Shown: positions 1-64,000 of the stretch, in pieces
Layout: each line of letters starts with the position of its first letter
How positions within the stretch are numbered: position 1 is the first letter of the stretch
Assembly: GCF_041435335.1 (NCBI RefSeq)
Contig: NZ_CP108430.1
Coordinates: 6,919,001-6,983,000, forward strand
Direction: 5' to 3'
Length of the DNA stretch: 64,000 nucleotides
Origin: Streptomyces sp. NBC_01283
GTDB lineage: Bacteria; Actinomycetota; Actinomycetes; Streptomycetales; Streptomycetaceae
Program-made: the position numbers and the translations under genes
The notes under the pieces: generated by a model
Databases searched by the model: none
What the model was told of the DNA's origin: nothing
The model's input: the letters and a program-made list of their open reading frames with translations, nothing else

Positions 1-292
1 CTCCAGCGGGGGCCGCGGACTGTTTGCCGACAACGCTCAGCTTGTGATAGGGGGCAACGCCACGCAGACCGAGGGATTCGAGTCCTCGCTGGGCACCTGG
101 GCGGTCGCTCCGGCGCCCCCCGGCAGCCCCAACATCACGGGTGACTGGGCCCGTACGGGGGAGCTCTACAAGCCCTATGCGGCCGTCACAGCGCGTGACA
201 GCGTGCTGCTCGGCTTCGGGTTCGAGCATGTACCCGGAAGTGCCGAACGGGCCGCTCTTATGGGCGCATCCCTTGCACATCTGCGCCGCTGA
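1..292 (+). CDS. Secreted zinc metallopeptidase (carboxypeptidase / immune inhibitor A type), C-terminal part only
   Basis: Only the last ~96 residues are inside the window; the frame is open from base 2 to the TGA at 290-292. Visible are a beta-rich stretch (GRGLFADNAQLV, then FESSLGTW) and a helical end with LLGFGFEHV and the charged tail SLAHLRR. This resembles the C-terminal accessory region of Streptomyces M14 carboxypeptidase / M6 immune-inhibitor-A proteins, and such a gene lies upstream of gap in S. coelicolor from memory. The catalytic domain is outside the window, so the family rests on this tail and on synteny. Confidence 0.6.
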   Translation, partial: SSGGRGLFADNAQLVIGGNATQTEGFESSLGTWAVAPAPPGSPNITGDWARTGELYKPYAAVTARDSVLLGFGFEHVPGSAERAALMGASLAHLRR

Positions 293-312
293 CGCTGCGT
301 AATCAGGACCAA

Positions 313-370
313 GGTCCCGGTGGCTCGTGCTCCCTACTCGGGGGTACGGGCCACCGTGCCGTCCGGGACC
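313..370 (+). terminator. Candidate terminator hairpin between the metallopeptidase gene and gap
   Basis: Arms GGTCCCGG (313-320) and CCGGGACC (363-370) are perfectly complementary. Inside them, CGGTGGC (318-324) can alternatively pair with GCCACCG (350-356). There is no T-tract, as is usual for Streptomyces terminators. The rest of the 293-481 gap should hold the gap promoter, but I could not pick a convincing -35/-10 pair. Confidence 0.4.
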
Positions 371-406
371 CCTGTCGATGTCACCCAAAGGCCCTCAGAG
401 AGGTAG

Positions 407-1492
<1,086 letters not shown>

Positions 1493-1529
1493 TCACCAGA
1501 GCAGGCACCTCGATGTGAGCACAGGGTCC

Positions 1530-1560
1530 GGACCGCGCAATACTGCGTGGTCCGGGCCTT
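1530..1560 (+). terminator. Intercistronic hairpin between gap and pgk (terminator/attenuator or processing site)
   Basis: GGACCGCGCA (1530-1539), a four-base loop, then TGCGTGGTCC (1544-1553): a 10-bp stem with one G-T pair, followed by GGGCCTTGTT. It sits 37 nt past the gap stop and 47 nt before the pgk start. Partial termination or an RNA-processing/stability element would both explain more gap than pgk mRNA; that is inference. Confidence 0.5.
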
Positions 1561-1600
1561 GTTGCACGTCAGCCCTCTAAAGGAGTCCTGGAGTCCAGCC

Positions 1601-2812
1601 ATGAAGACGATTCGTGAACTTCTCGCCGAAGGGGTCGAAGGCAAGCGGGTCTTCGTCCGCGCCGACCTCAATGTGCCGCTCGCCGACGGCACCATCACCG
1701 ACGACGGCCGCATCCGCGCCGTCCTGCCGACCGTCACCAAGCTCGTCGAAGCCGGCGCCAAGGTGATCGTCGCCTCGCACCTCGGCCGCCCCAAGGGCGC
1801 CCCGGACCCGGTGTTCTCGCTGCTTCCCGCCGCCGAGCGCCTCGGTGAACTCCTCGGCAAGCCCGTGGCGTTCGCCCAGGACACCGTCGGCCCCGCCGCG
1901 CACGACGCGGTCGACGGTCTCGAGCCCGGCCAGGTCGCCGTCATCGAGAACCTCCGCTTCAACGCGGGCGAGACGTCCAAGGACGACACCGAGCGCGGCG
2001 AGTTCGCCGACAAGCTCGCCGCCCTCGCGGATGTCTACGTGGGCGACGGTTTCGGTGCGGTGCACCGCAAGCACGCCTCCGTGTTCGACCTCCCGGCGCG
2101 CCTGCCGCACTACGCGGGCTTCCTCATCGCCACCGAGGTCGGCGTCCTGAAGAAGCTGACCGAGGACGTCAAGCGTCCGTACGTCGTCGCGCTCGGCGGC
2201 GCCAAGGTCTCCGACAAGCTGGCCGTCATCGACCAGCTGCTCGGCAAGGCCGACCGCCTCCTGATCGGCGGCGGCATGGCCTACACCTTCCTGAAGGCCC
2301 AGGGCCACGAGGTCGGCATCTCCCTCCTCCAGGAGGACCAGGTCCCGACCGTCAAGGAGTACATCAAGCGCGCACAGGAGAGCGGCGTCGAGCTGGTCCT
2401 CCCCGTCGACGTGCTGGTCTCCACCGAGTTCCCGGACCTGAAGACCAAGGCCCCGGCCAACCCCACCACGGTCGCCGCGGACGCCATCCCGGCCGACCAG
2501 GAGGGTCTCGACATCGGACCCGAGACCCGTAAGCTCTACGCCTCGAAGCTCGCCGACGCGGGCACCGTCTTCTGGAACGGTCCGATGGGCGTCTTCGAGC
2601 ACCCCGACTACGCCGAGGGCACCAAGGCGGTCGCCCAGGCCCTCCTCGACTCCCCGGCCTTCACGGTCGTCGGCGGTGGCGACTCCGCCGCGGCCGTCCG
2701 GACGCTGGGATTCGACGAGAACGCATTCGGCCACATTTCCACCGGCGGCGGCGCCTCCCTCGAATACCTCGAGGGCAAGACGCTCCCCGGCCTCGCCGCA
2801 CTGGAGAACTGA
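1601..2812 (+). CDS. pgk: Phosphoglycerate kinase
   Basis: Transfers the acyl phosphate of 1,3-bisphosphoglycerate to ADP. The protein is 403 aa, the usual monomer length. RADLNVPL (20-27) and SHLGRPKG are the substrate-binding signatures of the N domain. GGGDSAAAV and the C-terminal STGGGASLEYLEGK are the nucleotide-binding signatures. The ATG at 1601 is chosen over the longer open frame from 1547 because KTIRELL is the family N terminus; AAGGAG at ~1580 and GGAG at 1590 lie upstream. The gene is followed after 6 nt by tpiA, so the two are almost certainly cotranscribed. Confidence 0.97.
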   Translation: MKTIRELLAEGVEGKRVFVRADLNVPLADGTITDDGRIRAVLPTVTKLVEAGAKVIVASHLGRPKGAPDPVFSLLPAAERLGELLGKPVAFAQDTVGPAAHDAVDGLEPGQVAVIENLRFNAGETSKDDTERGEFADKLAALADVYVGDGFGAVHRKHASVFDLPARLPHYAGFLIATEVGVLKKLTEDVKRPYVVALGGAKVSDKLAVIDQLLGKADRLLIGGGMAYTFLKAQGHEVGISLLQEDQVPTVKEYIKRAQESGVELVLPVDVLVSTEFPDLKTKAPANPTTVAADAIPADQEGLDIGPETRKLYASKLADAGTVFWNGPMGVFEHPDYAEGTKAVAQALLDSPAFTVVGGGDSAAAVRTLGFDENAFGHISTGGGASLEYLEGKTLPGLAALEN

Positions 2813-2818
2813 CACCTG

Positions 2819-3595
<777 letters not shown>

Positions 3596-3702
3596 GTATG
3601 CGGTAGCGCCGATACGTCGTACCCTTGCGGGGGCCGGGCGGCTTCGCTCAGCGAGGCACCGGCCCCCGTCGTCTATCCAGTTCCGAGGAAGTTGGTCCAG
3701 CC

Positions 3703-3939
3703 GTGGTTATGGGGTTCTCGATCGCCCTGATCGTCTTCAGCCTGCTGATGATGCTGCTGGTGCTGATGCACAAGGGCAAGGGCGGCGGTCTCTCCGACAT
3801 GTTCGGTGGCGGCATGCAGTCCTCCGTCGGCGGCTCGTCGGTCGCCGAGCGCAACCTCGACCGCATCACTGTCGTGGTCGGTCTTCTCTGGTTCGCGTGC
3901 ATTGTCGTGCTCGGCCTGTTGATGAAGGTGAACAACTGA
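3703..3939 (+). CDS. secG: Preprotein translocase subunit SecG
   Basis: Small integral membrane component of the SecYEG channel. The 78-residue product has two hydrophobic helices (about 4-22 and 53-72) flanking the conserved cytoplasmic loop with KGKGGGLSDMFGGG, the SecG signature. The frame is open further upstream, but the GTG at 3703 (or ATG 3709) fits the family length and follows GAGGAAG at ~3684. Sitting behind the glycolytic genes is the normal actinobacterial location. It ends shortly before a long hairpin at 3983-4031. Confidence 0.93.
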   Translation: MVMGFSIALIVFSLLMMLLVLMHKGKGGGLSDMFGGGMQSSVGGSSVAERNLDRITVVVGLLWFACIVVLGLLMKVNN

Positions 3940-3982
3940 CCGCGAAAGCGGCTTGATTGCTACCTTGCGAAAGCTTCGCTTA

Positions 3983-4031
3983 AAGCCCCATGTACGGTGC
4001 GCGCCGCACGGCGCGGATTATCATGGGGCTT
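3983..4031 (+). terminator. Terminator hairpin after secG
   Basis: AAGCCCCATG (3983-3992) pairs perfectly with CATGGGGCTT (4022-4031). The enclosed segment can fold a smaller GTGCG/CGCAC hairpin. It separates the gap-secG cluster from the next gene. Confidence 0.7.
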
Positions 4032-4061
4032 GCGTCTCTGGGTGGGGTGTAACTCCAAACA

Positions 4062-4090
4062 CTGGACGCGCGTTGGGCCTTACGTAGACT
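4062..4090 (+). promoter_or_regulatory. Candidate HrdB-type promoter of the RbpA-family gene
   Basis: CTGGAC (4062-4067), 17 nt, TAGACT (4085-4090). It lies just after the secG terminator and about 42 nt before the GTG start at 4132. Confidence 0.5.
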
Positions 4091-4131
4091 GAGGCGCCCG
4101 CAGCAGCACCATCACGCAGGGAGTTACGACC

Positions 4132-4467
4132 GTGGCAAGTGGCAACGCGATCCGAGGAAGTCGGGTCGGGGCGGGGCCGATGGGCGAGGCCGAGCGCGGT
4201 GAGTCCGCGCCGCGACTGCGCATCTCCTTCTGGTGCTCCAACGGACACGAGACGGTGCCCAGCTTCGCCAGCGACGCGCAGGTCCCCGATACGTGGGACT
4301 GCCCCCGCTGCGGCTTTCCCGCAGGTCAGGACCGGGACAACCCGCCGGACCCGCCCCGCACCGAGCCGTACAAGACGCACCTGGCGTATGTGCGGGAGCG
4401 GCGCAGCGACGCGGACGGCGAGGCGATTCTCGCGGAGGCGCTGGCCAAACTGCGGGGCGAGATCTAG
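4132..4467 (+). CDS. RbpA-family RNA polymerase-binding protein
   Basis: RbpA proteins bind actinobacterial RNA polymerase and the principal sigma factor and stimulate open-complex formation. This 111-aa protein has the family layout: an N-terminal AIRGSRVGAG tail, a small core with a zinc-type set Cys35-X3-His39 and Cys57-X2-Cys60, a short linker, and a C-terminal sigma-interaction helix region RTEPYKTHLAYVRERRS. The characterised S. coelicolor RbpA (SCO1421) sits elsewhere and has a different sequence, so this is probably a paralogue; I leave the symbol blank. GGGAG precedes the GTG start. It is a single-gene unit between two terminators. Confidence 0.85.
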   Translation: MASGNAIRGSRVGAGPMGEAERGESAPRLRISFWCSNGHETVPSFASDAQVPDTWDCPRCGFPAGQDRDNPPDPPRTEPYKTHLAYVRERRSDADGEAILAEALAKLRGEI

Positions 4468-4478
4468 GGCGTGCGAAG

Positions 4479-4515
4479 GGCCGGACATCCGTGGATGTCC
4501 GGCCGCTGTGTTTTT
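4479..4515 (+). terminator. Intrinsic terminator after the RbpA-family gene
   Basis: GGCCGGACAT (4479-4488) pairs perfectly with ATGTCCGGCC (4495-4504) around a six-base loop, followed by a five-T run at 4511-4515. This is the most classical terminator in the window. Confidence 0.85.
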
Positions 4516-4646
4516 CACGCGGCGTTTACTGGCACGTGTGCGGACAGACAGCTTCAGAGATCTCATATCGGGCCCTGATCAATTAGGTTGGAACGTGCAG
4601 CGGGGCAAGGTACGTACACAGGTACGAGAGAAGGCTGAAGTCCGAG

Positions 4647-6299
4647 ATGAACGCAGAAAGCCGCGCCAGGCTCAACCAGACGCCCGAATGGGCGGCGCTC
4701 AGCAAGCACCGGGAGCAGCTGGGGGAGGTGCAGCTGCGTGAGCTGTTCGCGAAGGATCCGGCGCGCGGCACGCAGTACACGCTCCAGGTCGGCGACCTGC
4801 ACGTCGACTACTCCAAGCACCTCGTCACGGACGAGACGCTGACGCTCCTGCGCGATCTTGCCGCGGCCACCGACGTCTTCGGCCTGCGGGACGCCATGTT
4901 CCGCGGCGAGAAGATCAACACCACCGAGGACCGCGCCGTCCTGCACACCGCGCTGCGCGCCCCGCGGGACGCGGTGGTCGAGGTCGACGGCGAGAACGTG
5001 GTGCCGGGCGTGCACGCCGTGCTCGACAAGATGTCCGCCTTCGCGGACAAGGTCCGCTCCGGCGAGTGGACCGGACACACCGGCAAGCGCATCAAGAACA
5101 TCGTGAACGTCGGCATCGGCGGCTCGGACCTCGGTCCCGCCATGGCGTACGAAGCGCTCCGGTCCTTCACCGACCGCGACCTCACCGTGCGCTTCGTGTC
5201 GAACGTCGACGGCGCCGACCTGCACGAGGCCGTGCGGGACCTGGACCCGGCCGAGACCCTGTTCATCATCGCCTCAAAGACGTTCACCACCATCGAGACG
5301 ATCACGAACGCCACCTCGGCGCGCGACTGGCTCCTGACCGGCCTGCGCGCCGACCAGAGCGCCGTCGCCAAGCACTTCGTGGCCCTGTCGACGAACGGCG
5401 GGAAGGTCTCCGACTTCGGCATCGACACGGCCAACATGTTCGAGTTCTGGGACTGGGTCGGTGGCCGTTACTCGTTCGACTCGGCGATCGGTCTGTCGCT
5501 GATGATCGCGATCGGCCCGGACGCCTTCCGCGAGATGCTGGACGGCTTCCACCTCGTCGACGAGCACTTCCGCACGGCGCCCGCCGAGTCGAACGTGCCG
5601 CTCCTGCTCGGCCTGCTGGGCATCTGGTACGGCAACTTCCACGACGCCCAGTCGCACGCGGTCCTGCCGTACTCGCACTACCTCTCCAAGTTCACGGCCT
5701 ACCTCCAGCAGCTCGACATGGAGTCCAACGGCAAGTCCGTGGGCCGTGACGGCGAGCCGGTCGACTGGCAGACGGGACCGGTCGTCTGGGGCACGCCGGG
5801 CACCAACGGCCAGCACGCGTACTACCAACTCATCCACCAGGGCACGAAGTTGATCCCGGCGGACTTCATCGGCTTCGCCGAACCAGTCGGTGATCTGCTG
5901 CCCGGCCTGGTGGCCCAGCACGACCTCCTGATGGCCAACTTCTTCGCGCAGACGCAGGCGCTGGCCTTCGGCAAGACGCCCGACGAGGTGCGGGCCGAGG
6001 GCGTGCCGGAAGAGCTCGTCCCGCACAAGACGTTCCAGGGCAACCACCCGACGACGACGCTCCTCGCCAAGGAACTGACGCCGTCGGTTCTCGGTCAACT
6101 CATCGCGCTCTACGAGCACAAGGTGTTCGTGCAGGGCGCCGTGTGGAACATCGACTCGTTCGACCAGTGGGGCGTCGAGCTCGGCAAGGTCCTCGCCAAG
6201 CGCATCGAGCCCGCCCTGACCGAGGGCGCGGACGTGCCGGACCTGGACGGTTCGACGACGGCGCTGGTCGCCAAGTACCGCACCCTGCGCGGGCGTTGA
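4647..6299 (+). CDS. pgi: Glucose-6-phosphate isomerase
   Basis: Interconverts glucose-6-phosphate and fructose-6-phosphate, the branch point between glycolysis and the pentose phosphate genes encoded just downstream on the other strand. The 550-aa length matches the large bacterial PGI family. Motifs: [13 protein letters not shown] (sugar phosphate), MESNGKS with catalytic Glu359, His397 in IHQGTKL, and the signature ending in [10 protein letters not shown] with Lys514. The ATG at 4647 opens on [14 protein letters not shown], typical for the family. No promoter could be assigned in the 130 nt after the preceding terminator. Confidence 0.97.
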
Positions 6300-6320
6300 T
6301 CCTCTGAGCAGCAGCTGAAA

Positions 6321-6362
6321 CAGTACGGCCCGGTCCGCCGAGAGGCGGGCCGGGCCGTACTG
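6321..6362. terminator. Bidirectional terminator between convergent pgi and pgl
   Basis: A 19-bp stem (6321-6339 with 6344-6362, a single T-G wobble) is closed by a GAGA tetraloop. It lies 21 nt after the pgi stop and 16 nt from the pgl stop, so it can serve both strands. Confidence 0.85.
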
Positions 6363-6378
6363 CCGTAATGCGAACCGG

Positions 6379-7158
6379 TCAGGAAGAAGCCGGCGGATAC
6401 AGGTCGCGCGGCAGCTGCGAGGCCGCCGCCGTGTCCAGCAGCCACAGCGTCCGCGACCTGCCGTACGCGCCCGCGGCGGGCGCCTGCACCTCACCCGCGC
6501 CCGACAGGGCGATCGCCGCGGCGTTCGCCTTGTCCTCGCCGGCCGCGAGCAGCCACACCTCGCGCGCCGAGCGGATCGCCGGCAGCGTGAGCGTGATGCG
6601 GACGGGCGGCGGCTTGGGCGCGCCGTGCACGCCGACCACCGTCCGCTCCGTCTCGCGGACCGCGGGCAACTCCGGGAAGAGCGACGCGACATGGGTGTCC
6701 GGGCCGACGCCCAGCATCAGCACGTCGAACGTCGGCACCGGACCGTGGTCCTCGGGCCCCGCGGCCGCGGTGAGCTCGGCCGCGTACATCCCGGCCGCCG
6801 CGTCCACCTCGTACGCACCGTCCGACGCGGGCATCGGATGCACCCGGGCCGGGTTCAGGGGCACCGAGTCGAGCAGTGCCTCCTTGGCCTGGGTGTAGTT
6901 GCGCTCCGGGTCGCCGTCCGGCAGGAAGCGCTCGTCGCCCCACCACAGGTCCAGGCGCGACCAGTCGATCGCGTCCTTCGCGGGGGACGAACTCAGCGCC
7001 GCGAGCAGGCCGTTGCCGTTGCGGCCGCCCGTGAGGACCACCGACGCGAAGCCGCGGGCGGCCTGCGCGTCGACGATCTTCGTGATGAGGCGGGCCGCGG
7101 CGGCCTGCGCCATCAGCTCCTTGTCGCGGTGCACGACCAGCTGCGGCGCCGCGCTCAC
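6379..7158 (-). CDS. pgl: 6-phosphogluconolactonase (DevB/Pgl type)
   Basis: Hydrolyses 6-phosphogluconolactone, the second step of the oxidative pentose phosphate pathway. The 259-residue protein has LTGGRNGNGLL (substrate loop), WWGDERFLPDGD...NY (the DevB signature) and MLGVGPDTHVASLFP (catalytic His region). The family usually reads GDGH at this last motif; here it is GPDTH, a mild variation. The GTG start at 7158 overlaps the opcA stop by 4 nt, giving translational coupling. It is the last gene of the leftward tkt operon. Confidence 0.94.
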   Translation of the reverse strand: MSAAPQLVVHRDKELMAQAAAARLITKIVDAQAARGFASVVLTGGRNGNGLLAALSSSPAKDAIDWSRLDLWWGDERFLPDGDPERNYTQAKEALLDSVPLNPARVHPMPASDGAYEVDAAAGMYAAELTAAAGPEDHGPVPTFDVLMLGVGPDTHVASLFPELPAVRETERTVVGVHGAPKPPPVRITLTLPAIRSAREVWLLAAGEDKANAAAIALSGAGEVQAPAAGAYGRSRTLWLLDTAAASQLPRDLYPPASS

Positions 7159-8183
7159 TTCGTCGCCGCCTTCTTGGCCGGGGTCTTCTTCGCTGGGGCG
7201 GTCTTCTTCGCCGCCTCGGCGGGCTCCTCCACCGCGGGAACCGTGGTCTCCTCGGCGGGCTCGCCAAGACGGTCCACGCCGAACTTCAGCGCGGACGCGT
7301 AGGTGTCGTCCGGGTCGAGACGGCGCAGCTCCTCGGCGATCAGCTCGGCCGTCTCGCGGCGCTTGAGCGCCACCGCACGGTCGGGCTGCCCCTGGATGGA
7401 GAGCGTGGCGAGCGAGCCGTCGGCCCGGCCGAGCACGATGGGACCGCAGTCGGTGTCCATGCGTACGCCGGTGAGGCCGGGGCCCGCGGAGAGCGAGCGC
7501 TTCACGGGGACGGAGAGCCGGTCCGCGAGCCACATGGCGAGCAGCTCGCAGCTCGGGTTGAACTCCTCGCCCTCCACCTCGACCGACGTCACCTTGCAGT
7601 GGATCTGGTCGAGGGCCGCCGCGAGCATCGAGCGCCACGGGGTGATCCGGGTCCAGGAGAGGTCCGTGTCGCCGGGGTGGTAGGCGTCGGCGCGCGCGGT
7701 CAGCTCGTGGATCGGCTGCTCGGCGGCGTACGTGTCCGTGACGCGGCGCTGAGCGAGGGCGCCCAGCGGGTCCTTGGCCGGGTTGAGCGGCGCGTTGACC
7801 GGCCACCACACGACCACGGGGGCGTCGGGAAGCAGCAGCGGCAGGACGACCGACTGGGCGTGGTTGATGACCTCGCCGTACAGCCGCAGGACGACCGTCT
7901 CGCCGGTGCCCGCCTCGACGCCGACCCGTACCTCGGCGTCCAGACGCGACGTCGTGCGGTCACGGGGCGAGCGCGCGGCGCGCTTGATGACGACCAGGGT
8001 GCGCGAGGGGTGCTCGCGCGACGCCTCGTTGGCGGCCTTCAGGGCGTCGTAGGCGTTCTCCTCGTCGGTCACGATGACGAGGGTGAGCACCATGCCGACG
8101 GCCGGGGTGCCGATCGCCCTGCGCCCCTTCACGAGCGCCTTGTTGATCTTGCTGGACGTGGTGTCCGTAAGGTCGATCTTCAT
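7155..8183 (-). CDS. opcA: Glucose-6-phosphate dehydrogenase assembly protein OpcA
   Basis: OpcA is required for assembly or redox activation of glucose-6-phosphate dehydrogenase in actinobacteria and cyanobacteria. The 342-aa protein starts MKIDLTDTTSSKINKAL and has the conserved VVWWPVNAPLNPAKDP and the ITPWRSMLAAALDQ segment. The last ~20 residues form a lysine/alanine/proline tail with repeated PAKK units, resembling histone H1-like tails and probably disordered. The ATG at 8183 overlaps the zwf stop by 4 nt, matching the idea that OpcA and Zwf are made in step. Confidence 0.94.
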   Translation of the reverse strand: MKIDLTDTTSSKINKALVKGRRAIGTPAVGMVLTLVIVTDEENAYDALKAANEASREHPSRTLVVIKRAARSPRDRTTSRLDAEVRVGVEAGTGETVVLRLYGEVINHAQSVVLPLLLPDAPVVVWWPVNAPLNPAKDPLGALAQRRVTDTYAAEQPIHELTARADAYHPGDTDLSWTRITPWRSMLAAALDQIHCKVTSVEVEGEEFNPSCELLAMWLADRLSVPVKRSLSAGPGLTGVRMDTDCGPIVLGRADGSLATLSIQGQPDRAVALKRRETAELIAEELRRLDPDDTYASALKFGVDRLGEPAEETTVPAVEEPAEAAKKTAPAKKTPAKKAATK

Positions 8184-9703
8184 GGGCGACGCCAGCTCCG
8201 TCCGTCTCGTGCGAGCATTTCGTCCGCCTCGGACGGGCCCCAGGTCCCGGACGGGTACTGCGCGGGCTTGCCGTGCTTGTCCCAGTACTCCTCGATCGGG
8301 TCGAGGATGTTCCAGGAGAGCTCGACCTCCTCCGTGCGCGGGAAGAGGTTGGCGTCGCCGAGCAGGACGTCCAGGATCAGGCGCTCGTACGCCTCCGGGC
8401 TGGACTCGGTGAAGGACTCGCCGTAGGCGAAGTCCATCGACACGTCGCGGATCTCCATCGAGGTGCCGGGCACCTTCGAGCCGAACCGGACCGTGATGCC
8501 CTCGTCGGGCTGGACGCGGATGACGATCGCGTTCTGGCCCAGCTCCTCCGTCGCCGTGTGGTCGAAGGGGGAGTGGGGCGCGCGCTGGAAGACGACCGCG
8601 ATCTCGGTGACGCGGCGGCCAAGGCGCTTGCCGGTGCGGAGGTAGAAGGGGACGCCCGCCCAGCGGCGGTTGTCCACCTCCAGCTTGATGGCCGCGTAGG
8701 TGTCGGTCTTCGACTTGGGGTCGATGCCCTCTTCCTGGAGGTAGCCGACGGCCTTCTCGCCGCCCTGCCACCCCGCGGCGTACTGACCGCGGACCGTGCT
8801 CTCGCCGAGGTCCTTGGGCAGCCGCACGGCACCCAGGACCTTCGCCTTCTCGGCCACCAGCGCGTTCGCGTCGAAGGAGGCGGGCTCCTCCATCGCGGTC
8901 AGCGCCATCAGCTGGAGCAGGTGGTTCTGGATGACGTCACGGGCGGCGCCGATGCCGTCGTAGTACCCGGCCCGGCCGCCGATGCCGATGTCCTCGGCCA
9001 TCGTGATCTGGATGTGGTCCACGTACGACCGGTTCCAGATCGGCTCGAACATCTGGTTGGCGAAGCGGAGCGCCAGGATGTTCTGGACGGTCTCCTTGCC
9101 GAGGTAGTGGTCGATCCGGAACACCTGGTCCGGGGCGAACACCTCGTGCACGATCGAGTTGAGCTCCTTGGCCGACGTCAGGTCGTGTCCGAAGGGCTTC
9201 TCGATGACCGCGCGGCGCCAGGAGCCCTGCGGGGCGTCCGCCAGCTCGTGCTTCTTGAGCTGCTGGACGACCTGCGGGAAGAACTTCGGGGGCACCGACA
9301 GGTAGAAGGCGAAGTTGCCGCCCGTGCCCTGTGCCTTGTCGAGGTCCTGGATGGTGGCCTTGAGCTGCTCGAACGCGGCGTCGTCGTCGAAGTTGCCCTG
9401 GACGAAGCGCATCCCCTGGATGAGCTGCTGCCAGACCTCCTCGCGGAACGGCGTGCGCGAGTGCTGCTTGACCGCGTCGTGGACGACCTGGGCGAAGTCC
9501 TCGTCCTCCCAGTCGCGACGCGCGAAGCCGATGAGCGAGAAGCCCGGCGGCAACAGACCTCGGTTGGCGAGGTCATACACAGCGGGCATCAGCTTTTTAC
9601 GGGACAAATCGCCCGTGACGCCAAAGATGACCAGGCCCGACGGCCCCGCGATACGCGGGAGCCGTCGGTCTGCGGCGTCACGCAGCGGATTGCTGCTTGA
9701 CAA
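8180..9703 (-). CDS. zwf: Glucose-6-phosphate 1-dehydrogenase
   Basis: Oxidises glucose-6-phosphate to 6-phosphogluconolactone, making NADPH. The 507-residue product has the nucleotide motif FGVTGDLSRKKLMPA, the active-site signature RIDHYLGKE, and the EKPFGHDL substrate segment. The frame stays open upstream, but the TTG at 9703 gives the Streptomyces N terminus SSSNPLRDAADRRLP and is preceded at 9 nt by GGAGGG lying inside the end of tal. The coding end overlaps the opcA start (ATGA). Confidence 0.96.
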   Translation of the reverse strand: MSSSNPLRDAADRRLPRIAGPSGLVIFGVTGDLSRKKLMPAVYDLANRGLLPPGFSLIGFARRDWEDEDFAQVVHDAVKQHSRTPFREEVWQQLIQGMRFVQGNFDDDAAFEQLKATIQDLDKAQGTGGNFAFYLSVPPKFFPQVVQQLKKHELADAPQGSWRRAVIEKPFGHDLTSAKELNSIVHEVFAPDQVFRIDHYLGKETVQNILALRFANQMFEPIWNRSYVDHIQITMAEDIGIGGRAGYYDGIGAARDVIQNHLLQLMALTAMEEPASFDANALVAEKAKVLGAVRLPKDLGESTVRGQYAAGWQGGEKAVGYLQEEGIDPKSKTDTYAAIKLEVDNRRWAGVPFYLRTGKRLGRRVTEIAVVFQRAPHSPFDHTATEELGQNAIVIRVQPDEGITVRFGSKVPGTSMEIRDVSMDFAYGESFTESSPEAYERLILDVLLGDANLFPRTEEVELSWNILDPIEEYWDKHGKPAQYPSGTWGPSEADEMLARDGRSWRRP

Positions 9704-9708
9704 GGTGG

Positions 9709-10827
9709 TCAGCCCTCCGAAGGGGTGAGGCGCTTGAGCTCCGCCTCGGTGGACTTGAGCAGGTCGTTCCAGGACGCCTCGAACTTCTCGACGCCCTCGT
9801 CCTCGAGCAGCTGCACCACGTCGTCGTAGCTGATGCCGAGCTTCTCGACGGCCTCGATCTCGCCGCGCGCGGTGTCGTACGTCCCCGCGATGGTGTTGCC
9901 GGTGATCTGACCGTGGTCGGCGGCGGCCTCCAGGGTCGCCTCCGGCATCGTGTTCACCGTGTTCGGCGCGACCAGGTCGTCGACGTACAGGGTGTCCTTG
10001 TACGCCGGGTCCTTGACGCCGGTCGAGGCCCACAGCGGACGCTGCTTGTTGCCCTGCGCCTTGTCGAGCGCGGCCCAGCGGTCGGACGAGAAGACCTCTT
10101 CGTACGCCTCGTACGCCAGACGGGCGTTGGCGAGGGCGGCCTTGCCCTTGAGGGCCTTGGCCTCGTCCGTGCCGATGCCGTCCAGGCGCTTGTCGATCTC
10201 GGTGTCCACGCGGGACACGAAGAAGGACGCCACCGAGTGGATCTTGGAGAGGTCCAGGCCGGCGGCCTTCGCCTTCTCCAGGCCCGCCAGGTACGCGTCC
10301 ATGACCTCGCGGTAGCGCTCCAGCGAGAAGATCAGCGTCACGTTCACGCTGATGCCCTTGCCGATGACCTCGGTGATCGCGGGCAGGCCCGCCTTCGTCG
10401 CCGGGATCTTGATGAGCGTGTTCGGGCGGTCCACCAGCCAGGCGAGCTGCTTGGCCTCGGCGACCGTCGACTTCGTGTTGTGCGCCAGGCGCGGGTCGAC
10501 CTCGATCGACACGCGGCCGTCCTGGCCGCCCGTCGCGTCGAAGACCGGGCGCAGGATGTCGGCGGCGTCACGGACGTCCGCCGTCGTGATCATGCGGATG
10601 GCCTCTTCGACGGTGACACCGCGGGCGGCGAGGTCCGAGACCTGCTGCTCGTAGCCGTCACCGCTGCTGATCGCCTTCTGGAAGATCGACGGGTTCGTCG
10701 TGACGCCCACGACGTGACTCTGGTCGATCAGCTCGGCGAGGTTGCCGGACGTGATCCGCTTGCGCGACAGGTCGTCCAGCCAGATCGCGACGCCTTCGTC
10801 GGAAAGGCGCTTGAGTGCGTCTGTCAT
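9709..10827 (-). CDS. tal: Transaldolase
   Basis: Transfers a dihydroxyacetone unit between sugar phosphates in the non-oxidative pentose phosphate pathway. The 372-aa length fits the larger actinobacterial transaldolases. [13 protein letters not shown] is the N-terminal signature and the Schiff-base lysine lies in TLIKIPAT. The gene lies between tkt (35 nt upstream) and zwf, whose ribosome-binding site it contains. Confidence 0.96.
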
Positions 10828-10862
10828 GGGGATTACATCTCCTACTTGGTCGTATGTCGGCG

Positions 10863-12956
10863 TCAGCGCTGAGCGGCGTCGATCGATTCCCGGGCGGCTG
10901 CGGCCACGTGGTCGGCGGTGAAACCGAACTCGCGGAAGAGCACCTTGCCGTCGGCCGAGGCACCGAAGTGCTCCAGCGAGACGATGCGGCCGGCGTCACC
11001 CACGAAGCGGTGCCAGGTCAGGCCGATGCCCGCCTCGACCGCCACGCGCGCCTTGACGGACGGCGGAAGGACGCTGTCGCGGTACCCCTGGTCCTGCGCC
11101 TCGAACCACTCGACGCACGGCATCGAGACGACCCGCGTGGGCACGCCCGCGGCCTGGAGCTGCTCGCGCGCCTCGACGGCGAGCTGCACCTCGGAGCCGG
11201 TGCCGATGAGGACGACCTCGGGGGTGCCGCCGTCGGCCTCGAAGAGGACGTAGCCGCCCTTGACGGCGCCCTCGGTGACCTCGCGGTCGTACGTCGGCAC
11301 GCCCTGACGGGTCAGCGCGAGGCCGTGCGGGGCACCCTTGCCGAACTCCTTCGTGTAGCGCTTGAGGATCTCGCGCCACACGACCGCGGTCTCGTTCGCG
11401 TCCGCCGGGCGGACGACGTTCAGGCCCGGGATGGCACGCAGCGAGGCCAGGTGCTCGACCGGCTGGTGCGTCGGGCCGTCCTCGCCGAGACCGATGGAGT
11501 CGTGCGTCCACACGTACGTCACCGGGAGGTGCATCAGCGCGGAGAGACGGACGGCGTTGCGCATGTAGTCGGAGAACACCAGGAAGGTGCCGCCGAAGAT
11601 GCGGGTGTTGCCGTGCAGCGCGATGCCGTTCATCTCCGCGGCCATGGAGTGCTCGCGGATGCCGAAGTGGATCGTGCGGCCGTACGGGTTCGCCCCCGGC
11701 AGCGGGTTGCCCGTGGGGAGGAACGACGACGTCTTGTCGATCGTGGTGTTGTTCGAGCCCGCGAGGTCGGCGGAGCCGCCCCACAGCTCGGGGATCACCG
11801 CGCCGAGCGCCTGCAGGACCTTGCCGGACGCGGCACGCGTCGCGACACCCTTGCCCGTCTCGAAGACCGGGAGCTTCTCCTCCCAGCCGGCGGGCAGCTC
11901 GCCCGCGGCGACGCGGTCGAACTCGGCGGCACGCGCGGAGTTCGCGGTGCGCCAGGCGGCGAAGCCCTTCTCCCACTCGGCCTTGGCGTCACGGCCGCGG
12001 TCCAGCGCCGCACGGGTGTGCGCGAGGACCTCGTCCGAGACCTCGAAGGTCTGCTCCGGGTCGAAGCCGAGGACACGCTTGGTGGCCGCGACCTCTTCGT
12101 CGCCGAGCGCCGAGCCGTGCGCGGCCTCGGTGTTCTGCGCGTTCGGGGCGGGCCAGGCGATGATCGAGCGCATCGCGATGAAGGACGGCTTGTCCGTCAC
12201 GGCCTTCGCGGCCAGGATCGCCTCGTAGAGGGCGGCGGGGTCGAGGTCGCCGTCCTCCTTGGGCTCCACGCGCTGGACGTGCCAGCCGTAGGCCTCGTAC
12301 CGCTTCATGGTGTCCTCGGACACCGCGGTCTCCGTGTCGCCCTCGATGGAGATGTGGTTGTCGTCCCACAGCAGCACGAGGTTGCCGAGCTTCTGGTGCC
12401 CGGCCAGCGACGACGCCTCGCCGGAGATGCCCTCCTGGAGGCAGCCGTCACCGGCGATCGCGAAGATGTGGTGGTCGAACGGCGACTCGCCGGCAGCGGT
12501 GTCCGGGTCGAACAGGCCGCGCTCGTAACGGGCGGCCATCGCCATGCCCACGGCGTTGGCGACGCCCTGGCCCAGGGGGCCCGTCGTCGTCTCCACGCCC
12601 GTGGTGTGCCCGTACTCCGGGTGGCCGGGGGTCTTCGAGCCCCAGGTGCGGAAGGCCTTCAGGTCATCGAGCTCCAGGCCGAAGCCGGCCAGGTAGAGCT
12701 GGATGTAGAGGGTCAGGGACGAGTGGCCCGCGGAGAGAACGAACCGGTCGCGCCCGGTCCACTCGGCGTCAGCGGGGTCGTGCCGCATCACCTTCTGGAA
12801 GAGGGTGTACGCGGCGGGCGCGAGGCTCATGGCCGTACCAGGATGGCCGTTGCCGACCTTCTGTACGGAGTCCATGGCCAGGACGCGGGCAGTATCAACA
12901 GCCCGCTGGTCCAGTTCGGTCCACTCGAGGTCTGTGGTGGTCGGCTTGGTGCTCAC
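10863..12956 (-). CDS. tkt: Transketolase
   Basis: Thiamine-diphosphate enzyme moving two-carbon ketol units. The 697-residue protein has [11 protein letters not shown] near the N terminus, the ThDP motif beginning [13 protein letters not shown] and ending with WDDNH, and the pyrimidine-domain FGIREHSMA containing the catalytic glutamate. The GTG at 12956 follows AGGAGC and gives [11 protein letters not shown]. It is the first gene of the leftward tkt-tal-zwf-opcA-pgl operon, and divergent from ctaB. Confidence 0.97.
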
Positions 12957-13350
12957 CCTGAGTCAGGGCTCCTCTCCACATGTCGAATGCCGGCGATGTA
13001 GATCCCACCGGCCGATGTCGAGCCTACCGCTGTAAAGACGTGCATTTTTTCGAGTCATTCCAGAGTGCCGGGGTGCGCCGGTATCCGCCTCCCGAAAGGG
13101 ATCCACGGTGTTCACCATGTGATCCGCGAGCCGCTCATCTGGACTCGAAGAACGAGTGCCGGACCGCTCATCTGAACGGGTGTCGGGCCGCGTTTCGGGC
13201 AGCCCAACACGCCGCTCAACACGACCCCACCCCCGCGATGGGCGAGGTATGGGCAACGTCTACAGTGGCGTGGTACGCGCGAGCCTTTACCGGATCTTCA
13301 TGTCTGAACGTCCGATGCGGCTTGCTGGGAAGTCTCTGTCAGGGGTGTGC
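12957..13350. other. Divergent intergenic region between tkt and ctaB
   Basis: About 390 nt without a convincing gene, holding the promoters of both the leftward pentose phosphate operon and rightward ctaB. A TAGGCT (minus strand, near 13010) and a TACAGT (13261-13266) are possible -10 boxes, but neither has a good -35 at the right distance. No clear operator or RNA structure was seen. Confidence 0.5.
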
Positions 13351-14298
13351 GTGACGGCCGTTGAATCCCGTCCAGCGGGAGCAATTGGGACGAGCTCTAG
13401 CCCAAGCCACCGGCCGCTCGGGGCCCGTGTCATGGCGTTCGTGGCGCTGACCAAGCCGCGAATCATCGAACTCCTCCTGATCACCACCGTTCCGGTGATG
13501 TTCCTCGCCGAGCAGGGGGTGCCCGACCTGTGGCTGGTCTTCGTGACCTGCCTGGGCGGTTACCTCTCCGCGGGCGGCGCGAACGCGCTCAACATGTACA
13601 TCGACCGTGACATCGACGCCCTGATGGACCGTACGTCCCAGCGGCCCCTGGTCACGGGAATGGTGAGCCCCCGGGAGTGCCTCGCGTTCGGCATCGCGCT
13701 CGCGATCGCCTCGACGCTGCTGTTCGGCCTCGTCGTCAACTGGCTGTCCGCGTGGCTCGCCCTGGGCGCACTGCTCTTCTACGTGGTCGTCTACACGATG
13801 ATCCTGAAGCGCCGCACCTCGCAGAACATCGTCTGGGGCGGCATCGCGGGCTGCATGCCGGTGCTCATCGGCTGGTCCTCGGTGACCAACTCCCTGTCGT
13901 GGGCCCCGGTCATCCTCTTCCTCGTCATGTTCTTCTGGACGCCGCCGCACTACTGGCCGCTGTCCATGAAGGTCAAGGACGACTACGCCCGCGTGGGCGT
14001 GCCGATGCTGCCGGTCGTGGCGTCGAACAAGGTGGTCGCCCGCCAGATCGTCCTCTACAGCTGGGTGATGGTCGCCGTCTCGCTGCTGCTGCAGCCCCTC
14101 GGCTACACCGGCTGGTTCTACACCGTGGTCGCCTTCGTGACCGGCGGCTGGTGGCTGTGGGAGGCGCACGGCCTCCAGAACCGCGCCAAGGCGGAGGTCA
14201 CGGGCGGCAAGCTCAAGGAGATGCGGCTCTTCCACTGGTCGATCACCTACGTCTCGCTGCTGTTCGTGGCGGTCGCGGTCGACCCCTTCCTGCGCTGA
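13351..14298 (+). CDS. ctaB: Protoheme IX farnesyltransferase (heme O synthase)
   Basis: Membrane prenyltransferase adding a farnesyl group to heme B for cytochrome c oxidase. The 315-residue form has [11 protein letters not shown], the prenyl-diphosphate motif [15 protein letters not shown], the second motif [12 protein letters not shown], and about eight hydrophobic helices. The longest frame starts at 13156, but its first ~60 residues are arginine-rich and unlike the family. GTG 13351 has AGGGG at 5 nt; GTG 13345 is the alternative. ctaA, for the next step, lies 1.7 kb downstream. Confidence 0.93.
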
Positions 14299-14328
14299 TT
14301 CTGCTGATCCCCTGAGCCGAAGACTCGC

Positions 14329-14375
14329 CGACGGGCGGGGCACGTGGTGTTGAACGCCACGTGCCCCGCCCGTCG
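14329..14375 (+). terminator. Terminator after ctaB
   Basis: A perfect 19-bp stem (14329-14347 with 14357-14375) with a nine-base loop, 30 nt after the ctaB stop. No T-run follows. The next gene starts only 33 nt downstream. Confidence 0.8.
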
Positions 14376-14408
14376 CCAGTTGATCTACCCGTCGGTAGCA
14401 TCCTGGCT

Positions 14409-14765
14409 ATGGCAGACGTGGCAGAGACGCAGCAGGTTGAGGACAGCAAGCAGGCCGCCCGCGCGGAGAAGAGGGCGGCGAAGCTTGCCAAGCAGATCGG
14501 TGCCTTCGCCCAGGCGCACGGCGGTGCCGAGGGGCAGGTCGCGTACATCGGGCACGAAGGCACCCGCATCGTCCTGGTCGGTGACGACGGCGGCTGGGGC
14601 GACCTGGTGGCCCCCACCTATGCGATCGCGCTGAGCGCTGTCGAGAAGGCCGGGATCACCGTCCACGAGGACTTCGACGGTGACTTCGCGGCCAAGGTGA
14701 AGACCGGTCCGTACGAATGGTCGCGCATGGCGGGCATTCAGCTCGGCGGTCCGAGCAACGGCTGA
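14409..14765 (+). CDS. Conserved actinobacterial hypothetical protein
   Basis: 118 residues starting MADVAETQQVEDSKQAARAE. The first ~40 residues are highly charged and helical; the rest, with VAYIGHEGTRIVLVGDDGGWGDL and EWSRMAGIQLGG, looks like a small alpha/beta domain. I do not recognise a function. The ATG at 14409 has no ribosome-binding site, and the strong ctaB terminator ends 33 nt upstream, so the promoter must lie in 14376-14408. TAGCAT at 14396-14401 would place the transcript start almost at the ATG (leaderless). The in-frame ATG at 14361 lies inside the terminator and is rejected. Confidence 0.8.
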   Translation: MADVAETQQVEDSKQAARAEKRAAKLAKQIGAFAQAHGGAEGQVAYIGHEGTRIVLVGDDGGWGDLVAPTYAIALSAVEKAGITVHEDFDGDFAAKVKTGPYEWSRMAGIQLGGPSNG

Positions 14766-14867
14766 GGCGGTCGCGGCCGTCCAGGACAGAACGGCCGTAA
14801 GCAACACCTGACACCCGGGTCACCCGTTAGGACGGTAAGGAGCACGGTCCGTCCACAGGGAGTCCGG

Positions 14868-15959
14868 ATGATCGAAACGCCGTCCCTGGTGGACCAGTAC
14901 TGCCACGGAGTGCTGCGTACGGAGCTGGGCCTCGGCACCTTCGAGGCCCACCTCGGCCGCGGCGAGGGCCCGCCCGCGCCCGGCACCACCTTCTTCGACA
15001 CCCAGACGGGCTTCGCCGTACGCCGCTGGTGCCCGCCGCTGCTCGGCCTCGAACCGCACTGCCCGCCCGCCCGCTATCTCGCCCGCCGACGCGACCTGGG
15101 CGTCCTCGAAGCGGGGCGGCGGCTGCTGCGGGGGAGCGGCATCACGACGTATCTCGTGGACACGGGGCTGCCCGGCGATCTGACCGGCCCCGGCGAGATG
15201 GCGTCCGCTGGTGACGCCGAGGCCCACGAGATCGTCCGCCTGGAATTACTGGCCGAACAGGTGGCCGACACCTCGGGAACCGTCGACTCGTTCCTCGCCA
15301 ATCTCGCCGAGTCCGTGCACGCCGCCGCCGCGAACGCCGTCGCCTTCACCTCGGTCGCGGGCGTCCGGCGCAGCCTCGCGCTGGCCCCCGAACCGCCGGG
15401 ACCCGGCGAGGTGCGGGGAGCGGCGGGCCGCTGGCTCGCCCGGCGGCAGGTGGGCGGGGCGCTCCAGGACCCCGTGCTGCTCAGGCATCTGCTGTGGATC
15501 GCCGTCGCGTCGGGGCGTCCGTTGCAGCTGCACGCGGGGGCCGGCGACCCGCAGGGATACTTCGGCGGTTTCGCGCGGGCGACCGCGGGGCTCGGCACCG
15601 ATCTGGTCCTGCTGCACGGCTACCCGTACCACCGCAACGCCGCGGACCTCGCGGCCCTCTTCCCGCACGTGTACGCCGATCTGGGCCCCGCCCTGGTGCG
15701 CACGGGGGCCCGCGCGGCCGCCGTGCTCGCGGAGATCCTGGAGCTCGCGCCCTTCGGCAAGCTGCTGTTCTCCAGCGGCGCGCACGGGCTTCCCGAACTG
15801 CACGTGGTGGGCGCACGGCTCTTCGGGGAGGCGGTGGGGCGCGTGCTCGGCGGGTGGGTCGCGGAGGGGGCCTGGTCGCTGCCGGACGCGCAGCGGGTGG
15901 CGGGGCTCATCGCGGCGGGCAACGCCCGCCGCGTGTACGGGCTGTCGCAGGACGACTGA
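14868..15959 (+). CDS. Amidohydrolase-like TIM-barrel protein, contains a TTA codon
   Basis: 363 aa with the look of the amidohydrolase-2/FluG N-terminal family: DQYCHGVL near the start, LQLHAGAGDPQGYF and VLLHGYPYHRNAADLA (metal-type histidines), and LLFSSGAHGLPE near the end. The substrate is unknown. A TTA leucine codon at 15246-15248 makes translation potentially dependent on the bldA tRNA. ATG 14868 is preceded by GGGAG. The following ctaA gene is convergent with a gap of only 10 nt. Confidence 0.75.
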   Translation: MIETPSLVDQYCHGVLRTELGLGTFEAHLGRGEGPPAPGTTFFDTQTGFAVRRWCPPLLGLEPHCPPARYLARRRDLGVLEAGRRLLRGSGITTYLVDTGLPGDLTGPGEMASAGDAEAHEIVRLELLAEQVADTSGTVDSFLANLAESVHAAAANAVAFTSVAGVRRSLALAPEPPGPGEVRGAAGRWLARRQVGGALQDPVLLRHLLWIAVASGRPLQLHAGAGDPQGYFGGFARATAGLGTDLVLLHGYPYHRNAADLAALFPHVYADLGPALVRTGARAAAVLAEILELAPFGKLLFSSGAHGLPELHVVGARLFGEAVGRVLGGWVAEGAWSLPDAQRVAGLIAAGNARRVYGLSQDD

Positions 15960-15969
15960 CCCGCAGGGC

Positions 15970-16968
15970 TCAGACGGTCGAAAGCCGCGAGTCGCCGGTC
16001 TGGGAGGGCACGTCGGCGACGGTGTACGGCCGTTCGCGCAGCGAGAGCAGCACGCGCATCACGCCGATCCAGACCACGCAGGAGCCGAACATGTGCAGGC
16101 CGACCAGGACCTCGGGCAGGTCCGTGAAGTACTGGACGTAGCCGATCGCACCCTGGGCGAGCAGGATCAGGAACAGGTCGCGGGTGCGGTGCAGCGGGCC
16201 CTTGGGGGCGTCGACGGCCTTGAGGACGAACCACAGGGCGAACGTCAGCGTCACCACGATCCAGGCGAGCACGGCGTGCAGCTTGCTGACGGTCTCCCAG
16301 TCGAAGCCCATCCGCGGCACCTCGCTGGAGTCACCGGCATGCGGCCCCGAGCCCGTCACGACCGTGCCGACCGCGATGAGCAGCACGGACGCCGCGACCA
16401 GGAACCACACCAGCTGCGCCACGGCCTTGCCGACCAGCGGGCGTGCCTCGGAGTCACCTTCGCGGGTGCGCTGCCACATCGTGACGGCGACCGCGATCAG
16501 GGCGGTGGAGAGCAGGAAGTGCGCCGCGACCGTCCACGGGTTCAGGCCCACGAGGACCACGATGCCGCCGAGCACGGCGTTGCCCATGACCAGCCAGAAC
16601 TGGATCCAGCCGAGCCGGGTCAGGCTGCGCCGCATCGGCTTCTGCGAGCGCGCCGTGATGATCGCCCAGCCGACGGCCGCGCACAGCACGTACGTCAGCA
16701 TGCGGTTGCCGAACTCGATGAACCCGTGGAAGCCCATCTCGTGGGTGGCCGTCAGGGACTCGTCCGTGCACTTGGGCCAGGTCGGGCAGCCGAGGCCCGA
16801 GCCGGTCAGCCGGACGGCGCCGCCGGTGACCACGATGCACACCGTCATCGCGAGCGAGATGAGGGCGGCGCGCTGCACGGTCCGCTGCTGCGGGGTCCAG
16901 CGTTCGGCGATGAAGGCGAGCGGATTGCGCACGGCGGAGACGGCGTCGGCTCGGGTCACGTTTGGCAC
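15970..16968 (-). CDS. ctaA: Heme A synthase (COX15/CtaA family)
   Basis: Membrane enzyme that oxidises the C8 methyl of heme O to give heme A. The 332-residue protein has about eight transmembrane segments and conserved histidines in the pattern GCPTWPKC...HEMGFHGFIEFGNR in the first half and KLHAVLAW...GLHMFGSC in the second. It pairs with ctaB, its pathway predecessor. The start gives MPNVTRADAVSAVRNP before the first helix. Confidence 0.94.
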   Translation of the reverse strand: MPNVTRADAVSAVRNPLAFIAERWTPQQRTVQRAALISLAMTVCIVVTGGAVRLTGSGLGCPTWPKCTDESLTATHEMGFHGFIEFGNRMLTYVLCAAVGWAIITARSQKPMRRSLTRLGWIQFWLVMGNAVLGGIVVLVGLNPWTVAAHFLLSTALIAVAVTMWQRTREGDSEARPLVGKAVAQLVWFLVAASVLLIAVGTVVTGSGPHAGDSSEVPRMGFDWETVSKLHAVLAWIVVTLTFALWFVLKAVDAPKGPLHRTRDLFLILLAQGAIGYVQYFTDLPEVLVGLHMFGSCVVWIGVMRVLLSLRERPYTVADVPSQTGDSRLSTV

Positions 16969-17001
16969 GGTCCCATCGTAGGGGGCCGCTTGTGCACGGC
17001 T

Positions 17002-19707
17002 TCACGAGGGGGACGAGTTGGCCCAGAGCGATCGGTGGATGCGGGCGGCGCCGGCCCGCAGCACCGCGGCCCGCTCGGGGTCCGGGGTGCAGTCCGCGAG
17101 GAACTCGTACACCGCGACGAGTGAGGGGTGGCATTCACCGAGGCCGGCGATGAAGATGCGCTCGGCCGTGCGAAGTTCCCGCTCCGCGCCCGCCCGGTCG
17201 CCCGCGGCCCGCAGCACCGGGCCGATCCGGGAGAGGGTCTTGGCGCGGTAGTGGTGCTCGGGGCCGTACGCGGTGACGTAGATCTTCTCGGCCTCGCGGA
17301 GGGTGCCGAGCGCCTTGTGGATGTGCCCCTGCGCGTACTGCAGCGAGCCGAGCTTGTTGAGACAGGCGGCGTAGGTGTGGGCCTCCGTCTCGCGCCGCTC
17401 GCCGAGCAGCGCGAGGACCGGGGTGAGCAGTTCGTGCGCCCTGGCGAGCCGTGCCTGGGACTCACGGTGCAGTCGGCGCTTGCGAACAGGGTTGCGGGCG
17501 TGCCGGCAGCGGGCCCGGCGGTCCTGACCCTGGCGGCGCAGCACGTCCGCGAGGAACTTTGCGACCTGCGCTGTCTCGAAGTCCTCCGTGCCGCGCTCTT
17601 TGCTGAGGACGGCGTGAGCAGCCGACAGTTCGCACTCGGCGGTGTCCAGGTCGCCGCGGTCCTGGGCGACGATCCCCATGTCGCGGCGCAGCATGGCGCG
17701 GAACACCACGTACTCGTGCAGCTCGGTGGAGCCGCCGCTGTGGACGAGTTTGCGGGCCCGCTCATAGCAGGCGAGCGCCGTGGAGAGCCGGCCCGCGTTG
17801 CGGTGGATCATGCCGGCTTCCTGCTCCGTGACCGCCCAGTCGAGGATCTCCCATCCTGAGCCCTGGTTCTGGTAGATCCGCAGGGCGCCTTCGAGGTAGC
17901 CGCTCGCCTCTCGGAAGCGGTTGCGCTCGCGCAGGATGCCGCCGAACTGGCGGCAGCACTGGGCTCGCACCTGCTGGAAGGCGTTGTCGTCCTTGTACGC
18001 GTCGCACAGGGCGAGCGCCTTGCGGCATGCCTCCTCCGCGTCGTCGAGGTGGGCCAGCAGATAGTGCTGACGGGCGACGGCGAGGTGGGCCGTCGCCAGG
18101 CCGTGGTCGGAGCCGGTGCCGAGCTGCCGCAGCCCTGTCTCCCGGGTGAAGAAGGCCAGCGCCTTCTTCCAGTCGCAGCGGTGGTTCTGATAGCTGCCGG
18201 CCCGGTGCAGCAGCCGCACAAGGGCCTCGGGGTCGCGTGCCGCGCCCAGATCGCCGTCGCGGTCGTCCGCCCAGGCCGTCTCGGCGGTGACCGCCTCCAC
18301 GTGCGGCATCAGCCGTTCGCAGTCGACGCGCGAGTCGAGCTGCTCGGGGGCGGGCGGGAAGGCCGCCTCGATCAGCCGGACCGCTGCCTGCGACCACTCC
18401 AGGCGCTCGTGGTCCGAGAGCCTGGACCGGATGAAGATCTGCACCCGCGGGTGGATTCCGTAGATCACCGGCTCCACCCGGCCGTCGCCCTGGCGGGTCA
18501 TCAGCGAGTGCTCGACCAGCTGGAGCACGAGCCGGGTGAACGCGAGCTGATCGTCCATGACCAGGCGCAGCCGGTCGGGGACGACCGAGCGGTACCGGAA
18601 GAGCGTCGTGCGCGGGACGTCCTCGGAGGCCAGGAAGGCGCACAGCCTCATGAGGTCCTCGGCGGCAGGCTGCCGCGAGCCGATCCGCTCGATCGCCAGC
18701 TCGAAGGTCTTCGCGTCGCTGTCGGCGGTCCGCTCGGTCAGCCGCTCCAGATAGTCCTCGTACTCGTCGCTCGCGATGCGGACCTCGGCCTGCTCGAGGT
18801 AAGCCCCGGCCGTCTCCAGGGCGAGGGGCTGCCAGCCGAGCAGCCGGCCGAGCCGGATGAGGCGCTCGTCGGCGTCCGAGTCGGTCCTGCGCCGCAGGAA
18901 GGCCATGCCGTCGCTCTCGTCGTAGACGGTGAGCTCGACGGGGTCGGGGCAGAGCCCGCTCCAGCCCTCGCGCAGCTGGGTGGTGATCAGGACCTTGCCC
19001 AAGCCCTCGGGAGGCAGCAGGGGCTGGAGCTGGGGCTGCAGGTCGACGGGTCCATCGCTGTGCGAACCGGATTCGTCGAGCTGGACGTTGTCGTAGATCA
19101 GCAGCCAGCCCGGGTGGTCGCGCAGCCAGCTCCACAGCCTGCTCAGGACGACGGTCTTGGACTCGTGGTCGATGCCGATCGCGTTGGCGAGTTCGATGAG
19201 GTCGGTCCGGAGCCGTTCCAGGCTGGTGGCGTTGAGCCACCGGGTGAGGCTGTGCTCACCCAGCTTGTCGAGCGCGTATGCCGTGGCGAGCTGGGACTTG
19301 CCGACGCCGCCGGTGCCGTGGATGACACAGACACGCCGGTGCCCGGAGTTCTTGTCGGGACGGAGTGTCCTCTCGACCTGGTCCAGCTCCTTCCTGCGCC
19401 CGACGAAGTACCGCGACAGTGGAAGGAGGTTGTTCGGCGGGTAGGTGTGCCGGGGCGGCGTGCCGTCCTGCGTGGGCGGACGGGCGACGAGCACGAGAGA
19501 CAGGACGGCCAGCACGATGAGGGCGACGAATCCCCATAAGAGGGGGCCGCTTGTCTTCTCCTTGAGAATCCCCATCAGGGCAATGGCCACGGCGGAGACC
19601 GCGGTGGTACCGGTGGCCAGCCGCCTGATGACGACGGCGAACCTCTCGAGGGCAGTGGCGAACCGTTTGTGGGCACCGAGAAATACGCCAGAAATGGATA
19701 CGGACAT
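17002..19707 (-). CDS. Membrane-anchored STAND ATPase (NB-ARC plus TPR repeats), contains a TTA codon
   Basis: 901 residues from ATG 19707 (GGGGGA upstream). Two hydrophobic segments (~32-48 and ~56-75) suggest a membrane hairpin. The NB-ARC domain begins at FVGRRKELDQVE (101-112), with P-loop GTGGVGKS (131-138), Walker B WLLIYDNV, sensor KVLITTQLR and GLPL-like WQPLALETAGAYL. The second half is a TPR superhelix (ALAFFTRETGLRQLG, ALACYERARKLV, ALGTLREAEKIYV). An arginine-rich ~24-residue insert interrupts the TPR array near the minus-strand bases 17445-17530. Codon 57 is TTA (19537-19539). Such proteins act as signal-sensing switches or regulators; the target here is unknown. Confidence 0.8.
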   Translation of the reverse strand: MSVSISGVFLGAHKRFATALERFAVVIRRLATGTTAVSAVAIALMGILKEKTSGPLLWGFVALIVLAVLSLVLVARPPTQDGTPPRHTYPPNNLLPLSRYFVGRRKELDQVERTLRPDKNSGHRRVCVIHGTGGVGKSQLATAYALDKLGEHSLTRWLNATSLERLRTDLIELANAIGIDHESKTVVLSRLWSWLRDHPGWLLIYDNVQLDESGSHSDGPVDLQPQLQPLLPPEGLGKVLITTQLREGWSGLCPDPVELTVYDESDGMAFLRRRTDSDADERLIRLGRLLGWQPLALETAGAYLEQAEVRIASDEYEDYLERLTERTADSDAKTFELAIERIGSRQPAAEDLMRLCAFLASEDVPRTTLFRYRSVVPDRLRLVMDDQLAFTRLVLQLVEHSLMTRQGDGRVEPVIYGIHPRVQIFIRSRLSDHERLEWSQAAVRLIEAAFPPAPEQLDSRVDCERLMPHVEAVTAETAWADDRDGDLGAARDPEALVRLLHRAGSYQNHRCDWKKALAFFTRETGLRQLGTGSDHGLATAHLAVARQHYLLAHLDDAEEACRKALALCDAYKDDNAFQQVRAQCCRQFGGILRERNRFREASGYLEGALRIYQNQGSGWEILDWAVTEQEAGMIHRNAGRLSTALACYERARKLVHSGGSTELHEYVVFRAMLRRDMGIVAQDRGDLDTAECELSAAHAVLSKERGTEDFETAQVAKFLADVLRRQGQDRRARCRHARNPVRKRRLHRESQARLARAHELLTPVLALLGERRETEAHTYAACLNKLGSLQYAQGHIHKALGTLREAEKIYVTAYGPEHHYRAKTLSRIGPVLRAAGDRAGAERELRTAERIFIAGLGECHPSLVAVYEFLADCTPDPERAAVLRAGAARIHRSLWANSSPS

Positions 19708-19883
19708 CAGTTCCCCCTGTCTGCCCCGCCCGCGCTGTGCGCAGTACGTTCCCATTCTCGGGGGAAACCATCCCTTCGGCGTGTATCGCGGCAGCAGAAT
19801 GTGACAGCATCCTCGCTTCGCGGATTCGACAGCACGGAGGCGGCGTGGACCCCAGTACAAAGGATCGACTCCCGGGGGGCGGG

Positions 19884-21089
19884 ATGCACATCGCCTTGGT
19901 CCACTGGTCCTTTCCACCCAGTGTGGGCGGGGTGGAATCCCACCTCTGGGACTATTCGCGGCTGTTGGCGCAGCAGGGGAACCGGGTCACTGTCCTCACC
20001 GGGACGCCCGGCGCGGAGTCGCCCGGTCAACCCGGCGTGGAGGTGCTCACCCACCCCGCGCTCGACCTGGCCAGGATCGACCCCGACCCCGACGACCGGC
20101 GGGCGCTGACCGCGTGGTTCGCCGAGGTGCTGGGCAAGCGGGGCATTCGGCTGGTGCACGGCCACAACCTGCACCATTTCAGCGAGGCGCCGGCCAAGGC
20201 GCTCGAGGCCGTGCGCAAGCCGCTCGGGCTCGTGCTCTGCCATACGTACCACAGCATCTGGAGGGATTCGGAGGGGCGTCGCTCAGGGCTCGCGTGGCCG
20301 GAGTGGCAGGGGCACTATGCGGTCTCCGAGTTCCTTCGGACAGCCTGCGCCGAGGTACTCGGCGTGGACGCCACACGCACCTATCTGGGTATTGACACTG
20401 CGCCCTACGCGCATGTTCCTGCCCTCGACGTCGAGCCGGGGCCCGGCACCGTACTGCTGCCCGCCCGGCTGATTCCGGACAAAGGGGCGCTGCTCGCGGT
20501 GCGCGCACTCGAACGGGTCATCGAGCAGCGGATGTGTGAATTCCGGCCGAGGCTCGTGCTGACGGACACCCGTCATGTGGTCGATTTCCACGGGGAGAAG
20601 ATCGGGTTCAGGGAGAAGGTAGAAAAAGAGATCCTCATGCGCGGACTCGTCGACGACGTGGAATTCGTGGAGGCCGGCGTCGATCAAATGCCGGAGCTTT
20701 ACGCGAAGTCCACTGTTGTCGTCTACCCCTCCCTCTTCCAGGAACCGATGGGACTCGCACCGCTGGAGGCGATGTGCGCCGCGCGGCCCGTGGTGGTGAC
20801 GCGAATCGGCGGACTCGACGAAAGCGTCGACAACGACGGAGTGATCGGTTATCTCGTGCCCGATCGGGACGAGAGGCAACTCGCCGCGCGCCTCGCCGAG
20901 CTGCTGAACAACAGGGAGTCGGGGCGACTGATGGGGATGCGGGGGAGGGCCCACGTCAGGGAGCACTTCGATCTGCGCGAGATCTATCTGGAGCGGATGC
21001 AGGACAGATACCGTGCGTTGCTCGCCGGGTCCGCCGACGTCTCAGCCGACGTCGACGCCTTCGACGTCAAGGCCCCAGCCGTCCGGTAG
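19884..21089 (+). CDS. GT4-family glycosyltransferase
   Basis: 401 aa with a GT-B layout. The N-terminal acceptor domain starts IALVHWSFPPSVGGVE. The donor domain has LLPARLIPDKGALLAV and the E-X7-E motif in FQEPMGLAPLEAMCAARPVV, followed by IGGLDESV. It transfers a sugar from a nucleotide sugar to an unknown acceptor. ATG 19884 matches the usual GT4 start; an in-frame GTG at 19845 with GGAGG 4 nt upstream is a serious alternative and would add 13 residues. It is divergent from the STAND gene, and its last 48 nt overlap the convergent glucosidase gene. Confidence 0.85.
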   Translation: MHIALVHWSFPPSVGGVESHLWDYSRLLAQQGNRVTVLTGTPGAESPGQPGVEVLTHPALDLARIDPDPDDRRALTAWFAEVLGKRGIRLVHGHNLHHFSEAPAKALEAVRKPLGLVLCHTYHSIWRDSEGRRSGLAWPEWQGHYAVSEFLRTACAEVLGVDATRTYLGIDTAPYAHVPALDVEPGPGTVLLPARLIPDKGALLAVRALERVIEQRMCEFRPRLVLTDTRHVVDFHGEKIGFREKVEKEILMRGLVDDVEFVEAGVDQMPELYAKSTVVVYPSLFQEPMGLAPLEAMCAARPVVVTRIGGLDESVDNDGVIGYLVPDRDERQLAARLAELLNNRESGRLMGMRGRAHVREHFDLREIYLERMQDRYRALLAGSADVSADVDAFDVKAPAVR

Positions 21090-23240
21090 CCCCGTCACCG
21101 TGGTGCGCCCCGAGACGTCGACCCGCACTGACAGATCCGCCCCCGCGAGCCGCAGCCCCGACGCCGAGAGCGCACCGAGCAGCGACGGGGCAAGGGGGCG
21201 CAGCCGGAGCGTGCGGCGGGGGGTGTCCGGACGCAGGCCGAGCAGGGCGGCGAGGACGGCCACACCGGACGCCGCGGACCAGCCCTGCGGGCGGCAGGCG
21301 GCTGGGTAGGCGAGCGGGGCGGGGGAGGTGTCGGTGCGCGCGTCGCCGCCGTACAGCTCGGGCATCCGGTACGAGAAGTGGACGGCTGCCTCGAGCAGCC
21401 CGTCGGCCAGTGCGGCCGCCTCGGTGTGGCGGCCGGTTGCACACAGGCCCTGCACGGCGATCGCCGTGTCGTGGGTCCACACCGAACCACCGTGGTAGCT
21501 CAGCGGATTGAACCCGGGGACGGCGGCGGAGCGGCTGCGCAGCCCCCAACCGGAGTTGAGTTCGGGCGAGGCCAGCCAGGCGGCGACGTCGGCACAGCCG
21601 TCTCTGTCGAGAATCCCCGTCGAGAGCAATTGCCCCATGTTGGAGGCGGGTCCGCTGACCGGGGCGAGGTCGCGGCCGACCGCGATCGCCACGTAGCGAA
21701 GAGCTGGTCCGTCGGCGGTGTCGATCCAGAAGGCGTCGGTGAAGCGGGCACGGAGCCCGCGGGCCCAGTCGCGCAGCGTCTGCGCCTGCTGGGTCTCCTT
21801 GCGGGACACGAGCAGGTCGGCCAGCCCTGTCGCCGCCTCATAGGCGTATCCCTGTACCTCGCACAGGGCGAGCGGCGGTTCGATACGGCGTCCCGCCGCG
21901 TCGCGCACCGCGTCGGCCGAGTCCTTCCAGGACTGGTGGACGAGGCCGCCGGGGCTCGGGAAATAGCGGAGCAGCCCATCCTCGTCGGCGTCGCTGGTGG
22001 CGACGATCCACTGCATCGCGCGCTCCGCGTACGGCAGGAGGGCATCGACATCCGCGTCGGGCAGGCCCCAGCGCCAGGCGTCGACGAGCAGCGAGACGAA
22101 GAGCGGCGTGGCGTCGACGGAGCCGTAGTAGCGGGAGGGGAGCCGCAGGCCGTGGCCGTGCCGGGACGCCGTGGGGCGCAGCTCGTGCAGAATCCTGCCC
22201 GGTGCCTCCTCACGGGCTTTGTGATGGACCGTGCCCTGGCGGCGGGCGAGCGTCCAGAGGGTGCCGCGGGCCAGCTCGGTCCCGAGAGGCAACAGCATGC
22301 GGGCCGACCAGATGGAGTCCCGGCCGAAGAGCGTCAGGTACCAGGGACATCCTGCGGCGATGAACTGGTCGTCGGCGGAGCCCCGTTGGCCGTCCTCGCT
22401 CCGTGAGCCGTCTGCGAGGCGAAGCGCCCGCAGATCGGCCAGGCCCCTGCGGACCAGGCCGATCAGTCGCCGGTCGCCGCGGATCAAGGGTTCCGACCAG
22501 GGAACGCGAGGTGAGGCCGCGATGGGGTGGCCCGGCGGGGCAGGGACCGCGCATCCCGTCACCGCGAGCCGGATCCGCCAGGAGCATCCGGGGCGCAGGG
22601 TGACGCGGGACCAGGTGAAGGTGCCGCCGTGGGAGCCCTCGGCGACCACCGGCTCCGCGGCGTACTCGGCGGCGTGGACACGGGCGAGGCCGGTGGCGGA
22701 GCGCCAGGTCAGCGCCGGCCCTCCGTCGTCATCGGCATCTTCGACGGACGGTGGGAGCGCCCGTCCGGTGAGCCCCTGCTTGACGTCGGCGATGTCGGCG
22801 AGGTCGGTGGCGAAGGACAGCTGGAGGTGCAGGCTGCGGGTGACGGTGCCGACATTGCGCAGACTGACGGTCTCGCCGTCGCCCGCGGTGCGGACGCGCT
22901 CGACGATCAGCGTCGGATCGTCCGTGCGGTCGCTGGGATAGCGGTGCACCGAGGTGAAGCGGACCCGGTCGGGGCCGAGCGCCCGCACACCGATGGGCTC
23001 CGGCTCCCGGCCGTCGATCAGCAGACACAGGGTGTGCAGGAGGCGGCGGTCGTGGTCGTAGAAGCCGTCGGCGCTGGCGCCGCGGAGCTGTCCGTCACGG
23101 GGCGACGCGGCGAACGCGGGCGCCGCGACGCAGATCATCACGTCGTGCAGCAGCGGCTGCAGGGCCCGCACACGCCGTGAGCCGGGTAATTCCGGGGTAT
23201 CGGCCACGGAACGGGACTGCCCGTTCCGTGGCCGGATCAC
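21042..23240 (-). CDS. Amylo-alpha-1,6-glucosidase / glycogen-debranching-like protein, contains a TTA codon
   Basis: Up to 732 aa. The N-terminal beta domain (LLHDVMICVAAPAF, GASADGFYDHDRRLLHTL) and the (alpha/alpha)6 barrel (CPWYLTLFGRDSIW, SRYYGSVDATPLFV, EVQGYAYEAATGLADLL, GFNPLSYHGGSVWTHDTAIA) match the GDE_N_bis plus glucoamylase-like family. FGRDSIW and WTHD carry the likely acids. Leucine codon 18 is TTA (23187-23189). The true start is uncertain: a 14-bp hairpin covers 23202-23233, so a GTG at 23207 or later may be used. The 3' end overlaps the glycosyltransferase gene by 48 nt, suggesting a shared carbohydrate role (inference). Confidence 0.8.
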   Translation of the reverse strand: MIRPRNGQSRSVADTPELPGSRRVRALQPLLHDVMICVAAPAFAASPRDGQLRGASADGFYDHDRRLLHTLCLLIDGREPEPIGVRALGPDRVRFTSVHRYPSDRTDDPTLIVERVRTAGDGETVSLRNVGTVTRSLHLQLSFATDLADIADVKQGLTGRALPPSVEDADDDGGPALTWRSATGLARVHAAEYAAEPVVAEGSHGGTFTWSRVTLRPGCSWRIRLAVTGCAVPAPPGHPIAASPRVPWSEPLIRGDRRLIGLVRRGLADLRALRLADGSRSEDGQRGSADDQFIAAGCPWYLTLFGRDSIWSARMLLPLGTELARGTLWTLARRQGTVHHKAREEAPGRILHELRPTASRHGHGLRLPSRYYGSVDATPLFVSLLVDAWRWGLPDADVDALLPYAERAMQWIVATSDADEDGLLRYFPSPGGLVHQSWKDSADAVRDAAGRRIEPPLALCEVQGYAYEAATGLADLLVSRKETQQAQTLRDWARGLRARFTDAFWIDTADGPALRYVAIAVGRDLAPVSGPASNMGQLLSTGILDRDGCADVAAWLASPELNSGWGLRSRSAAVPGFNPLSYHGGSVWTHDTAIAVQGLCATGRHTEAAALADGLLEAAVHFSYRMPELYGGDARTDTSPAPLAYPAACRPQGWSAASGVAVLAALLGLRPDTPRRTLRLRPLAPSLLGALSASGLRLAGADLSVRVDVSGRTTVTGLPDGWGLDVEGVDVG
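23202..23233 (-). terminator. Terminator of the ABC exporter unit, overlapping the 5' end of the glucosidase frame
   Basis: GGCCACGGAACGGG (23202-23215), a four-base loop, and CCCGTTCCGTGGCC (23220-23233) form a perfect 14-bp stem 18 nt after the permease stop. The hairpin lies inside the longest glucosidase reading frame. Confidence 0.75.
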
Positions 23241-23251
23241 TCCCCGTCAGG

Positions 23252-24022
23252 TCACTCCCAGCGAAAGAACTTCCCCGCGGCCCCCAGCCCCAACACCGCC
23301 CAGACCGCCAGGATCCCGAGGTTCCCCCACGGCATCCCCGCGCCGTCCTGGAGTACGTCCCGCAGGCCGTCGGAGAGCGCCGAGATGGGCAGCAGGCCGA
23401 GCACCGACTGGGCCGCGTCGGGGAACTTGTCCAGGGGCACGATGACCCCGCCGCCGACCAGCAGGAGCAGGAAGACCAGGTTCGCGGCGGCGAGCGTCGC
23501 CTCCGCCTTGAGGGTGCCCGCCATCAGCAGGCCGAGCCCGGAGAAGGCCGCGGTGCCGAGGACCAGGAGGAGCAGTACGGCGAAGGGGTTGCCCTGCGGC
23601 GACCAGCCCAGGGCGAAGGCGATCACCGTGAGCAGGACGATCTGCAGGACCTCGGTGACCAGGACCGACAGGGTCTTCGCCGCCATCAGGGCCCAGCGGG
23701 GCAGCGGCGAGGCTCCGAGCCGCTTGAGCACGCCGTAGCGGCGCTCGAAGCCCGTGGCGATGGCCTGGCCGGTGAACGCCGTCGACATCACGGCGAGCGC
23801 GAGGACGCCGGGCGCGAGGAAGTCCACGGCTTTGCCGTCGCCCGTGTCGACGATGTCGACGGCGCTGAACAGCACGAGCAGAAGGGTCGGGATCACCACC
23901 GTGAGGAGGAGCTGCTCGCCGTTGCGCAGCAGCATCTTCGTCTCCAGGGCCGCCTGCGCCGCGATCATGCGGGGGAGCGGGGCGGCGCCCGGCTTCGGGG
24001 TGTACGTACCGGCGGCGCTCAT
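23252..24022 (-). CDS. ABC-2 type exporter permease (DrrB-like)
   Basis: 256 residues with six predicted membrane helices (e.g. LLLTVVIPTLLLVLFSAV, VLLLLVLGTAAFSGLGLLMAG, NLVFLLLLVGGGVIVPL). The ABC-2 signature region runs from FERRYGVLKRLGASPLPR. The ATG at 24022 overlaps the stop of the ATPase gene by 4 nt, so the two form one exporter. The substrate is unknown; DrrAB-type pairs usually export lipophilic compounds or drugs. Confidence 0.9.
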   Translation of the reverse strand: MSAAGTYTPKPGAAPLPRMIAAQAALETKMLLRNGEQLLLTVVIPTLLLVLFSAVDIVDTGDGKAVDFLAPGVLALAVMSTAFTGQAIATGFERRYGVLKRLGASPLPRWALMAAKTLSVLVTEVLQIVLLTVIAFALGWSPQGNPFAVLLLLVLGTAAFSGLGLLMAGTLKAEATLAAANLVFLLLLVGGGVIVPLDKFPDAAQSVLGLLPISALSDGLRDVLQDGAGMPWGNLGILAVWAVLGLGAAGKFFRWE

Positions 24023-24945
24023 CCGCGCAGCTCCTTGCCTGTGAGCTCCAGGAAGACGTCTTCCAGAGTGTGGCGTTCGACGGCGATCTTCTCCGGCATC
24101 ACGCCGTGCTGGGCGCACCAGGAGGTGACCGTGGCGAGCATCTGCGGGTCGACCGTGCCGCTCACGCGGTAGGCGCCCGGCGTGAGTTCGGCCGCCGCGG
24201 AGTCCGGTGGAAGTGCCTTGAGGAGGGAGCCGACGTCGAGTCCTGGGCGCCCGGAGAAGCGCAGGGTGTTCTCGGCGCCGCCGCGGCACAGCTCCTCAGG
24301 GGAGCCCTCGGCGATGACCTTGCCCGCGTCGATGATCGCGACCTCGTCGGACAGCTGCTCGGCCTCGTCCATGTGGTGCGTGGTGAGGATGACACTGACG
24401 CCGTCGGTGCGCAGATCGCGTACGAGATCCCAGGTGGCCCGGCGTGCCTGCGGGTCCAGGCCCGCGGTCGGCTCGTCCAGGAAGACCAGTTCGGGCCGTC
24501 CGACCACGGCCATCGCGAGCGCGAGGCGCTGCTGCTGGCCGCCGGACAGGCGCCGGTAGGTGGTGCGGCCGCAGCTGTCCAGGCCCAGGCGCTCGATCAG
24601 GGCGTCGACGTCCAGGGGGTGCGCGTGCAGCTTCGCCATGTGGCGCAGCATCTCGTCGGCGCGGGCGCCGGAGTAGACGCCGCCGGACTGGAGCATCACG
24701 CCGATGCGGGGGCGCAGGGCGCCGGCCTCGCGGACGGGGTCGAGCCCGAGGACGCGCACCGTACCCGCGTCCGGCCTGCGATAGCCCTCGCAGGTCTCGA
24801 TCGTGGTGGTCTTCCCTGCGCCGTTCGGCCCGAGGACCGCAGTGACGGCGCCCGCGCGGACCCGCAGGTCGAGGCCGTCCACCGCGGTCTTCTTGCCGTA
24901 CCGCTTGACCAGGCCGGTGACCTGGACGACGGACTCAATTCCCAT
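24019..24945 (-). CDS. ABC transporter ATP-binding protein (DrrA-like)
   Basis: 308 aa. Walker A GPNGAGKTTT, Q-loop MLQSGGVY, signature RLSGGQQQRLALAMA, Walker B ELVFLDEPTAGLD and H-loop TTHHMDEAEQL are all intact. After the ~220-residue ATPase domain comes an ~80-residue C-terminal domain of the DrrA kind. It is first gene of the two-gene leftward unit. Confidence 0.93.
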   Translation of the reverse strand: MGIESVVQVTGLVKRYGKKTAVDGLDLRVRAGAVTAVLGPNGAGKTTTIETCEGYRRPDAGTVRVLGLDPVREAGALRPRIGVMLQSGGVYSGARADEMLRHMAKLHAHPLDVDALIERLGLDSCGRTTYRRLSGGQQQRLALAMAVVGRPELVFLDEPTAGLDPQARRATWDLVRDLRTDGVSVILTTHHMDEAEQLSDEVAIIDAGKVIAEGSPEELCRGGAENTLRFSGRPGLDVGSLLKALPPDSAAAELTPGAYRVSGTVDPQMLATVTSWCAQHGVMPEKIAVERHTLEDVFLELTGKELRG

Positions 24946-25005
24946 GCCGGGAAGTCTAGAGAGCGGCCGGGGGGTCGCGGGCAGGGGGCTGCTACCCCGG
25001 CGCCG

Positions 25006-25818
25006 CTACCCCGCCCACTCGGCACGCGAGCGGTGGGTGCCGAGCCACCGCTCCGCGTACGCGACCGCGTCCGCCACCGGGAAGAGGCGGGCCGTCGCCG
25101 CGCCCACCGTGCCGCGCACCACGGGGCGGTCCCGCTCGAAGTCCGAGCCGAGTTCGTCGAAGCGCTCCTCGGAGATGGAGGTCTCGCGCACGGTCGTCCA
25201 GCGGCGGCCCTGCGGGGTCATCACCGCGAAGGAGTTCGACACCTCAGGGGCGGGGAGCCGGTACTCGGCCAGGTGGAAGGAGGTGCAGGAGGCGAAGCCC
25301 GCGCCGAGCAGCAGGACGCGGGCGCCCGACTCCTCCAGGCGGGCCAGCGGGCTTCGCTCACCGAGGCGGCAGTCCAGCGCGTGCCCCGCCAGGAGCGCCT
25401 GCGCGCGGGGGCCGACCGCGGCGAAGGAGGTCTGGGGGTGCGCGCTGCGCAGGGCGCCGGGCCAGGTCCGTACGGTCTCGGGGATCACGCCGACGCCTCG
25501 GGTGGGGGCGGTGCGCGGGTCGTAGGCGGGGATGGACGCGCGGATCTCGGGCCACCAGGCCTGGGGGACGGGCGGGGCCTGCCACTCGGTGGGGTCGGAG
25601 TTGTCGCTGGATTGCGTGGGGACCACGAGGGTGCCCTTTTGGCCCAGCGTGTCGAGGAGTGCCTGGACCACGGCCACCGGGCCGCCGCTGACCCAGCCGA
25701 GCGCGCTCAGCGAGGAGTGCACGAGGAGGGTCTCGCCGGGGCTCACGCCGAGCTCGCCGAGGTCCGCCGAGAGGGACGCTCGCGTACACAAAGGGCCGGT
25801 CGGAGGGGGTGTCGCCAT
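25006..25818 (-). CDS. Aminoglycoside N(3)-acetyltransferase family protein
   Basis: 270 aa of the AAC(3) (antibiotic_NAT) fold. It has LLVHSSLSALGWVSGG near the N terminus, GTLVVPTQS, RGVGVIPETVRTWPGALRSAHPQTSFAAVG (the family signature, with the conserved RSxHP) and SPLARLEESGARVLLLGAG. The enzyme would transfer acetyl from acetyl-CoA to an aminoglycoside or other amine. The housekeeping position and lack of a cluster suggest an intrinsic activity rather than self-resistance (inference). Confidence 0.88.
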   Translation of the reverse strand: MATPPPTGPLCTRASLSADLGELGVSPGETLLVHSSLSALGWVSGGPVAVVQALLDTLGQKGTLVVPTQSSDNSDPTEWQAPPVPQAWWPEIRASIPAYDPRTAPTRGVGVIPETVRTWPGALRSAHPQTSFAAVGPRAQALLAGHALDCRLGERSPLARLEESGARVLLLGAGFASCTSFHLAEYRLPAPEVSNSFAVMTPQGRRWTTVRETSISEERFDELGSDFERDRPVVRGTVGAATARLFPVADAVAYAERWLGTHRSRAEWAG

Positions 25819-25893
25819 GGTCAGGGAGTCTCCTCGCCGCTGCCGTCCGGCGCCACCGATTTGATCGATCAGTGATCATTCCCGCAGGTCAGC

Positions 25894-25907
25894 TTAGGTA
25901 TGCCTAA
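25894..25907. promoter_or_regulatory. Palindrome resembling half of a DmdR/DtxR iron box
   Basis: TTAGGTATGCCTAA is a near-palindrome with 5-bp arms TTAGG/CCTAA and a 4-nt centre, upstream of sufR. Classical DmdR boxes in Streptomyces share TTAGGT...CCTAA but with a wider spacing, so identity is uncertain. Confidence 0.3.
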
Positions 25908-25943
25908 GTGATGCAGCGCACCGGACCGTGATCCGGACGCGGG

Positions 25944-25980
25944 TTGTCAGGCTCTGAGGAATTACGCAACAATGGCGTTG
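25944..25980 (+). promoter_or_regulatory. sufR promoter with overlapping SufR operator
   Basis: TTGTCA (25944-25949), 18 nt, AACAAT (25968-25973). The operator CAAC-N6-GTTG (25967-25980) covers the -10 box and reaches the first base of the GTG start, so bound repressor would block polymerase. The same motif was reported for SufR of S. avermitilis (recalled). The spacing puts transcription start at or next to the start codon, implying a leaderless mRNA. Confidence 0.75.
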
Positions 25981-26711
25981 TGAAAAACGTTGGCGAGGCT
26001 CCGCAGGAGGAACTCGCGACCGGGGAGCGGTCTACGCGCAACCGGGTCGCGCGCTCCATCCTGGACCACGGCCCCTCCACGGTGGCCGACCTCGCGGGCC
26101 GCCTGGGCCTGACCCAGGCCGCCGTCCGCCGCCACCTCGACACGCTCGCCCATGAGGACGTCGTCGAGCCCCGTGAGCAGCGCGTCTACGGAGCACGTAC
26201 CCGTGGCCGCCCCGCCAAGGTCTTCGCGCTCACCGACTGCGGCCGGGACGCCTTCGACCAGTCGTACGACAAGCTCGCCGCCGACGCCCTGCGCTGGATC
26301 AGCGAGCGGCACGGCGAAGGAGCGGTCGTCGAATTCGCCCGCGAGCGGATCGCCGCCCAGGCCGTGGCCTACCGAAAAGCCATCGACGCGGCGCCCCCCG
26401 AGCAGCGCACGGAGGCTCTCGCGAAAGCGTTGACCGCCGACGGGTACGCTGCTACGGCTCGCAGCGCGCCGGTGGGTGAGCAGCTGTGCCAGCACCACTG
26501 CCCGGTCGCCCACGTCGCCGAGCAGTACCCACAACTTTGCGAGGCGGAGACGGAGATCTTCTCCGCCCTCCTGGGGACGCACGTCCAGCGGCTCGCCACC
26601 ATCGCCCACGGCGACGGCGTCTGCACGACGTTCATTCCCCGCAACACCCCACAGTCTTCACAGACCACCGATAAAGCATCCGCAAGCACGGCCGGGAGGA
26701 ACCCCGCATGA
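25980..26711 (+). CDS. sufR: Iron-sulfur cluster-sensing transcriptional repressor SufR
   Basis: 243 aa ArsR/DeoR-like winged helix protein controlling the suf operon it heads. The HTH is at ~32-56 ([21 protein letters not shown]), followed by the wing [14 protein letters not shown]. Cys170, Cys174 and Cys187 near GEQLCQHHC and PQLCEAE, plus Cys215 in GDGVCTTF, are the likely [4Fe-4S] ligands. GTG 25980 is preferred over ATG 25944 because the promoter -35 occupies 25944 and the shorter form matches Streptomyces SufR. The stop overlaps the sufB ATG by 4 nt. Confidence 0.92.
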
Positions 26712-28129
26712 CGCTCCCCACGGAGACTGCCCACCCCGAACTCGAGGGTCTGGGCACGTACGAATACGGCTGGGCCGACTCCGACGTGGCCGGCGCGTCC
26801 GCCAAGCGCGGCATCAATGAAGACGTCGTCAAGGACATCTCGGCCAAGAAGTCCGAGCCCGAGTGGATGACGAAGCTGCGCCTCAAGGGCCTGCGGCTCT
26901 TCGGCAAGAAGCCCATGCCCAACTGGGGCTCGGACCTGTCGGGCATCGACTTCGACAACATCAAGTACTTCGTGCGGTCCACGGAGAAGCAGGCACAGTC
27001 CTGGGAGGACCTGCCCGAGGACATCAAGAGCACGTACGACAAGCTCGGCATCCCCGAGGCGGAGAAGCAGCGCCTCGTCGCCGGTGTCGCGGCCCAGTAC
27101 GAGTCCGAGGTCGTGTACCACCAGATCCGTGAGGACCTGGAGGAGCAGGGCGTCATCTTCATGGACACCGACACGGCCCTGAAGGAGCACCCGGAGCTCT
27201 TCAAGGAGTACTTCGGCACGGTCATCCCGGTCGGTGACAACAAGTTCGCGTCGCTGAACACCGCCGTGTGGTCCGGCGGCTCGTTCATCTACGTCCCCAA
27301 GGGCGTGCACGTCGAGATCCCGCTCCAGGCCTACTTCCGCATCAACACGGAGAACATGGGTCAGTTCGAGCGGACCCTGATCATCGTCGACGAGGACGCC
27401 TACGTTCACTACGTCGAGGGCTGCACCGCGCCGATCTACAAGTCGGACTCGCTGCACTCCGCCGTGGTCGAGATCATCGTGAAGAAGGGCGGCCGCTGCC
27501 GCTACACGACGATCCAGAACTGGTCGAACAACGTCTACAACCTGGTCACCAAGCGCGCCGTGGCGTACGAGGGCGCGACCATGGAGTGGATCGACGGCAA
27601 CATCGGCTCCAAGGTGACGATGAAGTACCCCGCCGTCTACCTCATGGGCGAGCACGCCAAGGGCGAGACGCTGTCCATCGCCTTCGCGGGCGAGGGCCAG
27701 CACCAGGACGCCGGCTCCAAGATGGTCCACATGGCGCCCAACACGTCCTCGAACATCGTCTCGAAGTCCGTGGCGCGTGGCGGTGGCCGCACCTCCTACC
27801 GCGGTCTCGTCGAGATCGGCGAGGGCGCGGCCGGATCGAAGTCGAACGTGCTCTGTGACGCACTGCTCGTCGACACGATCTCCCGCTCGGACACGTACCC
27901 CTACGTGGACGTCCGCGAGGACGACGTGTCCATGGGTCACGAGGCGACCGTCTCCAAGGTCTCCGACGACCAGCTCTTCTACCTGATGAGCCGCGGCATG
28001 ACGGAGTTCGAGGCCATGGCGATGATCGTGCGCGGCTTCGTGGAGCCGATCGCCAAGGAGCTGCCCATGGAGTACGCCCTGGAGCTGAACCGGCTGATCG
28101 AGCTGCAGATGGAGGGTTCGGTCGGTTAA
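26708..28129 (+). CDS. sufB: Fe-S cluster assembly scaffold SufB
   Basis: Main scaffold subunit of the SufBCD complex, on which clusters are built. 473 residues, normal length. The beta-helix domain is recognisable from [28 protein letters not shown] through [13 protein letters not shown], whose Cys is a proposed sulfur acceptor, to [20 protein letters not shown]. Translation is coupled to sufR (ATGA). Confidence 0.97.
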
Positions 28130-28193
28130 GACCGGCCGCGACCCCCGCAGCAGCGACTGACTTCTTACGCAGAGAGAGAGCACGACGACAGCC

Positions 28194-29375
28194 ATGGCTG
28201 AGGCTCAGAACATTCCGGTGGGGTCCACCACCGCCGGGTCCATCGCGGTGGCCGCCGAGTCCACCGTCGCCACCCGCATGAGCGCGCCCCCGTCCTTCGA
28301 CGTGGCGGACTTCCCCGTCCCCCACGGCCGCGAGGAGGAGTGGCGGTTCACCCCGCTGGAGCGCCTGCGCGGGCTGCACGACGGCACGGCGGTCGCCACC
28401 GGCGGCATCCGCGTCGAGGTGACGGCTCCGGCGGGCGTGACCCAGGAGACCGTCGGCCGTGACGACGCGCGCGTGGGCAAGGCGGGCAAGCCCGTCGACC
28501 GCGTGGCCGCGCAGGCCTACAGCTCCTTCGAGAAGGCATCGGTGGTGACCGTCCCCAAGGAGACGGTCCTGACCGAGCCGATCCGGATCGCCGTGCACGG
28601 CGAGGGCGGCACCGCCTTCGCGCACCAGGTCATCGAGGTGGGCGCGTTCGCCGAGGCCCTGGTCGTCATCGACCACACCGGTGACGCCGTGCTCGCCGCG
28701 AACGTCGACTACCTCCTGGGCGACGGCGCCAAGCTGACCGTCGTCTCCGTCCAGGACTGGGACGAGAAGGCCGTCCACGTCGCCCAGCACAACGCGCTGG
28801 TCGGCCGCGACGCCTCCTTCAAGTCGGTCGTCGTGACCTTCGGCGGCGACGTCGTCCGCCTGCACCCCCGCGTCGAGTACGCGGGCACCGGCGGCGAGGC
28901 CGAGTTCTTCGGTCTGTACGTCACCGACGCGGGCCAGCACCAGGAGCACCGCCTCCTGGTCGACCACAATCAGCCGCACTGCAAGTCGAACGTCGTCTAC
29001 AAGGGCGCGCTCCAGGGCGACGACGCCCACGCGGTGTGGATCGGCGACGTCCTCATCGAGGCCGCGGCCGAGGGCACGGACACGTACGAGATGAACCGCA
29101 ACCTGGTTCTGACCGACGGCGCCCGCGTCGACTCCGTGCCGAACCTCGAGATCGAGACCGGCGAGATCGTCGGCGCGGGCCACGCATCGGCGACCGGCCG
29201 CTTCGACGACGAGCAGCTCTTCTACCTCCAGTCGCGCGGCATCCCGCAGGACGAGGCACGCCGCCTCGTCGTCCGCGGATTCTTCGCCGAGCTGATCCAG
29301 CAGATCGGCCTGCCCGACATCGAAGAGCGCCTCCTCGCGAAGATCGAAGAGGAGCTGGAGGCGTCGGCCGCATGA
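28194..29375 (+). CDS. sufD: Fe-S cluster assembly protein SufD
   Basis: Second beta-helix subunit of SufBCD. 393 aa with VPHGREEEWRFTPLERL, YVTDAGQHQEHRLLVDHNQPHCKSNVVYKGAL containing the conserved His and Cys, and RGIPQDEARRLVVRGFFAEL. A 64-nt gap separates it from sufB, whereas the rest of the operon is tightly packed; its stop overlaps the next ATG. Confidence 0.96.
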   Translation: MAEAQNIPVGSTTAGSIAVAAESTVATRMSAPPSFDVADFPVPHGREEEWRFTPLERLRGLHDGTAVATGGIRVEVTAPAGVTQETVGRDDARVGKAGKPVDRVAAQAYSSFEKASVVTVPKETVLTEPIRIAVHGEGGTAFAHQVIEVGAFAEALVVIDHTGDAVLAANVDYLLGDGAKLTVVSVQDWDEKAVHVAQHNALVGRDASFKSVVVTFGGDVVRLHPRVEYAGTGGEAEFFGLYVTDAGQHQEHRLLVDHNQPHCKSNVVYKGALQGDDAHAVWIGDVLIEAAAEGTDTYEMNRNLVLTDGARVDSVPNLEIETGEIVGAGHASATGRFDDEQLFYLQSRGIPQDEARRLVVRGFFAELIQQIGLPDIEERLLAKIEEELEASAA

Positions 29376-29689
29376 CATTCGTACGCGCCTGTGGACTGAG
29401 CGAGCTGTCGGAGGACACCCCGAAGCGGGTGGAACTCGACGGCACGCCGGTCTCGGTCGTCCACACCGAGGGCGAGGTGTTCGCGATCAACGACATCTGC
29501 TCGCACGCGAACGTCTCCCTCTCCGAGGGCGAGGTGGAGGACTGTCAGATCGAGTGCTGGCTGCACGGCTCCGCCTTCGACCTCCGCACCGGCAAGCCGT
29601 CCGGCCTCCCCGCGACGCGCCCCGTCCCCGTATACCCCGTAAAGATCGAAGGGGACGATGTGCTCGTCTCCCTCACCCAGGAGTCCTGA
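29372..29689 (+). CDS. Rieske [2Fe-2S] ferredoxin-like protein of the suf operon
   Basis: 105 aa with the Rieske ligand pattern Cys43-X-His45 and Cys62-X2-His65 (CSH...CWLH), the form seen in dioxygenase ferredoxins. It probably supplies electrons, or is a client, for SUF cluster assembly; actinobacterial suf operons commonly carry such a gene between sufD and sufC. ATG 29372 overlaps the sufD stop (ATGA). Confidence 0.92.
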   Translation: MTFVRACGLSELSEDTPKRVELDGTPVSVVHTEGEVFAINDICSHANVSLSEGEVEDCQIECWLHGSAFDLRTGKPSGLPATRPVPVYPVKIEGDDVLVSLTQES

Positions 29690-29694
29690 GGCAC

Positions 29695-30459
29695 ATGGCA
29701 ACGCTTGAAATCCGAGACCTGCACGTCACCGTCGAGGCCGACAACGCCACGAAGGAGATCCTCAAGGGCGTCGACCTCACCGTGAAGCAGGGCGAGACGC
29801 ACGCCATCATGGGCCCGAACGGCTCCGGCAAGTCGACGCTCGCCTACTCCGTCGCGGGTCACCCCAAGTACACGATCACCCAGGGCACGGTCACCCTCGA
29901 CGGCGAGGACGTCCTCGAGATGTCCGTCGACGAGCGCGCCCGCGCCGGCCTCTTCCTCGCCATGCAGTACCCGGTCGAGGTCCCCGGCGTCTCGGTCTCC
30001 AACTTCCTGCGTACGTCGGCGACGGCGATCCGCGGCGAGGCCCCCAAGCTGCGCACCTGGGTGAAGGAGGTCAAGTCCGCGATGGAGCAGCTCCAGATGG
30101 ACCCGGCCTTCGCCGAGCGCAACGTGAACGAGGGCTTCTCCGGCGGTGAGAAGAAGCGCCACGAGATCCTCCAGATGGAGCTCCTCAAGCCGAAGATCGC
30201 GATCCTCGACGAGACGGACTCCGGCCTGGACGTCGACGCCCTGCGTCAGGTCTCCGACGGCGTCAACCGCGTCCGTGAGACCGGTGAGGTCGGCACGCTG
30301 CTGATCACGCACTACACGCGCATCCTGCGCTACATCAAGCCCGACTTCGTGCACGTCTTCGCGAACGGCCGCATCGCCGAGTCCGGCGGCGCCGAGCTCG
30401 CCGACAAGCTCGAGGCCGAGGGCTACGAGGCCTACACGAAGGGTGGCGTATCCGCGTGA
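29695..30459 (+). CDS. sufC: Fe-S cluster assembly ATPase SufC
   Basis: Cytoplasmic ABC-type ATPase of SufBCD. 254 aa. Walker A GPNGSGKST, the SufC-type AMQYPVEVPGVS Q-loop region, signature FSGGEKKRHEILQM, Walker B IAILDETDSGLD (Asp-Glu-Thr is typical of SufC) and ITHYTRIL. The ATG at 29695 follows AGGAG that lies in the end of the Rieske gene. Confidence 0.97.
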   Translation: MATLEIRDLHVTVEADNATKEILKGVDLTVKQGETHAIMGPNGSGKSTLAYSVAGHPKYTITQGTVTLDGEDVLEMSVDERARAGLFLAMQYPVEVPGVSVSNFLRTSATAIRGEAPKLRTWVKEVKSAMEQLQMDPAFAERNVNEGFSGGEKKRHEILQMELLKPKIAILDETDSGLDVDALRQVSDGVNRVRETGEVGTLLITHYTRILRYIKPDFVHVFANGRIAESGGAELADKLEAEGYEAYTKGGVSA

Positions 30460-31724
30460 CAGTGGCCCACCAGGGGCTCTCCGGCCTCCTCGACACCGAG
30501 GCGCTCCGCAAGGACTTCCCGATCCTGGATCGCACGATCCACGACGGCAAGAAGCTCGTCTACCTGGACAACGCGGCGACGTCCCAGACGCCGCGCCAGG
30601 TGCTCGACGTACTCAACGAGTACTACGAGAAGCACAACGCCAACGTCCACCGCGGTGTGCACGTCCTCGCGGAGGAGGCCACGGCGCTCTACGAGGGCGC
30701 CCGTGACAAGGTCGCGGCGTTCATCAACGCGCCGAGCCGCGACGAGGTGATCTTCACCAAGAACGCCTCCGAGTCGCTCAACCTCGTGGCCAACATGCTG
30801 GGCTGGGCCGACGAGCCCTACCGCGTGGACCACGAGACCGAGATCGTCATCACGGAGATGGAGCACCACTCCAACATCGTGCCGTGGCAGCTGCTCTCGC
30901 AGCGCACGGGCGCGAAGCTGAAGTGGTTCGGTCTCACGGACGACGGCCGGCTCGACCTGTCCAACATCAACGAGATCATCACGGAGAAGACGAAGATCGT
31001 CTCCTTCGTCCTTGTCTCGAACATCCTCGGCACGCACAACCCCGTCGAGGCGATCGTCCGCCGGGCGCAGGAGGTCGGCGCGCTCGTCCTCATCGACGCC
31101 TCGCAGGCCGCCCCGCACATGCCGCTGGACGTGCAGGCGCTGCAGGCCGACTTCGTGGCCTTCACCGGCCACAAGATGCTGGCCACGACGGGCATCGGCG
31201 TCCTCTGGGGCCGTCAGGAGCTTCTCGAGGACCTGCCGCCGTTCCTCGGCGGCGGCGAGATGATCGAGACGGTGTCGATGAGCTCGTCGACGTACGCTCC
31301 CGCGCCGCACAAGTTCGAGGCGGGTACGCCCCCGGTCTCCCAGGCCGTCGGCCTGGGCGCGGCCGTGGACTACCTCTCCGCGATCGGCATGGACAAGATC
31401 GCCGCTCATGAGCACGCGATCACCGAGTATGCGGTCAAGCGCCTCCTGGAGGTCCCCGACCTCCGGATCATCGGCCCGGCATCGGCCGAGGACCGCGGCG
31501 CCGCGATCTCCTTCACGCTCGGCGACATCCACCCGCACGACGTGGGCCAGGTCCTGGACGAGCAAGGCATCGCGGTCCGCGTGGGTCACCACTGCGCCCG
31601 CCCCGTCTGCCTCCGCTACGGAATTCCTGCGACCACGCGAGCGTCGTTCTATCTGTACTCCACGCCCGGCGAGATCGACGCGCTCGTCGACGGCCTGGAG
31701 CACGTACGGAACTTCTTCGGCTGA
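30456..31724 (+). CDS. sufS: Cysteine desulfurase SufS
   Basis: PLP enzyme that takes sulfur from cysteine for cluster assembly. 422 aa, group II desulfurase. DNAATSQTP starts the PLP fold, Lys240 in FTGHKM forms the Schiff base, and catalytic Cys380 lies in RVGHHCARP. The GTG start overlaps the sufC stop by 4 nt. Its usual partner, SufU, is the next gene. Confidence 0.97.
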   Translation: MTVAHQGLSGLLDTEALRKDFPILDRTIHDGKKLVYLDNAATSQTPRQVLDVLNEYYEKHNANVHRGVHVLAEEATALYEGARDKVAAFINAPSRDEVIFTKNASESLNLVANMLGWADEPYRVDHETEIVITEMEHHSNIVPWQLLSQRTGAKLKWFGLTDDGRLDLSNINEIITEKTKIVSFVLVSNILGTHNPVEAIVRRAQEVGALVLIDASQAAPHMPLDVQALQADFVAFTGHKMLATTGIGVLWGRQELLEDLPPFLGGGEMIETVSMSSSTYAPAPHKFEAGTPPVSQAVGLGAAVDYLSAIGMDKIAAHEHAITEYAVKRLLEVPDLRIIGPASAEDRGAAISFTLGDIHPHDVGQVLDEQGIAVRVGHHCARPVCLRYGIPATTRASFYLYSTPGEIDALVDGLEHVRNFFG

Positions 31725-31740
31725 GGGGCTGGCTGGGAAC

Positions 31741-32211
31741 GTGAAGCTGGATTCGATGTACCAGGAAGTCATCCTGGACCACTACAAGCACCCGCACGGG
31801 CGCGGTCTGCGTGATGGCGACGCCGAGGTGCACCACGTCAACCCGACGTGCGGCGACGAGATCACGCTGCGCGTGAAGTACGACGGGTCGACGATCGCCG
31901 ACGTGTCGTACGAGGGCCAGGGCTGCTCCATCAGCCAGGCCAGCGCATCCGTCCTGAACGACCTGCTGGTCGGGAAGGAGCTCGCCGAGGCGCAGAAGGT
32001 CCAGGAAGTCTTCCTGGAGCTGATGCAGTCCAAGGGCAAGCTGGAGCCGGACGACGCGATGGAGGAGGTCCTGGAGGACGCCGTCGCGTTCGCCGGGGTC
32101 TCGAAGTACCCGGCGCGTGTGAAGTGTGCTCTGCTGAGCTGGATGGCGTGGAAGGACGCGACGGCGCAGGCACTCGGTACCGACGACGTCGCTGAGAGGA
32201 AGACCGCATGA
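31741..32211 (+). CDS. sufU: Zinc-dependent sulfurtransferase SufU
   Basis: Accepts the persulfide from SufS. 156 aa. Cys37 (with Asp39, NPTCGDE), Cys62 (GQGCSIS) and Cys129 (VKCALLSW) match the zinc-ligand set. The ~18-residue insertion between the second and third cysteines that distinguishes SufU from IscU appears present. GTG 31741 begins the family motif LDSMYQEVILDHYKHP; the stop overlaps the next ATG (ATGA). Confidence 0.95.
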   Translation: MKLDSMYQEVILDHYKHPHGRGLRDGDAEVHHVNPTCGDEITLRVKYDGSTIADVSYEGQGCSISQASASVLNDLLVGKELAEAQKVQEVFLELMQSKGKLEPDDAMEEVLEDAVAFAGVSKYPARVKCALLSWMAWKDATAQALGTDDVAERKTA

Positions 32212-32543
32212 GCGAGAACGAGACCCTGACCAAGCCGGCCTCGGAAGAAGAGGTCCGCGAGGCGCTGTACGACGTGGTCGACCCCGAGCTGGGCATCGAC
32301 GTCGTCAACCTCGGCCTGATCTACGGCATCCACGTCGACGACGCGAACATCGCGACGATCGACATGACGCTCACCTCGGCGGCCTGCCCGCTGACGGACG
32401 TCATCGAGGACCAGGCGAAGTCCGCCACCGACGGCATCGTCAACGAGCTCCGGATCAACTGGGTCTGGATGCCGCCGTGGGGCCCGGACAAGATCACGGA
32501 CGACGGCCGCGAGCAGCTTCGCGCGCTCGGGTTCAACGTCTGA
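32208..32543 (+). CDS. sufT: SufT-like metal-sulfur cluster assembly factor (MIP18/DUF59 family)
   Basis: 111 aa. Sequence EEEVREALYDVVDPELGIDVVNLGLIYGI and TLTSAACPLTDVIEDQ, with the conserved cysteine, place it in the MIP18/PaaD-like family. In suf operons this protein helps cluster maturation or transfer. It is the last gene of the operon, followed by a strong terminator. Confidence 0.9.
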   Translation: MSENETLTKPASEEEVREALYDVVDPELGIDVVNLGLIYGIHVDDANIATIDMTLTSAACPLTDVIEDQAKSATDGIVNELRINWVWMPPWGPDKITDDGREQLRALGFNV

Positions 32544-32587
32544 GGGTCCGAGGGCTCGACGTCTGACGTGTGACAGGTAGTTCTGCT

Positions 32588-32626
32588 GGTTCGGCCCCCC
32601 GCGCTTGATGCGCGGGGGGCCGAACC
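32588..32626. terminator. Bidirectional terminator ending the suf operon
   Basis: A perfect 17-bp stem (32588-32604 with 32610-32626) with a five-base loop, 44 nt after the sufT stop and 10 nt before the stop of the convergent membrane gene. Confidence 0.88.
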
Positions 32627-32635
32627 GCGTTCCGC

Positions 32636-33826
32636 TCAGGGGGCGGGGCTCAGCGCGCCGTCCCGCTCGGCCTCGTTCTCGGCCGCGGCCTGCGCCAGCG
32701 TGTGCGCGAGGCCCTCCTTGCGGATGCGTTGGTCGATGTAGAGCACGGCGGTCACCAGGGGCAGGAACACGCTGGCGGCCAGTTGTGTGAGGAACGAGGC
32801 GACCAGACCGAACAGGGCGTACAGGCCGAACTGGGAACGCAGTTGGTCGAGCATGATCGTGGAGGTGGAGTCGCCCGCGTGCACCGGAGGCGGTGTCGGC
32901 GTCGCGAACTGCAGGGGGAGGCGCACCGCCAGGGACACGGCACCCACGATCATCCCGGCGAGCAGCGAGATGCCGAACGTGCGCCACCAGGCGCCGCGGA
33001 CCAGGCGTACGGACCGGCGCAGGGCCTGCAGCGGGCCGGCCGTCTCGAGGGACGCGGCCGCGGGGGCGAAGGCGAAGATGACGTAGAGCCAGGCCGCCAG
33101 CGGGGTCACGACGAGCAGCAGCAGGAAGATCATGCCGAACGGCGCGGCGGACTGCGTCAGGACGGTGACGAAGAAGGAGACGAAGAGCAGTACGCACACG
33201 GCCGCGGGCAGCAGCAGGATGACGGCCAAGAGGACGGTCACGCCCATGACCGACGGCGTCCGCGACCACGCCCGCCGCCAGACCGCCGTGAACGTCGCCG
33301 GGCGGCCGAGCACCGCCTCGTGCAGCGTGGCCGCGCACGCGGCCTGGATGAACGAGTTCACGGCCAGGGTGGCGAGCATGATGAGCAGCCACACCGTGCC
33401 GAAGGCGATCAGGACGGGCCTGCCGTCGTCCCAGGAGAACGTGCCCCCGGGCTCCGACAGGGTGCGCCAGTGGTCGCGGACACCGAGGTAGGCGATGACG
33501 GCCGCCGCTGTCATGACCGCGGCCAGCAGACCGTACGCCGCGGCTGCCGTGCCGAACAGCGGCTTCGCGTACCGCCGCATCGTGGCGAAAGTGCCGCCGA
33601 GGACGCGGTCGACGCTCAGCGGGGCGAGGGGGATGACGCCGGGCTTGGGCGGCGGGGGCGGCGGCGTCCACCCGCCGTTCCAGCCCCAGCCGGGCGGGCC
33701 GCCGTAGGGACTCGGCGGGTACGGACCCTGCGGGTACGGCCCGGGCTGTCCTTGCGGCCCCTGCGGCCCCTGCGGCCCCTGCGGCCACTGTGGTTCCTGT
33801 GGTCCCCACCCCGATGCGTCTGCCAT
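32636..33826 (-). CDS. Polytopic membrane protein with a Gly/Pro/Gln-rich N-terminal tail
   Basis: 396 aa. The first ~65 residues are low complexity with QGP repeats and a proline tract (PYPQGPYPPSPYGG, then TPPPPPPKPG). Then come six hydrophobic segments, with conserved-looking PLSVDRVLGGTFATMRRY and ALRRSVRLVRGAWWRTFGI, as in the DUF7544 / glycerophosphodiesterase membrane-domain family common in Streptomyces. Function unknown. The ATG at 33826 has GGAGC ~12 nt upstream; the longer frame to 33871 is not supported. Confidence 0.8.
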   Translation of the reverse strand: MADASGWGPQEPQWPQGPQGPQGPQGQPGPYPQGPYPPSPYGGPPGWGWNGGWTPPPPPPKPGVIPLAPLSVDRVLGGTFATMRRYAKPLFGTAAAAYGLLAAVMTAAAVIAYLGVRDHWRTLSEPGGTFSWDDGRPVLIAFGTVWLLIMLATLAVNSFIQAACAATLHEAVLGRPATFTAVWRRAWSRTPSVMGVTVLLAVILLLPAAVCVLLFVSFFVTVLTQSAAPFGMIFLLLLVVTPLAAWLYVIFAFAPAAASLETAGPLQALRRSVRLVRGAWWRTFGISLLAGMIVGAVSLAVRLPLQFATPTPPPVHAGDSTSTIMLDQLRSQFGLYALFGLVASFLTQLAASVFLPLVTAVLYIDQRIRKEGLAHTLAQAAAENEAERDGALSPAP

Positions 33827-33910
33827 CGCTTTCGTGCTCCGTCGTCTCTTGCGCCTCTGTGGCCCCCCCACAGCGATCGCGTCACCCTAACCGGTGGGAA
33901 CACCCGCGTT

Positions 33911-33950
33911 TGCGTACGCCCGTACACAACGATATGTACACTCGTACGCA
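33911..33950. promoter_or_regulatory. Nested 40-bp palindromic operator over the SMR gene promoter and start codon
   Basis: Outer arms TGCGTACG (33911-33918) and CGTACGCA (33943-33950) and inner arms GTACA (33922-33926) and TGTAC (33935-33939) share one exact centre at 33930.5. The last base is the A of the SMR ATG. TACACT (33937-33942) is a plausible -10 giving a leaderless transcript. The TetR-family gene downstream is the obvious candidate ligand. Confidence 0.75.
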
Positions 33951-34270
33951 TGGGATACGGACTGCTCGCCGGGGCGATCATCGCGGAGGTGGCCGGGACG
34001 ACGGCCATGAAGTACAGCGAGGGGTTCAGCAGGCTCTGGCCCTCGCTGATCACCGTCGTGGGCTATCTGATCGCGTTCACGCTGCTCGCGCAGACCCTGA
34101 AGACGCTGTCCGTCGGAACCGCGTACGCGATCTGGGCGGGGATCGGCACCGCCGCGGTCGCGGCCATCGGGATGGTCTTCATGGGCGAGTCGGCCGGCCT
34201 CGCCAAGATCGCCGGGATCGCCCTCGTGATCGCGGGTGTCGTCCTGCTCAACCTCGGCGGAGCGCACTGA
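33950..34270 (+). CDS. Small multidrug resistance (SMR/EmrE-type) efflux protein
   Basis: 106 aa, four transmembrane helices. The essential membrane glutamate is Glu13 in AGAIIAEVAGTTAMKYSEG, and the SMR helix-3 motif AYAIWAGIGTA is present. It probably exports lipophilic cations by proton antiport. The TetR gene overlaps its stop by one base, and the palindrome at 33911-33950 suggests drug-induced derepression (inference). Confidence 0.93.
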   Translation: MGYGLLAGAIIAEVAGTTAMKYSEGFSRLWPSLITVVGYLIAFTLLAQTLKTLSVGTAYAIWAGIGTAAVAAIGMVFMGESAGLAKIAGIALVIAGVVLLNLGGAH

Positions 34271-34815
34271 TGGCCCGGCGCTACGACCCCGAGCGGCGCC
34301 AGCGGATCATCGACGCCGCGATCCGGGTGGTGGGGGACAAGGGAATTGGCGGGCTCAGCCACCGCTCGGTCGCCGCGGAGGCCGATGTGCCGCTCGGTTC
34401 GACCACCTACCACTTCAAGACGCTCGACGATCTGCTGGTGGCCGCGATGCGGCAGGCCAACGAAGGATTCGCCAAGGCGGTCACCGCGAGCGGCGCGTTC
34501 GAGGACCCGAGGGTCGATCTCGCCGGTGAGCTCGCCGGGCTGCTCGGCCAGTGGCTCGCAGGGGACCGCACGGAGCTCGAGCTGGAGTACGAGCTCTATC
34601 TGGCCGCCCTGCGCAAGCCCGCGCTGCAGCCCGTCGCCGCCGAGTGCGGGGAGGCGCTCGCCGTGGTCCTGCGGCGGCGCACCGACCCCGTCACCGCACA
34701 GGCGCTCGTCGCGCTCGTGGACGGAATCTGCCTGCAGGTGCTGCTCACGGGCGTGCGGTACGACGAGGCGTACGCGCGCGAGGTGTTCCACCGGCTCGTT
34801 CCGTCGGGCGGCTGA
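34270..34815 (+). CDS. TetR/AcrR-family repressor, probably of the SMR gene
   Basis: 181 aa. The N-terminal HTH runs from RRQRIIDAAIRVVGDKGIGGLSHRSVA to PLGSTTYHFKTLDDLL, the TetR signature. The C-terminal ligand domain (ELELEYELYLAAL, LVALVDGICLQVLL) is of the TetR_C_6-like kind. It starts on TGATG, overlapping the SMR stop, so efflux protein and regulator are translated together under one operator. Confidence 0.9.
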   Translation: MARRYDPERRQRIIDAAIRVVGDKGIGGLSHRSVAAEADVPLGSTTYHFKTLDDLLVAAMRQANEGFAKAVTASGAFEDPRVDLAGELAGLLGQWLAGDRTELELEYELYLAALRKPALQPVAAECGEALAVVLRRRTDPVTAQALVALVDGICLQVLLTGVRYDEAYAREVFHRLVPSGG

Positions 34816-34903
34816 CCGCCGAGGGCGCTCCCGGGACACGCGGCGCAGGCGGACGGGTGGCCCGGAGGCTGAGACCGGTTCGCCCGCGCGGCGCGCCGCC
34901 GGT

Positions 34904-34915
34904 TAGGTTTTCCCC
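34904..34915 (+). promoter_or_regulatory. -10 element of dapD, implying a leaderless mRNA
   Basis: TAGGTT (34904-34909) sits so that transcription would start at about 34916, the A of the dapD ATG. No Shine-Dalgarno sequence is present before the start. A good -35 is not obvious. Confidence 0.4.
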
Positions 34916-35905
34916 ATGACCGACACGAACGCTTCCCGCCCCACCGGCGCCGTCGCCGCAGGCCTCGCCACCGTCACCACCGACGGCACCGTTCTCGACA
35001 CCTGGTTCCCCGCGCCCGAGCTCGTCGCCGAAGCGGGCCCCTCGGGCACCGAGCGGCTCACCGCCGAGCGTGCCGTGCAGCTGCTCGGCGAGGGCGCCGC
35101 CAAGGCCATCGGCCGGGACGCCCGCCGTGGCGTGGAGATCATCGCCGTACGTACGGTCATCGCGTCCATCGACGACAAGCCGCTGGACGCCCACGACGTC
35201 TACCTGCGTCTGCACCTGCTCTCGCACCGCCTGGTCAAGCCGCACGGCGTGAACCTCGACGGCCAGTTCGCCTTCCTCGCCAACGTCGCCTGGACCTCGC
35301 TCGGCCCGGTCGCCGTCGACGACGTCGAGAAGGTACGGCTCAACGCCCGCGCCGAGGGCCTGCACCTCGCCGTGACCTCCATCGACAAGTTCCCGCGCAT
35401 GACGGACTACGTCGCCCCGAAGGGCGTCCGCATCGCCGACGCCGACCGGGTGCGGCTCGGCGCGCACCTCGCCGAGGGCACGACCGTCATGCACGAGGGC
35501 TTCGTGAACTTCAACGCGGGCACGCTCGGCACCTCCATGGTCGAGGGCCGCATCTCCGCCGGTGTCGTCGTCGGTGACGGCTCCGACATCGGTGGCGGCG
35601 CCTCCACGATGGGCACCCTTTCCGGCGGCGGCAACGTCCGCATCGTCATCGGCGAGCGCTGCCTGATCGGCGCCGAGGCTGGCGTCGGCATCGCGCTGGG
35701 CGACGAGTGCGTCGTCGAGGCCGGTCTCTACGTCACCGCCGGGTCCCGCGTGACCATGCCCGACGGGCAGATCGTCAAGGCCCGCGAGCTCTCCGGCGCC
35801 TCGAACATCCTCTTCCGCCGCAACTCGGTCACCGGCGCCGTCGAGGCCCGCCCGAACAACGCGGTGTGGGGCGGCCTGAACGACGTGCTGCACAGCCACA
35901 ACTGA
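34916..35905 (+). CDS. dapD: 2,3,4,5-tetrahydropyridine-2,6-dicarboxylate N-succinyltransferase (actinobacterial DapD)
   Basis: Succinyl-CoA-dependent step of lysine/diaminopimelate synthesis, feeding peptidoglycan. 329 aa, the long actinobacterial form. The left-handed beta-helix is visible as hexapeptide-type repeats ([58 protein letters not shown]), with [17 protein letters not shown] as family signature. A DapA-like gene lies 0.6 kb downstream on the other strand. Confidence 0.94.
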
Positions 35906-35925
35906 GCATCACCGCTTCAGTGAAG

Positions 35926-35953
35926 AGCGCCCTCCGGTCTTCCGGGGGGCGCT
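35926..35953 (+). terminator. Terminator after dapD
   Basis: AGCGCCCTCCGG (35926-35937), loop of four, CCGGGGGGCGCT (35942-35953): a 12-bp stem with one T-G pair, 20 nt after the dapD stop. Confidence 0.75.
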
Positions 35954-36011
35954 GTTGCGTAAGCTGCCCTCCCACGGGGGCGCGCGTCGCGCCGGACGAC
36001 AGGAGAGCGAT

Positions 36012-36608
36012 ATGCAGCGAGTGGGTGTCAGGGCGCTGGCCCTGAGCGGAACGGTGGTTCTCGCGCTGGTGGCCGGGTGCGGTCAGAGCGTGGGCGCGGG
36101 AGCCGGGGCCGCGCACGGGGCGAGCCGGATCTCCACCGGTGACCACGGCTATCCCCTGCAGAAGAGCGACATCCCCTGGAGCGGCAGCCCCAGCCCGTTC
36201 AACGCGCAGGTCAAGCTCGCCGACGGGCGGCGCGTGGCGATGCACTACATGAAGGGCAAGGGGCTCCTCGTGCAGGACTACAGCCCCAAGGCCAAGGGCT
36301 GGTCCAAGTCGGCCGTGGTCCACAAGACGAAGACCGACGCCTGTCAGGGCATCACGCTCAAGGCCAAGGACGGGACGGTGGCGGCCTTCGGGGACTTCGG
36401 GGTGTACTGCGCCGACGGTGAGCCGCCGACCGAGTCGGTCGCCGCGGTCGCCACGGGCCCGCTGACCAAGTGGGCCACGCACCTCACCAAGAACTTCGAC
36501 GGCTGGGAGAAGATCGCCGTCGCCCCCGGGGGAAAGAAGGCCACGTTCAGCCGAGGCTCCGACACGCTCGTGTGGACGAAGGCAGGGGGCTTCCCCGCCG
36601 CGGGCTGA
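36012..36608 (+). CDS. Secreted lipoprotein of unknown function
   Basis: 198 aa. The signal peptide MQRVGVRALALSGTVVLALVAGC ends in a lipobox (LVAGC, Cys23), so it should be lipid-anchored outside the cell. The mature part has an Ala/Gly/Ser-rich spacer and one folded domain with two cysteines (TDACQG and GVYCAD) that could form a disulfide. AGGAG precedes ATG 36012. The last 62 nt overlap the convergent DapA-family gene. Confidence 0.85.
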   Translation: MQRVGVRALALSGTVVLALVAGCGQSVGAGAGAAHGASRISTGDHGYPLQKSDIPWSGSPSPFNAQVKLADGRRVAMHYMKGKGLLVQDYSPKAKGWSKSAVVHKTKTDACQGITLKAKDGTVAAFGDFGVYCADGEPPTESVAAVATGPLTKWATHLTKNFDGWEKIAVAPGGKKATFSRGSDTLVWTKAGGFPAAG

Positions 36609-37497
36609 ACCTCTCGTAGGCGGCGAGCAGCCCGTCGGCCGCCTCGGGCCCGGCGGGCCGCAGCGGTGCGCGGACCGGGCCGCCGGGCAGTCCGAGCGCG
36701 CCGAGCAGCGCCTTGGAGGTGACCGTGCCCGGCAGTCCCGCGCCCATCATCAACTCGATCAGTTCCATGGCCTGTTGCTGGAGCCGTTGGGCCTGAGTCG
36801 TCTCGCCCGCGTCGAACGCGTCGATGATGGAACGGAGTTGACGGGGTACGACGTTGGCCACCGTGCTGATGTATCCCGCGCCGCCCACCGCGTACAGCGC
36901 CAGGATGAGCTCGTCGCAGCCGGCGTAGTACGCCAAGTCCGACCGGGACAGGACCTTCTGGGTGCCCATCAGGTCGTACGCGCAGTCCTTCACGGCGACG
37001 ATCCGCGGATGCTCCGCGAGCCGCAGCATCGTCTCCGGCTCGATGCGGGTGCCCGTGCGCCCGGGGATGTCGTAGAGCGCGAGCGGGAGCCCCGACGCGT
37101 CGGCGACCTCCAGGAAGTGCGCCTCGACGGCGTCCTGCGGCGGCTTGCTGTAGTAGGGCGTGACCACCAACAGGGCGTCGGCGCCCGCCTTTTCGGCCTG
37201 CAGCGCCATCTCGACGGTGTGCCGGGTGGCGAAGCTGCCGACCCCCGCGACGATCGATGCCCGGTCGCCGACCGCCTCGGCGACGGCCCGCACCAGCGCG
37301 GCCTTCTCGCTGTCGGACGTGGTGGGGGACTCGCCGGTGGTGCCCGAGAGCACGAGCCCGTCGCAGCCGTCGGCCACCAGGCGCTCGGCGAGCAGCTGGG
37401 CGCCGTCCAGGTCGAGCAGCCCGTCGTCCGTGAAGGGCGTGACCATCGCGCAGAGGGCGCGGCCGAAGGGGGGATGCGGTGATGAGGGAGAGGCCAT
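36547..37497 (-). CDS. dapA: DapA-family aldolase (4-hydroxy-tetrahydrodipicolinate synthase-like)
   Basis: 316 aa TIM barrel. ALCAMVTPFTDDG and the pyruvate-binding GTTGESPT are followed by the conserved ALYDIPGRTGTRI (tyrosine) and the Schiff-base Lys170 in IVAVKDC. True DapA condenses pyruvate and aspartate semialdehyde; Streptomyces have several paralogues, so the substrate is not proven, but proximity to dapD fits lysine synthesis. ATG 37497 has no good ribosome-binding site; a GTG at 37533 would add 12 residues. The 3' end overlaps the lipoprotein gene by 62 nt. Confidence 0.85.
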   Translation of the reverse strand: MASPSSPHPPFGRALCAMVTPFTDDGLLDLDGAQLLAERLVADGCDGLVLSGTTGESPTTSDSEKAALVRAVAEAVGDRASIVAGVGSFATRHTVEMALQAEKAGADALLVVTPYYSKPPQDAVEAHFLEVADASGLPLALYDIPGRTGTRIEPETMLRLAEHPRIVAVKDCAYDLMGTQKVLSRSDLAYYAGCDELILALYAVGGAGYISTVANVVPRQLRSIIDAFDAGETTQAQRLQQQAMELIELMMGAGLPGTVTSKALLGALGLPGGPVRAPLRPAGPEAADGLLAAYERFSPRRGSPLPSSTRACRSLG

Positions 37498-37562
37498 GGA
37501 GGCAGTGTCGGCACACCGACGCTGAAGCTCCACTTAATTCTGCTACGAGATGTTTCACAGGA

Positions 37563-38141
37563 ATGCTACGAGGTGGCCGCCGAGGTGCCGACCAGGGAGG
37601 CAGCGGCCCCTTGTGCCGACTCGCACCCCAGGAGCGGCGGGGCACCCACCGATGGACGCCCATCCGGGCCGACTGCGACCGGCACAGCGAGCAGTGGTCG
37701 CGTGCCTTCGCCGACTACATGTGCGCACGCGCCGAGCTGGCCCGCGGCCGGGTACAGGCCGCGTTCGAACACGGCAGGGCCTCGTGGGACGCCAAGCGGC
37801 GCCTCGACGACTCGCTCGGGATGGCCGTCGCCCTGGATGTCCTCGGCGCGGCCGCGGCCGCGGACGGCGACGCCCGGCGGACCGCCCATCTGCTCGGCCT
37901 CGCACAGCAGTTGTGGGACACCCTCGGCGCACCGCGGATCGGAGTCGCCGAATGGATCGCCACCCGGCGGACCTGCGAGGAGCAGGCTCGTCTGGCTCTG
38001 GGTGACGATGTCTACACCATCGTCTTCCAGGACGGCTACCGCACGCGTCAGGACGCCCCCGACCCACTGGCTCCCGGGTCCGGCGGCACACCCCCTAGTG
38101 CCAACTCGCCCCCGTATGGGCCACCATGGGCCGGACGGTAG
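37563..38141 (+). pseudogene. Remnant of a LuxR/LAL-family regulator (helical C-terminal part, no HTH or ATPase)
   Basis: From ~37660 the frame encodes residues like the helical repeat region before the HTH in large LuxR-type regulators: SLGMAVALDVLGAAAAADGDARRTAHLLGLAQQLWDTLG, then RRTCEEQARLALGDDVYTIVFQDGYR. The N-terminal ATPase is missing, and the frame stops where the LuxR HTH should begin. The start drawn at 37563 is arbitrary, since the upstream part is not homologous. It could be a short expressed ORF, but a decayed fragment is more likely. Confidence 0.6.
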
Positions 38142-38181
38142 TCGACGGACGGCCGCAGGGCCGCCGGCCACAGGAGGCGTC

Positions 38182-38331
38182 ATGAGGCTGGGCAAAGCAC
38201 TCGCCACCGGGATCGCCGAGGAAGACCCGCGGGAGCAGCCGCGGCAGGAAGCACGTGAGCACGCGGATCCGGAGCCCGAACAGAACGCGGTGGCCGAGGA
38301 GTTGGCGGCCGAGGCTCCGGCGGCGCGATGA
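38182..38331 (+). CDS. Small charged protein translationally coupled to the next gene
   Basis: 49 aa, MRLGKALATGIAEEDPREQ followed by a very acidic Glu/Ala-rich tail. A perfect AGGAGG at 38172-38177 lies 4 nt before the ATG, and the stop overlaps the next ATG (ATGA), both of which support real translation. It has no membrane segment or known motif. Function unknown. Confidence 0.65.
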   Translation: MRLGKALATGIAEEDPREQPRQEAREHADPEPEQNAVAEELAAEAPAAR

Positions 38332-38996
38332 GGCTGCGGCTCCCCGCGGAACGCCCGAAGGAGCCGCCGACCGGATACAAGATCGCCCGCCTCGCGCTGT
38401 CCCAGGACGGCGCGAGGGCAGGGTTCACCGGCGTCTCCCTGGGCGCCGCCCTGCCCTACGGCGTGCTGGACGAGGCCCACTGCGTCTACGGCCGGCGGCA
38501 CGCGGCACCGCACCGCCGCTGCGACTGCGGCTTCCACTGCGTCCACGAACGTGCCGCGGCGGAGGCGTTCCTGTGCACCGCGGAGCATCGCGGGGCGGCG
38601 CTCCTCCAGGTGACGGTGCTCGGCGCGTACATCCGCTTCGAGCGCGGCTTCCGGTACGCGCGGCAGCGGGTGCGGGCCGTGACGGTGCGGCCCTGCCGCT
38701 GCGGTGCGAGGGCAGTGGTCCTGGCGGACGCGGGCTGGGGCAGGCCCGGGTGGCGGGTGGTCGAGGGAGCGTGCGGTGCCTGCGCGGGCAGGCGTGCGTC
38801 GCTGCGGCTCGCGGAGTTCGCCCGCCTCGCCGGAGAAGGCCTCACGGTCACCGGGGCGCGCCCCGATTCCGTACCGGGGACGCCTTCGGAGGCCATGGGG
38901 GTGCCCGAGCTGCTCGCGGAGGCGGCGCTGCTCCAGGCCCGGCTCGATCTGTTCCAGGGGGAGTTGGCGCGCCTGGCGGGGGACGGGAAGAGCTAG
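38328..38996 (+). CDS. Cysteine-rich hypothetical protein, possible zinc ribbons
   Basis: 222 aa. Paired cysteines occur in CDCGFHCVHE, CRCGARAVV and GACGACAG, suggesting one or two zinc ribbons; an LLAEAALLQARLDLFQGEL helix ends the protein. I recognise it only as a conserved Streptomyces-type hypothetical. It follows the 49-aa gene with an ATGA overlap. Confidence 0.75.
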   Translation: MRLRLPAERPKEPPTGYKIARLALSQDGARAGFTGVSLGAALPYGVLDEAHCVYGRRHAAPHRRCDCGFHCVHERAAAEAFLCTAEHRGAALLQVTVLGAYIRFERGFRYARQRVRAVTVRPCRCGARAVVLADAGWGRPGWRVVEGACGACAGRRASLRLAEFARLAGEGLTVTGARPDSVPGTPSEAMGVPELLAEAALLQARLDLFQGELARLAGDGKS

Positions 38997-39061
38997 TGCC
39001 GCCCGTCTGGCATGATCGGAGCCGGGTGCGACAGGCCGACATGACAAAGGCATGAGGCTTG

Positions 39062-39865
39062 ATGAACAAGAACGAAAGCCCGACCGGGACGACTGGGACG
39101 GGCAAGACGACCGAGGCGGCCGAGGCAGTAGAAGAGACCCGCGTGGCCCTGGTGACGGGTTCGTCGTCGGGCATCGGCGCGGAGGTGGCCAGGCGTCTCG
39201 CCGCGGCCGGAATCCGGGTGGTGCTCAACTCCGCCCGCTCCGTCGAGGCGGGCGAGAAACTGGCCGCCGAACTCCCCGACGCCCTCTACGTCCGGGCGAA
39301 CGTCGCCGACGAGGACGACGCCAAGCGCCTGGTCCGGTCCGCGGTCGACGCGTACGGACGCCTGGACATCCTGGTCAACTGCGCCGGGGCCACGCGCTTC
39401 ATCGCCCACGACGACTTCGAGTCCGCGAGCCCCCAGGTCTGGCGCGAGCTGTACGACATCAACGTCATCGGCGTATGGCAGACGATCACGGCCGCCGTGC
39501 CGCACCTCAGGGCGAGTGGCACGGGCAGCGTCGTCACCATCTCCTCCCAGGCGGGAGTGCGCCCCGGCGGCAGCTCCATCCCGTACTCGGTGAGCAAGGC
39601 CGCCGTGAACCACATGACGAAGCTGCTCGCCAAGACGCTCGGCCCGGACGTACGGGTCAACGCGGTCGCGCCCGGCATGATCGACACCCCGTGGTTCGAC
39701 GGCGTGGAGGGCATCGAGGCCGCGATGGAGGCCGCGGCGGCCCGGCTTCCGCTGCGCCGCGTGGGCAGGCCGCAGGACATCGCGGAGGCGGTCTTCGACC
39801 TGGTGAACGCCTCGTACATCACCGGCGAGATCCTCCTGGTGGACGGCGGGGGCCACCTCCTCTGA
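39062..39865 (+). CDS. Short-chain dehydrogenase/reductase
   Basis: 267 aa. After a ~25-residue polar leader comes the Rossmann fold: TGSSSGIG (nucleotide loop), NCAGAT (NAG motif), catalytic Ser in TISSQAG, and IPYSVSK (Tyr-X3-Lys). The C-terminal GEILLVDGGGHLL is typical. The substrate is unknown. A TTG at 39059 is an equally close start; ATG 39062 is used here. Confidence 0.88.
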   Translation: MNKNESPTGTTGTGKTTEAAEAVEETRVALVTGSSSGIGAEVARRLAAAGIRVVLNSARSVEAGEKLAAELPDALYVRANVADEDDAKRLVRSAVDAYGRLDILVNCAGATRFIAHDDFESASPQVWRELYDINVIGVWQTITAAVPHLRASGTGSVVTISSQAGVRPGGSSIPYSVSKAAVNHMTKLLAKTLGPDVRVNAVAPGMIDTPWFDGVEGIEAAMEAAAARLPLRRVGRPQDIAEAVFDLVNASYITGEILLVDGGGHLL

Positions 39866-39930
39866 GTAGCGGGGGGGCCGGCGGCCGGTACCGCGTTGAC
39901 GTGCGCTGACTCCGGGGGGAGGCTCTGGCC

Positions 39931-40719
39931 ATGACGACGCATTCGTACGCACGCTATGTCGCGATCGGCGACAGCCAGACGGAAGGGGTCGGTGACGGCG
40001 ACGAGGCTCACGGCTACCGCGGCTGGGCCGACCGGCTCGCCGAGATCCTGGCCGAGGGGGACCCGGAGTTCGGCTACGCGAACCTCGCGGTACGGGGCAG
40101 GCTGACGGCCCGCATCAAGGGGGAGCAGCTCGCCCCGGCCCTCGCGCTGCGCCCGGACCTGGTCACGGTCATGGCGGGCATGAACGATCTGGTGCGCCCC
40201 GGCTTCGACGCGGCCCAGGTGGCCCGTGACATCGAGGACATGTTCACCGAGCTGACCGCGGCGGGTGCGCGGGTCGCCACGGTGACGTTCCCGGACATCG
40301 GACGGATCTCGCCACTCGCGCGCAGGGCACTGCCCCGTGTCCTCGACCTGAACGCCCGCATCCGCGCGGCGGCGGACCGCCACGGGGTCGTCGTCCTGGA
40401 CACGTTCCCGCACCGGGTCACCACGGACCCCCGGCTGTGGAGCACCGACCGACTGCACGCGAGTCCGCTGGGGCACGCCAGGATCGCGGCGGGCATGGCG
40501 GACGCGCTGGGCGTGCCCGGCCACGAGGGCTGGGTGCGGCCGCTGCTGCCCCCGGCACCTCCGGTGTCCGCGCCGCGGGCGGTGGCGGCGGAGACGGCGT
40601 GGTTCGCGGGGTTCCTGGGCCCGTGGGTGTGGCGGCGCGTCAGGGGCCGTTCCTCGGGCGACGGCCGCGAGGCGAAGCGGCCGGACCTCACCCCGGTGGC
40701 CGCTCCCGAACGGGCCTGA
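39931..40719 (+). CDS. SGNH-hydrolase family lipase/esterase
   Basis: 262 aa with the GDSL/SGNH blocks in order: catalytic Ser in VAIGDSQTEG (block I), Gly in NLAVRGRL (II), Asn in TVMAGMNDLV (III), and Asp/His in DRLHASPLGH (V). No signal peptide is visible, so it should act in the cytoplasm. The last ~60 residues are Arg/Pro-rich and variable. Confidence 0.9.
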   Translation: MTTHSYARYVAIGDSQTEGVGDGDEAHGYRGWADRLAEILAEGDPEFGYANLAVRGRLTARIKGEQLAPALALRPDLVTVMAGMNDLVRPGFDAAQVARDIEDMFTELTAAGARVATVTFPDIGRISPLARRALPRVLDLNARIRAAADRHGVVVLDTFPHRVTTDPRLWSTDRLHASPLGHARIAAGMADALGVPGHEGWVRPLLPPAPPVSAPRAVAAETAWFAGFLGPWVWRRVRGRSSGDGREAKRPDLTPVAAPERA

Positions 40720-40774
40720 CCGCGAGGGCTGCGAGGGCTGCGACGACCGCGAGAACCGCGAGGTCTGAACGGGC

Positions 40775-40805
40775 TTGACCTCAAGCGAACTTGAGGTCGC
40801 AGTGT
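40775..40805 (+). promoter_or_regulatory. SoxR box and promoter of the ABM-domain gene
   Basis: Perfect 9-bp arms GACCTCAAG (40777-40785) and CTTGAGGTC (40790-40798) separated by CGAA, a match to the Streptomyces SoxR box. It sits between -35 TTGACC (40775-40780) and a CAGTGT -10 (40800-40805) with the 19-bp spacer typical of SoxR/MerR-activated promoters. Confidence 0.8.
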
Positions 40806-40854
40806 GTCCGTGGGGCGGGCGCAGCGCCACCCCCACACACTGAAGGAGCAGGCC

Positions 40855-41418
40855 ATGAAGGCTCACACCGACACCACCACCCTCCCCGACCCGGCTGTCG
40901 CGGACGGCGGGCTCGTCTTCCTCAGCACGTGGAGCACGGGCACGCCGGAGCGGCAGCGGGCGGCGGCCGAGGCGATCGCCGGTGCCTGGGGGAGCAGGCC
41001 GTGGCCGCACGAGGGCCTCCTCTCGTACACCGTGTACGCCGGTGCGGACGGCTCGACGCTGGCGCACCGCTCGCACTGGCGGAACGAGGGGGCGTACCGG
41101 GACTTCTTCGCCCACGGCAGGGACGAGCGGAACGCCGAGATCGACGAGGCGGTGCCGGGCATCGAACGGCTGGGGCTGCACAAGACGCGGCTGCGGGACG
41201 GGACGGCGCGGGCGGCCGGTGACGACCGGGTGGCCGGGGCGATCGTGATCACCGAGGGGGAGGCAGGGCCGCCGGAGGGGGCGCCGGGCCTGATCTCCGT
41301 CCACTTCCACGTGACGACGGACGGTGAGCGGGTCATCCGCTACGAGGAGTGGGAGAGCGGGGACGGGCTGCCCGAGGAGGGCAGGTACCGCCTGGCCGTC
41401 GGGATCGAGCCACAGTAG
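40855..41418 (+). CDS. Antibiotic biosynthesis monooxygenase (ABM)-domain protein, SoxR regulon
   Basis: 187 aa with two ABM-type ferredoxin-like halves: FLSTWSTGTPERQRAA to HRSHWRNEGAYRDFF, then a second beta-rich half ending RVIRYEEWES. In S. coelicolor an orthologous monooxygenase gene (SCO1909, recalled) is a direct SoxR target induced by redox-active compounds such as actinorhodin. AAGGAG precedes ATG 40855. Enzymatic activity is inferred from the family only. Confidence 0.85.
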   Translation: MKAHTDTTTLPDPAVADGGLVFLSTWSTGTPERQRAAAEAIAGAWGSRPWPHEGLLSYTVYAGADGSTLAHRSHWRNEGAYRDFFAHGRDERNAEIDEAVPGIERLGLHKTRLRDGTARAAGDDRVAGAIVITEGEAGPPEGAPGLISVHFHVTTDGERVIRYEEWESGDGLPEEGRYRLAVGIEPQ

Positions 41419-41450
41419 GTCGAGCCGCGCAGACTTCCGGAACCCGTACG

Positions 41451-41466
41451 CTCAAGTACTCAAGTA
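41451..41466 (+). repeat. Tandem CTCAAGTA repeat upstream of the START-like gene
   Basis: Two perfect abutting copies of CTCAAGTA (41451-41458, 41459-41466), 113 nt before the ATG at 41579. Possibly a regulator half-site pair; no promoter could be assigned with confidence. Confidence 0.35.
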
Positions 41467-41578
41467 GTGGCGATTTCCCCCACATTGCACATACTTTCCC
41501 CGGCAGCACCATCCCCCTGGACGGGAATGGTTGACGGTGGGACGTTGAAGCGATGCGGGAACGTCGGGGGGAGCCGCC

Positions 41579-42319
41579 ATGATCGCGGGCAAGGAGTTCG
41601 AGATAGCGCGGGAGTTCGAGGTCGACGCCTCTCCTGCCGAGGTCTGGGACGCGTTCACCACCGGCACCGGCTGCTGGCTGTGGCCCCTGGTGGAGTACGA
41701 GCCCCGCGAGGGCGGCGCCGCTCCGTTCGGCGGCATCGTCACCCACTGGGAGCCGCCGCACCGCCTCACCGACCGCGCCGACGACCCCACGGGCCTTCCG
41801 CCGGGCCAGAAGCTCAACCTGCTCGACCGCACCATCGAGCCCCGCGACGGCGGCCGCCGCTCCTGGGTCCGCTACGTGCACAGCGGCATCTTCACCGGCG
41901 CCTGGGACAGCCAGTACGAAGAGGCCGCCAAGCACACCGACTTCTACCTGCACACCCTGTGCCAGTACCTGACGTACTTCACGGGCCTGCCCGTCACGTT
42001 CACCGCCCTCGACGGCCCCGCCCCCTCCACCGCCCCGGGAGCCTTCGCCAGGCTGGGCCGCCGCCTGGGTCTCCCCGACGACGCGGCGGAAGGGGCCCGG
42101 GTGCGCGTGGACGCCCCGGGCGGAGACCTCGACGCGATGGTCGACTTCCGCAGCAGGCACTTCATCGGCCTGCGCACGGACACCGCGCTCTACCGCTTCT
42201 TCGGCCGCAACCACTTCGGTGCCCCCGTGAGCATCAGCATCCACGACTTCGCGCCGCAGGCGGACGCCAAGGGCACCGAAATGGCCTGGCGGGACTGGCT
42301 GCTCCGGCTCTACGCGTGA
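41579..42319 (+). CDS. SRPBCC (START/AHSA1-like) domain protein
   Basis: 246 aa. The opening IAREFEVDASPAEVWDAFTTGTGCWLWPLVEYEPREGG is the AHSA1/SRPBCC signature; a helical middle (HTDFYLHTLCQYLTYF) forms the ligand-cavity helix, and a second shorter beta region follows. Such proteins bind hydrophobic ligands or act as co-chaperones; the role here is unknown. GGGGGGAG is upstream of ATG 41579. Confidence 0.8.
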   Translation: MIAGKEFEIAREFEVDASPAEVWDAFTTGTGCWLWPLVEYEPREGGAAPFGGIVTHWEPPHRLTDRADDPTGLPPGQKLNLLDRTIEPRDGGRRSWVRYVHSGIFTGAWDSQYEEAAKHTDFYLHTLCQYLTYFTGLPVTFTALDGPAPSTAPGAFARLGRRLGLPDDAAEGARVRVDAPGGDLDAMVDFRSRHFIGLRTDTALYRFFGRNHFGAPVSISIHDFAPQADAKGTEMAWRDWLLRLYA

Positions 42320-42360
42320 CGAGGGAGCGCAGCCGGACAGCAGTCACTCACGGCACTGGC

Positions 42361-44223
42361 CTACGGCCGGAACCGCAGCACCTGCGGGTCGTGATCGCTG
42401 TTCTGCTCGGCGAACTCCGCGTTGATGTGCACGCTGTCGTACGAGAAGTCGCCTGCGCCGCCCACCCCGGGGCTGGTCAGGATCTGGTCGAGGACCTGGG
42501 TGTTCCCCTGGTAGACGTACGAGTAACGCTCGGACCGCGGCAGGGACTTGACGGCGGACTTCAGTGCGCCGCCCGCCTCCAGGGCGGTCGTCGTCGCCGA
42601 GAACTCAAAGTCGTTCACGTCCCCCACGACGACCACGTCCGCGCTCTTCTGCACCTTCCGCACGTCCCGCACGAAGGCGTTCACGGCCTGCGCCTGCCGG
42701 AGCCGCTTGGCCTCCGAGGACCGCACCGGCGGCTGGTGCCGTGACGTGAGCCCCTCGTCGCCGCCCTTCGAACCGAAGTGGTTGGCGACCACGACCACAC
42801 TGCGCCCCCGGAAGCCGAACTCTCCGGCCAGCGGCTTGCGGCTGTCCGCCCACGCCGTGTTCGCGGGGTCGACGCGCCCCGGGGAGAGCGTCAGCGCGGC
42901 GCGCCCACCGGAGGAACGTACGACACCCGTGCCCGTCGTCGCGTCCCCGTGGCCGCGGTCCGTGAAGGAGACCCGCTCGGGGTTGAAGAGGAAGACCTGG
43001 CGGATGTTGCCGCCCGGCTCCCCGCCGTCCTTGTTGTTCTCCGGGTCGATGGACCGCCACGCGTACTGGGGCCCGCCCGCGGCGACGATCGCGTCCGTGA
43101 ACTTCTTCAGGGTCGCCTCCGCCGAGACGGTCCCGTCGTTCTTCGCGCCGTTGTCGTCCTGGATCTCCTCCAGGGCGAGGATGTCGGGCGAGGCGAGGTT
43201 CGAGACGACGGCCCCGGCAAGCGCGTCGAACTTCGTCTGCGGGTCACCGGGATCGAGGTTCTCGACGTTGTACGTCGCGACAGCGAGCTCCCTCTTGGTC
43301 TGGCGCCGCGTCTTCTCCCGTACGAGACCCTCGTCCGTGACCTTGCCCAGCGTCCGCGCGACCAGCGTGTAACCGCCGAACTGGTTGAAGTCCAGGGGGC
43401 CTTCGGCGCCACCGGACAGCGTGTCGCCGACGTTCGCCTTCGGGAAGGGCTGCTCGGAGACCGGGGCCAGCTGCTGGATCTGCAGGCGTCCGGTGTTCTG
43501 GTCGTCGTAGGACTTGTAGACCGTGCCGCCGCGCCGGTTCGGGTTCTCGTGCGGCTTCACGGTGATCCACAGCTCCGAGTACGGATCCGTGGCGCCGACC
43601 ACGCGCGAGGTGCCGACGCGTACGTTCATGCCCTCCAGGGACTCGTACAGGTCCAGGGCGTACGAGCGGGGCTTCAGGGGCAGGGCGTTGATGCTGCCGC
43701 CGTTCGCGGGGTCGCCGTCGGGCGCGTACGCGGAAGGCACCGCCTTGGCGTTGACCGTGACGGGCGCGGGCACCGCGTTGCCGGACGACTCGACCGTGAC
43801 CGTCGGCTTGGTGAGCTGGGTCAGGGACTGGTTGCCGGAGGCCTCACCGCCTGGAACGTACTCGCCGACCGTCCCGGAGACGCGGACCGCGTCACCGGCC
43901 TTCACGGTCAGGGCGGCGGAGCCGGTGTAGACGAAGATGCCCTCGCTGGTCGAGGGGTCGGAGTCGGCCTTCGGGTCCTGGATCCAGAAGCCCTTCGAGC
44001 CGTACGAGCGGACGCCGGTCACGATGCCCGTCACGTCCGTGACCTGCTGTCCCGCGAGGGGCGAGAGACGGGTGGTGCCCTGGATGTCGTGGACGCGCAC
44101 CTCGGCGGCGGACGCGGACGAGGAGCTCACGGCGAGCAGACCGGCCGCGAGGGCGGTCGCCACGACGGCGGAGACGGCGGCGGATCTCACGGCGGGCCGG
44201 GTGGCACGGGATATGTGCGGCAT
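42361..44223 (-). CDS. Secreted endonuclease/exonuclease/phosphatase-family nuclease (ExeM/NucH-like)
   Basis: 620 aa. Signal peptide: RRxx-free basic N terminus, hydrophobic core VVATALAAGLLAV and a cleavage region ASAAEV. An OB/lamin-tail-like beta domain follows (VTDVTGIVTGVRSYGSKGFWIQDP). The C-terminal EEP domain has all motifs: ATYNVENLDP, ALEEIQD, ANHFGSKGGD, VVGDVNDFEF and SDHDPQV. It probably degrades extracellular DNA. The ATG at 44223 has GGAG at 9 nt; the much longer open frame upstream is not coding. Confidence 0.9.
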   Translation of the reverse strand: MPHISRATRPAVRSAAVSAVVATALAAGLLAVSSSSASAAEVRVHDIQGTTRLSPLAGQQVTDVTGIVTGVRSYGSKGFWIQDPKADSDPSTSEGIFVYTGSAALTVKAGDAVRVSGTVGEYVPGGEASGNQSLTQLTKPTVTVESSGNAVPAPVTVNAKAVPSAYAPDGDPANGGSINALPLKPRSYALDLYESLEGMNVRVGTSRVVGATDPYSELWITVKPHENPNRRGGTVYKSYDDQNTGRLQIQQLAPVSEQPFPKANVGDTLSGGAEGPLDFNQFGGYTLVARTLGKVTDEGLVREKTRRQTKRELAVATYNVENLDPGDPQTKFDALAGAVVSNLASPDILALEEIQDDNGAKNDGTVSAEATLKKFTDAIVAAGGPQYAWRSIDPENNKDGGEPGGNIRQVFLFNPERVSFTDRGHGDATTGTGVVRSSGGRAALTLSPGRVDPANTAWADSRKPLAGEFGFRGRSVVVVANHFGSKGGDEGLTSRHQPPVRSSEAKRLRQAQAVNAFVRDVRKVQKSADVVVVGDVNDFEFSATTTALEAGGALKSAVKSLPRSERYSYVYQGNTQVLDQILTSPGVGGAGDFSYDSVHINAEFAEQNSDHDPQVLRFRP

Positions 44224-44313
44224 GCAAGGACTCCGGGAGGGTGAGGGTGAGGGGCGGACCTGAAGCGGGCCGGCCCTGAGGGGCCGGCGGGCACTCGGCG
44301 TTCTACGCGCGTC

Positions 44314-44343
44314 AATCTCTTGCGTGGCCAGGGGAGTTGTCAA
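44314..44343 (-). promoter_or_regulatory. Candidate promoter of the secreted nuclease
   Basis: On the minus strand, TTGACA (44343-44338), an 18-nt spacer and GAGATT (44319-44314), about 90 nt upstream of the ATG. The gap between the divergent genes also has a GGCCGGCCC/GGGGCCGGC-type hairpin near 44263-44285. Confidence 0.4.
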
Positions 44344-44502
44344 GGTTCCGCGGGTGTTCTCACCGTGTATGTCTTCTGACAGGGACATGAACCGGGCGGC
44401 ATGGGTCCAAATCCGTCTAGGCTTTGGTCCTGCCGACCTTTCCCCGGGTGCTCGACATCGCTCGACCAGGGGACGCCCCATCCTTCGGAGGAGAACCAGC
44501 CG

Positions 44503-45963
44503 ATGTCCGTAAGTCCCGCCACCCTGCCGCCGGTGCTGCTGCACTCCGAAGCGGAACTCGCGCGGGCCGCGCTCGCCACGCCGCTGCTCTCCCGTGCCGT
44601 GCGCCTCGCACGCTGGGCGGGCCCCGAGACGCGCGTCGGGGCGGGCGGTGAGCTCGTCGACGAGCAGCTGCCGGCCGCCGCGGCCGAGCTCGGGCTCGCG
44701 GCGGCCGACCCGGACGCCGCCGCGTACGCGAGCGAGGCCTGGCGCGTGGCGGTCGACACCGGCCTGGTGGACGTGACCGACGCGGACGAGTCGGAGGGTG
44801 AGGACGCGCCGGGCACGGTGACCGCGGGCGAGGACCTCGCCGCGCTCACCTCCGGCAGCCCGCAGGACATCCTGGGCGTCTGGCTCGGCGCCCTGGATAC
44901 CGTGTACTCGGACGCGACCGTTCCGGACATGGACAACCTCCTCGACGTCCTGGAGGAGAACGGCGAGATCGACTTCGAGGAGCTCGGCTGGGACCCGCAG
45001 GCGGAGGCGGACTTCCTGGACGGCGTGCTCGGCAACCTGTACCTGCTCACCGCGGGGGACACCGGGGCGGAGGACGCCCCGGTGCCGCTGCCCGCGCTCG
45101 CCGCGTCGATGATCGTGCCGGACGACATGGGGGAGCCGACGGACGACATCCTGGAGCAGGTGTCGGACGCGATGATGAAACTCGACGACCAGTTCCGGCT
45201 CTTCGAGCCGCTCGGACTCGTCGAGTACCAGCCGGTCGACGAGGCCCTCATGGTGGACATCGACGAGGCCGACGCCCCGCTGCCGGACGACGACGAGGAC
45301 GTCTCGCGGTACGGGATGGTCAAGCTGACCCCGCTCGGTGTGTACGGCATCCGGGCGCGGATGCTGGAGGCCGGTGTGGACGCCCCCGCGGTGGGCGATC
45401 TCGCGGGCAAGGGCGCCGACGCGCTGCTCGAAGGGACGGCCGGTTTCCCGCAGGCCGCGGCGCAGGCCGAGATCGAGCAGTGGCTCGCCCGGCACGAACC
45501 GCTGGACGCGGCACGGGAGTTGCTGGCCGCGGCGCGGGGCGGCGACGATGGGGCACCGCTCAGGCGGCTGCGGTGCCAGCAGGCGCTCTCGCTGGTGGGC
45601 CGCGAGGCGGAGCCCGCCCTGCGGGAGGTCCTCGACGACGCCGAACTCGGCGGACTCGCCCGGGTGTGGCTGGCCGAGCACGGGGCGTCCGACGTGCCCG
45701 CGCCGTCCGAGGAGCTGGTCTTCTGGCTGACCATCGACACGATCGCCGCGCAGCTCGCCGCCGAGGGCAACTCGGACGAGCTGCAGGGTCTCGTGGAGGG
45801 TCTCTCCGAGCAGCACAGCGGGTTCTTCGCCGCGGCCTGGCGGGTCGAACACCCCGCCACCGCGGACGTCCTGGAGGCGATGGGGCGGCTGCACCCCGAC
45901 AAGAAGGTGGCGAAGGAAGCGCGGAAGGCGGCGTTCAAGGCCCGGTCGCAGCAAGGGATGTGA
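44503..45963 (+). CDS. Large acidic hypothetical protein
   Basis: 486 aa, strongly acidic and helical, without signal peptide or membrane helix. The segment VSRYGMVKLTPLGVYGIRARMLEAG looks like a winged-helix; the second half (ARELLAAARGGDDGAPLRRLRCQQALSLVG, PALREVLDDAELGGLARVWLAEHG) resembles HEAT-like repeats. GGAGGAG is upstream of ATG 44503. Conserved in Streptomyces to my knowledge, function unknown. Confidence 0.8.
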   Translation: MSVSPATLPPVLLHSEAELARAALATPLLSRAVRLARWAGPETRVGAGGELVDEQLPAAAAELGLAAADPDAAAYASEAWRVAVDTGLVDVTDADESEGEDAPGTVTAGEDLAALTSGSPQDILGVWLGALDTVYSDATVPDMDNLLDVLEENGEIDFEELGWDPQAEADFLDGVLGNLYLLTAGDTGAEDAPVPLPALAASMIVPDDMGEPTDDILEQVSDAMMKLDDQFRLFEPLGLVEYQPVDEALMVDIDEADAPLPDDDEDVSRYGMVKLTPLGVYGIRARMLEAGVDAPAVGDLAGKGADALLEGTAGFPQAAAQAEIEQWLARHEPLDAARELLAAARGGDDGAPLRRLRCQQALSLVGREAEPALREVLDDAELGGLARVWLAEHGASDVPAPSEELVFWLTIDTIAAQLAAEGNSDELQGLVEGLSEQHSGFFAAAWRVEHPATADVLEAMGRLHPDKKVAKEARKAAFKARSQQGM

Positions 45964-45978
45964 CGAGCACGGAGCCGT

Positions 45979-46011
45979 ACCGGGCGGGCCGGAGCTCCCG
46001 GCCCGCCCGGT
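45979..46011. terminator. Bidirectional terminator between convergent genes
   Basis: ACCGGGCGGGCC (45979-45990) pairs perfectly with GGCCCGCCCGGT (46000-46011); the nine-base middle is itself partly complementary. It serves the acidic hypothetical on the plus strand and the 148-aa gene on the minus strand. Confidence 0.8.
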
Positions 46012-46023
46012 AGTGGTGTCAGC

Positions 46024-46470
46024 TCAGCACTCGTACTTCGTCGTGTGCTTGAAGGACGATGTCGCGCCGTCGAAGCCGTACGTCCCCCGGTACGCCGGAG
46101 GGTTCTGGTACTCGCCGACGATCGTGATCGTGTTGGCGCAGGAGCCCTGTCCCGTGCGCTTGGCGTCCAGGCGGATCGTGTCGCCCACGAAGCCGCCCGT
46201 GATGTCCCAGGGGGCGCCGCAGATGCCGGAGGTGATCTGGCCGCCGGTCACCACGTGCGGGTGGGTGTTGGGGTTGTACTTCACCTCGATGGCGAACGTG
46301 ATCGCGCCGTTGTGCAGCTCCAGCTTGCAGGTGGTGGAGACCGCCTCGGCGGACACGTCCTGGGGCGCGGCGAATGCCTCGTCGCGCGTCTTGACCTCGG
46401 CGCCCTGCGGGTTGTGGAAGCGGTGCTCCGCGCGGGCCTGGCCCTTCTGCTTGCGTGACTGAGTGGTCAT
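46024..46470 (-). CDS. Beta-rich unknown protein, last gene of the protease cluster
   Basis: 148 aa without a signal peptide. The first ~35 residues are basic (SRKQKGQARAEHRFHN). The rest looks like a beta sandwich with regularly placed cysteines (TTCKLEL, SGICGAP, GSCANTI and the terminal Cys). Four cysteines in a protein lacking a secretion signal is unusual. It lies 27 nt downstream of the protease gene and is presumably cotranscribed. I do not recognise it; substrate, inhibitor or effector of the protease are all open. Confidence 0.7.
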   Translation of the reverse strand: MTTQSRKQKGQARAEHRFHNPQGAEVKTRDEAFAAPQDVSAEAVSTTCKLELHNGAITFAIEVKYNPNTHPHVVTGGQITSGICGAPWDITGGFVGDTIRLDAKRTGQGSCANTITIVGEYQNPPAYRGTYGFDGATSSFKHTTKYEC

Positions 46471-46497
46471 GAAGCCCTCCTCTCGGGGTGAGGCCGG

Positions 46498-47655
46498 TCA
46501 GGCCAGCTGCTCGGAGACCTCGACCCGCAGCAGCGCGCGGACGTTCTCGATGTGGTTGAGCACCGTCACGGTGGACGATCCGGCGAACAGCAGCCCCAGC
46601 GCGACGTTGTCGAGCGAGGTCACCAGGGACCCCGAGTCGCCGCCCGCCGAGATGTTCGTCGTCAGGATCTGGTCCTTGAAGCGGGCCGTGCCCGCCGTGC
46701 CGTAGTTGACGTCGATGGTGGCGTCGACCGCGATGATCCGGCCGAAGGAGATGTTGGTCGTACGGCCGGTCTTCTTCACCTGGTCGCCGACCGCGACGTT
46801 CGCCTTGCGGCGCCAGGCGCGCGGCGCACCACTGAAGTACGTCTCACGGGTCGCGTCCTGGAAGTCGACGGTGCCGAGCGCCGCGTCGACGACGTTGTTG
46901 TGACGCTCCAGCGGGATCTGCGGGGCGAACTGGATCGTGATGAAGCGTTCCAGCGTCGCGATGCGGTCGGCCGGGTCCTGGCCGCCGTCGAAGACGCCCG
47001 GCTGCACGATCGCGCTGCCGAGCTGCGCGCGGTTGGAGTCGGCCAGCACGTGGTTGTTGGAGAGGACGTAGAACTTCGCCGGTACGCCGAGGCCGGGGCC
47101 CGGCGGGTCGACGGCGGCGCCGGGCAGGAAGTCGTAGACCACGCTGCCGAGCGTGCCGGCCGTCACGCGTACGTTGCCGACCGAGGCGCCGGAGGGGCAC
47201 GGGCGCATACGGCGCTTGAGGAGCTGCGGCTCGAACGCGCCGAGCCCGCCGCGCTCTTGGAGCTGGGGCTGCGACAGGCCCGCGAGCTGCTCGCTCACGC
47301 TGCCGTCGGGGCCGTACGCCGCCGATGAGCGGTCATCGGCGCGGGAGGACTGGCGCTGCTGCCGCTGCGCGGCGACATGGCCGACCGCGACGATGTCGGT
47401 GGGGGTGCCGTCGTCCATCTGGCGCGGGACGACGTCCCGCTCCGGGAGCATGGACTCCGGGACCTTCTGGGTGACGAACACGATGACGGCCGGTTCGCCG
47501 GTGGGCTGTCCCTCGGTCCACTTCACGCCGTGGCCGAAGCCGACGACGTTGGCAAGCGGCGACTGGGGCCGCAGGAAGTCGGATGTCGCCTGCTGGCGGG
47601 AGCTGTCACTGAGCTGACCGCCGGTGGGTCCTCGCATCAATTCGGGCTGGCTCAC
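46498..47655 (-). CDS. Trypsin-like serine protease with an N-terminal prodomain-like region
   Basis: 385 aa, no signal peptide. The chymotrypsin-fold triad is His202 (LSNNHVLAD), Asp257 (NNVVDAALG) and Ser341 (ISAGGDSGSLV). Residues ~33-97 (LANVVGFGHG...VIVFVTQKVP...DVVP...VAVGHVAAQ) are homologous to the whole 78-aa product of the preceding gene; a charged linker (~98-150) joins them to the protease. GTG 47655 is chosen because GAGGTGG lies just upstream; ATG 47679 has no such site. This is not a typical secreted Streptomyces protease. Confidence 0.85.
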   Translation of the reverse strand: MSQPELMRGPTGGQLSDSSRQQATSDFLRPQSPLANVVGFGHGVKWTEGQPTGEPAVIVFVTQKVPESMLPERDVVPRQMDDGTPTDIVAVGHVAAQRQQRQSSRADDRSSAAYGPDGSVSEQLAGLSQPQLQERGGLGAFEPQLLKRRMRPCPSGASVGNVRVTAGTLGSVVYDFLPGAAVDPPGPGLGVPAKFYVLSNNHVLADSNRAQLGSAIVQPGVFDGGQDPADRIATLERFITIQFAPQIPLERHNNVVDAALGTVDFQDATRETYFSGAPRAWRRKANVAVGDQVKKTGRTTNISFGRIIAVDATIDVNYGTAGTARFKDQILTTNISAGGDSGSLVTSLDNVALGLLFAGSSTVTVLNHIENVRALLRVEVSEQLA

Positions 47656-47723
47656 GCCAGACCACCTCTTCGCCTTCATTGCGGGGTCGGAGTTCCGGTC
47701 CGTGCTCTGTCCTTGGCCTTGTC

Positions 47724-47960
47724 CTAGGCCTGGGTCTGGGCGTCGACGCCGCCGATCGCGAGTACGCGCACGGGGACGCCTTCGAGCACCGCCGGAACCA
47801 CGTCTTCGTCACGGAGCCGGTCACGGGGAACTTTGCGGGTGACGAAGACGACGATCACGTCCGTACCCGAGTTCTCGTCCCTCCCGGTGCCGACACCGGT
47901 GACATTGGCCAGCTTCATCAGCCGGTCCTCATGGAGACTGCGTGCCTGCTGTGCGTCCAC
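47724..47960 (-). CDS. Stand-alone small domain homologous to the N-terminal region of the adjacent protease
   Basis: 78 aa. Aligned by eye with protease residues 33-97 it shares LANV-G-G-G, VFVT-KVP, L-x3-DVVP and a closing VDAQ/VAAQ. This is the same fold encoded alone, 68 nt upstream of the protease gene and in the same direction. GTG 47960 is preceded by GGGGGAGG. It could be a trans-acting inhibitor or chaperone, or a sensor partner (inference). Confidence 0.8.
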   Translation of the reverse strand: MDAQQARSLHEDRLMKLANVTGVGTGRDENSGTDVIVVFVTRKVPRDRLRDEDVVPAVLEGVPVRVLAIGGVDAQTQA

Positions 47961-47998
47961 GCGGCTCGCCTCCCCCTACGGGTGATGCACGTAGGTGA

Positions 47999-48027
47999 TG
48001 TCTATTGCCGTGTGGAGGGCGGGTCAA
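47999..48027 (-). promoter_or_regulatory. Strong promoter of the prodomain-protease cluster
   Basis: On the minus strand: TTGACC (48027-48022), a 17-nt spacer, TAGACA (48004-47999). This is the best consensus HrdB-type promoter in the window, about 32 nt upstream in transcript terms of the GTG at 47960. Confidence 0.7.
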
Positions 48028-48127
48028 GGCGTTCTGCACGAAATCTTGGCTTTACGGGTGATCCGTTCCTGTTGACCTTGTCTACGAAGATTCTTCCCAC
48101 CAGTGGCCCACGTGCGTCGTTTCCCTT

Positions 48128-48895
48128 TCACGTACGCAGGTGTGAAGCGCCGTTGAGGTCAAGGACCGTGCCGGACGCCCACTCCGCGACCGGCGAGGCG
48201 AGCCACAGCACCGCCGCGGCGATCTCCTCGGCCGTGCCCGCCCGCCCGAAGGGGCTCTGCGCGCGGATCGCCGCGCCCTCGTCGCCGCTGAGCCGGTGCG
48301 CGACCCGCTCGGTCGCGAAGAACCCGGGCGCCACCGACGCCACCGCGATCCCGTACGGCGCGAGCGACACCGCGAGGGACTGGCCGAGCGCGTGCACGGC
48401 CGCCTTGGTCGCCCCGTACGCCGGGTGGTCGGGCTCCCCGCGGAACGCGCCGCGCGAGCCGACGTTCACGATCCGGCCACCCGTGCCCTGGTCGATCATC
48501 CGGCGGGCCGCCAGGTGGCTGAGGTTCGCCGTGGCAAGCAGGTTCACCGACACATGTTGCTGCCAGAGCGCCGCCCAGTCCTCGTACGACGTGTCGGCGA
48601 GGGGATGCGGCAGGTTCACGGCGGCGTTGTTGACCAGGACGTCCAGACCGCCGAGCGCCGCGGCGGCCCGCCCCGCGACATCCGCCGCGCCCGCCGGATC
48701 GGACAGGTCCCCGCCCACCAGCACATGGCCGTCGCCCGCCAGGGACGCGAGGGTCGCGCGCGCCTCGTCCTCGCGGGAGCCGTAGTGCACCGCGACGCGG
48801 TCGCCGTTCGCCGCGAAGGCCTGCGCGAGGGCTCTGCCCAGACCTCGGGAGGCTCCGCTGATCAGTACACGACGGCCGGTGGCAGGCAGGTTCAT
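48128..48895 (-). CDS. Short-chain dehydrogenase/reductase
   Basis: 255 aa classical SDR. SGASRGLGRA (cofactor loop), NNAAVN (NAG-type), catalytic Ser in VNVGSRGAF, and PAYGATKAA (Tyr-X3-Lys); VLDLNGASHLRT closes the protein. FabG-like; the substrate is unknown. Divergent from phoX. ATG 48895 begins directly at the fold. Confidence 0.88.
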   Translation of the reverse strand: MNLPATGRRVLISGASRGLGRALAQAFAANGDRVAVHYGSREDEARATLASLAGDGHVLVGGDLSDPAGAADVAGRAAAALGGLDVLVNNAAVNLPHPLADTSYEDWAALWQQHVSVNLLATANLSHLAARRMIDQGTGGRIVNVGSRGAFRGEPDHPAYGATKAAVHALGQSLAVSLAPYGIAVASVAPGFFATERVAHRLSGDEGAAIRAQSPFGRAGTAEEIAAAVLWLASPVAEWASGTVLDLNGASHLRT

Positions 48896-49059
48896 GGAAG
48901 GTGGCCCCTTGATGTCGGACAGCGTTCAACCGCCGTTTATACGTGAGCGGGAACGTGACGCCGACAGCAGCCCGGCCGAAACAGGAAGTACGCAGGCCGA
49001 GAGTCGCAGCACGTGCACCGTCAGCCCGTAGCCCGCCCGTACGCGCCTCAGGAGACATC

Positions 49060-50499
49060 ATGCCGCTCACCCGCAGGGACTTCGCCAGACGCTCCGCGAT
49101 CACCGGCGCGGGGGTCGCGCTGGCCGGCAGCGTCGGCGCGCTCGCCACCGCGCCCGGCGCGCTCGCCGCGGAGGAGACGACCCAGGACGGAGTCGACGGC
49201 CACGACGGCGCCCCCGGCTACGGGCCGCTGCTCCCCGACCCGAAGGGCCTGCTCGCGCTGCCCGCCGGATTCTCGTACCGCGTCCTCACCCACAGCGGCA
49301 GGACCAAGCTGGAGACCGGCGAGTTCACGCCCTCCAACCACGACGGCACGGCCACCTTCGAGGGCCCGCGCGGCGCGACGCTCCTCGTCAACAACCACGA
49401 GCTGAGCGGCCCCCGCTCCAAGTGGCCGCACCCCGTCCCGCTGACCGACGGCCTCGTCTACGACCCGGCCGCGTCCGGCGGCTGCACCGTCGTCGAGGTC
49501 CGCCGCGACGGACACGTCGCCGAGTGGGTCGGCATCGCGGGCACCGCCACCAACTGCGCGGGCGGCAGCACTCCTTGGGGCACCTGGCTGACCTGCGAGG
49601 AGACCGAGGACAAGGCCGGCCAGAACGGCATGACCAAGGACCACGGCTACGTCTTCGAGGTCGACCCCCTCGATAAGCGGGCCAACCGCGCCCCCAAGCC
49701 GATCAAGGCCCTCGGCCGCTACGCCCACGAGGCCGTCGTCGTCGACCCCAAGCGCGGCCACCTCTACCTCACCGAGGACGCCTCCGGGCCCAACGGTCTG
49801 CTCTACCGCTGGACCCCGCCGCACGGCTTCCACCACGGCCGCGGCAGGCTGCGCACCCTGGCCGACGACGCGGGTGTCCTGAAGGCCCCCAAGTGCTACG
49901 ACTCCGGCGGCCGTTTCGTGGACGACCTGTCCCGCGCCACGAAGACCGGCACCGTCTACGGCGTGGACTGGGTCGAGGTCCCGGACCGCGACGCCCGCAC
50001 GGTCTCGGTGCGCAAGCAGTTCGCCGACGGCGACGTCACCCGCGCCCGCAAGCTCGAAGGCATGTGGTGGGGTGACGGCGGCGTCTACATCGTCGCCTCG
50101 TTCGCCCGCGGCGAGAGCCCCGTCCCGCACGACGGACAGGTGTGGTTCTACAACCCGTCGCGCCGCACCCTCACCCTGAAGGTCCTGCTCGGCGTGAACC
50201 CCGACCCGGCGAAGGACGGCGCCTTCGACGGCCCGGACAACATCACGGTCTCCCCGTACGGCGGCCTGGTCATCGCCGAGGACGGCGAGGGCATCCAGCA
50301 CCTCTTCGGGGCGACCGACCGGGGCCGCACGTACCCGATCGCACGCAACGAACTCAATGGGGGCACCACCGAGGACCCCTCCTACAGTGAGTTCACCGGC
50401 GTCACGTTCTCGCCCGACGGCAAGACGCTCTACGCCAACATCCAGACCCCCGGCATCATGCTGGCGATCACCGGCCCGTGGCGCCGCCAGCGCCACTGA
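49060..50499 (+). CDS. phoX: PhoX-family (DUF839) phosphatase, Tat-exported
   Basis: 479 aa. The N terminus LTRRDFARRSAITGAGVALAG is a twin-arginine signal with an AxA cleavage region near ALAAEE. The body has the PhoX features GLVYDPAASGGCTVVEV, GTWLTCEETED (metal-binding glutamates), GRYAHEAVVVDP and GPDNITVSPYGGLVIAEDGEG. PhoX enzymes are calcium/iron-dependent alkaline phosphatases. AGGAG precedes ATG 49060; the longer frame from 48943 lacks family similarity. I saw no clear PHO box in the divergent region. Confidence 0.85.
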   Translation: MPLTRRDFARRSAITGAGVALAGSVGALATAPGALAAEETTQDGVDGHDGAPGYGPLLPDPKGLLALPAGFSYRVLTHSGRTKLETGEFTPSNHDGTATFEGPRGATLLVNNHELSGPRSKWPHPVPLTDGLVYDPAASGGCTVVEVRRDGHVAEWVGIAGTATNCAGGSTPWGTWLTCEETEDKAGQNGMTKDHGYVFEVDPLDKRANRAPKPIKALGRYAHEAVVVDPKRGHLYLTEDASGPNGLLYRWTPPHGFHHGRGRLRTLADDAGVLKAPKCYDSGGRFVDDLSRATKTGTVYGVDWVEVPDRDARTVSVRKQFADGDVTRARKLEGMWWGDGGVYIVASFARGESPVPHDGQVWFYNPSRRTLTLKVLLGVNPDPAKDGAFDGPDNITVSPYGGLVIAEDGEGIQHLFGATDRGRTYPIARNELNGGTTEDPSYSEFTGVTFSPDGKTLYANIQTPGIMLAITGPWRRQRH

Positions 50500-50616
50500 C
50501 GGGTCCAGCGGCGATCCACCGACGGTTCGTGGAAAGCGCCCGGCGAAAACCTTTGGCGCCCCCCGAGTTCCCTCTCCTAAAGTCATACGGAGTTTCCGGA
50601 ATTCGGGGGAATTCAC

Positions 50617-52191
50617 ATGGCACGCTTCAATACCAAGTCCGCGAAGGCACTGGTCACTTCCGTCGTGAAGTCGACCGGACGCACCGCGCCGACCCACCAG
50701 GGCGGCCGGGGCCAGCTCCGCGACGCGCACTCCGAGCTCTTTCTGCTCGCGGTGGCGAATTTCGTCTCGCAGCAGACCTTTTACGAGACCGGAGACGAGC
50801 GCGACCACCGTTTTGCCGCGCTCGTGCGCCGCCTCGCCGTCCAGGACCCGGAGTGGACCGCGGGCCTGCTCGGCTGGCTGCGCGGCGACGGCAACATGCG
50901 CACGGCCTCACTCGTCGGCGCCGCCGAGTACGTCAAGGCGCGCCTCGACGCCGGCGCCACCGACGGCCCCGCCAACCGCCAGGTCGTCGCCTCCGTGCTG
51001 CGCCGCCCGGACGAGCCCGGCGAGTTCCTCGGGTACTGGACGGCGACGTACGGCCGGACCATCCCCAAGCCCGTCAAGCGCGGCATCGCGGACGCGGTGC
51101 GCCGTCTGTACAACGAGAAGGCGCTGCTCAAGTACGACACGGCGTCCAAGGGCTACCGCTTCGGCGACATCCTCAACCTCGTGCACGCCGCGCCCGACCC
51201 GGACAAGCCGTGGCAGGGCGACCTCTTCCAGTACGCGCTCGACCGCCGCCACCACCCCGACACCGCCGTACCGCCCGCGTCGGCCCGTGTCCTGGCCGCG
51301 CACCGCGAGCTGATGGCCGTGCCGGTCGCCGAGCGGCGCGCGGTGGTCACCGGCGCGGGCGGGGCCGAGCGGCTCGCCGCGGCGGGCCTCACCTGGGAGG
51401 CGCTCGCGGGCTGGCTGCAGGGGCCGATGGACAAGGCGGCCTGGGAAGCGGTCATTCCGTCCATGGGCGCGATGGCGCTCGTGCGCAACCTGCGCAACTT
51501 CGACACGGCAGGCGTGTCGGACGAGGTGGCGAGCGCCGTCGCGGCGAAGCTCGCCGACCCGGCGGAGGTCGCGAAGTCGCGCCAGTTCCCCTTCCGCTAC
51601 CTCGCCGCGTACCAGCACGCGCCGTCGCTGCGCTGGGCGTACCCGCTGGAGCGGGCGCTCGGCCACTCGCTGGCCAACGTGCCCGCGCTGCCCGGCCGTT
51701 CGCTGATCCTGGTGGATCGTTCGAGCTCCATGTGGTCGCCGCTCTCGGAGCGCTCGCAGCTCAACCGCGCGGACGCCGCCGCGGTCTTCGGCACGGCGCT
51801 CGCGCTGCGGGCGGCGGACGCGGACCTGGTCGAGTTCGGCACGACGAGCGCCCGCGTGAAGTACCGCGAGGGGGAGTCGGTGCTCAAGATCCTCGAGCGC
51901 TTCGGCAAGCTCGGCGGCACGAACACCACCGAGGCGGTGCGCCGCTTCTACGAGAAGCACGACCGCGTCCTGATCATCACCGACGAGCAGGCGACGTACA
52001 ACTACCACGGCGACCCGACCGAGCAGGTTCCGGCGCACATCCCGGTCTACACCTGGAACCTCGCGGGCTACCGGGTGGGCCACGGCGAGTCCGGCACGGG
52101 CAACCGCCATGTGTTCGGGGGCCTTTCGGACGCGGCTTTCCGGATGGTGCAGCTGGTGGAGGCGGGCTCTTCCGGCAACTGGCCGTTCTAG
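50617..52191 (+). CDS. TROVE-domain protein, bacterial Ro60 (Rsr-like)
   Basis: 524 aa. The N-terminal HEAT-like TROVE ring (HSELFLLAVANFVSQQTFYE, SLVGAAEYVKARLDAG, LGYWTATYGRTIPKPVKRGIADAV) is followed by a von Willebrand A domain with an intact MIDAS (Asp367, Ser369, Ser371 in LVDRSSSMW; LGGTNTTEA; ITDEQATY). Ro60 proteins bind Y RNAs and misfolded RNAs, and in bacteria gate PNPase. No Y RNA was recognised nearby. ATG 50617 opens MARFNTKSAKALV. Confidence 0.92.
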   Translation: MARFNTKSAKALVTSVVKSTGRTAPTHQGGRGQLRDAHSELFLLAVANFVSQQTFYETGDERDHRFAALVRRLAVQDPEWTAGLLGWLRGDGNMRTASLVGAAEYVKARLDAGATDGPANRQVVASVLRRPDEPGEFLGYWTATYGRTIPKPVKRGIADAVRRLYNEKALLKYDTASKGYRFGDILNLVHAAPDPDKPWQGDLFQYALDRRHHPDTAVPPASARVLAAHRELMAVPVAERRAVVTGAGGAERLAAAGLTWEALAGWLQGPMDKAAWEAVIPSMGAMALVRNLRNFDTAGVSDEVASAVAAKLADPAEVAKSRQFPFRYLAAYQHAPSLRWAYPLERALGHSLANVPALPGRSLILVDRSSSMWSPLSERSQLNRADAAAVFGTALALRAADADLVEFGTTSARVKYREGESVLKILERFGKLGGTNTTEAVRRFYEKHDRVLIITDEQATYNYHGDPTEQVPAHIPVYTWNLAGYRVGHGESGTGNRHVFGGLSDAAFRMVQLVEAGSSGNWPF

Positions 52192-52231
52192 GTTCTTGCT
52201 CGCGTGAAGGCTCCTGCTCGCGTCAAGGCCC

Positions 52232-52261
52232 TTGTCCGCGACGGGAATTGGTATCTAACAT
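52232..52261 (+). promoter_or_regulatory. Promoter of the GntR gene, leaderless start
   Basis: TTGTCC (52232-52237), 18 nt, TAACAT (52256-52261). Transcription would begin near 52268-52270, at the ATG 52270, and no ribosome-binding site precedes that codon. Confidence 0.5.
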
Positions 52262-52269
52262 TTCAGTGC

Positions 52270-52914
52270 ATGGGAGCCATGCAACCGGTGCGACGCACCC
52301 TCCTCAGGGACCAGGCGTACGCATCGATCCGTGACGCGATCGTCGGAGGCGACATCCCGCCGGGCAGCATCGTGCGGGACGCCGACCTCGCCGCGTCGCT
52401 CGGCCTGTCCCGCGCACCCGTCCGCGAGGCGTTCGCGAGGCTCGTCGACGAAGGCCTCCTGGAGACCAAACCGCAGAGCCACACCCGTGTGACGCCGCTG
52501 GACGCGGCCGACGTCAGGGACGCGGCGGCCGTCGTCCGCGCCATGCACGAGCTCGTCGCCCGCAGCGCGGTGCCATGCCTGGCGCCCGCGCACCTGCACG
52601 CGATGCGGGAGGCCAACCGCCGGTTCGCTGCGGCCCTCACGTCCGGCGACGTGGAGGGCGCCCTGCGGGCCGACGACGACCTGCATGGCGTCCTCGTCGC
52701 GGCCTGCGGCAACAGCGCGGCAGCGGCCACCATCACCCGCTACACCCCGCTCATCCGCCGCCTGGAGAGGCAGCGCTTCGGCGAGGGCGTGACCTGCGGT
52801 TCCGCCGCACTGCACGAGCGGCTGATCGACGCGTGCGCGGACGGCGACGCGGAAGCCGCGGCGGCCGTCACCACGGAGATCTGGCGCGTCCTGGAAGAAC
52901 TCGCCCACCCCTGA
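52270..52914 (+). CDS. GntR-family (FadR subfamily) regulator, probably of acdS
   Basis: 214 aa. The winged HTH ([43 protein letters not shown]) is followed by an FCD ligand domain with conserved acid/His pattern ([37 protein letters not shown]). The frame extends upstream to 52204, but the promoter at 52232-52261 excludes that start; ATG 52279 is the alternative. acdS begins 35 nt downstream in the same direction. Confidence 0.85.
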
Positions 52915-52949
52915 AGACACCGCAGACACCGCCCCGGCTGGAGGCCACC

Positions 52950-53972
52950 GTGCCCGCACCCCTCGACTCCTACGCCCGCTACCCCCTCCTCTTCGGCCCC
53001 TCGCCCGTCCACCCCCTGGACCGCCTCACCCATCACCTCGGCGGCGCCACGCTCTGGGCCAAGAGGGAGGACTGCAACTCCGGCATCGCCTACGGCGGCA
53101 ACAAGACGCGCAAGCTGGAGTACCTGGTCGCCGACGCGCTCGCCCAGGGCTGCGACACCCTCGTGTCGATCGGCGGTGTCCAGTCCAACCACACCCGCCA
53201 GGTCGCGGCCGTCGCCGCCCGCGCCGGGCTCAAGTGCGTGCTGATCCAGGAGAGTTGGGTGGACTGGCCCGACTCCGTCTATGACAAGGTCGGCAACATC
53301 CTCATCAGCAGGCTCGCGGGCGCCGACATCCGTCTCGTGCGCGCCGGATTCGGCATCGGCATCAAGGACAGCTGGGAGCGGGCGGTACGCGAGGTCGAAG
53401 AGGCGGGCGGCAAGCCGTACGCGATCCCGGCGGGCTGCTCCGAGCACCGGCTGGGCGGCCTGGGCTTCGCGCAGTGGGCGTACGAAGTGGCCGAGCAGGA
53501 GCAGGACTTGGGGGTCTTCTTCGACACCGTCGTGGTCTGCTCGGTGACCGGGTCCACCCAGGCGGGGATGGTCGCCGGATTCGCCGCGCTCGCCGAGGAA
53601 GGCGGTCGCCCTCGCCGGGTCCTCGGCATAGACGCCTCCGCCGACCCCGGCCGCACCCGCGAGCAGATCACCAGGATCGCGTGCGGGACGGCCGAACTCA
53701 TCGGCGTACAGGCCGAGGTGAAGGACGCCGACATCGAGCTGGACGCGCGCTATCACGCGGGCACCTACGGGCTCCCGGACGAGGCGACCCTCGACGCGAT
53801 GCGGCTCGCGGCCCGCACGGAGGGCATGGTCACCGACCCGGTCTACGAGGGAAAATCGATGGCCGGGATGATCGATCTTGTGGACCGGGGGGAGATCGCG
53901 CGCGACGCGACCGTCCTGTACGCCCACCTCGGCGGGCAGCCCGCCCTGAACGCTTACAGCGCCCTGTTCTGA
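52950..53972 (+). CDS. acdS: 1-aminocyclopropane-1-carboxylate (ACC) deaminase
   Basis: PLP enzyme splitting ACC, the plant ethylene precursor, into 2-oxobutanoate and ammonia. 340 aa, family length. [22 protein letters not shown] contains the PLP lysine, and [13 protein letters not shown] and [13 protein letters not shown] are conserved. The residues that separate ACC deaminase from D-cysteine desulfhydrase, Glu in DPVYEGKSM and Leu in YAHLGG, are both present. GTG 52950 has GGAGG at 6 nt. The upstream GntR gene is the likely regulator. Confidence 0.92.
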
Positions 53973-54152
53973 CCGTCCGGGGTCCGGTCGCTGCCCATGG
54001 GGCACACATGTGCGCGTCGTGCGCGTGGTGCCACGGAACAACTACGTACCGCTACGAGGAATCTGCAATTGTGTGTCGGTTTGATGCCGATGTGAGGACC
54101 GTGTGAGCTCGGAGCATGGTGCGCCGGGGTCCGGAGGGCGCATACTCAGAAC

Positions 54153-54380
54153 ATGACGAGGCCCCCCGGTACCCGACGCCACCTGCCGAACAGTCCTTTC
54201 AACGTTCCGCCGCCCCCCGCACCGCCCATCGAGCAGTTCGCCGTGGGCGACCGGGTCTCCCACGACCAGTACGGACTCGGACGGATCGTCGGAGTGGAAG
54301 GCGAGGAAGCAGTGGTCATCGACTTCGCAGGCCGCCAGGGAAGGTTCCTGAGCCCTTATCCCAAGCTGGCGAAGCTCTGA
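54153..54380 (+). CDS. Small CarD/UvrD-tail-like tudor-domain protein
   Basis: 75 aa. After a proline-rich leader (PPPPAPP) comes FAVGDRVSHDQYGLGRIVGVEGEEAVVIDFAGR, the SH3/tudor-like fold found in CarD N termini and at the C terminus of UvrD/PcrA helicases, which binds RNA polymerase. The alternative is a free-standing protein of no polymerase contact. CATACT (54141-54146) is placed for a leaderless start and no ribosome-binding site is present. Confidence 0.8.
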   Translation: MTRPPGTRRHLPNSPFNVPPPPAPPIEQFAVGDRVSHDQYGLGRIVGVEGEEAVVIDFAGRQGRFLSPYPKLAKL

Positions 54381-54419
54381 CCTGACGTACGCCTGCGCGC
54401 GCGTCCCCATGTACGACAA

Positions 54420-54464
54420 GGGGCGGCCGGCGGGAAGGTTCACCCCTTCCCCGCCGACCGCCCC
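54420..54464. terminator. Bidirectional terminator between the tudor-domain gene and the TerD gene
   Basis: Arms GGGGCGG (54420-54426)/CCGCCCC (54458-54464) and CGGCGGG (54428-54434)/CCCGCCG (54450-54456) with one mismatch between them and AAGG/CCTT at the tip. It lies between convergent stops at 54380 and 54515. Confidence 0.75.
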
Positions 54465-54514
54465 TGCGCTTTGCAACGGGCCTCCTGCTCGTCCGGCCCA
54501 GGCCCGTGCGGAGG

Positions 54515-55753
54515 CTAGAGCGCCTGCGCCGCGGGCTTCACCATGCCGCGCACGGTCCGTGACTTAACGAAGTCACCCATGGCGGTCATTTCCCACTCGC
54601 CCGTGAACTGCTTGATGAGTTTGGCCATCATCACGCCCGTCTGCGCCTCGGCGTTCGTGAGGTCGAAGCGGACCAGCTCCTCGCCCGACGCCGCGTCGAG
54701 CAGACGGCAGTACGCCTTGGCGACCTGCGTGAACTTCTGGCCCGAGAACGAGTTCACCGTGAAGACGAGACCCGTCACGTCCTGCGGCAGACGGCCCAGG
54801 TCCACGACGATCACCTCGTCGTCACCGCCGCCCTCGCCCGTGAGGTTGTCGCCGGAGTGCTTGATCGCGCCGTTCACGATCGACAGCTTGCCGAAGTAGC
54901 AACTGTCCACGTGGTTGCGCTGCGGGCCGTACGCGATGACCGAGGCGTCCAGGTCGATGTCCTTGCCGCCGTACGCCGGCTCCCAGCCGAGGCCCATCTT
55001 GACCTGCGAGAGCAGCGGCCGGCCGCCCTTGACCAGGGACACCGTCTGGTTCTTCTGGAGGCTGACCCGGCCCTTGTCCAGGTTGATCTTCCCGGCGCCG
55101 GGCGCGGGGGCGGCGGGGGCCGGGGGAGCGGCCGGGGCGGCGGGCGCGGCCAGGCGGGGGTCCGCGACCGGCGGGGGCGGGCCCTGGACCGGGGCACCGG
55201 TCGGCGGCGCCATGGGGGCCGCAGGCGCGGCTGCGGCGGCCGGGGCGGCGGGCTCCTCGACCGAGACACCGAAGTCCGTCGCGATGCCGGCCAGGCCGTT
55301 CGAGTACCCCTGGCCGACGGCGCGCGCCTTCCACGCGCCGTTCCGCAGATAGACCTCGACGATCACCAGGGCGGTCTCGCCGCCGAGCTGCGGGGGCGTG
55401 AACGTGGCGAGGACGGAGCCGTCGTCCGCGTTGCGGATGGTGGCGGTGGGCTCGATGCCCTGGAAGGTCTGGCCGGCCGCGTCCGGGCTCGCGGTGACGA
55501 CGATCTTCTCGATGCCGGCGGGCACGGCGCTGGTGTCGACCGTGATCTTGTCGGGGGTCGTGCCGCCACCCGACGTGTACGTCACACCGGGGCCTGCGGG
55601 CTGGTTGAAGAAGATGAAGTCGTCGTCGGAGCGCACTTTGCCGTCGGCGGTGAGCAGCAGGCCCGACACGTCGAGCCGCACCGGTGCGGCGACGTCCACC
55701 GCCACGCGGGTGGCGGTGAGAGGGATGTTCGAGCCGGGTGTCATAGCGGTCAT
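54515..55753 (-). CDS. TerD-family protein with two TerD domains joined by an Ala/Pro linker
   Basis: 412 aa. The first TerD domain (~5-170) has SDDDFIFFNQPAGP. A ~60-residue Ala/Pro linker follows. The second (~225-400) has the calcium-type motifs DIDLDASVIAYG and HSGDNLTGEGGGDDE. TerD proteins belong to tellurite/stress response modules; Streptomyces have many. Here no other ter gene is adjacent. ATG 55753 or 55744 are possible starts, neither with a good ribosome-binding site. Confidence 0.9.
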   Translation of the reverse strand: MTAMTPGSNIPLTATRVAVDVAAPVRLDVSGLLLTADGKVRSDDDFIFFNQPAGPGVTYTSGGGTTPDKITVDTSAVPAGIEKIVVTASPDAAGQTFQGIEPTATIRNADDGSVLATFTPPQLGGETALVIVEVYLRNGAWKARAVGQGYSNGLAGIATDFGVSVEEPAAPAAAAAPAAPMAPPTGAPVQGPPPPVADPRLAAPAAPAAPPAPAAPAPGAGKINLDKGRVSLQKNQTVSLVKGGRPLLSQVKMGLGWEPAYGGKDIDLDASVIAYGPQRNHVDSCYFGKLSIVNGAIKHSGDNLTGEGGGDDEVIVVDLGRLPQDVTGLVFTVNSFSGQKFTQVAKAYCRLLDAASGEELVRFDLTNAEAQTGVMMAKLIKQFTGEWEMTAMGDFVKSRTVRGMVKPAAQAL

Positions 55754-55823
55754 GTCCGGGGTAACGAACGTCCCGGCTTTGCCGTTCCCTTACCTGACAG
55801 GTTTTCTTCGCCCGCTGTGTCCA

Positions 55824-55898
55824 GGGGCGCACTCCACGGGGGAGCGCCCCTTCCCGGGGGTGGGGAAGGGGCGCGTTCGGGGGGCCTCCGGGAGGCCC
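55824..55898 (-). terminator. Hairpin cluster after the polyol operon
   Basis: Several stems in succession downstream of the dehydrogenase stop (minus strand): GGGCCTC/GAGGCCC (55882-55888 with 55892-55898), CCCCTTCCC with GGGGAAGGGG (~55847-55872) and GGGGCGC/GCGCCCC-type arms (55824-55850). Confidence 0.6.
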
Positions 55899-55910
55899 GG
55901 GGGCAGGCCT

Positions 55911-56900
55911 CTACGGGACCACGATGATCTTCCGTCCCACGCCGGAGGCGAACCGATCCAGTGCCTGCGGGTACTCGTCCAGCGGCATCCGGTCACTGAT
56001 GAAGACATCGGGATCGAGGACGCCCGCGGCGAACAGCTCCGCCGCGCGCTCATAGCTGTGCAGGACCGCCATCGACCCGGTAATGGTGATCTCCTGGTTG
56101 TAGATGCGGTACGGATCGATGCTGACCCGGGTCGCGTAGTCGGCCACGCCGAACTGCAGGAACGTCCCCGCCTTGGCGACCCGCCCGAGGCCGTCCTGGA
56201 TGGCGTTCGCGTTCCCCGTGGCGTCGACCACGATGTCCCAGCCCTGCGGCCGGTCCAGCTCGTCCGCGCCCGCCGCCGACCCCGAGACGCCCAACTGCCG
56301 TGCCGTGGCGAGGCGGTCCGGGTTGAGGTCCACGACGTCCACGCTCGCCGCCCCCGTCCGCTTGGCGAGCTCCAGCATCATCAGGCCCATCGTCCCCGAG
56401 CCGTAGATCAGCACGTGGGCGCCCAGCTGGGCCCGCAGCACGTCGTAGCCGCGCACCGCGCAGGACAGCGGCTCGATGAGGGCCGCGTCCTGGGTGCGTA
56501 CGTTCTCGGGGAGCCGCACACAGTTGGCGACGGGCGCCACCGCGTACTGGGCCGCACCGCCCGCGGTGGTGACGCCGATCGCGGCCCAGCGCTCGCAGAG
56601 GTTGTTGTGGCCGGTGCGGCAGTAGCGGCACTCGTAGCAGTAGAGCGAGGGGTCGACGGCGACCCGGTCGCCGACCGCGAGCTCCGTGACCTCGCGGCCG
56701 AGCCCCACCACCTCCCCGGCGAACTCGTGCCCCGGCACCACCGGCAGCGTGGGCGCGAACTCGCCCTGCAGGATGTGCAGATCGGTCCCGCACAGACCGC
56801 ACGCCGCGACCTCGACGACGACCTCGCGCGGCCCCGGGGTGGGGTCGGGCACCTCGCCGACTACGGCCTTGCCGACGGACTCGATGATGGCGGCCTTCAC
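55911..56900 (-). CDS. Zinc-dependent polyol/alcohol dehydrogenase (MDR family)
   Basis: 329 aa. Catalytic-zinc ligands are Cys and His/Glu in CGLCGTDLH and PGHEFAGEVVGLG; the structural-zinc cysteines lie in YCYECRYCRTGHNNLC. The Rossmann motif is IYGSGTMGLMMLELA. Context with a polyol importer suggests oxidation of a sugar alcohol to a ketose. GTG 56900 overlaps the stop of the upstream permease (GTGA). Confidence 0.9.
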   Translation of the reverse strand: MKAAIIESVGKAVVGEVPDPTPGPREVVVEVAACGLCGTDLHILQGEFAPTLPVVPGHEFAGEVVGLGREVTELAVGDRVAVDPSLYCYECRYCRTGHNNLCERWAAIGVTTAGGAAQYAVAPVANCVRLPENVRTQDAALIEPLSCAVRGYDVLRAQLGAHVLIYGSGTMGLMMLELAKRTGAASVDVVDLNPDRLATARQLGVSGSAAGADELDRPQGWDIVVDATGNANAIQDGLGRVAKAGTFLQFGVADYATRVSIDPYRIYNQEITITGSMAVLHSYERAAELFAAGVLDPDVFISDRMPLDEYPQALDRFASGVGRKIIVVP

Positions 56901-57760
56901 TTGACGGCTCCCAACGACAGGCCCTGGACCAGCTTGTCCTGGGCGGCGAACCCCGCGGCGAGCACCGGCAGGGAGATCACGAGCGACGCGGCGCACACCT
57001 TCGCCAGGAACAGGCCCTGGCTGGTGATGAAGCCGGTCAGGAACACGGGCGCGGTCTGGGCGACGACGCCCGTGAGCACCCGTGCGAAGAGCAGTTCGTT
57101 CCAGCTGAAGATGAAGCAGATCAGGGACGTCGCCGCGATCCCCGGCAGCGCGATCGGGGCCACCACGCGCGCGAGGATGGTCGGCAGCCGCGCCCCGTCG
57201 ATCTGCGCGGCCTCGATGATGGCGACCGGCACCTCGGCGAGGAAGGACTGCATCATCCACACGGCGATCGGCAGGTTCATCGACGTGTAGAGGATGACGA
57301 GCAGCCAGATGTTGTCGAGCATCTCGGTGTTCTTGGCGAAGAGATAGATCGGCAGCAGGCCCGCCACGACGGGCAGCATCTTCGTCGACAGGAAGAAGAA
57401 CAGGACGTCCGTCCACTTCTTCACCGGCCTGATGGAGAGCGCGTACGCGGCGGGGAGTGCGAGGAGCAGCACGAGCAGGGTCGAGGCCACCGACGCCACG
57501 GTCGAGTTGATGAGCGAGGGCCAGGGGCTCGCGCCGCCGCCCGAACCGAAGAAGTCGCGGTAGCCGTCCAGGGTGAGCGAGGCGGCAAGGGAGGGCGGGT
57601 TGGTGGCCGCGTCCTCCTCCGAGTGGAACGAGGTCAGCGTCATCCAGGCGATGGGCAGGAAGAACAGGATCCCGGCCAGCCAGGCGGCGAGGCCGAGGCC
57701 CGCTGAGCCCCGGATGCGGCTCCCGGGCTGGGTACGTACACGCGTCTCAGCGGTGCTCAT
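56897..57760 (-). CDS. ABC sugar/polyol importer permease, MalG type
   Basis: 287 aa with six membrane helices and the EAA loop EAAQIDGARLPTILARVVAPIALPG that docks to the ATPase. It partners the MalF-type permease upstream (4-nt overlap) and overlaps the dehydrogenase start. Confidence 0.92.
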   Translation of the reverse strand: MSTAETRVRTQPGSRIRGSAGLGLAAWLAGILFFLPIAWMTLTSFHSEEDAATNPPSLAASLTLDGYRDFFGSGGGASPWPSLINSTVASVASTLLVLLLALPAAYALSIRPVKKWTDVLFFFLSTKMLPVVAGLLPIYLFAKNTEMLDNIWLLVILYTSMNLPIAVWMMQSFLAEVPVAIIEAAQIDGARLPTILARVVAPIALPGIAATSLICFIFSWNELLFARVLTGVVAQTAPVFLTGFITSQGLFLAKVCAASLVISLPVLAAGFAAQDKLVQGLSLGAVK

Positions 57761-58710
57761 GCGCGGGACGCCTCCTCACGGAACAGGGACGAGACGACCC
57801 GCAGCGCGAAGGTCGCGATGATGATGGAACCGATGACGACGAGGACACCGGCGGCGGACGCCAGGCCGTTCTCGTGGGCCTGGTAGAAGCTCTGGTAGAC
57901 GGTGTAGGGCAGGTTGGCGGTGCCCAGACCGCCCGAGGTGATCGTGAAGACGGCGTCGAAGTTCTGCACGATGTAGATCGAGCCGAGCAGCGAGCCGAGC
58001 TCCAGATAGCGGCGCAGATGGGGCAGCGTCAGATAGCGGAACACCTGCCAGTTGCCCGCGCCGTCCATGCGGGCCGCCTCGATGAGTTCGCTGTCGCGGC
58101 TCTGCAGTCCGGCGAGCAGGATCAGCATCATGAAGGGCGTCCACTGCCAGATCAGGGAGGCCTCGATGGCGATCAGCGGGGTGTTCGAGACCCAGTCGGG
58201 CTGGGCCGCGCCGTCACCGCCCACCCAGTGCAGCAGGCCGTTGAAGAGCCCGTACTCGGGGTTGTAGAGCACGTGCTTCCACAGCAGCGCCGCGGCCACC
58301 GGAACCAGCAGGAACGGCGCGATGAGCAGCGTGCGCACCATGCCCCGGCCCCGGAACTTCCGGTCGAGGAGCAGGGCGAGGCCGAGCCCGATGACGAGGC
58401 TGGCGATCACGACGGTGGCCGTCAGCACGATGGTCGTCAGGACGGACTTGCGCAGGTCGGGGTCGGTGAGGACCTCGGAGTAGTTGTCGAGTCCGGTGAA
58501 ACTGCGGGCGTCGGGGTAAAGGGCGTTCCAGTCGAAGAAGGAGATCACCAGCGTCGCCACGAACGGCAGCTGGGTGACGACGACCATGAAGATCAAGGCG
58601 GGGAGCAGCGGGGCCCTGGTGGCCCAGGCACGCAGCCGTCCCGGCGCCTTGGGCCCGGGGGCGCGCGCGGTCCGTGGCGCGACGGTGGTGGTGCTCGCGG
58701 TGGCGGTCAT
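57757..58710 (-). CDS. ABC sugar/polyol importer permease, MalF type
   Basis: 317 aa. An Ala/Pro-rich N terminus, then LLPALIFMVVVTQLPFVATLVISFFDW and further helices; the EAA loop is EAARMDGAGNWQVFRYLTLPHLRRY. The ATG at 58710 overlaps the stop of the binding-protein gene (ATGA). Confidence 0.92.
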   Translation of the reverse strand: MTATASTTTVAPRTARAPGPKAPGRLRAWATRAPLLPALIFMVVVTQLPFVATLVISFFDWNALYPDARSFTGLDNYSEVLTDPDLRKSVLTTIVLTATVVIASLVIGLGLALLLDRKFRGRGMVRTLLIAPFLLVPVAAALLWKHVLYNPEYGLFNGLLHWVGGDGAAQPDWVSNTPLIAIEASLIWQWTPFMMLILLAGLQSRDSELIEAARMDGAGNWQVFRYLTLPHLRRYLELGSLLGSIYIVQNFDAVFTITSGGLGTANLPYTVYQSFYQAHENGLASAAGVLVVIGSIIIATFALRVVSSLFREEASRA

Positions 58711-60074
58711 CGTCCCTCGTACTCCTCGGCGATCTTCTCGGCGAGCTTCTGTGACGTCTTGAGGGCCGATTCGACGGACTGGCGTCCGGCGATGGCCGCG
58801 CTGATCTCCTGGGAGACCTTCGTGCCGAGGTCGGTGAACTCGGGGATGCCGACGAACTGGATGCCGGGCGCGGGGCGGGGCTGCACGCCCGGATCGGTCG
58901 GCCGCGCGCCCTCGATGGCATCGTGGGTGACGTCCTGGAAGGCTGCGGCTTCCTTGACGTACTCGGGGTTGTCGTACGTCGAGGAGCGCTTGCCCGCGGG
59001 GACGTTGGACCAGCCGATCTTCTCGCCGACCAGCTCCTCGTACTCCTTGCTGGACGCCCAGGAGACGAACTTCCAGGCCTTGTCCGGGTTGCGCGAGGCC
59101 TTCTGCAGGCCCCAGGCCCAGGTGTAGAGCCACCCGGAGCTCTTGGTCTTCTCCACCGGCGCCGGCACGTAGCCGATCTTGCCCTTGACGGGGGACTTGG
59201 CGGACTCCAGCGAACCGGCGGCGGCCGTGGCGTCGTACCACATGGCGGTCTTGCCCTGGGTGAGGTTGTTCAGGCACTCGGCATAGCCGGACTGGGCGGC
59301 TCCGGACTCACCGTGCTCGCGGACCAGGTCCACGTAGAACTGCGTCGCCTTCTTGAACTCGGGGGAGTCGAGGCGGGCCTTCCAGTCCTTGTCGAACCAC
59401 GTGCCTCCGAAGGTGTTCACCACGGTCGTCAGAGGCGCGATCAACTCGCCCCAGCCGGGAAGCCCGCGCAGACAGATGCCCTTCATCCCGGACTCGGCTC
59501 CATCCACGTCGGCCGCGAGCTTCGCCACCTGCTGCCAGGTGGGCTTCTTCGGCATGGTGAGACCGGCCTTCTTGAAGACGTCCTTCCGGTACATCAGAAA
59601 GGACGACTCTCCGTAGAAGGGCTGTCCGTAGAGCTTGCCGTCGTCCCCGGTGAGGGACTGGCGCATGGACGGCAGCACGTCCTTCTCGTCGTACGCCGTG
59701 TCCTTCTTGGTGTACGAGCCGAGTTCGTGCAGCCAGTCGTTCTTGGCGTAGATCGGGATCTCGTAGTTGCTGAGCGTGGCGACGTCGTACTGGCCCGCCT
59801 GGTTGGCGAAGTCCTGGCTGATCTTGTCGCGGACGTCGTTCTCGGGCAGGACCGTGAAGTTCACCTTGATGCCCGTTTCCTTGGTGAAGTGGGCGGCGGT
59901 GAGCTTCTGCAGTTCGACCATCTGCGGGTTGTTCACCATCAGTACGTTGATGGAGTCGCCGCCTGAACCGGTCCCGCCCGCCCCGGCCCAGCAGCCGGAG
60001 AGCAGCGGGGCAAGCAGCGTCCCTGCGGCTGCCGCGGCTAGTGCGCGCGGCCTCCGTCGGCTCTGGGTTCGCAT
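58707..60074 (-). CDS. Polyol ABC transporter substrate-binding lipoprotein (SmoE-like)
   Basis: 455 aa. Signal peptide with lipobox LLSGC, then INVLMVNNPQMVELQKLTA and VNFTVLPENDVRDKISQDFA, very close to the mannitol/sorbitol-binding SmoE family. ATG 60074 has AGGAGC at 5 nt. The operon holds no ATP-binding gene, so the shared ATPase (MsiK type in Streptomyces) is expected to energise it. Confidence 0.92.
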   Translation of the reverse strand: MRTQSRRRPRALAAAAAGTLLAPLLSGCWAGAGGTGSGGDSINVLMVNNPQMVELQKLTAAHFTKETGIKVNFTVLPENDVRDKISQDFANQAGQYDVATLSNYEIPIYAKNDWLHELGSYTKKDTAYDEKDVLPSMRQSLTGDDGKLYGQPFYGESSFLMYRKDVFKKAGLTMPKKPTWQQVAKLAADVDGAESGMKGICLRGLPGWGELIAPLTTVVNTFGGTWFDKDWKARLDSPEFKKATQFYVDLVREHGESGAAQSGYAECLNNLTQGKTAMWYDATAAAGSLESAKSPVKGKIGYVPAPVEKTKSSGWLYTWAWGLQKASRNPDKAWKFVSWASSKEYEELVGEKIGWSNVPAGKRSSTYDNPEYVKEAAAFQDVTHDAIEGARPTDPGVQPRPAPGIQFVGIPEFTDLGTKVSQEISAAIAGRQSVESALKTSQKLAEKIAEEYEGR

Positions 60075-60211
60075 GAATGCTCCTGGACGTATGGGGACGT
60101 ATGGGGGCGTATCGGGTGTGAGGGGGTGTGTCGGGGGGCGTCGAAGGCGGGTGAGGGCGTGCGGGATCACGACAGGTGCCGGAGCGGGGGTCCAGGGGGC
60201 GGTCGGGAGCG

Positions 60212-60982
60212 TCAGACGCGGATGACCTGGGGGCCCTGGAGCGAGTAGCGGTGTGCCTCGGAGGCGGGCAGCTGCGTGCTCGTGACGATGGCCTCCAGCT
60301 CGCCGACGTGCCCGAACCTGCAGAAGCTCGTCGCCCCGAACTTGGTGTGCACGCCCGCGAACACGGTGCGCCGTGACGCGCGGATGGCCTGCGTCTTCAC
60401 CTCGCTGACCGCGGGGTCGGGCGTGGTCAGGCCGTGCTCGCGGGAGATGCCGTTGGCCCCGATGTAGGCGAGGTCGATCACGAACCCGGCCAGCATGCGC
60501 GTCGTCCAGTGGTCGACGGTCGCCAGGGTGCCCGGACGGACACGGCCGCCGAGGAGGAGAACGGACATGTTGTCGGCCTCGGCGAGGGCGCCGGCGGTGG
60601 CCAGGGACGCGGTGACGATGGTCAGAGGGCGGCCCTTGGCGGCTTCGGGGAGTGCCTCGGCGATGAGCTGCGGGGTGAAGCCCTCGTCGACGAAGACCGT
60701 TTCGGCGTCGCCGAGGAGGTCGGCGGCGGCAGCGGCGATCCTGCGCTTCTCCGGGACGTGCATGGTGGTGCGGAAGGCGAGGGTGGTCTCGAAACCGGCG
60801 CTCTCCACGGGGTAGGCGCCGCCGTGCGTACGGCGGACCAGACCGTGGTCCTCCAGGGCGCGGAGGTCACGCCGGACGGTTTCCTTGGCTACGCCCAGCT
60901 TGGTGGCGAGCGCGGTGACGTCCACGGAGCCGGAGGACCGCGCCGCCCGGACGATTTCCCGCTGGCGCTCTTCCGCGGTCAT
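60212..60982 (-). CDS. DeoR-family regulator of the polyol operon
   Basis: 256 aa. N-terminal HTH (RQREIVRAARSSGSVDVTALATKLGVAKETVRRDLRALEDHGLVRRTHGGA, the DeoR signature) and sugar-phosphate isomerase-like domain (EKRRIAAAAADLLGDAETVFVDEG, AYIGANGIS, SRRTVFAGVHTKFG). It lies 137 nt upstream of the binding-protein gene in the same direction. Repeated TGCCCG(T)TCGGG-type boxes fill its own upstream region. Confidence 0.92.
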   Translation of the reverse strand: MTAEERQREIVRAARSSGSVDVTALATKLGVAKETVRRDLRALEDHGLVRRTHGGAYPVESAGFETTLAFRTTMHVPEKRRIAAAAADLLGDAETVFVDEGFTPQLIAEALPEAAKGRPLTIVTASLATAGALAEADNMSVLLLGGRVRPGTLATVDHWTTRMLAGFVIDLAYIGANGISREHGLTTPDPAVSEVKTQAIRASRRTVFAGVHTKFGATSFCRFGHVGELEAIVTSTQLPASEAHRYSLQGPQVIRV

Positions 60983-61006
60983 GGGCGCCGCCTCCTTCCC
61001 TCGCTG

Positions 61007-61179
61007 TGCCCGTTCGGGCCCTGGGGGAAAGTTCTACAGCGGGGCGCGGTGCGTGAACAGGCTCGGAACGGGGGCGATGCTGCCCGCCTCTGCCCGTTTG
61101 GCAGGGCCACGGCCTGTGGTTCGGGCGGGCGGTGTGCCCGTTCGGGGGGTCAAGGGTGCCCGTTCGCTGCCCGTTCGGG
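61007..61179. repeat. Array of TGCCCG boxes upstream of deoR
   Basis: TGCCCGTTCG boxes occur at 61007, 61135, 61157 and 61168; the variant TGCCCGTTTG is at 61091 and a bare TGCCCG at 61081. Intervals are 10, 44, 22 and 11 nt in the main group, close to whole helical turns. This 300-nt gap (60983-61282) holds no gene. Confidence 0.6.
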
Positions 61180-61203
61180 GGTTCCGGGCACTCCTCCGAC
61201 GGC

Positions 61204-61232
61204 GCCGGAGGGCTGATTTCAGCCCCTCCGGC
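61204..61232 (-). terminator. Terminator after the uronate dehydrogenase gene
   Basis: GCCGGAGGGCTGA (61204-61216) pairs with TCAGCCCCTCCGGC (61219-61232) with a single bulged C, 51 nt past the stop on the minus strand. Confidence 0.65.
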
Positions 61233-61282
61233 GGCCGAGGACGACCCCGGCTCGGCAAGGCCATCGGAGGGTCATCGGAGGG

Positions 61283-62092
61283 TCAGTGGGGCCACACCGG
61301 AGGGTTCGTGCAGAAGTGGCCCCCCAGATGCGCGTGATCCGGGTTCGCGGGATCCAGTTCGCCCTGCTCGGCGATGAGCTTCTCCGCGTACTGCTCCGAA
61401 TCGTCCTGCGGCTCGTAGCCGAGCGCACGCGCCGACGAGAGGTCCCACCACAGCCGCGTGTTCGCGGACGACCCGTACACCACGGTGTGCCCCACCGAGG
61501 GGGCGGTCAGCGCCGCGTGGAAGAGCCTGGCGCCGTCCCCCGGGCTCATCCAGACCGACAGCATCCGTACGTTCGACGGTTCGAGGAAGCACGAGCCGAT
61601 CCGCACGGAGACCGTCTCCATCCCGTGCTTGTCCCAGTAGAACTGGGCGAGGTCCTCGCCGAAGGACTTCGACAGGCCGTAGAAGGTGTCGGGGCGACGC
61701 GGCGTGTCCACCGGGATCAGCGGATCGTCGCCGACGGGCCGGGGCGTGAACCCCACCGCGTGGTTCGACGACGCGAAGACGACACGGCGGACGCCCTCTT
61801 CGAGCGCCGCTTCGTAGAGGTTGTACGTCCCCTCGATGTTCGCCCGCAGGATCTTGTCGAAGGAGGACTCCAGGGAGATGCCCGCGAGGTGGATGACCGC
61901 GTCGACGCCCCGCACGGCCTCCCGCAGCGCCTTCTTGTCGGCGAGGTCGGCCGTGATCGCGTCCGGCTCGCCCTCGATGGGCCGCACGTCGAGCAGCCGC
62001 AGCTCGTAGCCGTAGGCCGGCAGCAGCCCCCGCATCAAGGTGCCGAGGCCGCCTGCGGCGCCGGTGAGCAGGATGGTGCGGGGAGCGGGCAT
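61283..62092 (-). CDS. udh: Uronate dehydrogenase (NAD-dependent epimerase/dehydratase family)
   Basis: 269 aa extended SDR. GAAGGLGTLM binds NAD, VIHLAGIS, ASSNHAVGF (catalytic Ser) and FYGLSKSFGE (Tyr-X3-Lys) follow; length and the WDKHGMETVSVRIGSC region fit bacterial uronate dehydrogenases that oxidise galacturonate/glucuronate to aldarolactones. Divergent from kdgD, which acts later in the same route, supporting the call. A 3-beta-HSD-like role is the less likely alternative. Confidence 0.82.
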   Translation of the reverse strand: MPAPRTILLTGAAGGLGTLMRGLLPAYGYELRLLDVRPIEGEPDAITADLADKKALREAVRGVDAVIHLAGISLESSFDKILRANIEGTYNLYEAALEEGVRRVVFASSNHAVGFTPRPVGDDPLIPVDTPRRPDTFYGLSKSFGEDLAQFYWDKHGMETVSVRIGSCFLEPSNVRMLSVWMSPGDGARLFHAALTAPSVGHTVVYGSSANTRLWWDLSSARALGYEPQDDSEQYAEKLIAEQGELDPANPDHAHLGGHFCTNPPVWPH

Positions 62093-62110
62093 GAGGGGGT
62101 CTCCTCAGAT

Positions 62111-62146
62111 CAGCGGTGGCTCGGTGGTGGCTCAGCGGTGGCTCGG
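62111..62146. repeat. 14-bp direct repeat in the udh 5' region
   Basis: CAGCGGTGGCTCGG occurs at 62111-62124 and 62133-62146, start-to-start 22 nt, with a related TGGTGGCTC between. It lies 18 nt upstream of the udh ATG (minus strand). Confidence 0.5.
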
Positions 62147-62282
62147 CGGTCGGTCGCGTTCTTGTCCACGTACAGCATTCACATGTATGGACACGCTAGG
62201 GATCAACGGCTCATCGCGTCAAGTGTCGTACGGCGGTGGAGAATCCGCTCTTGAATCGCGGTTCTCTCACGGACCTTGACGC

Positions 62283-62346
62283 TTGACCGGGGCTCAAGAG
62301 GCGGCTTAGCGTGGGCTTGTTCAGAAATATGGACGTGGATCAGAAA
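62283..62346 (+). promoter_or_regulatory. kdgD promoter with overlapping inverted and direct repeats
   Basis: TTGACC (62283-62288), 18 nt, TAGCGT (62307-62312). CTTGA-N7-TCAAG (62282-62298) overlaps the -35. Just past the expected transcript start are two copies of TCAGAAA (62321-62327, 62340-62346), spaced 19 nt. These are candidate operator sites for a regulator not in the window. Confidence 0.5.
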
Positions 62347-62368
62347 CGTGCACGCTAAGGGAGAGCCC

Positions 62369-63322
62369 GTGACGTCAGCACCCCTCGCCGCTCGACTCGA
62401 CATCCCCAGCGGGCCGCTGTTCTTCCCGGTCACCGCCTACGGGCCGAACGGCTCCATCGACCTCGACATCTACCGCGCGCACGTGCGCGCGGGGATCGAG
62501 GCGGGTGCCGCGGCCGTCTTCGCCTGCTGCGGCACCGGTGAGTTCCACGCCCTGACGCCCGAGGAGTTCCGGGCGTGCGTCGCCGCCGCCGTCGAGGAGT
62601 CCGCGGGACGGGTGCCGGTGGTCGCGGGCGCCGGGTACGGCACCGCGCTGGCCGTGCGGTACGCGAAGCTCGCCGAGGAGGCGGGCGCCGACGGGCTGCT
62701 GGCGATGCCGCCCTATCTCGTCGTCGCCGGGCAGGAGGGCCTGCTCCGCCACTACGCCGAACTGGCCGCGGCCACCTCGCTGGACGTCATCGTCTACCAG
62801 CGCGACAACGCCGTGTTCACCCCGGAGAGCGTCGTCGGTCTTGCCCGCACCGAGGGCATCATCGGCTTCAAGGACGGCCTCGGCGACATGGACCTGATGC
62901 AGCGCATCGTCAGTGCCGTGCGCGTGGAAGTCCCGGAGGAATTCCTCTACTTCAACGGCCTGCCCACCGCCGAGCTGACCGGGCTCGCCTACCGCGGCAT
63001 CGGTGTGACGCTCTACTCGTCGGCGGTCTTCTGCTTCGCCCCCGACATCGCGCTCGCCTTCCACCGGGCCTTCAACGCCGGGACCGCCGAGGGCGACGCG
63101 ATGGTGAACCGGCTCATCGACGGCTTCTACCGCCCCTTCGTGGAGCTGCGCAGCGAGGGCCGCGGCTATGCCGTCTCCCTCGTCAAAGCGGGCGTACGCC
63201 TGGCGGGGCTCGACGTCGGCGGGGTGCGGACGCCGCTGCACGAACCCGCCGACGAGCACGTCAAGCGCCTCGCCGAGCTGACCGAGCGCGGGCGCGCCCT
63301 GGTGCGGGAGGAGGGCGCGTGA
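62369..63322 (+). CDS. kdgD: 5-dehydro-4-deoxyglucarate dehydratase
   Basis: Converts 5-keto-4-deoxyglucarate to alpha-ketoglutarate semialdehyde with loss of water and CO2. 317 aa, DapA superfamily. GPLFFPVTAYGPNG, CCGTGEFHAL and IVYQRDNAVF are family features, and the Schiff-base Lys168 lies in IGFKDGLGD. GTG 62369 has GGGAG at 5 nt and is preferred over ATG 62276, which precedes the promoter. The stop overlaps the next GTG (GTGA). Confidence 0.92.
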   Translation: MTSAPLAARLDIPSGPLFFPVTAYGPNGSIDLDIYRAHVRAGIEAGAAAVFACCGTGEFHALTPEEFRACVAAAVEESAGRVPVVAGAGYGTALAVRYAKLAEEAGADGLLAMPPYLVVAGQEGLLRHYAELAAATSLDVIVYQRDNAVFTPESVVGLARTEGIIGFKDGLGDMDLMQRIVSAVRVEVPEEFLYFNGLPTAELTGLAYRGIGVTLYSSAVFCFAPDIALAFHRAFNAGTAEGDAMVNRLIDGFYRPFVELRSEGRGYAVSLVKAGVRLAGLDVGGVRTPLHEPADEHVKRLAELTERGRALVREEGA

Positions 63323-64000
63323 GGACCTCCGCCTTCCTGTACCCCTGGGACGTCACCGGCGACCCCACCGCCCCCGCGCGCGTCGCGGACCTCGGCGTCC
63401 AGCAGGTCACCCTCGCCTCCGCCTACCACTCCACACGCGCCCTGACCCCGCGTCACCCGCGCCACCGCATCGTCACCGCCGAGCATGCGGCCGTCCTCTA
63501 CGAGCCCGACGGCCGGTGGGAGGGGCGTGTGCTGCGCCCGTACGCGGCCGGGAGCTGGGCCCCGGGCGACGCCTACAGAGAGGCCGCCGACGCGCTGGCG
63601 GCCGCCGGGCTCGACGTGCACACCTGGGTGGTCCTCGCCCACAACTCCCTTATGGGCGCCGACCATCCGGACACCTCCGTCGTCAACGCCTACGGAGACC
63701 GCTACCCCTGGGCGCCCTGTATCGCACAGCCCGCCACGCGCGCGTACCTCGTCGACCTCGCGGCGGAGGCCGCCGTACGCCCCGGCGCGCGCGGCACCGA
63801 GCTGGAGTCCCTCGGCTGGTACGGCCTCGCGCATCTGCACGCCCACGACAAGATCGCGGGGGTGCCGCTCGGCGAAGCCGGGCAGTACCTGATGTCGCTG
63901 TGCTTCTGCGCGGACTGCCGTGCGGGATACGCCCGGGAAGGACTCGACCCGGACGAGCTGGCGGCCGGGGTCCGCCGCGCCCTGGAGCCCGTGTGGCGGG
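63319..64000 (+). CDS. Unknown protein of the uronate cluster, truncated by the window end
   Basis: The first ~227 residues are in the window: MRTSAFLYPWDVTGDPTAPA start, then a TIM-barrel-like arrangement (VADLGVQQVTLASAYH, VHTWVVLAHNSLMG, GTELESLGWYGLAHLHAHDK) and a CFCADCRAGY cysteine pair set. It might be a sugar-active enzyme of the same pathway; I do not recognise the family. GTG 63319 overlaps the kdgD stop. Confidence 0.75.
   Translation, partial: MRTSAFLYPWDVTGDPTAPARVADLGVQQVTLASAYHSTRALTPRHPRHRIVTAEHAAVLYEPDGRWEGRVLRPYAAGSWAPGDAYREAADALAAAGLDVHTWVVLAHNSLMGADHPDTSVVNAYGDRYPWAPCIAQPATRAYLVDLAAEAAVRPGARGTELESLGWYGLAHLHAHDKIAGVPLGEAGQYLMSLCFCADCRAGYAREGLDPDELAAGVRRALEPVWR

Follow-up and report, generated by a model that had tools for sequence, protein, structure and literature searches.

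Why should the gene for a free copy of a protease's own N-terminal domain stand next to the gene of that protease? The question is raised by a three-gene locus in a stretch of 64,000 nucleotides (the window), part of a Streptomyces chromosome (genome G000) whose source is a soil bacterium. On the minus strand, in the order of transcription, the locus is comprised of a promoter pattern, a 78-residue open reading frame (ORF), the protease ORF and a third ORF of 148 residues (Table 1). The three ORFs lie where the initial annotation had placed them, and the third does begin 27 nt past the protease stop. Rfam gave no match over the window at the gathering thresholds, and NCBIfam gave matches far below cut-off and nothing better.

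Table 1. Coordinates of the features of the locus, in positions of the window.
Feature	Position	Strand	Basis
Small gene, free NAL1_N-like protein, 78 aa, GTG start	47724..47960	-	ORF; Pfam NAL1_N; hhalign; AF2
C-terminal tail of the small protein, residues 68-75 (AIGGVDAQ)	47736..47759	-	Residue counts, paired vs small-only copies
NAL1-family trypsin-fold serine protease, 385 aa from GTG 47655	46498..47655	-	
NAL1_N domain of the protease, residues 32-95	47371..47562	-	
Catalytic double barrel, residues 151-383, streptogrisin/alpha-lytic-like	46507..47205	-	
Catalytic His202 codon	47050..47052	-	65/65 rows of alignment A2
Catalytic Asp257 codon	46885..46887	-	65/65 rows of alignment A2
Catalytic Ser341 codon (GGDSGS)	46633..46635	-	65/65 rows of alignment A2
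Third gene, 148 aa	46024..46470	-	Constant companion of the protease in Streptomyces
Promoter pattern TTGACC-17-TAGACA	47999..48027	-	Conserved across related loci

The protease belongs to a known family, that of NARROW LEAF 1 (NAL1) of rice and its relatives (Pfam NAL1_N / Nal1_C). It differs from NAL1 in being bacterial, in being about 20% identical to it in structural alignment and in having a free NAL1_N-like gene alongside. Pfam NAL1_N (PF25608) matches the protease with 29.4 bits against a cut-off of 27, and with 32 bits in the genome search, a search whose control gave matches at E up to 1 in five of 14 well-known genomes, above the cut-off in one. The start of the protease fits better at the GTG at 47655 than at the ATG at 47679 of the ORF list (393 residues), because in 26 of 44 Streptomyces loci the sequence up to and including the first aligned residue (query residue 1, 2 or 4 of the 393-residue form) offers no start codon. 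Numbered from this GTG, the His202/Asp257/Ser341 triad on the trypsin fold is exactly as annotated. It is invariant in the 65 rows of alignment A2 (the window and 64 of the 96 distinct protease frames, near-copies and five long frames being omitted) and present in 94 of the 96 frames; Ser341 is nearly always kept, and alanine does not take its place in most homologues. Two long, distant NAL1_N proteins (L020 and L155) show a partial triad, HVS and HQV, in a pairwise alignment in which misalignment is possible. The N termini, read by eye from the sequence, carry no hydrophobic signal stretch, in accord with the annotated lack of a signal peptide, and the protease is, judging from its sequence, probably cytoplasmic.

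The N-terminal domain of the protease had been taken for a prodomain. It looks instead like a permanent part of the enzyme, since the solved NAL1 chains contain the NAL1_N domain and permuted relatives carry it in the middle of the chain; these observations suggest that the built-in domain is not a discarded propeptide. The permuted relatives are natural circular permutants of the NAL1-type protease and occur in eight genomes of the class of genome G123 (loci L120, L121, L122, L125, L127, L129, L131 and L133, at about 830-2610 of each 3-kb locus). Their ORFs run in the order Ser half, NAL1_N, His half, which BLASTP confirms for L122 and L127: residues 15-140 of L122 align to 220-347 of the L069 protease and residues 153-337 to 14-208, and L127 shows the same swap of halves against the window protease. 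Long unrelated ORFs adjoin the permutants in the loci inspected. Among the open-access papers listed for the topic, none concerns permuted trypsin-fold proteases.

The initial annotation saw in the small protein a stand-alone copy of the N-terminal domain of the protease, and this is borne out. BLASTP aligns the two with 32 of 79 positions identical (E 1e-12), and in a profile-profile comparison with hhalign, for which 21 small-protein rows and 19 protease N-domain rows were chosen by hand, the homology is strong (probability 99.1, E 5.5e-19, 70 columns). Pfam NAL1_N itself matches the small protein with 24.1 bits (E 3e-5), below the curated cut-off of 27, and kinship to NAL1_N rests on the hhalign probability of 99.1% and on fold matches in the PDB. 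The AF2 single-chain model (pLDDT 85.4, pTM 0.71) has NAL1 chains as its best PDB matches, among the best 50 of each list.

The predicted fold of the small protein may also resemble a known protease pro region. Such a likeness is proposed for the fold alone, because homology by sequence to the alpha-lytic pro domain was rejected: hhalign gave a probability of 0.2% against 25 Streptomyces pro domains. Neither the small protein nor the protease has a Pfam match to PF02983 up to E 1. The alpha-lytic protease and the streptogrisins have a pro region (PF02983), whereas the window protease is without a visible signal stretch, a PF02983 match or profile homology to it. As a chain of its own, the pro region of alpha-lytic protease is still functional.

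A recent duplication within Streptomyces is unlikely as the source of the free copy, because the small protein is closer to the Nostoc small proteins (46% identity) than to the N-domain of its own protease (41%). A tree of the domain (96 rows, 80 columns) does not resolve a single origin of the free copies; it needs 8 label changes, 4 of them forced by starred branches, so that free copies may have arisen more than once, most of all in the case of those downstream of the protease in L146, L148 and L149. Alignment A3 omits L140, L149, L151, L152, L155, L160 and L163 by script, and L001 (the window itself), L020, L116 and the N-domain of L138 by hand.

The pair is found well outside Streptomyces. 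Among 52 loci compared (44 from Streptomyces, 2 from Nostoc, 6 others), the small gene adjoins the protease in 35 of the 44, in both Nostoc loci and in three of the others (L069, L070 and L071; in L069 and L071 it was detected by ORF and profile, not by tblastn). With the wider surveys included, the two genes are adjacent in three phyla, and either one may come first. With the profile of alignment A1, matches were obtained in 19 of 346 genomes of Actinomycetota, in 38 of 97 of the class of G123 (8 with the pair), in 7 of 145 of Nostocaceae and in 2 of 292 of Cyanobacteriota, where the family is therefore rare; limited candidates were scored per genome in these large surveys and absences are not certain. 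In Actinomycetota the small gene is upstream of the protease in five genomes (G000, G668, G751, G772 and G962) and downstream in three (G679, G712 and G846), the downstream copies having weak domain scores (E 8e-5 to 9e-8). The stop of the small gene possibly overlaps the protease start by 4 nt in L069 and L070 and by 8 nt in L138 and L139. Five of the seven Nostocaceae genomes carry the small gene and the protease and, upstream of the small gene, one more NAL1_N-like copy whose N terminus is a hydrophobic segment. Two Nostocaceae genomes are without a detected NAL1_N protease, G475 having a double-domain and G450 a single-domain version. The Nostocaceae loci with such additional forms are L067 (3576-3935), L068 (4614-4955), L092-L095, L096 and L097.

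Similar pairs in three phyla suggest that the small protein may control the protease. The mechanism that we favor, as one joint proposal and as somewhat more likely than not, is that the free NAL1_N-like domain acts in trans on the NAL1-family protease, the third protein being a dedicated partner. It starts from the homology, the predicted fold, the intact triad, the adjacency in both orders and the promoter pattern and, in one clade described below, from the joint absence of the protease and the third gene together with the loss of tail conservation. The free domain would bind the protease physically, docking on its barrel much as the built-in NAL1_N domain does. The decisive contact would be made by the C-terminal tail of the free domain, conserved as IGxVxAQ, which would reach the protease. 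Once docked, it would hold the protease inactive, help it to fold, or both, until a substrate or signal displaces it and the protease is released. For the third protein the simplest role as a dedicated partner of the protease would be that of a substrate or of a substrate adaptor.

NAL1 has been solved as multimers, several NAL1 entries having six chains, and the free and built-in domains are alike in fold and sequence. The small protein might therefore be a structural or regulatory subunit of a protease oligomer, which caps the assembly, swaps into it or breaks it and leaves the active site untouched. This arrangement we consider unlikely, and action in trans on the protease is retained as the preferred reading in what follows.

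A survey of 392 Streptomyces genomes, likewise with limited candidates scored per genome, gave 31 with a match, of which 19 have the adjacent pair, six the small gene alone and six the protease alone. The annotated neighborhood is conserved, but the small gene and the protease can each occur without the other beside it. In the inspected Streptomyces loci the place is fixed, between a PhoX gene (PF05787) and a 520-residue gene that matches nothing in Pfam; in the window and some of its relatives PhoX and the small gene are separated by a short-chain dehydrogenase gene. A tree of the two flanking proteins was built from 59 of 70 loci, after removal of near-identical ones and with many rows half filled. 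In it the six small-only loci fall into a single group (SH-aLRT 94), and protease presence needs one change and small-gene presence two. The small-only loci being one clade, the change counts as one event. In two of these genomes (G109 and G087) a genome-wide search gave three trypsin-like matches (E 1.6e-4 to 8.4e-4), none with the N-domain; in the other four (G1083, G973, G1221 and G1208) the absence of the protease refers to the surroundings of the small gene, and G973 has a weak NAL1_N match in an 851-residue frame elsewhere in the genome.

In this clade, where the third gene is missing along with the protease, the two parts of the small protein behave differently. The core (residues 2-67) is equally conserved, with a mean identity of 0.79 among small-only and 0.75 among paired copies, and dN/dS (Nei-Gojobori) is 0.235 (median of 15 pairs) in the former and 0.313 in the latter (351 pairs of 27 rows from genome contigs, L167 skipped). 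In the tail (residues 68-75) the mean identity is 0.29 in small-only copies versus 0.75 in 949 paired comparisons of like core identity. Among 46 distinct paired Streptomyces copies (duplicates dropped, as was L135, the same gene as L008) the tail residues are I69 in 43, G70 in 45, V72 in 42, A74 in 45 and Q75 in 39; in the six small-only species the counts are 0 for I69, 3 for G70, 0 for V72, 1 for A74 and 2 for Q75.

The promoter follows the same division. The annotated promoter is backed by comparison: when the pattern was scored as TTGAC-N16/20-TA(G/A)A(C/T) in 47 distinct upstream stretches of paired Streptomyces loci, it was found upstream of the small gene in 45. The misses are L040, which keeps AATAGAC and has GTGACC as its -35 element, and L167, whose stretch was mis-extracted at the locus edge. 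Of 15 protease-only loci, 13 have the pattern ahead of the protease gene, and the whole pattern is in none of the six small-only loci (300 nt scanned), two of which (L180 and L183) keep AATAGAC. This change within one clade singles out the tail and the promoter as the parts apparently tied to the protease, and shows that the remainder of the small protein has another task as well.

A second element, GAATCTTCG, lies upstream at about 48085-48095 of the window and is present in the 300 nt that precede the small gene in 27 of 64 paired loci, duplicates included. GAATCTTCGTA is found upstream of the small gene in two of the six small-only loci, L180 and L183.

The retention of the small gene at a dN/dS of about 0.24 in six species without the protease alongside, and the copies in Nostocaceae G450 and G475, where no NAL1_N protease was detected, would be accounted for if the small protein had a function of its own, unrelated to the protease, and the adjacency were the remnant of an old tandem duplication. 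Adjacency in three phyla, in both orders and with overlapping genes argues against this, as do a tail and a promoter pattern that differ just in the protease-less clade, and we regard an unrelated function as quite unlikely.

The strict tie in Streptomyces is that between the protease and the third gene; the small gene is a looser companion, yet one found in other phyla. Among 121 Streptomyces genomes the third gene accompanies the protease in all 11 that bear it, as judged by the N-domain match, and otherwise gave one weak match, in G044 (E 9.4e-4, a frame with one stop), which was not counted. It is present in 43 of the 44 Streptomyces loci, the 44th being cut by a contig end. The third protein was described as cysteine-rich, which is overstated: it has four Cys, none of them invariant in 14 aligned relatives, with C148 in 90% or more. 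It has no Pfam or PDB relative above chance, and is a candidate partner or substrate of the protease.

With a third gene so strictly tied to the protease, and a small gene that is its recurrent neighbor, the small protein could serve as an adaptor through which the protease receives its substrates, the third protein perhaps among them. The third gene, however, is beside the pair in none of eight loci outside Streptomyces and is present in one of 296 genomes of Actinomycetota, the window's own, with none found in the other 295. It is also kept in all six protease-only Streptomyces genomes, where there is no small gene. An adaptor role is thus very unlikely.

The initial annotation further considered a stress or defence module. 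An intracellular protease with a small partner gene fits an anti-phage system in outline only, and a PHROGs family of phage proteases, phrog_20754, is hit by the protease with E 1.9e-50 and by the small protein with E 3.1e-9, so phages do carry members of the family. Against this, PADLOC has no matching family up to E 1 for the three proteins, searches of 50,697 phage records and 72,556 plasmid records gave protease relatives in one and in 11 of them, respectively, all less than 60% identical, and in Streptomyces the genes occupy one fixed chromosomal place with the same PhoX and 520-residue flanks. The defence role is dropped as extremely improbable.

Among the nearest known arrangements are the stand-alone inhibitors that resemble subtilisin propeptides (I9), namely the yeast peptidase B inhibitor, POIA1 and SPI-1, and also TgMIC5 and SUB1-ProM. 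Like these, the small protein is short, comes from a gene of its own and resembles the propeptide of a protease. Separate propeptide-like regulators are known for subtilisins, and the SUB1-ProM gene adjoins subtilisin genes (passages of PMC6993865). The proteases in question are subtilisins, another family, and inhibition has been measured there, whereas for the small protein it is proposed. The fold comparison covers the best 50 matches per list, and families beyond them, such as I9, may match as well. SpeB and the staphopains are papain-fold cysteine proteases, unlike the trypsin-fold serine protease of the window. Spi is related to the SpeB propeptide. In the SpeB-Spi and staphopain-staphostatin systems a small inhibitor gene is co-transcribed with the protease gene and is thought to guard the cytoplasm (passages of PMC3462683). 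Separate propeptide-like regulators of proteases are thus already known. Among the open-access papers listed, none deals with NAL1-type proteases from bacteria or with a free NAL1_N-like protein, alone or beside such a protease, and none describes a free NAL1_N partner for plant NAL1.

Passages of PMC12915138 and PMC10970654 ascribe to NAL1 effects on leaves, plant height and yield in rice and on maize flowering, and contain nothing on the control of NAL1-type proteases. With a bacterial version whose N-domain has a separable copy, this could be answered in vitro with two small proteins. If the proposed control is true, a further fold is added to the stand-alone propeptide-like regulators, and the locus is a case where the absence of a protease points to the part of its regulator that touched it. 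More tentatively, and with some doubt, a dedicated free copy of the N-domain may regulate bacterial NAL1-type proteases in general, as an old switch that three phyla have preserved with the genes in either order; plant NAL1 would then be the version without a free partner; the tail would engage the protease, and after loss of the protease the free domain would be re-employed for another target under a changed promoter.

Other arrangements of the domains were seen in single loci. In L150 an ORF at 1078-1707, lipoprotein-like by eye, joins DUF3221 to a NAL1_N-like domain, and in L140, from one actinobacterium, a weak small-type frame (960-1310, E 5e-5) is located immediately upstream of the protease but on the other strand. 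Plasmid relatives of the protease barrel (hits H6 and H8-H11: NZ_CP109336.1, NZ_CP088013.1, NZ_CP149877.1, NZ_CP148094.1 and NZ_LR134447.1) are annotated as DNA/RNA non-specific endonuclease, which would fit protease-nuclease fusions.
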